A DNA stretch of 34,676 bases, taken from Phycisphaerae bacterium. GTDB lineage: Bacteria > Planctomycetota > Phycisphaerae > Sedimentisphaerales > Anaerohalosphaeraceae. Location of the stretch: positions 1-34,676 of the forward strand of contig JAOUFG010000016.1 in NCBI GenBank assembly GCA_029858345.1. The letters are read 5' to 3'. The notes below the pieces were generated by a model that was given only the letters and a program-made list of their open reading frames with translations, made no database searches and was not told the origin of the DNA. This document shows, piece by piece, positions 1-34,676 of this stretch. Made by a program: the position numbers and the translations under genes. Position 1 is the first letter of the stretch, and each line of letters begins with the position of its first letter.

Positions 1-223
1 GACAATCGCAACGTGTAAAAAGCAGAACCAAAATGTCTTTGACTTTATTCATGAATCTGTTATTGCTCATTGGAGCGGTAAAAAATATCCGTTGTTAATC
101 TGTTAAAAACTGTGAACGGTTACAAATCTTTTTAGTGTATGTCGTGTTTTTCGTGGTTTTTTTCGCTGAATCGATTATCATAGCGGCTTATAAAAAAGAG
201 ACTTAGAGAAACAAGTGCATCTT

Positions 224-1435
224 ATGGGTTTGCTGGAATACATTTTGATCGCGGTAATAGCAATACAGGTCCTGTTTACGGTGCAGGTCATCAATAACTT
301 CCGCTATGCCCTGCAGAAATCTCGCCGCCCTCGAACTGCCTATCGCCCGCAGTGTCTTCTGGTCGTTCCCTGCAAGGGCCTGGATGAGACGTTTGATACG
401 AATATTCAATCGTTTTTCGAACAGGACTACCAACCCTATCACCTGCGTTTTGTCGTACAGGACGAGTCAGATCCGGCCTATCGCCGCCTGCTGGAACTCA
501 AGGACCGTTTTGGGCACAACTCACAGGCCCGGTCTGTCGAAATCTTGGTTGCCGGCCCGACCCGCTCCTGCAGTCAGAAACTGCACAACCTGCTTTTCGC
601 TTACCGCCATATGCCGTCGGACATAGAGGCCTTGGTTTTTGCTGATTCCGATGCCTGTGCGGGCCCCGATTGGCTGGCTCATATCGTCTATCCGCTGCGA
701 AAAGAAAAGAACGGCGCTTCCGGCGGCTACCGCTGTTTTGTCCCCGGCAAGAACAATCCCGCCACGATTGCACTGGCCGCTGTCAATGCCAAAATATGTC
801 AGCTTCTCGGAAACACCCGCTTCAATCTGGCGTGGGGGGGGTCCATGGCCATACTCGTCAAAAACTTCGCGGATTTGGAAATTGATCAGATCTGGCAAAA
901 AGCCCTCAGCGACGACCTATCACTGAGCCGTGCCGTTCGCAAGAACGGATTTAAGATGGTATTTGTGCCGGCTTGCATGATCGCCTCCTATGAGACTACC
1001 ACGTGGCCGAAATTGTGGGAGTTTGCTCGTCGGCAGTTTGTCATCACGCGCATTTACGCCCCCGGCATGTGGCTGTTCGGGCTGTTCAGTGCGGTCTTTG
1101 CGGTGGCCGGCCTCTGGGGCGGTGGGGCCATGGCGATCTGGGCAATGAAAACCGGCCATCCATTTGCAAAACTATGCATTGCTTTCCCGGCGGTCTTTTT
1201 GGGTTGCCAACTGTTTCGGGCAATTCTCCGCCAAAAAATGATTGCCGCTCTTTTGCCTGCTGACAAAAAACGGCTCAAACTTGCACGCTGGGCCGACATT
1301 CTTGGCTTTTGGCTCTGGGCGATCCTGCTGCTGCTTATTATCCTTTCTTCGGCGGTCGGACGGGTTATCACCTGGCGGGGAATTCGCTACCGTCTCAATT
1401 CTCCAACCGATATTTCCGTACTTGAAAAAACATAA
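224..1435 (+). CDS. Glycosyltransferase family 2 / GT21-like (ceramide glucosyltransferase/HpnI-like), membrane-associated
   Basis: ORF with N-terminal TM helix, LLVVPCKGLDE..., FADSDA (DxD-like), DDLSLSRAVRKNG and C-terminal hydrophobic segments. Start at ATG 224 preferred over 215. Confidence 0.75.
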   Translation: MGLLEYILIAVIAIQVLFTVQVINNFRYALQKSRRPRTAYRPQCLLVVPCKGLDETFDTNIQSFFEQDYQPYHLRFVVQDESDPAYRRLLELKDRFGHNSQARSVEILVAGPTRSCSQKLHNLLFAYRHMPSDIEALVFADSDACAGPDWLAHIVYPLRKEKNGASGGYRCFVPGKNNPATIALAAVNAKICQLLGNTRFNLAWGGSMAILVKNFADLEIDQIWQKALSDDLSLSRAVRKNGFKMVFVPACMIASYETTTWPKLWEFARRQFVITRIYAPGMWLFGLFSAVFAVAGLWGGGAMAIWAMKTGHPFAKLCIAFPAVFLGCQLFRAILRQKMIAALLPADKKRLKLARWADILGFWLWAILLLLIILSSAVGRVITWRGIRYRLNSPTDISVLEKT

Positions 1436-1463
1436 CGGGCCTTATGTCAGTCGAATCCCGCGA

Positions 1464-2483
1464 TTACATCTCTCGGTCAACGGCCTCGGCAACGCGCTTG
1501 ATTTTTCTCATTAACTCATTCAATATCTGCGGCGTGATAGACTGCGCGCCATCCGAGGCGGCGTGTTCAGGGTCTGGATGACATTCCAGGATGAGCCCGT
1601 CCGCTCCGGCGGCAATGGCGGCCAGGCACATCGAAGGGACCATATAGGCGTGTCCGGTGCCATGGGAAGGATCAATCACGATCGGCAGATGCGTGCGTTC
1701 CCGCAAAGCCGGGATAATGGCCAGCGGCAGTGTATTGCGGACATAGGATTCATACGTGCGAATCCCGCGTTCACACAGGATAACATCGGGATTTCCGGCG
1801 TTGATGATATATTCAGCCGCCAGCAGAAATTCCTCCAGTGTGGCGCTCATGCCGCGTTTAAGCAAAACCGGCTTGCCGGTTTTGCCAACCGCTTCCAGCA
1901 GCGGATAATGCTGCATATTGCGTGCCCCGATCTGCAGCACATCGCTGTATTCGGCAACCGATTCGATCTGTTCCAGCCCAATGACTTCTGTAACAATGGC
2001 CAATCCGGTTTGTTCGCGCGCCTCAGCAAGAATCTTCAGCCCTTCGATACCAAGACCCTGAAAACTGTAGGGGCTGGTTCGCGGCTTGTAAGCCCCGCCC
2101 CGAAGCCCGATGCAGCCGCATTGTTGGGCCTTATCGGCAATTTCAAGAATCTGGTCCCGGTTTTCAACCGCACACGGCCCGGCAATGACGCCCACCCGAG
2201 TTCCTCCCACTGGAAACCGATTCGGGCCGATGCAGACCTGGGTCCGTTCTTTCTTGACCTCCAGTGACGCCATCTTGTACGGCGAAAGAATCGGCACAAT
2301 CTTCTCGACCATCGGAGCATTTTCAATCGCTCCCTTATCCACCGTGCGTTTATCCCCGATACAGGCGATGACCGTTCGATCCGTACCGTAGATCGGATGT
2401 TCCTTCAGCCCATAATCCCGAACAAGGTCGATCACATGCTGAACTTGCTCTTTTGTAGCGCCGGGTTTCATAACAACAATCAT
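1464..2483 (-). CDS. aroF: 3-deoxy-7-phosphoheptulonate (DAHP) synthase, AroAI-beta type with N-terminal ferredoxin-like domain
   Basis: Motifs [59 protein letters not shown]. Confidence 0.93.
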
Positions 2484-2581
2484 AAATCACCTCATATACT
2501 GATAACGGTTGAAATTTCCCGTTTCTGCGCGGCTATGTAGCGCTGCGGCCGCAAGTTACGAGCTTGCTCGCGGGGATTTAC

Positions 2582-2595
2582 TACCCTGAAGGGTA
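2582..2595. repeat. Palindrome TACCCTGAAGGGTA, terminal hairpin of a ~90-nt dispersed repeat (2509-2595)
   Basis: 2509-2595 aligns with the reverse complement of 27643-27739. Confidence 0.8.
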
Positions 2596-2670
2596 TAAAA
2601 CAGAAATTTCAGGGTTTCTAACGATTGGATTATACTAAAATATGAAAAAAAAACCACTGTGGTTTCCGAT

Positions 2671-2698
2671 TTGACAAAAATCTCAACAAAGGTACAAT
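2671..2698 (+). promoter_or_regulatory. Sigma70-like promoter TTGACA-16-TACAAT
   Basis: -35 TTGACA at 2671-2676, -10 TACAAT at 2693-2698, ATG at 2710. Confidence 0.65.
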
Positions 2699-2709
2699 GC
2701 TCAGACAAC

Positions 2710-3351
2710 ATGCAAATTCCGCAGGTAAAAATTTTAGTGCTGGCCGATATTCACGGCTATACGAAAAATATCCCTCAGTTGACGGGGGTGGCAAAAGCTT
2801 GTGATGTTATCTTGCTCGCAGGTGATATTACAGATTTCGGCTCAAAAGCACAGGCACAATCTGTTTTGGAGGCCTTGAATGAACTGGGAAGGCCGGTACT
2901 GGGCGTTTCGGGAAACTGCGACCCGCCGGAGGCCGAAGAGGTTCTCCGGCAGCAGGGCGTCTGTCTGATCGATTATCCTGTCGAGAAGAAGGGGGTCGTT
3001 TTTATTGGTTTCCCCTGTCCTGCTTCCAGGGAGTCAATTTTACCGGTAGAACAATATTTGGCTGCTCACCCGCAACCCTTTGTTCTGGTTTCGCACCAGC
3101 CCGCAGGGATGACTGCGGTTGATTTGCAGGGCGGCACCCATCACAAAGGCAGCCATCTGATACGCTCATTCATCGAAGACCACCAGCCGGTGGCCGCCAT
3201 CAGCGGGCATATCCACGAGGCCCGGGGAACTGATCAAATCGGCTCGACGCTGCTAATCAACCCCGGTCCATTCCGAAACGATTGCTATGCGGTTATTGAA
3301 ATTGGTGCAGATTCGATCCAAGCCAAATTGGACATATTATGGCTGTTGTGA
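2710..3351 (+). CDS. Metallophosphoesterase (calcineurin-like/YfcE-like)
   Basis: Motifs LADIHGY, LLAGDITDFG, GVSGNCD, SHQP, SGHIHEARG. Start 2710 chosen because a promoter lies inside the longer track ORF. Confidence 0.87.
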   Translation: MQIPQVKILVLADIHGYTKNIPQLTGVAKACDVILLAGDITDFGSKAQAQSVLEALNELGRPVLGVSGNCDPPEAEEVLRQQGVCLIDYPVEKKGVVFIGFPCPASRESILPVEQYLAAHPQPFVLVSHQPAGMTAVDLQGGTHHKGSHLIRSFIEDHQPVAAISGHIHEARGTDQIGSTLLINPGPFRNDCYAVIEIGADSIQAKLDILWLL

Positions 3352-3368
3352 GCCGCTCGATAAAAAAA

Positions 3369-3670
3369 TGGATATTATGCGAAAAATTCCGAATCTCCGG
3401 AAGATATCGACCAGTCCGTGGTGTGACATCAACAAGATGGTTGCCGAAATCGGCAGCGATTATGTGATCAGTCAGAAGCCGAATCCGGCGATTCTGGCCG
3501 AAACCGAATGGGACCCGAAGAAAGCCCGTGCCAACATTCGCGAAGTCCTCAATGCGGCCGAAGGTAAGTGTCATATCGAGTTTATTATGAAAGATATTTC
3601 GACGGTTCGGCATGATCCGAAACGGTTGTGGCAGTGGTCAGAAATTGCAATGGAAGAAGTAACAAAATAG
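3369..3670 (+). pseudogene. C-terminal remnant of a uroporphyrinogen decarboxylase/methyltransferase-like protein
   Basis: 100-aa ORF (RKISTSPWCDINKMVAEIGSDYVISQKPNPAIL...IEFIMKDISTVRHDPKRLWQWSEIAMEE) resembling only the C-terminal end of larger URO-D-like proteins; the N-terminal part is absent upstream. Confidence 0.55.
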
Positions 3671-3689
3671 AGAATAGGAGGTATACGTT

Positions 3690-5348
3690 TTGGATTTTTC
3701 AGTGATTGCATCGGGTGACATTCAGATCGACCGGCTTGATATCATCGTTATCGCCATCTATTTCATTGGCATTGTCGGCATCGGTCTGTGGGCCGGACGA
3801 AAACGAAAAGATCACGTTGACAGTGACAGTTACTTCCGGGCCGGCGGGACGCTGACCTGGCCGATGATCGGGCTGGCACTGTTCTCAACCAATATCTCGA
3901 CCATTCACATGGTGGGCTTTGCCGGGGAAGGGTATCGAACGGGTCTTGCCTATGGCAATTTCGAATGGATGGCACCGTTTCTGCTGATCGTATTGGCGTT
4001 GTTCTTTGCTCCGTTTTACCTGAAGTCCCGGATCGCAACGCTGCCTGATTTTCTCGAAAAGCGGTATTGCAGTACCTGCCGAAACTGGCTTGCCGGACTC
4101 AGTATTGTTTCGGCGGTGTTTATTCATATCGGGTTTACGCTGTACACCGGTGCGCTGGTTATCAAGACCCTCTTCGGCATACCCATTATGGCCAGTATTG
4201 TGGCTGCGGCTGTTCTGACGGGGATATATACGGTCGTCGGCGGGTTGCTGGCGGTAGTTGTGACCGGTGCCCTGCAGACCATTATACTGCTGGCCGGTTC
4301 GATCATCCTGACGATTATTGCATTCGTTAAGATTGGCGGCTGGAACGGACTGGTACAGCATGTTGACCCCGTCAAACTGACCGTCCTGCGTCCGGCGGAC
4401 GATCCGGCAAATCTTCCGTGGTACTCCGTCTTTCTGGGCTATCCCGTGATCGGTCTGTGGTACTGGTGTGCGGACCAGACGATCGTCCAGCGTGTGTTGG
4501 GCGCTAAAGACAGCAACCACGCACGAACGGGTCCGCTGTTTGCCGGATTTCTGAAAGTTTTGCCAGTCTTTATCTTCTTCCTCCCGGGCCTGGTCTACCT
4601 GGCATTGGTGAATCGGGGCGACTTTGCTGCTTTGGACACTCCCGACGAGTGTTTTTCGCTGGCCATACAGAACCTGCTGCCGGCCGGTGTGACGGGGCTG
4701 ATGGCGGCGGCCCTGCTGGCGGCATTGATGAGTACGGTTTCCGGTGCGTTGAACTCCGTCGCAACACTGGTCAGCTATGATCTGTACAAACAGTGGAAGC
4801 CGGATGCATCCGACAGGAAATTGGTGCTGGTCGGTCAGACCGCGACGATTGTCTGTATGATCGTTGCGATTGTCTGGTCAAAATATATTGGACGGTTTGA
4901 AAGTGTGTACAAAGGATGTGTCGATCTGATCTGCTATGTCGCGCCCCCGATCACGACGGTCTTTTTGTTTGGTGTGTTCTGGAAGCGGACTTCGAATAAA
5001 GCCGCTATCTGGACGATGGCCATTGGCTCGCTGATGGGATTGGGTGTGTTTATTGTGGATTGGAACGATTATTTCGGCTGGTCCATGCCGGGATTGCTGG
5101 CCGGTTTCTACCTGTTCTGCCTTTGTTCGGTTATTATGATTGCGGTATCGTTGTTCTGTCCGCACATTCATACCGAGGAAAGTGTCAAACTCGTATGGGA
5201 AAATCCGATGGCCGCATTGAGGGATAAGGGCTGGCCTGCTTTAGCAAATTATAAGTTTTTGTCCTTATTATTGTTTGTTGTGATGGTTGCCCTGTATTTT
5301 ATCTTCGCTAATGAATCAACGTTGCGATTTTTCGGTTTATTAAAATAA
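3690..5348 (+). CDS. Sodium:solute symporter (SSS family)
   Basis: About 13 hydrophobic segments, LFSTNISTIHMVGFAGEGY, YDLYKQW. TTG start preceded by AGGAGG. Confidence 0.9.
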   Translation: MDFSVIASGDIQIDRLDIIVIAIYFIGIVGIGLWAGRKRKDHVDSDSYFRAGGTLTWPMIGLALFSTNISTIHMVGFAGEGYRTGLAYGNFEWMAPFLLIVLALFFAPFYLKSRIATLPDFLEKRYCSTCRNWLAGLSIVSAVFIHIGFTLYTGALVIKTLFGIPIMASIVAAAVLTGIYTVVGGLLAVVVTGALQTIILLAGSIILTIIAFVKIGGWNGLVQHVDPVKLTVLRPADDPANLPWYSVFLGYPVIGLWYWCADQTIVQRVLGAKDSNHARTGPLFAGFLKVLPVFIFFLPGLVYLALVNRGDFAALDTPDECFSLAIQNLLPAGVTGLMAAALLAALMSTVSGALNSVATLVSYDLYKQWKPDASDRKLVLVGQTATIVCMIVAIVWSKYIGRFESVYKGCVDLICYVAPPITTVFLFGVFWKRTSNKAAIWTMAIGSLMGLGVFIVDWNDYFGWSMPGLLAGFYLFCLCSVIMIAVSLFCPHIHTEESVKLVWENPMAALRDKGWPALANYKFLSLLLFVVMVALYFIFANESTLRFFGLLK

Positions 5349-5354
5349 TAATAT

Positions 5355-6719
5355 TTGAAAGGGAAATGTATGATGTCATTATTGAAAAGGATTTTTTTAA
5401 GCTGTATCTTGTTAGTATTTGTTACTTCCTGTGCCACGATTGAAAAGGATTTTTCAAAAGCTGAGCCTAAAGCGATAAAAGAGTGGCAGGATATGCGGTT
5501 CGGTATGTTTATCCACTGGGGGCCGGTTAGTTTAACAGGTCATGAGATCGGCTGGTCGCGGGGCCGAGAAACATCAATAGAAGAGTACGATCAGCTTTAC
5601 AAAAAATTTAACCCGACCGAATTTAACGCGGACGAATGGGTCAAAACAGCCAAAGACGCCGGCATGAAATACATGGTGTTGACGACGAAGCATCATGACG
5701 GTTTTTGTTTGTGGCCGTCGAAGTATACCGACTATCATATTGGCAATACCCCCTTCAAATGCGATGTCGTCGGTGAACTGGCGGCCGCATGCAAGCAGCA
5801 GGGGATTCAATTTGGCACCTATTACTCAGTGTGTGATTGGTGGCATCCGGACTATCCGCTCGGTTCCCCCCGCGGAAAAAGTAAAAAGGCCGAACATAAC
5901 ATGCCTCGCTATTTTGAATATCTGAAAAATCAGACGAAAGAATTGATCGACAACTATGGCCCCCTCGGATTGATGTGGTTCGATGGCGAATGGGAAAAAC
6001 CCTGGACACGCGAATACGGCAATGAACTCTATGCCTTTTTAAAGAGGGCACAGCCCACATTGCTGATCAACAATCGCGTCAGCAAAGGACGCCACGGTAT
6101 GGCGGGCACAACAAAGCAAGCCCATCTGAATGCTGGTGATTTTGATACACCGGAACAGAGGATTGGCGGCTTTAACCGTGAACGTTCGTGGGAAACCTGT
6201 ATGACCATCTGTAAGCAGTGGGCCTGGAAGCCCAAGGATAAGATGAAATCGAAGCAGGAGTGCATCCGGACACTGCTGCAAACGGTTGGCGGTGACGGCA
6301 ACCTGCTGTTTAATGTTGGCCCGATGCCGGACGGGCGCATCGAACCGCGTCAGGTTGAGCGTCTGAAAGAAATGGGTCAGTGGCTGAAGCAATATGGGGA
6401 TACGGTCTATGGCACACGCGGCGGGCCGTTTAAGCCGGGCGAGTGGGGCGCGTCCACGTGTAAAGAGAACAAAATTTTCCTGTTTGTCATGAACTGGCCG
6501 AAGGAAGGGCCGCTGCGAATCCCTGTGCCATCGATGAAGGTAACAAATATCGCCATCAAATCCGGCGGTACGGTGAACGTGAATCGAACAGAGAAAGCGA
6601 TCGAACTGGATGTCCCCGCAGACGATCGTAATTCTATCTCGACGGTCATCGAATTGACAACTGACGGCAACGCGCTGCAAATTAAACCGGTAACTATTTC
6701 CAAAAAGGATAGAGAATGA
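5355..6719 (+). CDS. Alpha-L-fucosidase, GH29, predicted lipoprotein
   Basis: Lipobox-like VTSC; MRFGMFIHWGPVS, TKHHDGFCLWPSKYTDY, LMWFDGEWE (nucleophile Asp context), NVGPMPDG. Confidence 0.93.
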   Translation: MKGKCMMSLLKRIFLSCILLVFVTSCATIEKDFSKAEPKAIKEWQDMRFGMFIHWGPVSLTGHEIGWSRGRETSIEEYDQLYKKFNPTEFNADEWVKTAKDAGMKYMVLTTKHHDGFCLWPSKYTDYHIGNTPFKCDVVGELAAACKQQGIQFGTYYSVCDWWHPDYPLGSPRGKSKKAEHNMPRYFEYLKNQTKELIDNYGPLGLMWFDGEWEKPWTREYGNELYAFLKRAQPTLLINNRVSKGRHGMAGTTKQAHLNAGDFDTPEQRIGGFNRERSWETCMTICKQWAWKPKDKMKSKQECIRTLLQTVGGDGNLLFNVGPMPDGRIEPRQVERLKEMGQWLKQYGDTVYGTRGGPFKPGEWGASTCKENKIFLFVMNWPKEGPLRIPVPSMKVTNIAIKSGGTVNVNRTEKAIELDVPADDRNSISTVIELTTDGNALQIKPVTISKKDRE

Positions 6720-7123
6720 AAAAAATATGTTTGCTTTTGATCGTGACGGGACTGATCCTGACTGTTGGCTGCGCACAGCAAAAGGTCCAGCGGTACGGCA
6801 GCGTGATCGGTGTTAAAGAAGACATGCTGGAAAAGTACAAAGAACTGCACGCCAATCCATGGCCGCAGGTGAATAAACAGATCACCGAGTGCAACATTCA
6901 GAACTTTTCAATCTATCTGACACAGTTCCCGGACGGTAAGTATTATCTCTTCAGTTATTTTGAATATACCGGCGATGATTTTGACGCCGACATGGCCAAA
7001 ATGGCCGCCGATCCCGCCACGCAAAAATGGTGGAAAGAGACCGATCCCTGCCAGTTTGGCCTGGAAAACCGCCCAGAAGGCGAATGGTGGAAGTCGATGG
7101 AAGAAGTGTATCATCTCGACTAA
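6716..7123 (+). CDS. L-rhamnose/L-fucose mutarotase-like protein (DUF718 family) with lipoprotein signal
   Basis: LTVGC lipobox; YGSVIGVKEDMLEKYKELHANPWPQV, NFSIYLTQFPDGKYYLFSYFEYTGDDF, WWKETDPCQ. Overlaps the fucosidase stop codon by 4 nt. Confidence 0.83.
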   Translation: MKKICLLLIVTGLILTVGCAQQKVQRYGSVIGVKEDMLEKYKELHANPWPQVNKQITECNIQNFSIYLTQFPDGKYYLFSYFEYTGDDFDADMAKMAADPATQKWWKETDPCQFGLENRPEGEWWKSMEEVYHLD

Positions 7124-7157
7124 GCTTTAAAATCGCTATCAGCGAGAGGACTTTATT

Positions 7158-8705
7158 GTGAATCGTAGAAAAGTATTTCAATATATCGGCCTCGCCATTT
7201 GCATGTTGCCGTTCAGCGGATGCACAGCCGAGACAGTCACAATGGGATCGGAGAAGTCAAAGACCCGGCCCAATATCGTATTTATTTTAGCCGATGACAT
7301 GGGGTACGGAGATCCGGGCTGCTATAATCCCGAGTCGAAAATTCCAACACCCAATATGGATCGAATGGCAAGTGAGGGTATACGGTTTACGGATACGCAT
7401 TCTCCATCTTCGGTATGTACGCCCACTCGTTACGGGATTTTGACAGGTCGGTATGCGTGGCGAACGGAACTGAAGAGAGGTGTACTATGGTCTTGGGACA
7501 GGCCGTTGATTGAAAAAGACCGACTCACGGTTGCCGACATGCTCAAGCAGCAGGGATACAGCACCGCCTGCATCGGGAAATGGCACCTAGGTTGGGATTG
7601 GCCGACAACCGACGGCTCTCAAATCAACGACCAGCTTAAGATCGGTCAATATAACGTAAAAGTACGTTCAGCATTCGCTCAAAAAGTCGATTTCACCCAA
7701 CCTCTTAAGGGAGGGCCGGTGGAACATGGATTTGATTATTATTTCGGGGATGACGTGCCGAATTTCCCGCCGTACTGTTTTATCGAAAATGATCGTGTCG
7801 TTAAAATGCCCACAGAATCAAAACCCTCGACGATGTTCGGAGCGCCGGGTCCCATGCGCCCGGGATGGAAACTCGGAGATGTGATGCCGACGTTGACCGA
7901 AAAAGCAACCGAATATATTCGTAATCACACGCTGCGATCCCCGGACAAACCCTTTTTTCTGTATTTTTCACTGACCGCGCCGCATACGCCGATCGTACCA
8001 ACTGCTGAATTTACCGGAAAGAGCCAGGCGGGACGATACGGTGATTACGTTTACCAGGTTGATTGGACTATTGGCAAGGTTCTTGAAGCTCTTAAGAAAC
8101 AGGGTCTTGAAGACAATACCCTTGTCATCGTAACGAGTGACAACGGCTCTCCGGCAAGGGACGGAACCAATGATTCCGGCCAAGTCGGTTCGGTAAAAAA
8201 GTTCGGGCATAATCCGAGCGGCAAACTTCGAGGCAGAAAAACGGATGCTTGGGAAGGCGGACATCGCGTTCCGTTCATTGCCCGATGGCCCGGACACATC
8301 AAGCCCACCTCACTCAGCCATGAAACGGTCTGTCTTGCGGATTTCATGTCAACGATTGCTTCCGTTGTAAACGTTCAACTGCCTGATACTGCAGCAGAAG
8401 ACAGCTATAATATTTTGCCTGCCCTGAAAGGTCAAAAATATCCCCGACCGATTCGTGAAGCTACCGTCCATCATTCAATCAGCGGATTGTTTTGCATTCG
8501 AAAAGGGAAATGGAAATATATTGACGGAGTCGGCTCCGGTGGCTCGTCTGGCAAGGGAGATGGTTTACCGGGACAGTTATATGATATGGATATTGACCTG
8601 GCGGAAAGCAATAATCTTTACGAAAGCCCTGACCATCAGAGTATCATACAGGAACTCAAAGCCTTGCTCGAACAATATAAAACACAGACACACAGCCATC
8701 CATAA
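7158..8705 (+). CDS. Sulfatase (S1 family), predicted lipoprotein
   Basis: RPNIVFILADDMGYGD and the sulfatase signature CTPTRYGILTGRY (formylglycine Cys), IGKWHLG, TSDNGS. Lipobox FSGC. Confidence 0.95.
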   Translation: MNRRKVFQYIGLAICMLPFSGCTAETVTMGSEKSKTRPNIVFILADDMGYGDPGCYNPESKIPTPNMDRMASEGIRFTDTHSPSSVCTPTRYGILTGRYAWRTELKRGVLWSWDRPLIEKDRLTVADMLKQQGYSTACIGKWHLGWDWPTTDGSQINDQLKIGQYNVKVRSAFAQKVDFTQPLKGGPVEHGFDYYFGDDVPNFPPYCFIENDRVVKMPTESKPSTMFGAPGPMRPGWKLGDVMPTLTEKATEYIRNHTLRSPDKPFFLYFSLTAPHTPIVPTAEFTGKSQAGRYGDYVYQVDWTIGKVLEALKKQGLEDNTLVIVTSDNGSPARDGTNDSGQVGSVKKFGHNPSGKLRGRKTDAWEGGHRVPFIARWPGHIKPTSLSHETVCLADFMSTIASVVNVQLPDTAAEDSYNILPALKGQKYPRPIREATVHHSISGLFCIRKGKWKYIDGVGSGGSSGKGDGLPGQLYDMDIDLAESNNLYESPDHQSIIQELKALLEQYKTQTHSHP

Positions 8706-8725
8706 TACAGATCAGGAATATTGAT

Positions 8726-9769
8726 ATGAATTCACGAGAGCGAGTTATAGCGGTATTTGAACATGAATTGCCGGACCGAGTGCCGTGCTGGTGCGGAGCG
8801 TCTGTTGAGTTCTGGGCGAAAGCCAAAAAAGAGCTGGGGCTGGATGATGAAGGACTTTGCCTGCGTTTTCGTGATGATTTCAGGCGTGTCTTTGCCGAAT
8901 ACGCCGGACCGGAATTTCCGATGGAACATTCACAGGCGACCTATCGTACCCCATTCGGTATTGAACGCGAAGGATATGGTTATGGTCAGCCACTAACCCA
9001 TCCGCTGGCGGATGCGAGTGTCGCCGATGTTGAAAGCTATGCATGGCCCGATCCTGCGTGGATGGATGTTTCCAAGATCAAAGCGGCGGCTGAGGCCTAT
9101 AATGGCCGGTTTGCGATTCTGGGCGGCGACTGGTCGCCGTTCTGGCATGATGCGATCGATCTGATCGGGATGGAAAATCTGTATATCAAGATGTATGCGG
9201 AACCGGACGTGGTGGATGCCGTACTGAAGCACCTGGTGGATTACTATTTCCAGGTTAACAAACGAATCTTCGATGCCGCTGCCGATGCGATTGACATCTT
9301 TTTTATCGGCAACGACTTCGGCAGTCAGACAGGCCCCTTGATGAGTCCGGACATGTTTGATCGGTTCATGGTCCCCCATCTGAAGCGATTGTGCGACCTG
9401 GGGCACTCTTACGGTCTCAAAACTCAGATGCACTGCTGCGGCGGCATTTACGAGTTGATCCCGTCAATGATCAATGCCGGAATCGACAGCTTGCATGCCG
9501 TTCAGCCGTCATGCCGCGGGATGGAACTTGACAGACTCAAATCTGAATTTGGCGACAAGATCGTTTTCAACGGTGCCATCGACTCTCATCATATCTTGAT
9601 GGAGAAGGCCGTTGCAGGGGTTGAAGAAGGTACGCGGCTGGTACTTGAGACAATGATGCCGGGCGGCGGCTATATTGCCGGAGCCAGCCACGACACGATC
9701 TTAGAAGAAACACCGGTGGACAATGTACTCGCAATGTTTGATGCGATACATCAATATGGAGTTTATTAG
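8726..9769 (+). CDS. Uroporphyrinogen decarboxylase family protein (not canonical HemE)
   Basis: URO-D-like architecture: [63 protein letters not shown]. Confidence 0.85.
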
Positions 9770-9798
9770 CGGAGAGGGTTTTGGCTCTGGCTTTCTGT

Positions 9799-10737
9799 TT
9801 ATCCTCTTGGGTGGTATTTTTTATGGATACTCCGCAGACGGTCATTGTCGACGTGTGTATAGATTTGGGTGGTTTTGATATCGGCGTGGCCGAGCATCTC
9901 CTGAAGCGCACGCAGGTCGGCTCCGCCGGAGAGCAGATGGGTGGCGAAACAGTGCCGCAGGGTGTGGACGGTCAGGTTTTTCGGCATCCCGGCTCGGAAC
10001 GCGTATTTTTTCACAATCCGCCACAATTCGATGCGATCCATAGGCCGGCCGGTCCGTGACAAAAACAACATATCCTGGCTGTGAGGTTTTTCCAGTTGGG
10101 GCCGCAGATCCCGTAAATAGCTCGTAATCGTCTGTCCCGCTGTTTTTCCCAGCGGAACAATGCGTTCTTTTCGCCCCTTGCCGAAGCATCGCACATACCC
10201 AATGCTCAGATTGACGTCTTTGATCTTCAAGCCAATAACCTCGGACGCCCTCGCCCCCGTGGCATACAGAATCTGCAAAAGCGCCTTATCCCGCAAAAAA
10301 TAGGGGTCGTCGGGGCAGGGGGCTGAAAGCAGTTTGAAAACCTGGTCCTTGCTGGCAATCGCGGGCAGTTTTTTCCACAGTTTCGGGCTTTCGAGTGCAT
10401 CTGTCATGTCTTCTGCGGTAAGACCCGTCAGGATGCCAAAGCGAATCAGCATTTTGATGGCAACCAGGTTGCGGCTGATGCTGTTTTCCGCAAGACCGAG
10501 TTTGGAAAGTTTCCGGAGGTAACTGTAAACCGTTGTCGGCAGGATTTTACCAATTGTGTCAACGTCCTCAGATTGACAGTGTTCCGCGAATTTGTGCAAA
10601 TCACGGCCGTATGCCAGTACGGTATTGACCGACAAACCCGCCTCGACGGTCAAATAGTCCAAAAAGGACGCCACAACACCGCCCAGCGGCAGGGTGTTCA
10701 ATTTTTCTCTTAATCGTTGTACCTGAATATTCAGCAT
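9799..10737 (-). CDS. xerD: Tyrosine recombinase, XerC/XerD family
   Basis: SAM-like N-domain, [53 protein letters not shown] catalytic residues. Confidence 0.88.
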
Positions 10738-10817
10738 AATCGGCTCTGGATTGATTATCGGCAGGAAACACCGCTTTTGTCCAATTCACAAAGCAAAAAG
10801 AAAATATGGGTTGGGAC

Positions 10818-10846
10818 TTGAGACACAGACGGTTTGAAGATATAAT
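10818..10846 (+). promoter_or_regulatory. Sigma70-like promoter TTGAGA-17-TATAAT
   Basis: -35 at 10818-10823, 17-nt spacer, -10 at 10841-10846, 36 nt upstream of ATG 10882. Confidence 0.7.
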
Positions 10847-10881
10847 CTGGCCTGATAATAAGATATGAAAGGATTCTTACA

Positions 10882-11457
10882 ATGAAAAAAGTTCTGTTTG
10901 TTACGATATTCACATTGATTTGTGTACTGGGATTGGGCTGTGCGTCCCAAGGGCTTTCGCTGCCCCCCGATCCGGCGTGTCTGCCGAACACCCCTGTCGA
11001 TCAGGCCATGGAATCGGCAAGGACCGTTTTGGTAAAGATGCAGTTTGAGCTTGAAAAAGATGACCCCGAAGCTTGCTATATGCGAACGCGGCCTCTTTCC
11101 GGGGCACAGTTTTTTGAGTTTTGGAGAAAGGACAATGCTTCGGCTGCTTCCGGTGCTCAGGCCAATCTTTACAGTATTCGGCGAATTGTCGAGCTGGAAT
11201 TCAGCCCCGAAAATACAACCGCCTGTATCCAGTGTCGGGTTCAGGTGCTGCGTCTGTCGATCTCCGAACAGCCGTTGGAAGGGACGACGCGGATGGGCGG
11301 AATTTATACCGAAAGCAGTTCTCGCGCCCAGTCGCTCGAAGTGGACAGCCGTAGAGCCGCAGAGATGGAATGGCTGGACGCAGGTCCTGATCACGCTCTG
11401 GAACGAAAAATTCTTAAGCTGGTACAACAGGACATTCAAAAAGGAAAAGGTCAATGA
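10882..11457 (+). CDS. Hypothetical lipoprotein
   Basis: MKKVLFVTIFTLICVLGLGC lipobox. Overlaps the galE start by 4 nt. Confidence 0.75.
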   Translation: MKKVLFVTIFTLICVLGLGCASQGLSLPPDPACLPNTPVDQAMESARTVLVKMQFELEKDDPEACYMRTRPLSGAQFFEFWRKDNASAASGAQANLYSIRRIVELEFSPENTTACIQCRVQVLRLSISEQPLEGTTRMGGIYTESSSRAQSLEVDSRRAAEMEWLDAGPDHALERKILKLVQQDIQKGKGQ

Positions 11458-12437
11458 GAGTATTAGTCTGCGGCGGGGCCGGATACATCGGAAGCAATAT
11501 GACCGCCATGCTGAGACGTGAAGGCCATGAACCGGTGGTTTTTGACAATCTGAGCAAGGGCCATCGTGGGGCGGTTAAAAATGTTCAATTTGTTTTAGGT
11601 GATTTTGGCGATTTCGATTTTACCTTTGAGACACTTCAAAAATACCAAATCGAAGCGGTTATGCATTTTGCGGCCTTTATCGAGGTGGGCGAATCTGTTC
11701 AGCAGCCACTGCAGTATTATGAAAATAATGTCAGCAAAACACGTACACTGCTGGCAGCAATGGAAAAGGCGGAAATCAATAAGTTTGTTTTCAGCAGTAC
11801 CGCCGCAGTGTATGGAATGCCTGATACCATTCCCATTACGGAAGACGTGACAAAAGCCCCGATCAATCCCTATGGCGAAACAAAGTGGGCTGTTGAGCGG
11901 ATGTGTCATTTTTTAAGTCAAACCGGGCGCATGAACTATGCTGCTCTTCGCTATTTTAATGCCTGCGGAGCCGGTCAGGGCGGAACCCTCGGCGAAGATC
12001 ATCGACCGGAATCACATCTGATCCCATTAATTATTCAGGCAGCCATGGGCAAACGTGACAGCATCAAGATTTTCGGTACGGATTATCCCACAGAAGATGG
12101 AACGTGCGTCCGTGACTATATTCATATTGAAGATCTGTGTAAGGCGCATTTATTGGCCCTGAAAAAACTCGATTCTGAATCCGAGCTCGTCTATAACCTT
12201 GGCAACGGCACCGGATATTCCGTTCGACAGGTGATTGACACTGTTCGTAAAGTCTCCGGCAAAGATTTTAACGTGGAGGAAACGGACCGCCGTCCCGGAG
12301 ACCCACCAGTACTTACAGCAGATGCAGCCAAGGCACGAAACGAGTTGGGCTGGAGTACGCATTTTCCTGAACTGGAAACCATCATCGAAAGCGCTTGGGA
12401 ATTTCACAATACCCACCCCAATGGATATGAAGACTGA
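11454..12437 (+). CDS. galE: UDP-glucose 4-epimerase
   Basis: GGAGYIGSN, STAAVYG, NPYGETKWAVE, RYFNACGA, CVRDYIHIEDL. Confidence 0.93.
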   Translation: MRVLVCGGAGYIGSNMTAMLRREGHEPVVFDNLSKGHRGAVKNVQFVLGDFGDFDFTFETLQKYQIEAVMHFAAFIEVGESVQQPLQYYENNVSKTRTLLAAMEKAEINKFVFSSTAAVYGMPDTIPITEDVTKAPINPYGETKWAVERMCHFLSQTGRMNYAALRYFNACGAGQGGTLGEDHRPESHLIPLIIQAAMGKRDSIKIFGTDYPTEDGTCVRDYIHIEDLCKAHLLALKKLDSESELVYNLGNGTGYSVRQVIDTVRKVSGKDFNVEETDRRPGDPPVLTADAAKARNELGWSTHFPELETIIESAWEFHNTHPNGYED

Positions 12438-12440
12438 TTT

Positions 12441-13748
12441 ATGAATCCGATCAGAAAAACTGTAATTGATTTTCTTCGCTCGCAGCAAATGGATGTTCAG
12501 GATGTTGATTTTCAGGCCAATCTTGACATTTTTTCAAAGGAGATGCAGCGGGGACTGGCAGGACAGGACAGTTCCCTGGAAATGATCCCGACATTTCTGT
12601 CTGCCGGCAATGACGTTCCCACCGGAAAACGGGTCATCGTGGCTGATGCGGGAGGGACTAATTTCCGCGTGGCAACGGTCTATTTTGACGAAAACAAAAA
12701 ACCGGTCATCGAAAATCTAAAAAAAGATGTCATGCCGGGCGTCGAACGTTCGCTAACCCGCCAGGAGTTCTTTGAGGCCGCAGCGAGCTATTTCCGTCAT
12801 GTCGCATCCCTGTCAAAGGAAGTGGGCTTTTGCTTTTCTTATCCTACCCAAAAGCTGCCGAGCAAGGACGGCCGTCTGATTCGTTTTGCCAAAGAGATCA
12901 AGGCAGACGAGGTCATTGGCGAGCTCATTGGCGAAAACCTTGCCGCTGCAATGGCTTCGATGAACATGCAGAAACCAGAAAAAATCATCATTCTCAATGA
13001 TACCGTTGCAACCCTGCTGGCTGGGGTCGGCTATCAAAACCGGAGTTTTGACGGCTATATCGGCTTCATCCTCGGCACCGGTACCAATACCAGCTACTTA
13101 GAGAGCCATCGGAATATCACCAAACAGGGGGGTCTTCCTTGCGAAGGCAATATGATCATCAATGTCGAGTCCGGCGGCATGGGCATGGCTCACCGCGGCA
13201 AACTGGACAAGGCCTTTGATGAGTCCACCAACAATCCCGGCGTACATGCCTTTGAAAAAATGATTTCCGGCGCCTATCTGGGACCGCTGACACTGCTGAC
13301 GATGAAAAAAGCCGCGGATGATGGTTTACTTTCGAGCAAGACGGCAAATGCGATTCGTGGGCTTTCCGATCTGGACACCAAGACCCTCAATGATTTTATG
13401 AGCTATCCCTATGGCGACAATCCGCTTGCCGCCGCCTGTGCCAACCGCGAACCCATGGATGTTGAGCTGTTGTATGTAATTGCTAACCGGCTCGTCGAAC
13501 GTGCGGCGAAATTAACTGCCGTCAATCTTTCAGCCATGGCGGTTAAAACCGGATGCGGGACCAACCCCGCGCGACCGATTTGTATCGTTGCTGACGGAAC
13601 GACGTTTTATCGTATGAAGACCCTCAAATCACGCGTCGAGTTCTATCTCAAAAAGCACCTTGAAGATCAACGGGGGATTTACACTGAGATCATTCACGTC
13701 GAAAATGCTCCTATCATCGGGGCCGCCATTGCCGGGCTGACAAACTAA
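12441..13748 (+). CDS. Hexokinase family protein (eukaryotic-type Hexokinase_1/_2 fold)
   Basis: VADAGGTNFRVATV, CFSYPTQ, ILNDTVATLLAG, GFILGTGTNTSYLE, NVESGGMG. Confidence 0.85.
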   Translation: MNPIRKTVIDFLRSQQMDVQDVDFQANLDIFSKEMQRGLAGQDSSLEMIPTFLSAGNDVPTGKRVIVADAGGTNFRVATVYFDENKKPVIENLKKDVMPGVERSLTRQEFFEAAASYFRHVASLSKEVGFCFSYPTQKLPSKDGRLIRFAKEIKADEVIGELIGENLAAAMASMNMQKPEKIIILNDTVATLLAGVGYQNRSFDGYIGFILGTGTNTSYLESHRNITKQGGLPCEGNMIINVESGGMGMAHRGKLDKAFDESTNNPGVHAFEKMISGAYLGPLTLLTMKKAADDGLLSSKTANAIRGLSDLDTKTLNDFMSYPYGDNPLAAACANREPMDVELLYVIANRLVERAAKLTAVNLSAMAVKTGCGTNPARPICIVADGTTFYRMKTLKSRVEFYLKKHLEDQRGIYTEIIHVENAPIIGAAIAGLTN

Positions 13749-13750
13749 CG

Positions 13751-13773
13751 TAACGCCGGCTTCCAGTCGGCAG
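13751..13773. repeat. REP-like motif TAACGCCGGCTTCCAGTCGGCAG, copy 1 of 2
   Basis: Matches 24971-24993 at 21 of 23 positions; both are imperfect hairpins. Confidence 0.6.
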
Positions 13774-13789
13774 TTTTTCAGGGCCCGGT

Positions 13790-14620
13790 TCAACGCAATT
13801 TTTCGTCTTCGGACAACGTTTCATTCAGCGAACCGGATCGAAATCCCTGCAAGTCCAGCGAAATATACTGGAACCCCAATTCTTTCATACGCTCAACGAT
13901 TTGCTGCCGAACGGATTCTGAAACAACTTTTTGAATGTCCACAGTGGGCACTTCGATACGTGCGATCTTGCCGTGATGCCGTACACGAAACTCGACAAAT
14001 CCCAATGATCTCAAGACCGCTTCGGCCTGTTCGACCTGATGAAGTTTTTCTTCGGTGATGGATTCGCCATAAGCCACGCGGCTGGCCAAACAGGGGGAGG
14101 CCGGCAGCTCGGCCGTGGGCAGGCCAAATTGTCTACTCAACTCACGGATATCGGGTTTGGTTAATTCGGCGTCCATCAAGGGCGTTTTGATGCCAAGCGC
14201 TTTGACGGCCATATTACCCGGCCGGTAGTCGTCTTTATCATCGAAATTACTCCCGCAAAGGGTGTGTTCGATTTCGCGTTCTTTGGCGTACTCCTGAATC
14301 GTCCGAAACTGGCAGCTCTTGCAGTGGAAACAGCGGTCGGCTTTGTTGGCTTGATAGTTTGGATCCTCCAGTTCACCCAGTGGCAGTTCGATCAGCTCAA
14401 CCCCAATCAATTTTGCCGCCTCGCGGGCCTGTTCAAGTTGATGCTGTGCCAGCGACGGGCTGATGCCGATGCAGGCAAGGACATTTTCCGTCCCCAGTGT
14501 TTCGACACACGACTTTAACAGGAATGTACTGTCCACGCCGCCGGAAAAAGCCACAGTGACCTTACCGTATGCTTGCAGTTGTTTTTTTAAGTAGTCATAT
14601 TTCTGGGCCGTTTCATTCAT
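13790..14620 (-). CDS. larE: ATP-dependent sulfur transferase LarE family (PP-loop)
   Basis: VAFSGGVDSTFLLKSCVE, KADRCFHCK, LCGSNFDDKDDYRPG, ELPASPCLASRVAYGE. Confidence 0.88.
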   Translation of the reverse strand: MNETAQKYDYLKKQLQAYGKVTVAFSGGVDSTFLLKSCVETLGTENVLACIGISPSLAQHQLEQAREAAKLIGVELIELPLGELEDPNYQANKADRCFHCKSCQFRTIQEYAKEREIEHTLCGSNFDDKDDYRPGNMAVKALGIKTPLMDAELTKPDIRELSRQFGLPTAELPASPCLASRVAYGESITEEKLHQVEQAEAVLRSLGFVEFRVRHHGKIARIEVPTVDIQKVVSESVRQQIVERMKELGFQYISLDLQGFRSGSLNETLSEDEKLR

Positions 14621-14673
14621 GCCTGCATTTTAAGTGAAATCGCGGCCACAGTCAAATAATCTGAATCACCCAA

Positions 14674-15513
14674 TTAGCCATTCAATGTTTTATAGATTGT
14701 AAAGCATCCCAACAGAATGGTTACGATTGCAATGGCAAGCTTCAGTTTTCGCTCACTGATAAACTTGACACTTTTCGCCGATAAAGGTACCGACAGCACC
14801 GCTCCGAGGATGATCCAGGGAGCCAGTCTCCAGCTGACCTCCTTTCCAATGAGCAGGTACATAATAACACCGACGAAACAGGTAATGGACTCTGCCAGCG
14901 AGGTAATACCGACAGCACTTTTTCCTTCGACACCGGAAAGCACCTGCCCGGCGGTGACAACGGGGCCGTAACCGCCGCCGCTGATGCCTTTATTAAACGA
15001 TGCGAGCAGTCCCATCGCTGTGACTTTCGCAAAAGAAAATTTCAGCGTTCTATTGAAGAAAATCAGAATCAAAACTCCCATCGACAGAACCAATACGCCG
15101 ATGTACATCTTGAGCCAGAATTTGGGAATACTTACAGCAACAAAGACCGCCGCAACGGCGCCAACAGCACTGCAAACGCCGAACAGCATGGCGATCTTCA
15201 GATGCATGGGCAAAGAGTTGCGAAGTGTGCTGAAATATTTTACGGGATGAATAATCTCGTGAATGCGAAGAAAACCATTGTTATTCGGTTTAAAATTGAC
15301 GTTGCCTTCCGCATGATGACAGATGCCTGCCAGCAGGCCGGTACAGAGTTCGCTGACGAGTATCACCGGGACAATTTCGGCAACCTTAAACCCCATCAGC
15401 ATGAAAACCGGTGTCAAGGTTGTGCCGTAGCCCATGCCCAGTGTCGAATCCATGTACTCACAAGCAAATGCCAAAATAATAACGACAAGAATAATTGTAA
15501 AAGTAAGTTCCAT
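14674..15513 (-). CDS. Sulfite exporter TauE/SafE family permease
   Basis: GMGYGTTLTPV, FNKGISGGGYGPVVTAGQ and multiple TM helices. Confidence 0.87.
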   Translation of the reverse strand: MELTFTIILVVIILAFACEYMDSTLGMGYGTTLTPVFMLMGFKVAEIVPVILVSELCTGLLAGICHHAEGNVNFKPNNNGFLRIHEIIHPVKYFSTLRNSLPMHLKIAMLFGVCSAVGAVAAVFVAVSIPKFWLKMYIGVLVLSMGVLILIFFNRTLKFSFAKVTAMGLLASFNKGISGGGYGPVVTAGQVLSGVEGKSAVGITSLAESITCFVGVIMYLLIGKEVSWRLAPWIILGAVLSVPLSAKSVKFISERKLKLAIAIVTILLGCFTIYKTLNG

Positions 15514-15522
15514 TTTTCCTCC

Positions 15523-15924
15523 TCAGACTAAGTCCTTTAATGTTAACTTTTCAAGCTTTTTGGCAATATAGTCGCGGATATCCTGGAAGACAGCCAACAG
15601 GTTGGGTTCTTTCGAAAGGGGAGTATCGGAGTGGAAATAGGTGCTGACCGATTCGGTCGGGGCCAAAGCGCCATCCATCAGGCGGATAATATCTGCCAGA
15701 GTGATTTGGTCAGCAGTGCGGGCGAGTTGGTACCCGCCTTGATTGCCCCGGCGGGTTTTGATGATTCTATTTTGACGCAGTGCCATCAGCAGCAGTTCGA
15801 GATATTTTTTGGGAATATCGCAGGCGGCGACAATTTCATCCACTTTAACGTATTTGTCTTTGGGCTGACGGGCGATATACAGCAGCGCCAGAATCGAATA
15901 CTCACTTTTTGTTGTCAGTTTCAT
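15523..15924 (-). CDS. Rrf2 family transcriptional regulator (CymR-like; lacks the three-Cys FeS motif)
   Basis: MKLTTKSEYSILALLYIA, CDIPKKYLELLLMALRQNRIIKTRRGNQGGYQLAR. Only one Cys. Confidence 0.88.
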   Translation of the reverse strand: MKLTTKSEYSILALLYIARQPKDKYVKVDEIVAACDIPKKYLELLLMALRQNRIIKTRRGNQGGYQLARTADQITLADIIRLMDGALAPTESVSTYFHSDTPLSKEPNLLAVFQDIRDYIAKKLEKLTLKDLV

Positions 15925-15955
15925 TTTGAGACCCTTTATCTCTATTTACTCTATA

Positions 15956-15984
15956 AAGATAATATAGTTACAGGAAAAAGTCAA
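15956..15984 (-). promoter_or_regulatory. Predicted rrf2 promoter TTGACT-17-TATCTT with overlapping dyad
   Basis: Reverse strand -35 15979-15984, -10 15956-15961. TTATC (15936-15940) / GATAA (15958-15962) arms overlap it. Confidence 0.5.
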
Positions 15985-16009
15985 GTACTTTTTTGAAAAA
16001 ACAATTATT

Positions 16010-16585
16010 TTATGCGTTTATAAGGTGATTGATAAGGATTTTGGCCCCGATAACAATAAGAATAAGGCCGCCGAAGATTTCGATTTTATTCTCAAAAAAG
16101 TGCCCGATTCGCTTACCCAATTCAAAACCTGCATACGAAAGGGCAAACGTGATGACGCCGATGACTGTAACCGCTGCCATGATCGATGCGGTGACCAGCG
16201 ACAGTGTCACACCGACCGCAAGGGCGTCGATGCTGGTAGCAATACTCAACGTCAGCAATACCTTCAGATTGGAGGGGTCCTGCGGTTTTTCTTCGACTTT
16301 GCGGAACTTGAATGATTCGTAAATCATTTTCAGCCCAACAGCCAGCAGCAGGGCGAAAGCAATCCAGTGGTCACAGACTGCGATGTATCCGGCGAAGGTG
16401 TTGCCCGCGGCATAACCCAACAGCGGCATGATCGCCTGAAATGCCCCGAAGAAAAACGCCATCCGCAGGGCATGCGTGATATGCAGTTGCTTAAAAACCG
16501 AACCTGAAACGACCGACACCGCAAACGCATCCATCGCCAGACCAATCGCAATACCGAAAACAGTAATCCATTCCATTATACTCAT
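16010..16585 (-). CDS. mntP: Manganese efflux pump MntP family
   Basis: IGLAMDAFAVSVVSG, SIATSIDALAVGVTLS (paired DAF/DAL motifs), GGLILIVIGAKIL. Confidence 0.9.
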   Translation of the reverse strand: MSIMEWITVFGIAIGLAMDAFAVSVVSGSVFKQLHITHALRMAFFFGAFQAIMPLLGYAAGNTFAGYIAVCDHWIAFALLLAVGLKMIYESFKFRKVEEKPQDPSNLKVLLTLSIATSIDALAVGVTLSLVTASIMAAVTVIGVITFALSYAGFELGKRIGHFFENKIEIFGGLILIVIGAKILINHLINA

Positions 16586-17358
16586 GCTTCCGGCTCCGGC
16601 GGAGATGTTTCAGTATGGCCGCATTGACCACAGTGGGGCTCGGTTTTTATGATGTGCGGTTCAGTGAGGTCGTCGCGGATGGTCAGGCCTGGATTGACAA
16701 TGAGAAAATCGTCCTCATTCCAGTCGCCGTCAACCAGCCGCTGCATCAGTGATGGGTCGCCTTTAATTTCGTCATAGTCCCAATTCAGGTATTCGGCACA
16801 TTGTTTGGTGTATTCTTTAGCCTCTTTGGTACCCGGCAGACCCCAGTCGATAAAGACAGCACGCTTATATTCTTTGATCCAGGTCTGTTCGGTTTCCATG
16901 AGGTATTGAGCATTATCTTCGCCGTATTTTTCAGTATATTCGGCCAGCAGTTTGTCGTATCGGTCCTTGCCGGGCATGAGTTCATTGCAGTGTTCGATCC
17001 AACCGAGGGAGTACCAGTACACGCCTTTGTGGGTATCGAAATAGTCTTGGTATCGATGCCGGCTGCCCAGCAGAAGGGTGATGCAGTCGTGGCCGCGAGT
17101 GACGACGATGGGGACATCACTGTGAAGGCCGCAAATGCCGTTGCTGCACAGACAGTAGCCCAGCAGGATCGCATCGTAGGGCTTGCCGGAGTTGTCGATG
17201 GTTTTGTCCAGCTCTTTCTGGACCTCGCTGCGCAGGATGTCCGGCGTATCGTGCAGTCCCTGCGGCATCAGCACAATATCTACGATATTCTGGCTGCGGG
17301 ACGCACACAAGTACGCCTCCAGCTGCATGACTTTGCATGTCACAAACTTTAATCGCAT
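16582..17358 (-). CDS. DUF1638 family protein
   Basis: MRLKFVTCKVMQLEAYLCA, YDAILLGYCLCSNGICGL, VTRGHDCITLLLGS. C-terminal CGQCGH tail. Confidence 0.75.
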   Translation of the reverse strand: MRLKFVTCKVMQLEAYLCASRSQNIVDIVLMPQGLHDTPDILRSEVQKELDKTIDNSGKPYDAILLGYCLCSNGICGLHSDVPIVVTRGHDCITLLLGSRHRYQDYFDTHKGVYWYSLGWIEHCNELMPGKDRYDKLLAEYTEKYGEDNAQYLMETEQTWIKEYKRAVFIDWGLPGTKEAKEYTKQCAEYLNWDYDEIKGDPSLMQRLVDGDWNEDDFLIVNPGLTIRDDLTEPHIIKTEPHCGQCGHTETSPPEPEA

Positions 17359-17404
17359 GGAGACATTGTAGCGGTTCTCGACACAGATTGACATTGTTTT
17401 TAGA

Positions 17405-17431
17405 CAGGATTAACAGGATTTACGGGATTAA
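17405..17431. repeat. Three 9-bp tandem units CAGGATTAA/CAGGATTTA/CGGGATTAA
   Basis: Direct reading; overlaps the 3' end of the AbiEii CDS. Confidence 0.75.
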
Positions 17432-18226
17432 TAACTTCTTTAGGTTGTCCTGAGTCAGCATTTCTATGTCATTTTGTTTTTCGATGAAGGGTTTTACATC
17501 AGCGACGATTTTCTTCCAATCGAATTCCTTGAGTCGGTCAGCGATGTGCTCTCGCCAATTACCTTGCGTTAATTCCGGTCCGGACCATCCGGTTTGGTCG
17601 AGAGCGTTATTAAGCAGAAGGATATTCGGCTCCGGCCAGGTTCTATCGGAAAGATACCACATCAGGTCGTACACATCCCTGCCCTTGGCATATTTACGGG
17701 TTGCTAATGCATGCAGTTTGCCGGCGAGCAGGGAGCTTTTGTCATAGTGCTGAAGATTTAGCAGACAATGCCTTCTGACAATGCTGGTTTCCAGTTTCGC
17801 TCCGGCGGGGGGATTCGTATCAATTTCCACTTTGATCGAGATTGTTTCGGACGACACAGGCGACAGATTCAATTCATACAGTAGTCCCCGAAATTTAAAA
17901 AATGCCGCCATCACGGTTTTAGCGACTTTCGCCTTCACTTCTGCCTGGTAATCCTCTGCAATAAATCCATTCTTGACTTTCTTCATGGTGTCCGGAAAGT
18001 TATGATCTGCTGCCGGTCTTTTCAATGAAAAATCGAGGTCTTCAGAAAAACGAGGCATCGCGTACAGGAATCGCAGGGCGGTACCGCCGACGAATGCCCA
18101 GTTGACAAAGGCACCGCTTTGCTGAAGAAATTCCAGCGTTCGTGCCTGCAAATATTCACGGACAATGCAGCGCGCCAGATTGGTATCCTGAATATTTTCA
18201 ATCTGCTGCTTCAGGTAATCCTTCAT
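17420..18226 (-). CDS. AbiEii/AbiGii-type nucleotidyltransferase toxin
   Basis: GGTALRFLYAMPRFSEDLDFSL nucleotidyltransferase motif; ALATRKYAKGRDVYDLMWYL. Confidence 0.87.
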   Translation of the reverse strand: MKDYLKQQIENIQDTNLARCIVREYLQARTLEFLQQSGAFVNWAFVGGTALRFLYAMPRFSEDLDFSLKRPAADHNFPDTMKKVKNGFIAEDYQAEVKAKVAKTVMAAFFKFRGLLYELNLSPVSSETISIKVEIDTNPPAGAKLETSIVRRHCLLNLQHYDKSSLLAGKLHALATRKYAKGRDVYDLMWYLSDRTWPEPNILLLNNALDQTGWSGPELTQGNWREHIADRLKEFDWKKIVADVKPFIEKQNDIEMLTQDNLKKLLIP

Positions 18227-18855
18227 AATTCAATCCCCTCACCTTGTTCGAGAATGGTTTCGATATTTTTCAGTACTCGGCTGATCTTGGGACTTTCAAA
18301 TTTTTCGGCGAATTGATGCAACCGTGTCTGGTCCATCCGATCAAAATTCTGCAAGCGTAATTCCTCTACGAATTCCACAGTGTCCCCACCGGGTGTTAGA
18401 TAAATCAGATCGAGCAGGGCTTTTTCCGGAAAGGCAACGAATGCCTGTAAACCGGATTGCAATTCGATTTGCTGATAGCCCCAGAAGTATTTTTTGCTGA
18501 CATGCCGGAAGTCGAAGCGGCCCAGCGGGGTCTCGATGGATTGGGGCCTGCCGGTGGTGATGCTGGTCGCAGAGGGGACAAATTCCGGAATCATGCCATA
18601 CCACGACAAGGCCGAATGCATGCTGACATAAGATGGCTGCTTCAGGGCATTGGCGATGCAAAAGGGACTTGCAGGGACTTTTCGATAGGGATCAGCCAAT
18701 GTATAAAGGCCCTTATGGATTTTGATGATCCTGCCGTCTTTGACCCACCGGTTAATTTGTAGACGGATTTGGGCCAGATTCTCTCCCGCGGCCAGAAATC
18801 TCGCCGTAAAAACAGGCAAACCGGAGCATTTTTTTACTAAATCCTCAAATTTCAT
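18223..18855 (-). CDS. AbiEi-family antitoxin-like protein with N-terminal wHTH
   Basis: INRWVKDGRIIKIHKGLYTLAD, YVSMHSALSWYGMIPE, VAFPEKALLDLIYL. Overlaps the toxin start by 4 nt. Confidence 0.82.
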   Translation of the reverse strand: MKFEDLVKKCSGLPVFTARFLAAGENLAQIRLQINRWVKDGRIIKIHKGLYTLADPYRKVPASPFCIANALKQPSYVSMHSALSWYGMIPEFVPSATSITTGRPQSIETPLGRFDFRHVSKKYFWGYQQIELQSGLQAFVAFPEKALLDLIYLTPGGDTVEFVEELRLQNFDRMDQTRLHQFAEKFESPKISRVLKNIETILEQGEGIEL

Positions 18856-18922
18856 TGCAACAATATATCAAAAACGATAAAATTACGCAATGGGATATCG
18901 TCATAAAGAACCGTAAACTTGA

Positions 18923-18949
18923 GAAAACTGTCAAAAAATGACAGTTTTC
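18923..18949. promoter_or_regulatory. Perfect 11-bp inverted repeat GAAAACTGTCA-N5-TGACAGTTTTC upstream of abiE
   Basis: Direct reading; 68 nt upstream of the antitoxin start. Confidence 0.55.
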
Positions 18950-18966
18950 GAGAATAGTTTATAAAT

Positions 18967-19064
18967 GGGATCTCTGAATAACTGCCACACCTCGGAGAAA
19001 AACGGGGTTTATGACGCCATAACGCTTGGTGTTTTCGTAATAAACCGAGTTATTCAGAGACCTC
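18967..19064. mobile_element. 98-bp MITE-like element with ~17-bp terminal inverted repeats and 4-bp AAAT target duplication
   Basis: Left GGGATCTCTGAATAACT, right (rc) GAGGTCTCTGAATAACT; AAAT at 18963-18966 and 19065-19068. Confidence 0.7.
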
Positions 19065-19098
19065 AAATATCAGAAAGACGTTTTTTCAATGTAAAATT

Positions 19099-19131
19099 CC
19101 CGTTTTTTTGGTTTTTGCAGAAAAAAACGGG
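19099..19131. repeat. Inverted repeat CCCGTTTTTTT-N11-AAAAAAACGGG
   Basis: Perfect 11-bp arms; lies 3' of the chimeric ORF. Confidence 0.55.
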
Positions 19132-19155
19132 TTTTGGTCCGGTTTTGAAATATCA

Positions 19156-19890
19156 CTATTTTGGTAATGTTTTGGGTTTGAAAATATTCTCCGGAAATTC
19201 AGGATTTATTTTCAGATAGATATTCTTGGTACGGAGGGATCTGTCCGCTTTGGTTGGATCCCATTGTTTTATTTCCTCCGGATACCATTGTCCCTGGGCG
19301 GTTAAAGCATATTGAACAATTTCTCTGATCGTATTTTCACACGAGCTTTCGTTAATTCCCTGCTCCTTGGCTTGGCTATACCAATTTTGATCATCCTGCC
19401 AAGGGGCATCAAATCGTTCTTCCTGTTCAAATCTTTGGCAGATATAGTCCTTCTGAGGATTCAGATAATATCTTTTTAGTGTGGGAGCAATGGCCCAGAC
19501 TTTTTGCACACTGTCAGTAATAGTCTGTCCCTGTGCCGTCGTTTCAAGGCAGATCAAATTGTGCTCTGTTGAGTATTCATTTTCGATGATTTTGAGAGAA
19601 GTGTATCGCGGATCGTTAGATTGTGACGATAGATAAACATCCCATCCCAAATCAGCGACATCATCATCGGCTCGAAAATCATTTCTCAGCGGCGAGTAAC
19701 TTTTTGGCGATTGCTCCCATTTATTTTGTTGGTTTCGACGGCACTGATAGTAGTCTTCGGCCAGAGATCTGTCATGTAAAAGAGCGGTTGCCAACGTCAG
19801 CAGAAAGTCCTTGTATTGGACGTACACGATGCGAAGGGCGTCTTGGTCGCCGTTTTTCATCTGTTGTATAAGCTTTTTCTCGCTGTGCAT
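19156..19890 (-). pseudogene. Chimeric ORF: N-terminal ECF sigma-factor region 2 (~46 aa) fused to the C-terminal part of an unrelated hypothetical protein
   Basis: LIQQMKNGDQDALRIVYVQYKDFLLTLATALLHDRSLAED is sigma-70 region 2-like and ends abruptly; the remaining ~200 aa have no sigma region 4. Confidence 0.6.
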
Positions 19891-20019
19891 CCGGTATCCT
19901 ATTTAACAAGGCCTTCGGTACTATAACGCTTTGAGGGGGCGGTTTGGTATAAAGAATTTTAAAAATTTTTAGTTGGGGTGATTGTAAATTGCAAAAACAG
20001 GTTGATATGATGCGTCTGG

Positions 20020-20040
20020 ACCCCGGATCAAGTCCGGGGT
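20020..20040. repeat. REP-like hairpin ACCCCGGA-TCAAG-TCCGGGGT
   Basis: Perfect 8-bp stem. Confidence 0.65.
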
Positions 20041-20053
20041 GACAAAATGAAAC

Positions 20054-20086
20054 AAAAAAGCCCGGGTTCGTGATGAATCCGGGCTT
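20054..20086 (-). terminator. Rho-independent terminator downstream of the EF-G-like gene
   Basis: On - strand: AAGCCCGG...CCGGGCTT followed by TTTTT. Confidence 0.75.
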
Positions 20087-20123
20087 GGATAGCGATGTTT
20101 AAATGCCGCAGGATAACCTCCTC

Positions 20124-20157
20124 GTCGCTTCGCGACACTCCCCCTTGGCAGGGGGAG
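20124..20157. repeat. Double hairpin GTCGC-TTC-GCGAC + CTCCCCCT-TGGC-AGGGGGAG
   Basis: Two adjacent perfect inverted repeats. Confidence 0.7.
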
Positions 20158-20168
20158 AGTTAAAGGAG

Positions 20169-22205
20169 TTATTCGTGTTCGGCTTCTTTTTCTTTCTTGT
20201 ACTGGTCGATGACCTGCTGCTGGATGTTCGGCGGGGTTGGCTCATAGTGGCTCAGTTCCATCGAGTAACTGCCCTGACCGCCGGTAACGCTCTTGAGTTG
20301 GCTGTTATAATTAGAGACTTCACTCAGCGGCACCTGGGCCTTAATCACCATCATACCTCCGGGCAGCATGTCCTGTCCGCTGACCCGACCGCGCCGGGAG
20401 GCCATGTCGCCGGTGATATCGCCCATATTTTCAGCAGGGATGGTGATTTCGATACTGACAATCGGTTCCAGCAGCGAGGGCCTTGCCTTGCTCAGGGCGT
20501 CAATGAAAGCGCCTTTGCCTGCGGCACGAAACGCCACTTCCTTGGAGTCCACGGGGTGGTACTTGCCGTCATAGACCGAAACCTTGACATCCTGCATCGG
20601 GAATCCGGCGACATAGCCGTTGTCCATGACATCGTTGATCCCCTTGAGAATGGCCGGCTCGAACTGTCCCGGAATTGAACCGCCGAAGATGTCCCAACTG
20701 TATTCCAGTGACGGATCTGAATCGCGTTCGAGCGGCTCAATACGGAGATAGACTTCTCCAAACTGACCGGCACCGCCGGACTGCTTTTTATGGCGGTAAT
20801 GGCCCTCACCCTTGCCGGTAATCGTCTCACGATAGGGAATTTTCGGGGGTTTGGTGTTGACATGCACTTTATAACGGTTTTCCAGCTTGCTGAGCATCAC
20901 CCGCAGGTGCAGGTCGCCAAGACCGTTAATAACCAGTTCCTTCGTCTGGGAGTCGCGGGAAACCTTAAAGCAGGCGTCTTCGTCAGTCAGTTTTTCAAGC
21001 GCCGCGCTGATTTTATTTTCGTCGCCGCGAGCGGCCGGTTCGAGGGCTAATGCAAACATCGGCTTGGGTACGGGGACCATCTCGAATTTGCCGGAAAACT
21101 TTCCATTGTGGACGAGGTCGCCGATATGAAGCTCGTCAATCTTGGCCAGCGTGGCGATATCACCGCATTCACCGGTTTCGATTTCTTTGACTTCGGCACC
21201 CTGCATTTGAAGAGGATGACCCGGACGAATGGGCTTTTTGGCATCGTTAACAAGCAGTTGTGTGCCGGTATCCAGCTTGCCGCTGAAAATACGGATCGAA
21301 GCGTACTTCATATTTGAACGCGAATCGAAGCCAACACGAAAAACAAGGCCTGCGAAAGGCCCGTTCGCGTCGGATTTGATTTCGATTGTTTCTTCGCCTT
21401 TAATCAGCTTTGCCGGAGGAGCATCGGCTGGAGAAGGCGTACAGTTGGTGATCAGCGACAACAGTTCCTTGATGCCGATTTCCTTGCGAGCATTGGTAAA
21501 GACGATCGGGACGATGGTCCCGGCCAGCATGGCCTTGACAAAGACTTGGGGCACCTTTTCCGGGGACACTTCTTCGCCGCCGAGATAGGCCTCCATCAGT
21601 TCGTCGTCGGCTTCGATGACACTTTCCAGAAGTTCCGTGTATGCGTCTGCCGGGCTCATCACGGGCGACTCACCTTCCTGTGTTTCAAGGCAGTTGATAA
21701 CAGCCGATTTGTCAGTTGTCGGCAGGTTGGTGCAACGGCACTGTGAGCCAAATGTTTCCTGTATCTGCCCGATCAGTTCGGTCAAATCTGCATTGTCCGA
21801 ATCCATTTTGTTGATAACAATGATTTTGGCTTTGTTTGCATTGGTTGCGGCCTGAAACAGTTTGCGGGTGTTCATTTCGATGCCCGCGGCGGCACTAATG
21901 ACGATCACTGCCGTTTCCACCGCCGGAATACTGACAAGTGCCGGGCTGACAAAATCCGGATAACCCGGAGTGTCAATAATGTTAATCTTCTTGCCTTCAT
22001 AGTTTACATGCATCAGGGCCGAGTGGATCGAATTGCCTCGTTCCTTTTCTTCATCGTCAAAATCGCCAACGGTGTTTTTTTCGTCGATGCTGCCCAGTCG
22101 GTTGGTGGTGCCGGTGGTGTGCAGAATCGCCTCTGCCAGCGATGTTTTGCCGCTGCTGCCGTGCCCTAAGAGCACGATGTTACGGATGTCCTTGAGATTT
22201 GCCAC
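20169..22205 (-). CDS. Elongation factor G-like GTPase (EF-G2/FusA2 type)
   Basis: GHGSSGKTSLAEAIL, NIIDTPGYPDF, INKMD, GKGEGHYRHKKQSGGAGQFGEV, C-terminal EF-G domain V. The switch-like EERGNSIHSAL departs from the canonical RGITI. Confidence 0.9.
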   Translation of the reverse strand: MANLKDIRNIVLLGHGSSGKTSLAEAILHTTGTTNRLGSIDEKNTVGDFDDEEKERGNSIHSALMHVNYEGKKINIIDTPGYPDFVSPALVSIPAVETAVIVISAAAGIEMNTRKLFQAATNANKAKIIVINKMDSDNADLTELIGQIQETFGSQCRCTNLPTTDKSAVINCLETQEGESPVMSPADAYTELLESVIEADDELMEAYLGGEEVSPEKVPQVFVKAMLAGTIVPIVFTNARKEIGIKELLSLITNCTPSPADAPPAKLIKGEETIEIKSDANGPFAGLVFRVGFDSRSNMKYASIRIFSGKLDTGTQLLVNDAKKPIRPGHPLQMQGAEVKEIETGECGDIATLAKIDELHIGDLVHNGKFSGKFEMVPVPKPMFALALEPAARGDENKISAALEKLTDEDACFKVSRDSQTKELVINGLGDLHLRVMLSKLENRYKVHVNTKPPKIPYRETITGKGEGHYRHKKQSGGAGQFGEVYLRIEPLERDSDPSLEYSWDIFGGSIPGQFEPAILKGINDVMDNGYVAGFPMQDVKVSVYDGKYHPVDSKEVAFRAAGKGAFIDALSKARPSLLEPIVSIEITIPAENMGDITGDMASRRGRVSGQDMLPGGMMVIKAQVPLSEVSNYNSQLKSVTGGQGSYSMELSHYEPTPPNIQQQVIDQYKKEKEAEHE

Positions 22206-22537
22206 AGTTCATAACCTCCATTATCATTCTGGTCACAATCGTCTCTTTATATAAAAACCTGAAGTTTACACGACTGCTCGAATGCAGGCAAGGAAAAAAC
22301 TACATTCCCGGCGAAATACACGCAGAATTGTAATTTTTGGATAATAGGCGATACGGCAGGACTTCTTTTGTGTCGGTTTATCAAATTCTCCCCGATTTGC
22401 AAAACCGAAATATCCATACTGACAAGAAGAAAGGCAGAAGGTACGAAGATGCATATAAGTTTAGTAGCGATTGTTATTGTCGGTTGTGTGCTGCCTGTTA
22501 CGGTGATTTCGGCCGTTAATGAAGGGTATCGGATGCG

Positions 22538-23389
22538 TTATAAGGATGTCCTGTTTTCCGATTTCACATCTTTAACGGTTTCGACCGCATTTGTTAACTT
22601 GCCATCAATTGCCATATCCCGATAGGGGGCGGCAGGGTCGTAGAATGTCTCGCTTAGATCGATGGTGTTGATCGTCAGGCCCTCTTTATGGTCGGAAAGC
22701 TGAGCGATGATCCGTCCATCCGGCTGGATAAAGCAGGACGGGTACGGGCAAAACCACCCGCAGGAGTTGGTCATACTCACCCGGAAACCGTTGTTGGCGG
22801 CATTGGCCTGCATGGTCTGCTGCATGATCTCACTGTGAACACTTGGGCCTTGTTGCCGGGCATTGTAGAAGGACTGAAAGATACATTTAACCCCGTCCTT
22901 ATACAATGCCCGATACAGTTCAGGAAATCGCAGGTCAAAACAGATCAGCAGCGAGCATTTGACACCATTGATTTCAAAATGGACGAAATGATCGCCCGGC
23001 GTATAATTGTCAAAATCGATTCCGGTACAGAATCGCTTATCGTAACGATCCACCAGTTTGCCCTCCGGCGAGACCAAGTAAAGCGAATTGTGCGGTTTGT
23101 TCGGTTCGGTCAGCCGATGACTGCTGCCCAGAACAACCCACACCCCCAATTGCCCGGCCAGTTCGATGATTTCCAGCGTTTTTTCTTTGAGCAGATCCCA
23201 ATTATAACCCTCGAACGAAGCAAAATCCACGCCCGCATAACCGCTGAGGGCGCATTCGGAAAAATGTACAACCTCAGCATCCTTTTCCGCGGTCTCCCGC
23301 ATCAACGCAACGATGTGGCCGGCATTGGCCTCTACATCGGCACTGACCGAAAACTGACACGTCGCGACTTTTAAGATTCCTTCGGGCAT
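22538..23389 (-). CDS. Carbon-nitrogen hydrolase (nitrilase superfamily)
   Basis: FSECALSGYAG (Glu), YDKRF (Lys), LLICFDLRFPELYR (Cys). Confidence 0.88.
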   Translation of the reverse strand: MPEGILKVATCQFSVSADVEANAGHIVALMRETAEKDAEVVHFSECALSGYAGVDFASFEGYNWDLLKEKTLEIIELAGQLGVWVVLGSSHRLTEPNKPHNSLYLVSPEGKLVDRYDKRFCTGIDFDNYTPGDHFVHFEINGVKCSLLICFDLRFPELYRALYKDGVKCIFQSFYNARQQGPSVHSEIMQQTMQANAANNGFRVSMTNSCGWFCPYPSCFIQPDGRIIAQLSDHKEGLTINTIDLSETFYDPAAPYRDMAIDGKLTNAVETVKDVKSENRTSL

Positions 23390-23404
23390 ATTACTGATCC
23401 TGCA

Positions 23405-23899
23405 TTATCGCAATACTTTAGCATAAAGACAGCAATCGTGGTACACATCACCAATTTTGAGATATTTTTTCATCGTACCTTCTTTTTTATAGCCAGACTT
23501 GATCACAACCTTGCAACTACCTATATTGTCCTTGGCCGGGGCAATTTCGATACGTACAATGTCTATATTCTCAATGATAAACTTTTCCAGTAACTGAACG
23601 CTTTTCGTGGCAATTCCTTTATTCCAGTATTTGTGATCCACGAAATAACCAATTTCACAGATATAAGGGAACTGTTGGTTTATCTTGATTCCCGCGCCTC
23701 CGACATGCTTTCCATTGGCCAAAACAGCAAAGTTGTACTGACTTTTTTCTTTTTGGAGCTTTTTCATCATCCTAAGGAAGTCCTGCTCCTCCTTCAATGT
23801 TTTCGGCTTGGCGGGGAAGTATGTGAAGTTTGGATGCGAAAGGATCTCCAAGTATCTCTTTGCATCGGAAATACGAGGATTTCGAAATTCAACTTTCAT
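23405..23899 (-). CDS. GNAT family N-acetyltransferase
   Basis: GGAGIKINQQFPYICEIGYFVDHKYWNKGIATKSVQLLEKF; DNIGSCKVVIKSGYKKEG. Confidence 0.85.
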   Translation of the reverse strand: MKVEFRNPRISDAKRYLEILSHPNFTYFPAKPKTLKEEQDFLRMMKKLQKEKSQYNFAVLANGKHVGGAGIKINQQFPYICEIGYFVDHKYWNKGIATKSVQLLEKFIIENIDIVRIEIAPAKDNIGSCKVVIKSGYKKEGTMKKYLKIGDVYHDCCLYAKVLR

Positions 23900-23947
23900 T
23901 ATTTAGTGCCCCTATTTTTTTCTCTAAGCCCTCTGTGGCTATAAATC

Positions 23948-24955
23948 TTACTCCAATCCCATCGTCTCCGGCAGGTCGAACTGGATGTTCATGTTCTGAA
24001 TCGCCTGGCCGGAGGCGCCTTTAATCAGGTTGTCAATCACCGAAAACACAACGACTTTGCCTTTGGCAACCGTCGGGAAAACATGGCAGTAATTGCTCTT
24101 GGCGACATTTTTAACGGCAGGGGGCTTGCTCAGCACCTGCACGAACGGTTCATTTTTATAAAAGTCCTGATACAGTTCCATCACCTGTTTCGGCGTTATA
24201 TCGTTGGACGGATCCGAATAGGTACTCGAAACAATCCCCCGGTCGAACGGTCCGACGTGCGGCTGGAACAGCAGTTTCACGGGCTTGCCGGCAACCATCG
24301 AAGCGACCTGCTCCATTTCCGGCATGTGCCGATGGACACCGACGCCGTAGGGATAGATATTCTCGTTCATATACGGAAAATGGAACAGCAGCGAGGGATT
24401 CTTGCCGCCGCCGGAAACACCGGTTACGGAACTGACGACAATTCCACTGGTCTGGATCAGGCCTTCTTTCAATAGTGGCGCCAGTGCCAGCGACGCCCCG
24501 GTTGGGTAACAGCCGGGATTGGCCACAAGATTTTTGCCCTTGATCTCGCTGCGGAACAGTTCCGGCAGGCCGTAAGCGGCCTTTTCGATATTATCTTTGT
24601 CCGTATGCGGCTGATAGTATTCTTCATAGACCGCAACATCTTTGATCCGGTAATCGGCGCTGAAGTCGATAACCTTGACGCCGGTGGCCAGCAGCTTCGG
24701 CACGAAGCCCATCGAAACCTTGTGCGGCAGACAGCACAGGGCCACATCGGCCTTAGACGCCAGGATATCCAGGTCCAGCGGTTCGATCATCATATCCAGC
24801 CGTCCGGCAAGCTGGCCGAAGGTCGCGGCCACATGCCCGCACTCTTCGGGCAGGGCGGTCAGATAGGTTACTTCCGCCTGCGGATGCCGCAGGATGATCT
24901 CGATGGACTCAACGCCCGTATAGCCACTGGCTCCAATGATTGCGACTCGTATCAT
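23948..24955 (-). CDS. argC: N-acetyl-gamma-glutamyl-phosphate reductase
   Basis: GASGYTGVESIEIILRHPQ, VANPGCYPTGASLALAPL, GVSGGGK, HRHMPEMEQ. Confidence 0.94.
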   Translation of the reverse strand: MIRVAIIGASGYTGVESIEIILRHPQAEVTYLTALPEECGHVAATFGQLAGRLDMMIEPLDLDILASKADVALCCLPHKVSMGFVPKLLATGVKVIDFSADYRIKDVAVYEEYYQPHTDKDNIEKAAYGLPELFRSEIKGKNLVANPGCYPTGASLALAPLLKEGLIQTSGIVVSSVTGVSGGGKNPSLLFHFPYMNENIYPYGVGVHRHMPEMEQVASMVAGKPVKLLFQPHVGPFDRGIVSSTYSDPSNDITPKQVMELYQDFYKNEPFVQVLSKPPAVKNVAKSNYCHVFPTVAKGKVVVFSVIDNLIKGASGQAIQNMNIQFDLPETMGLE

Positions 24956-24970
24956 TTTGTACCCTTTCAA

Positions 24971-24993
24971 TAACGCCGACTTCCAGCCGGCAG
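24971..24993. repeat. REP-like motif TAACGCCGACTTCCAGCCGGCAG, copy 2 of 2
   Basis: Matches 13751-13773 except two positions in the stem. Confidence 0.6.
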
Positions 24994-25042
24994 CTTATTC
25001 TCTATAATCTCTGTGTTCTCTGTGTTCTCTGTGGCAAATCAT

Positions 25043-25069
25043 AAAAAAAGCCGCCCGTTCCGGCGGCTT
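25043..25069 (-). terminator. Rho-independent terminator after rpsI
   Basis: On - strand: GCCGCCGGAACGGGCGGC followed by TTTTTTT. Confidence 0.8.
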
Positions 25070-25099
25070 ATTGTAATCGGTACATTCCAGTAATGCAAA

Positions 25100-25591
25100 T
25101 TAACGTTTCGAGAACTGGAAGCTTCTGCGTGCTCCGGGTTTGCCGGGTTTCTTACGCTCAACCATACGGCTGTCGCGCGTGAGGTATCCGGCATCGCGAA
25201 GGGTTTTCAATAAGCCGGGGTCGTAGTTCTTCAATGCCCTGGCGATACCCAGCATGGTTGCTCGGGCCTGACCGCTGGTTCCGCCACCCTTGACGTTGAC
25301 AAACACATCGAGGGAGCCGAGGGTATCGGTGGCTTTGAGCGGAGCGGCTACCGCATTGCGGTCCTGAATCTGGCTGAAGTATTCGCTTACTTCACGGTCA
25401 TTGATCTTAAGCTGGCCCTTGCCGGGCTTGACGCGGACACGGGCAACGCTGCTTTTACGACGGCCGGTTCCCCAAATGAACCCACCCATGTCCGGCGTTG
25501 CGGGCTTGGCGGTTACGACCGGAGCCGCGACAGGTGCATCGCTTACCAAATTCGGATCGATCAGCGGACTTTCGTTCTGTATATCAGTCAT
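25100..25591 (-). CDS. rpsI: 30S ribosomal protein S9
   Basis: [64 protein letters not shown]. Confidence 0.96.
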
Positions 25592-25678
25592 ATATGCTTT
25601 CCGTACTCTTTTTAATGTTTACGACTCAAATTATTTTTTCCTATGCGAGTAAGCAACTTGTCAACAAACGCTATAACC

Positions 25679-25708
25679 TACTCGCAAAATCTACCACCCT
25701 AAAGGGTG
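25679..25708. repeat. Partial copy of the dispersed ~90-nt repeat, in the rplM-rpsI spacer
   Basis: TACTCGCAAAATCTACCACCCTAAAGGGTG resembles the end of the 2509-2595 copy. Confidence 0.6.
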
Positions 25709-26137
25709 TTACAATTCCATTTTCTGCGGCTGCTGAGCGGCGTGATCATGGGCGGGGCCGCTGTACACTTTCAGCTTTTTATACATCTGCGCTCCCAGGG
25801 TGTTTTTGGGCAGCATGCGTTTAATGGCCATCTCGACAATGCGTTCGGGGTGCCGCTCCATCATCCGTTTGTAAGGGATGATTTTCTGGCCGCCGGGATA
25901 GCCGCTGTAACGCTGGTATTCTTTGGTGTCGGCTTTGTTGCCGGTAACCTGCACCTTGTCGGCATTGACAACAATCACATAGTCGCCGGTATCGACGTGG
26001 GGCGTGTATGTGGGTTTGTCCTTGCCCATCAGGGCCACGGCAACCTTGACCGCCAGGCGGCCCAAAACGGCTCCATCAGCATCAACGATTCGCCAGTTAC
26101 GCTGGACAGTCTCATTTTTCTCTAAAAAACTCTTCAT
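25709..26137 (-). CDS. rplM: 50S ribosomal protein L13
   Basis: RNWRIVDADGAVLGRLAVKVAVALMGKDKPTYTPHVDTGDYVIVVNADKVQVTG. Confidence 0.96.
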   Translation of the reverse strand: MKSFLEKNETVQRNWRIVDADGAVLGRLAVKVAVALMGKDKPTYTPHVDTGDYVIVVNADKVQVTGNKADTKEYQRYSGYPGGQKIIPYKRMMERHPERIVEMAIKRMLPKNTLGAQMYKKLKVYSGPAHDHAAQQPQKMEL

Positions 26138-26268
26138 GCTTAATAGCTCGTCATAATGATATAGTATTTCCACGATTTCATTGAAAGCGAGTTATTATAA
26201 CGGCTTAGGTGTGGCTGTCAACCCTGAATTTTTGCGAAAAAAATAAAAAAATGGGTAAATTTCACGAT

Positions 26269-27438
26269 TTAAGACTTTATAAAGCAGCGTGAGGTCTCCG
26301 GAATCAGCTTTTTGTATAATTCAAGCAATTCCTTGTCTTGATTTTCCCAGTCCATGGGCCGCCGGGCCTGCAGGTCGCCATTGGCGGGGATGTCCCAGAC
26401 GGTTTTTTCCTGTGTGAGGCCGGTTTCGGTGCCGTAATAGATAATTTTGGGGCCGGGCAGGGAAAACTGGACCCCGGCGGCTTGTTTGAGCTTTTCGGTG
26501 TCCTGACCCGATATGAACAAAAACCGGTCCATATCATGATTGTCCAGAAATGTGGCCAGGTAAAAGTCCGGCGGGAATCTTCCAATGTGTTTTTGGCATT
26601 TGGCAAGGGCGGCATCCCGGTCGATCTTGCCGTGGGCCAGTTCCTCCATGATCAGCCGGCACTTGAAATCCAGCACGCCGTCCAGTTCACCGATATAGTC
26701 TTTGTACAGTGCTTCGGGGGCCTGACCTCGCAGCCAGATGCGGTATTTATGACGCACATTGATGGTATTCAACTCACGAAAGCGGATCCCCATCAGCCAG
26801 GCCTCGCCAATAAGGACGCAGTCCGGGTAGTCGGCCTTGATCTGTTGTTGAAAGTCCTGCCAGAAATCGTGGGTCGGGCCGATGCAGTGATCCAGCCGGA
26901 ATCCGTCGATGCCCAGCGACAGCCAGTATTTGGCGGCATCGATGATATGTCTGCGGGCAGGGGGGTATTGCAGGTTGAGCTTCGGAATCTCCGAAAAACT
27001 CAGGAAGCAGAGGTATTTGCGGGGCCACTTTTTGAATGTGAACCACGGAAAATAGTCACTGGTCCTGTCCGCTTGGGCGGCTTTGAAAAAGCGATGCTCC
27101 CGTGAGCAGTGGTTGGGGACAAAGTCGGCGATGATCTTTATGCCTGCGGCGTGGGCCTTGCCGATTAGTTCGTTGAGATCATCGAGCGTGCCGAAATGCG
27201 GATCGACCTTGAAAAAGTCCGTGACGTGATAGCCGTGATAGGCGCTGGTTTCGCAGAAGGGCGACAGCCAGATGGTATTGGCGCCGAGGTCGCGGATGTA
27301 GCCGAGTTTATCGATGATCCCTCGCAGATTGCCGCCGATGAACTCCGGCCGGTCCCAGCGCTGGGGCTTCGTATAACCCGCAAACCGGTCGATGAGAATA
27401 TGATACACAATCGCGTTTTTGAACCAACCCGTACCCAT
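26269..27438 (-). CDS. Alpha-amylase family glycoside hydrolase (GH13), cytoplasmic
   Basis: FVPNH, GFRLDHC, GEAW, FLDNHDM conserved regions. Start at 27438 preferred. Confidence 0.9.
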
Positions 27439-27642
27439 GCCGTTTTTTTTACCACGGAAGCCACCGAAATACACGTAAAATATTATCTGAGGGCCATAGC
27501 CAAAAAAATTCAAGAATTCGCAACAAATTTATGCGTCGGACCCATGCCCCGCACCAAAAACAACATTCCTATCGGACGCACTTCACATGGCTGACGGAGT
27601 CATTGAAAAACATGGGTGAATCGAGTATAATATGCTCAGATA

Positions 27643-27739
27643 TACCCTTAAGGGTAGTAAATTCCCGCGAGTAAATTCGTAACTTATCCCGATGTATCGG
27701 GACTACTCTACATAGCCGCGTAGAAACGGGAATTTTCAA
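27643..27739. repeat. Dispersed ~90-nt structured repeat, copy inverted relative to 2509-2595
   Basis: TACCCTTAAGGGTAGTAAATTCCCGCGAGTAAATTCGTAACTT...CTACATAGCCGCGTAGAAACGGGAATTTTCAA matches the reverse complement of 2509-2595. Confidence 0.8.
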
Positions 27740-27770
27740 TCGTGATTGGTATACATGTTTTACGGGGGGT

Positions 27771-27959
27771 ATGAAAATGACCAAGTTTGTCGAATGCCGA
27801 GTCATCGACTCGAAGCCGACGGACAGGCCGCGGCGGGCTGAGCAGGTGGCTGCTGTCACACGCCGAAAACGAGATAAAAAAACCACCGTGCCGAAATTCG
27901 TTGCCGATCTGTACCTGCGCCTCGATCCGGCAGGGCCGCAACTGAATACGGTTGTGTAA
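27771..27959 (+). CDS. Small hypothetical protein (62 aa)
   Basis: ORF with a G-rich stretch just upstream; basic N-terminal half. No recognised family. Confidence 0.4.
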   Translation: MKMTKFVECRVIDSKPTDRPRRAEQVAAVTRRKRDKKTTVPKFVADLYLRLDPAGPQLNTVV

Positions 27960-28015
27960 AGGCCCGCATGCTTTAAAACAACGCCGACCGCTTATGAGCC
28001 AGACAAAATATCATC

Positions 28016-28213
28016 CTATATGCCGGGAATCGCTTGCTCTGCCGCCGAAAGTTTCAGCAGAACAACCTGGAGCGTTTCCTGCTGTTGTTTCAGCCGGGCC
28101 TTGAAATCCCGATCGTCGGTGTGGGAAATCTCCGTGTGCAGGTCGGATAAACAGGTCTTAAGAACCATTTCCAACTCGGTCGCTTCGGCGTCTGTTAAGT
28201 TGATCGTCTCCAT
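28016..28213 (-). CDS. Small hypothetical protein (65 aa, acidic, helical)
   Basis: METINLTDAEATELEMVLKTCLSDLHTEI...; AAGGAG Shine-Dalgarno upstream of ATG 28213. Confidence 0.6.
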   Translation of the reverse strand: METINLTDAEATELEMVLKTCLSDLHTEISHTDDRDFKARLKQQQETLQVVLLKLSAAEQAIPGI

Positions 28214-28334
28214 GGCCGTCTCCTTAATGGACTCATTGATCATACAGCACTTGGTGAAGCTACCTATCATTATACCATTTTTGGGATGCTTAAATTCACA
28301 AAAACAAAAAAAAGTCGGCAGATGGCTTAAAATT

Positions 28335-28521
28335 GCACTGAAAGTGCATTGTAATTTAGCCCAGGGCAACGCCCTGGGTTGGTAAATCACACCAATAAAT
28401 TTCGCCCTGAAAGGGCAGGATAACAAGAGTTTTTATATCGCCCTTTCAGGGCGTATTCAGAAAGGGGGGCATCGGTACCCAGCCCGTTGGGCTGGGCTAT
28501 AATACACAGGCCTTTCAGGCC
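28335..28521. repeat. Head-to-head pair of 82-nt structured repeats (A-B-A / A'-B'-A' hairpins)
   Basis: 28335-28416 and 28440-28521 (rc) align without gaps at hairpins and spacers (11 nt and 25 nt). Confidence 0.85.
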
Positions 28522-28622
28522 ATTTATGGAATTTCCCTCTTTTTATCCGCGTGGGCTTCCGTCTTCGCTCTTCGAGCTGCGCCGGACAGGCCGCTCCACC
28601 CTACATGACTACATGACTGATT

Positions 28623-29603
28623 TCAAGACTGGGACCTTTTGCGAAATGTTGGATCAGAATCTAGTCCACCAATGAAATAAAAGCTGTGATGATAAGAATT
28701 TGAAACGTCTTCAATAAAAGACAAGGTGCCATAAAGGGAATTTCCATAATTATATTCTTCTGTGTTTACTTTGATAACGTTATCGCCAAAAATTTCACAT
28801 GCCTCGGCCTTATCAATTACAAAACCGTGATCTTTGTATGTGTAAACCAGCCTATTAGCGATTTTACTTGGGGAGTACTTGAGGTTTTGACTATGAGTAT
28901 CAAGCAGTCTTTCAGCATATTGCAAAGCTGATTCGGCTGATCTTTCATAGCAACCTAAATCAATCGGCTTAAGAGATAGATTCAGATAACGAGCGAACAT
29001 TTCAGATGTTTCAGGTTTTTCTTCGACGAGTTCGGCGATGTGCTTTACAGCATTTTTTAGCCCGAGAACGGGCATCCCATTAAGTTGTGGATCAATCGGT
29101 CCAAGCTCACTTAGTGAACCCATATGGATTTCATTTGCTGCGCAGCAAAGAAGAGTAGCGGCAGATTTGGCTCGACGAGGGACAACAACAGAAAAATCAC
29201 CGTCAGAGTATTCTCGGCAAAGCTTACCTATAAGATAAGCGGGGCCTACTGATCCACCATCTGAAAACAACACTAAGAGTATGGGTTTCTTTTTTTCAAA
29301 GTTTGCGACTGCACGGTATATTTTATCTATGTCTGACCTAACCATGGTAGTACCGTCGTGTAACACGATAATGTTGTATTTTTTCGTTAAAGAAGAATGC
29401 TCTTGAGACAAGTATTCCTTAAGGATATTGTCACGGTGTTTCTCCTGTTTCTCAGTTGCGTCTTCTTTAAATGAATCAAGTAAAGCAAAAAATACATCTC
29501 TAAAGTCTAATTGTTGTTTCTCTGTACCAGTATCCTTGCTAGTGGAAGTAGTGGTTTTTGCTTTTCCAGATTTAGATTTTGATGTTTTTTTCTTTGTTGC
29601 CAT
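28623..29603 (-). CDS. SDH-family Clp-fold serine proteinase-like protein
   Basis: LLVLFSDGGSVGPAYLIGKL, VVPRRAKSAATLLCCAANEIHMGSLSELGPIDPQ. GAGGA Shine-Dalgarno upstream. Confidence 0.8.
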   Translation of the reverse strand: MATKKKTSKSKSGKAKTTTSTSKDTGTEKQQLDFRDVFFALLDSFKEDATEKQEKHRDNILKEYLSQEHSSLTKKYNIIVLHDGTTMVRSDIDKIYRAVANFEKKKPILLVLFSDGGSVGPAYLIGKLCREYSDGDFSVVVPRRAKSAATLLCCAANEIHMGSLSELGPIDPQLNGMPVLGLKNAVKHIAELVEEKPETSEMFARYLNLSLKPIDLGCYERSAESALQYAERLLDTHSQNLKYSPSKIANRLVYTYKDHGFVIDKAEACEIFGDNVIKVNTEEYNYGNSLYGTLSFIEDVSNSYHHSFYFIGGLDSDPTFRKRSQS

Positions 29604-29720
29604 TGTTTCAATTCCTCAAAAAATAATGCTCAAATAGTATTGTGGAAGGGGAGCACAGGCATGCAATTAAGTATGTCTATGACAGCACCACCGTATGCTG
29701 CCCAGCCTTCTTTTCTTATT

Positions 29721-29767
29721 TCAAAAAGAGCCGAACCGGAAATGAACTCCGGTTCGGTTTGTTATTT
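29721..29767 (-). terminator. Rho-independent terminator downstream of nrdJ (possibly bidirectional)
   Basis: Stem CCGAACCGGA/TCCGGTTCGG; on - strand followed by CTCTTTTT. Confidence 0.7.
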
Positions 29768-29801
29768 TTTTCTCAAGTCTCATGCCTCGGGGCTCAAGTC
29801 T

Positions 29802-29855
29802 GTAAGAGTTCAAGCTTTAGCTTGTTTTGCGACACACTAAAGTGTGAACTCTTAC
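29802..29855. repeat. Cruciform-like element: 11-bp outer stem enclosing two hairpins, overlapping the nrdJ stop codon
   Basis: GTAAGAGTTCA / TGAACTCTTAC outer arms; inner CAAGCTTTAGCTTG and CACACTAAAGTGTG. Confidence 0.8.
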
Positions 29856-32800
29856 GAGCATCCCATGGAGTTTCCGCAGTTGAAGCATCGGTAGCAGGTT
29901 CCGTTTCTGACACAGATGCTGCCGCAGACGTCACAGGCGGGGGCGTCGTCCTGGAAGTGGTTGAACTGTTCGTTGAACTGGCCCATCGCCGCGGCCTGGG
30001 TACCGTCCGGATTGCTGATAACACTGGCCACCACCTCAACGGCGCGATCGGCGACCCTGCCAAAGCGGCCGCTCGCTGCCGAAACGGGGGATGTCCCGCT
30101 CTGCGGTTTTGGCGGCGCGGCAGGGGCGGGCTGTTTTTTCTGGAGCGACTTGGCCTCATCGATTTTTTTGGCCAGATCCTGCGTTTTCTGCACAAGCTGC
30201 TTGGCGGTGGTGTTGGTCTTACTCTCCGGCGCCGGAGCCGCGGGAGTGCGGTTGGGCGTGTTTTTTTCCGCGTAGCCGGGGATAAACTGGCAGCCCATCC
30301 AGCAGAAGATGTAGTCGATCAAGCTCTTGGCGAACGGGATGTTCTTGTTGGATGTCATGCCCGCCGGTTCAAAGCGGGCGTGGCGGAACTTATCGATCAG
30401 CGTAATCAGCGGCACGCCGTACTGCAATGACATCGATACGCAGGTGCCGACGACATCCATAAGCCCCCCGACGGTGCTGCCCTCCTTGGCCATAGTGATA
30501 AACAACTCACCAGGTTGACCGTCCTCGTACAACCCCACCGTCAGATAACCTTCATGACCAGCGACGGAGAATTTGTGAGTAATACTCTGTCGTGTTTCCG
30601 CCAACCTGCGGCGGAACGGACGGGGCGAAGCGATTTCCTCCGAAGCCGTCTTCTTTTTCTTGTCGCTGGTGTTCGAATCCGTGTTGACCGGCTGGAGACG
30701 TTTGGACCCGTCCCGGTAGATGGCGACGGCTTTGAGGCCCAGTTTCCAGCCCTCCATATATGCCGAAGCGATCTCTTCGGCGGTGCTTTCTTTCGGCATG
30801 TTGATCGTCTTGCTGATGGCACCGGACAGATACGGCTGTACAGCGGCCATCATTTTCAGATGTGCCTGATAGTGAATATGCCGGCTGCCGTTCTTGGCCT
30901 TGAAGGCACAGTCAAAGATCGGCAGATGCTCGGCTCTGAGCTTGTCGGCGGTTTCAATCGTGTCGTCGGCGTCGATCGTCTCGCAGATGGCCTTGAGGTC
31001 TTCGGGGCTGTAGCCGATGCGCTCCAGCGCCATCGGGACGGTCTGGTTGACGATCTTGAGCATGCCGCCGCCGGCGAGTATTTTGTACTTGACCAGCGCG
31101 ATGTCCGGCTCGACGCCGGTGGTATCGCAGTCCATCATAAAGCCGATGGTGCCGGTCGGGGCCAGCACGGTGGTTTGTGCGTTGCGGTAGCCGAACTGCT
31201 GGCCGGCGTCGAAGGCGTTGTCCCATGCGTCTTTGGCCTGGCTGAGCAGGTCGTTCGGGCAGTGCATCTCGGGGATGTTATAGGCGTGGTCCCGGTGCAT
31301 GGCGATGACGTTATGCATCGGTTCTTTGTTCTTTTCGTAACCGGCAAACGGGCCCTTGATCGCAGCCAGTTCGGCGCTGACGGTGTAGGCGGTACCGGTC
31401 AGGATCGCGGTAATGGCCGCGGCCCATGTGCGCGCCTGGTCGGAATCGTAAGGCATCGCCAGGCTCATCATCAGGCAGCCGAGATTGGCATAACCCAGTC
31501 CGAGCGGGCGGAAGTCGTGGCTGTTTTCGGTGATGCGCGCTTCCGGATAGCTGCCGTTGTCGACGAGGATTTCCTGCGCGATGATGAAAATGCGGATGGC
31601 CTGCTTGAAGCGTTCGATGTTGAATGTGCCGTCCTCGTTACGGAATTTCATCAGGTTCAGCGAGGCCAGGTTGCAGGCGGAATTATTGACGAACATGTAC
31701 TCGCTGCACGGATTCGAGGCGTTGATCGGGCCGGAATTCGGGCAGGTGTGCCATTTGTTAATCGTGCTGTGATATTGCAGGCCGGGGTCGCCGCAAACAC
31801 GGGTGCCTTCGGCGATCATATCCATGAGTTCGCGGGCGGACAGGTCCTCGATCTTTTCGCCTGAGGTGACGGAGCGGGTTGTCCATGTGCTGTCTTTTTC
31901 GACGGCCTCCATGAACTCGTCAGTCACGCGAACCGAGAGATTGGAGTTCTGGAACATAATGCTGTTGTAGGCATCGTCAGGCGTGTAGCCCTGGTCGATT
32001 AAAGCCCAGGCCTTCTTTTCTTCCTCGGTTTTGCAGGAGATAAAGTCCTTGATGTCCGGGTGGCCGATCATCAGCGACTGCATTTTTGCGGCACGGCGTG
32101 TTTTGCCGCCGGACTTGACGACCGCGGCGATCTGGTCATAGACGCGCATAAAGCTCAGCGGGCCGGAGGGTTTTCCGCCGCCGGAGAGCTTTTCCCTGCT
32201 GCTGCGAAGGGTTGACATGTCGGTGCCGGTGCCGGAGCCGTGCTTGAAGAGCATCGCCTCGCTGCGAGCCAGACGCATGATGTCGTCCATGGTGTCATCG
32301 ACGGATTGGATGAAACAGGCCGAGGCCTGTGGGTATTCATAGCTGCTGTTGCAGGGGACGGCCTTACCCTGAGCATCGTCCCAGCGGAAGTTGTGTTCAC
32401 TGCCGTTGACGCCATAAACATCATACAGACCAACGTTGAACCAGACCGGCGAGTTGAAAGCGCCGTACTGATTGACGCACAGCCAGGTCAGTTCGTTGTA
32501 GTAGATTTCGGCGTCTTCCGTTGTTTCAAAGTAGCCGTCTTTGAGTCCGCGGTCGGCGATGGCGCGGCTGACGCGGTGAACAAGCTGCTTGACGGAGTTT
32601 TCCCGCTGGCCGGAGTGGACATCGCCGTAAAAATACTTGCTTACGACAACCTTTGTCGCCAATTGGCTCCAGTTTTCGGGAACCTCAGCGTTTTTTTGCT
32701 CGAAAATAGTCTTGCCGGTCTCGTCGGCAATCTTTGCCTGGCGTTTTTCCCACTCAATTTCTTCGAATGGGTGCAGGCCGGGCGTCGAAAAATGCTGTTT

Positions 32801-32902
32801 TATTTTTAGCCCTTTTTTCTCTGCTTTTTTGCGATTTTCCCACGGTTTGCAGTCGGAATTAATCATGTTCTCATCTGCCTTCGGAATCCGTTCTTCGGAC
32901 AT
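29852..32902 (-). CDS. nrdJ: Adenosylcobalamin-dependent ribonucleoside-diphosphate reductase (class II)
   Basis: GSGTGTDMSTLRSSREKLSGGGKPSGPLSFM, NASNPCSEYMF, NLGCLMM, C-terminal zinc-ribbon-like CDVCGSICVRNGTCYRCFNCGNSMGCS. Confidence 0.95.
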   Translation of the reverse strand: MSEERIPKADENMINSDCKPWENRKKAEKKGLKIKQHFSTPGLHPFEEIEWEKRQAKIADETGKTIFEQKNAEVPENWSQLATKVVVSKYFYGDVHSGQRENSVKQLVHRVSRAIADRGLKDGYFETTEDAEIYYNELTWLCVNQYGAFNSPVWFNVGLYDVYGVNGSEHNFRWDDAQGKAVPCNSSYEYPQASACFIQSVDDTMDDIMRLARSEAMLFKHGSGTGTDMSTLRSSREKLSGGGKPSGPLSFMRVYDQIAAVVKSGGKTRRAAKMQSLMIGHPDIKDFISCKTEEEKKAWALIDQGYTPDDAYNSIMFQNSNLSVRVTDEFMEAVEKDSTWTTRSVTSGEKIEDLSARELMDMIAEGTRVCGDPGLQYHSTINKWHTCPNSGPINASNPCSEYMFVNNSACNLASLNLMKFRNEDGTFNIERFKQAIRIFIIAQEILVDNGSYPEARITENSHDFRPLGLGYANLGCLMMSLAMPYDSDQARTWAAAITAILTGTAYTVSAELAAIKGPFAGYEKNKEPMHNVIAMHRDHAYNIPEMHCPNDLLSQAKDAWDNAFDAGQQFGYRNAQTTVLAPTGTIGFMMDCDTTGVEPDIALVKYKILAGGGMLKIVNQTVPMALERIGYSPEDLKAICETIDADDTIETADKLRAEHLPIFDCAFKAKNGSRHIHYQAHLKMMAAVQPYLSGAISKTINMPKESTAEEIASAYMEGWKLGLKAVAIYRDGSKRLQPVNTDSNTSDKKKKTASEEIASPRPFRRRLAETRQSITHKFSVAGHEGYLTVGLYEDGQPGELFITMAKEGSTVGGLMDVVGTCVSMSLQYGVPLITLIDKFRHARFEPAGMTSNKNIPFAKSLIDYIFCWMGCQFIPGYAEKNTPNRTPAAPAPESKTNTTAKQLVQKTQDLAKKIDEAKSLQKKQPAPAAPPKPQSGTSPVSAASGRFGRVADRAVEVVASVISNPDGTQAAAMGQFNEQFNHFQDDAPACDVCGSICVRNGTCYRCFNCGNSMGCS

Positions 32903-33159
32903 ACTTACCTCCCTTTATAATACAAGATGTTGAATGATTATGGTTTCGAATAACAATATGTAGCCACTAGGTTACTACGTCAATATACCGTCCGCGGGTC
33001 GTGATGCAAGGGGTAAAAATTAAAAAAATTATGAGAATTTCGTTAGTGCTTGAAAATAAAAGATTAACAGATGAAAAAATTTTTTAAGGTCTGGAAACAC
33101 AAAATTCATCTTATTTTTATGCCATTTTGGCATAGATTTTACTTGGCTGCGATAAAATA

Positions 33160-34122
33160 TCACCCGACTTGACGTCTTTGGAACATCGCGATCGCAACCG
33201 ACAGAATCCCTCCTGCGTAAAGTACGGCGTAAATAAAGGCCATATACAAATACTTCATTGGAATGACCCCGGTTTCGTAAATCGCATCGCTGACCCAGAA
33301 AACCTGTAAATTCGGGGTTAAGATCTCCCCGATTTTGGCCCACAGATGCTGGTCGGCAAACCGCCCGAAAACCCAGTCGCTGATCAGGCCCAGTAAAAAG
33401 AATCCTACGCAAAAAGTCAGTGTCAGAACCTCGTTAAAGCGTGTGGAAAAAAGAATCGCCAGGGCCACTAAGCAGAACATGGCCAGCAAAAGCAGCAAAG
33501 AGGCGATGATGTCGAAGCGGTCAAAGTGGTTATCGGCGGGGTTAAACTTCCAATCCCTATCCACAAAGAATAAAAACAATATCCCAAAAGCCATAAAAAC
33601 AACGCTTAAAACGACGCCTGTCGACAGGAAGTTCCAGTCGTAAACATAGTTCATAAAAGAAGTTATGATAAGCGAAGCAAGAATGCCCGTGGCGACGGCG
33701 GTGATGACCGTCCAATCGATCTCGTCACTGGCTGTCTCGAGAACACCATGGCGAATCATCATCAAAAGGACCATCGTGATGAGTAAATGGGCCAAAGCGA
33801 CAGCGCCGCAGACCCCCAGAAACTTGCCAATGACGAAGGCAGGGCGGCTGATGGGCTTGGAAAGGACGGTTGTAATGGTGCCGGATTCAATTTCTTCGGT
33901 GATGGCCCCTGTCGAAGCGAAAACCGCAATGAACAAACCCGCCAGAAACAACGTAGATAGGCCTAATTCACGCAGTAACTTGATATCTTCGTCGAGGGTA
34001 TACATGCTGATGGCCGGAGCCAAAAACATTAAAAGCAATGAAAAGACGATAATCACTGTGTAGATGGGCTGACGCAGTGTATCGACGAATGTGTTTTTTG
34101 AGATTGCTAACAGTCGCAACAA
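33160..34122 (-). CDS. ABC-2 type transporter permease
   Basis: ISKNTFVDTLRQPIYTVIIVFSLLLM, TEEIESGTITTVLSKPISRPAFVIGKFLGV, multiple TM segments. Confidence 0.85.
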   Translation of the reverse strand: MLRLLAISKNTFVDTLRQPIYTVIIVFSLLLMFLAPAISMYTLDEDIKLLRELGLSTLFLAGLFIAVFASTGAITEEIESGTITTVLSKPISRPAFVIGKFLGVCGAVALAHLLITMVLLMMIRHGVLETASDEIDWTVITAVATGILASLIITSFMNYVYDWNFLSTGVVLSVVFMAFGILFLFFVDRDWKFNPADNHFDRFDIIASLLLLLAMFCLVALAILFSTRFNEVLTLTFCVGFFLLGLISDWVFGRFADQHLWAKIGEILTPNLQVFWVSDAIYETGVIPMKYLYMAFIYAVLYAGGILSVAIAMFQRRQVG

Positions 34123-34308
34123 GGGCTATTCCTTTATTCTAAGGGGTCTGTTTGTTTAATGAACCACTATTATTTTACGGATTATGCATATTTTGTAAAG
34201 ACGAAGATTGATTTTCAGAGCAATATTATTATAGTCTGTACAGTTTCGAAATGGTATTGTTCGGTCATCATATTATCAGAAATGCTAAAATAAGCCAGGA
34301 AAAGGATA

Positions 34309-34676
34309 TGAATTTATCGTCACGTAAGGCCAGAACCGTTTCGGTCGCCGCATTTGTTTTGAGTCTGTTCTTTTTTGTTTTCATGCTCATCTTTGGCGCC
34401 ATGACCGGAGTTTTGGGAATCTTTCTTTTGAGCTGGCATGTCTTTGCGGGGTTATTGGTATGGCTCGTGCTGCTTATCCAGTTTTATCAGCGAACCCTTG
34501 CGGAGCAGGAAAAGCTGGATATGAGCCAGTTGTCGAAGTCTTCTGATCAAGGGTCGATTTTTTCCGGGGACGGTAATCGCATGGCCATGCTGGCGGTGGC
34601 CCAGAAGCGCCTGGCGTTTCTGGAAAAATGGGTGATACCGATTTCTGCGGTTTTGATCGCTGTTTTTCAGGTAGCG
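34309..34676 (+). CDS. Putative membrane protein, N-terminal part (runs off the window)
   Basis: Open from ATG 34309 to the window end: MNLSSRKARTVSVAAFVLSLFFFVFMLIFGAMTGVLGIFLLSWHVFAGLLVWLVLLIQFYQRTLAEQEKL... Not in the ORF track because it is incomplete. Confidence 0.65.

Follow-up and report, generated by a model that had tools for sequence, protein, structure and literature searches.

Two three-hairpin units stand head to head, without a tnpA gene between them, at positions 28335–28521 of the window (the whole 34,676-nt stretch of DNA analysed here, which is contig C112, one of the 198 that make up a 3.0-Mb genome). Units of this kind are likely the termini of a small mobile DNA family that occurs in many bacterial phyla, with the window element as a non-autonomous, REP/REPIN-like member served by an HUH transposase of TnpA_Y1 subclass 1.2. 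The units have a defined anatomy and covarying stems; they flank tnpA genes in inverted orientation, with sequence variants specific to individual transposases; units and transposase co-occur among genomes, and related genomes differ in the occupancy of sites; the transposase has an IS608-like predicted fold; and the units overlap an Rfam family, Acido-Lenti-1. The window copy is in all likelihood a transposase-less REPIN/MITE-like derivative, for which cleavage and mobilisation in trans are inferred.

Anatomy of the window element and its copies in the genome

Each unit follows one plan: a small hairpin (h1), an 11-nt spacer ending in TAG, a central hairpin, ca. 25 nt, and a second small hairpin (h3). 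Unit 1 occupies 82 nt of the forward strand (28335–28416), as defined by sequence, folding and genome copies. Its h1, GCACT-GAA-AGTGC, is a GNA triloop hairpin at 28335–28347, supported by sequence and covariation; the TAG foot at the base of the central hairpin (28357–28359) emerged from alignments of copies, and the central hairpin, CCCAGGGC-AAC-GCCCTGGG (28360–28378), and h3, GCCCT-GAA-AGGGC (28404–28416), are read from the sequence. A tail, AGGATAA (hairpin, N4, then TA; 28417–28423, forward strand), follows from an alignment of 34 copies and is a putative cleavage zone, a role that is inferred. Unit 2, defined by the same three kinds of evidence, takes up 82 nt of the reverse strand (28440–28521), with h1, GGCCT-GAA-AGGCC, at 28509–28521, the TAG foot (CTA on the forward strand; sequence and copy alignment) at 28497–28499, the central hairpin, CCCAGCCC-AAC-GGGCTGGG, at 28478–28496, and h3, GCCCT-GAA-AGGGC, at 28440–28452. 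The loops are GAA, AAC and GAA in both units. The inner pairs of the central hairpin are swapped in unit 2, and this swap recurs at other loci in the genome. Folded as single strands, both units did better than any of 200 dinucleotide shuffles (DNA z = −5.7 and −4.0), and their RNA folding was likewise better than that of shuffles. The element lies in an intergenic gap beyond the end of the gene at 28623–29603, from which ca. 100 bp separate it.

A covariance model built from the two window units (R1) detected 40 unit copies in the genome, 38 of them beyond the window pair (E ≤ 2e-6; covariance-model E-values are rough). Pair counts revealed that helix 3 of R1 was one column out of register, and a corrected model is denoted R2. 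A stricter gapped pattern comprising the central hairpin and h3 gave no match, whereas a shorter pattern and the covariance model succeeded. The copies include eight transposase-less head-to-head pairs (C112, C160, C179, C57, C54, C56, C163 and C24), four tnpA elements with units (C47, C90, C130 and C167, the last cut by a contig end), two near-identical tail-to-tail pairs (C175 and C83), one direct tandem (C96) and eleven solo units. This recurrence is the decisive check that the window pair is not a product of chance. Because copies differ from one another by 20–30%, recent movement within this genome is not shown.

When 34 copies from the genome are aligned, almost without gaps, 92.6% of cells are paired and pairing is kept through compensatory changes; the covariation score is 0.231, compared with 0.097 for shuffled alignments and at most 0.090 when partners are slid. 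The TAG foot precedes the central hairpin in all 34 aligned copies. The unit extends ca. 7 nt beyond h3 with the consensus ANNRTAA, in which neither the T five bases past h3 nor the A that follows it ever varies (34/34). No conservation is seen upstream of the base preceding h1, and conservation fades past the tail; these limits on both sides set the ends of the unit.

Re-reading of the sequence bore out the original prediction of an 82-nt head-to-head pair in its coordinates, loops and stems; a further claim, identical spacers, held only in part, the spacers being equal in length and different in sequence. The prediction of a folded nucleic acid with covariation held in the 34 copies from this genome and in 149 units from other phyla described below. 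It was to be refuted by a lack of further copies or by covariation no better than the phylogenetic background, and neither was borne out, given the 38 further copies and scores above both shuffled and slid controls. The proposed sorting into solo and head-to-head copies yields the eleven and eight counted above.

A unit with a GCAC-type h1 is combined with a unit that carries a GGCC-type h1 and the CCCAGCCC stem in the window pair and likewise in C179, C163, C24 and C175, the last of these a tail-to-tail pair; this recurring combination suggests spread of the pair as one element. The window units can be aligned with those at the tnpA elements of C47, C90 and C130. We read the window pair as a MITE/REPIN-type derivative because its ends are common to an autonomous element in the same genome.

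The window also carries two other repeats. A dispersed repeat of ca. 120 bp (27636–27757), with 27-nt imperfect inverted-repeat ends at 27641–27667 and 27727–27753, occurs over 20 times in this genome, with further copies elsewhere in the genus, at roughly 70–91% identity. A 54-bp palindromic repeat at 29801–29855 (GTAAGAGTTCAAGCTTTAGCTTGT...ACACACTAAAGTGTGAACTCTTAC) overlaps the stop of a ribonucleotide reductase gene, has many copies across genomes of the genus and resembles another REP-like family.

Transposases flanked by inverted units, in this genome and across phyla

The genome contains 12 Y1_Tnp genes. Those of C47, C90 and C130 each lie between two inverted units with an almost constant start-to-start distance of 553–554 nt; an autonomous copy is ca. 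634 bp long and reads unit, tnpA, inverted unit; the C167 gene has one unit and then the contig ends. Transposases in C132, C95 and C162 are flanked by sequence variants of their own with the same unit layout, inverted wherever both sides are present. As these units differ in sequence, every transposase seems to be matched with a unit sequence of its own. No unit was found at the loci of the longer Y1 genes (C190, C79, C96 at 20711, and C6), which thereby provide a negative control within the genome.

The unit-flanked proteins have 150 residues and contain the motifs DH[VI]H, WQ and Y---Q--HH. Invariant residues comprise Y115, Q119, H122, H123 and W95-Q96, along with H55 and H57 of the HuH motif, and all protein motifs of TnpA_Y1 subclass 1.2 are met (compared with Table 1 of PMC6006769). 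The NCBIfam IS200/IS605 model NF033573 scored above its cut-off in all four proteins scanned; the REP_Tyr_transpos model reached 22.7 bits, below its cut-off of 80. A search of the PDB by sequence alone gave no match for the transposase. An AlphaFold model (pLDDT 94.9) returned 30 Foldseek matches at E ≤ 1e-3, all of them to IS608, ISDra2, other IS200-type transposases or the REP-bound TnpA_REP 4er8; the matched IS608 and ISDra2 TnpA structures are bound to hairpin DNA. As predicted by the model, the transposase has an IS608-like HUH/Y1 fold.

Scanning 84,980 species genomes for the transposase yielded 80 loci, which represent the best-scoring transposases and not a random sample. They fall in Planctomycetota, Verrucomicrobiota, Bacteroidota, Acidobacteriota, Fibrobacteres, Calditrichota and other phyla; the closest named relative is a Planctomycetota MAG (L091) whose transposase is 77% identical. 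A sequence-blind hairpin finder limited to strict Watson-Crick pairs recovered all three hairpins in only 26% of flanks. Once one G-T pair was tolerated, together with wider spacing and larger loops in the central hairpin, recovery rose to 46% with near-zero background; on also requiring a YAG foot, 38.8% of flanks were positive, compared with 0.2% of shuffles and 0.6% of regions farther away within these loci. With R2, the gene stood between two inverted units at 29 of the 80 loci, and at 51 it had a unit on one side or both; adjacent units had the expected orientation in 80 cases and the opposite one in 11.

Pairing is likewise maintained between phyla: in 149 units, 92.7% of cells are paired, all 20 pairs change on both sides somewhere, and the covariation score is 0.602, compared with 0.184 shuffled and at most 0.107 slid. 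This alignment was fitted to the model and hence leans to structure; the slid controls preserve relatedness. The foot is YAG (A in 149, G in 139 and Y in 133 of 150), and GNA loops on the unit strand occupy h3 in 134 of 150 and h1 in 97 of 150, with the middle base free. The motif A-Y-A lies at an equal distance after h1 and after h3. Genomes of cultured species hold a few to dozens of unit copies, such as the 66 of Granulicella mallensis, and a Tannerellaceae MAG holds 103. Among 148 relatives, R1 units are present in 32, the transposase in 28 and both in 19 (p = 2e-9); this and the RF01687 co-occurrence statistics given below are uncorrected for phylogeny.

Mobility is shown within Bacteroides, where a site is occupied in one genome and empty in its relatives. 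An insert of ca. 1.1 kb in Bacteroides xylanisolvens XB1A (L142) comprises a unit, tnpA and an inverted unit, plus tandem partial units, and two close relatives (G186 and G174, 84–94% identical) have its flanks directly adjoining each other; the junction is exact only to ca. 55 nt. In another genus, one site lacks both transposase and units in G010 and contains the transposase with unit arrays of differing length in G025, G032 and G035. Query matches number 39–78 in the latter three, mostly as dispersed short pieces, and 5–6 in G010, G037 and G038, all of which lack the transposase at that site. A precise empty site for the window copy was not found, the genus being too diverged there. The tnpA element of C90 is present in some relatives and absent from others, but the flanks fail to align and give no precise junction.

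Two side observations concern arrays at these loci. Beside the B. xylanisolvens element, L142:2516–2890 consists of tandem 63-nt partial units (h1, TATAG and the 5' arm of the central stem), resembling a BIME array of half units. The loci from G025, G032 and G035 (L253–L255) carry arrays of a related unit family with CCCCGGGC-GTAA-GCCCGGGG central hairpins, whose copy number varies between species at one site.

Overlap with Acido-Lenti-1 and relation to known systems

Searched with Rfam at its own gathering thresholds, the window gave no match; RF01687 (Acido-Lenti-1) surfaced only at a relaxed threshold. It matches h1 and the central hairpin of unit 1 at 28334–28378 on the reverse strand (34.6 bits, E 1.6e-5; gathering score 37) and those of unit 2 at 28478–28522 on the forward strand (27.7 bits, below the gathering score), in both cases on the strand opposite to the unit. 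The 46 positions of RF01687 are the complement of the unit's h1, spacer and central hairpin. The gathering score is passed by units of the window's own genome in L063, L066, L068 and L072, and by units from other genomes, in seven loci. Over 20 loci there were 15 above-threshold matches, every one of which fell on a unit, on its opposite strand. RF01687 is present in 27 of the 28 relatives with the transposase and in 29 of the 120 without it (p = 5e-13), with median copy numbers of 12 and 0, respectively. Within the window's family, it is present in all 22 genomes with tnpA, compared with seven present and ten absent among those without (p = 3e-5). For the 29 of 56 RF01687-bearing genomes in which no tnpA was detected, incompleteness, loss or divergence are conceivable causes.

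Acido-Lenti-1 was described as a probable RNA, probably not cis-regulatory, of Acidobacteria and Lentisphaerae (Weinberg et al. 2010, PMC2864571), and a 2026 paper, noting that little is known of its function, suggested that it regulates protease genes (PMC13298647). Compared with the unit, the Rfam entry is on the other strand and lacks h3, the tail, the inverted partner and the transposase. It is probably the complement of part of a transposon end, with no dedicated RNA gene, and this appears to be the simpler reading; an additional RNA role is not excluded. This reading would account for an Rfam 'RNA' that has lacked a known function since 2010 and was still cast as a possible regulator in 2026. 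Annotations of Acido-Lenti-1 as a non-coding RNA, or of small ORFs across the repeats, would need revision.

REP, REPIN and BIME sequences and their TnpA_REP (RAYT) enzymes, together termed the 'REPtron' (PMC6006769, PMC8266576, PMC3116915), are among the closest parallels. Like REPs, the units are dispersed, short, palindromic and often in inverted pairs; they meet the canonical REP criterion of a multi-copy, dispersed and often inversely paired sequence with their 40 copies, eight transposase-less pairs, solos and tandems. They also surround a Y1 HUH transposase gene in inverted orientation, bear a conserved foot 5' of a hairpin and have a sequence of their own for each transposase. However, a canonical REP is a single palindrome of 20–50 nt with a GT[AG]G foot, whereas the unit is an 82-nt composite of three hairpins with a TAG or CAG foot; RAYTs (class 2 TnpA_REP) carry Y---NP instead of Y---Q--HH; and here several tnpA copies per genome each lie between units. 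The REP/BIME-like mobile unit of the original prediction held, with a different foot from GT[AG]G, and the RAYT/Y1 transposase with matching ends that it called for was found, in this genome and in many phyla, as a Y1 enzyme that is not a classical RAYT. The prediction named no catalogued family, and the overlap with RF01687 is an addition to it.

In the survey of Quentin et al. (2018, PMC6006769), TnpA_Y1 subclass 1.2 had no REP and generally no IS200-type ends, and came mostly from Cyanobacteria and Bacteroidetes; the automatic REP search of that survey required GT[AG]G-footed hairpins. Proteins of the present family resemble subclass 1.2 in length (148–150 residues) and in their DH[VI]H, WQ and Y---Q--HH motifs. 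Unlike the subclass as surveyed, their genes are flanked by units and also occur in Planctomycetota, Verrucomicrobiota, Acidobacteriota and other phyla. The units would give DNA partners to a subclass that previously had none. A literature search by repeat sequence returned only unrelated papers on human telomerase.

Competing explanations and a proposed mechanism

Could the units be ordinary ends of IS200/IS605 elements, that is, classical insertion sequences with decayed relatives? The protein passes the NCBIfam cut-off for IS200/IS605 and has a predicted fold like that of IS608 TnpA, and the family shares with IS608 and ISDra2 the HUH/Y1 fold, hairpin-bearing ends and an expected lagging-strand mechanism. 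The ends of IS200/IS605 elements are single subterminal hairpins on the same strand (mechanism: PMC8266576). That trait of same-orientation subterminal hairpins is not met here, as each end is a composite three-hairpin unit and the two ends are inverted. Moreover, tnpA copies are far fewer than solo units and transposase-less pairs, which form a REP-like population without the gene, and the motif assigns the protein to subclass 1.2 and not 1.1. We hold this account to be very improbable.

There is also little to recommend the view that the units are true non-coding RNAs with a structure, as Rfam has Acido-Lenti-1, which would act in trans or as elements of mRNAs. In its favour are the RF01687 match to h1 and the central part, RNA folding that is better than for shuffles, and the fact that covariation alone cannot separate RNA from single-stranded DNA. 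Against it stand the fixed inverted positions around a transposase of hairpin-binding HUH fold, a unit copy number that tracks the transposase, and a GNA loop rule that holds on the strand opposite to Rfam's; furthermore, since units occur in inverted pairs, either transcript would contain one unit and one anti-unit. Bidirectional terminators or mRNA-stabilising hairpins, amplified by chance, would suit the intergenic position just past the end of a gene. However, no T-run directly follows the hairpins, the orientation around tnpA is fixed, and the three-part unit with fixed spacing, invariant TAG foot and TA tail is left unexplained; this possibility too is very remote.

Under the favoured reading of the units as transposon ends, the family would move as single-stranded DNA, and each 82-nt unit would be a composite recognition end: a central hairpin with a (T/C)AG foot on its 5' side, bracketed by two GNA-loop hairpins, each then followed by A-Y-A at a fixed distance. 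GNA triloops form very stable DNA mini-hairpins, a stability reportedly described by Yoshizawa et al. (1997). We infer, without experiment, that TnpA would bind the unit hairpins on single-stranded DNA, and that recognition would take place on the lagging-strand template. The TAG/CAG foot may act as a guide, in a role like that of the GTAG foot of REPs, with putative cleavage near A-Y-A, 4–6 nt past the small hairpins. The window copy has its two inverted ends but no tnpA, and would be moved in trans. The units would make up a large REP-like family that spans many phyla, and its mechanism is open to testing in Bacteroidota and Acidobacteriota that are in culture.

A bolder and more tentative reading takes each unit as a complete single-strand excision module, in which the two GNA hairpins would place two cleavage sites (N3-A-Y-A), one before and one after the central hairpin with its guide. 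One chemistry would then move solo units, inverted pairs and copies with tnpA alike. If true, this architecture would be one undescribed for HUH enzymes, spread over many phyla and partly filed as an RNA family.

Individual units also depart from the common layout. In L063:5624–5699, a broken unit ends within the 5' arm of the central hairpin, which may reflect an abortive cleavage or an end point. Units at L080:1981–2099 and L082:1976–2094 contain a different palindrome of ca. 30 nt (TTGTCCCGTCATAGCTTTAGCGACGACGGAAC) inside the loop of the central hairpin, a case of one repeat family inserted into another.
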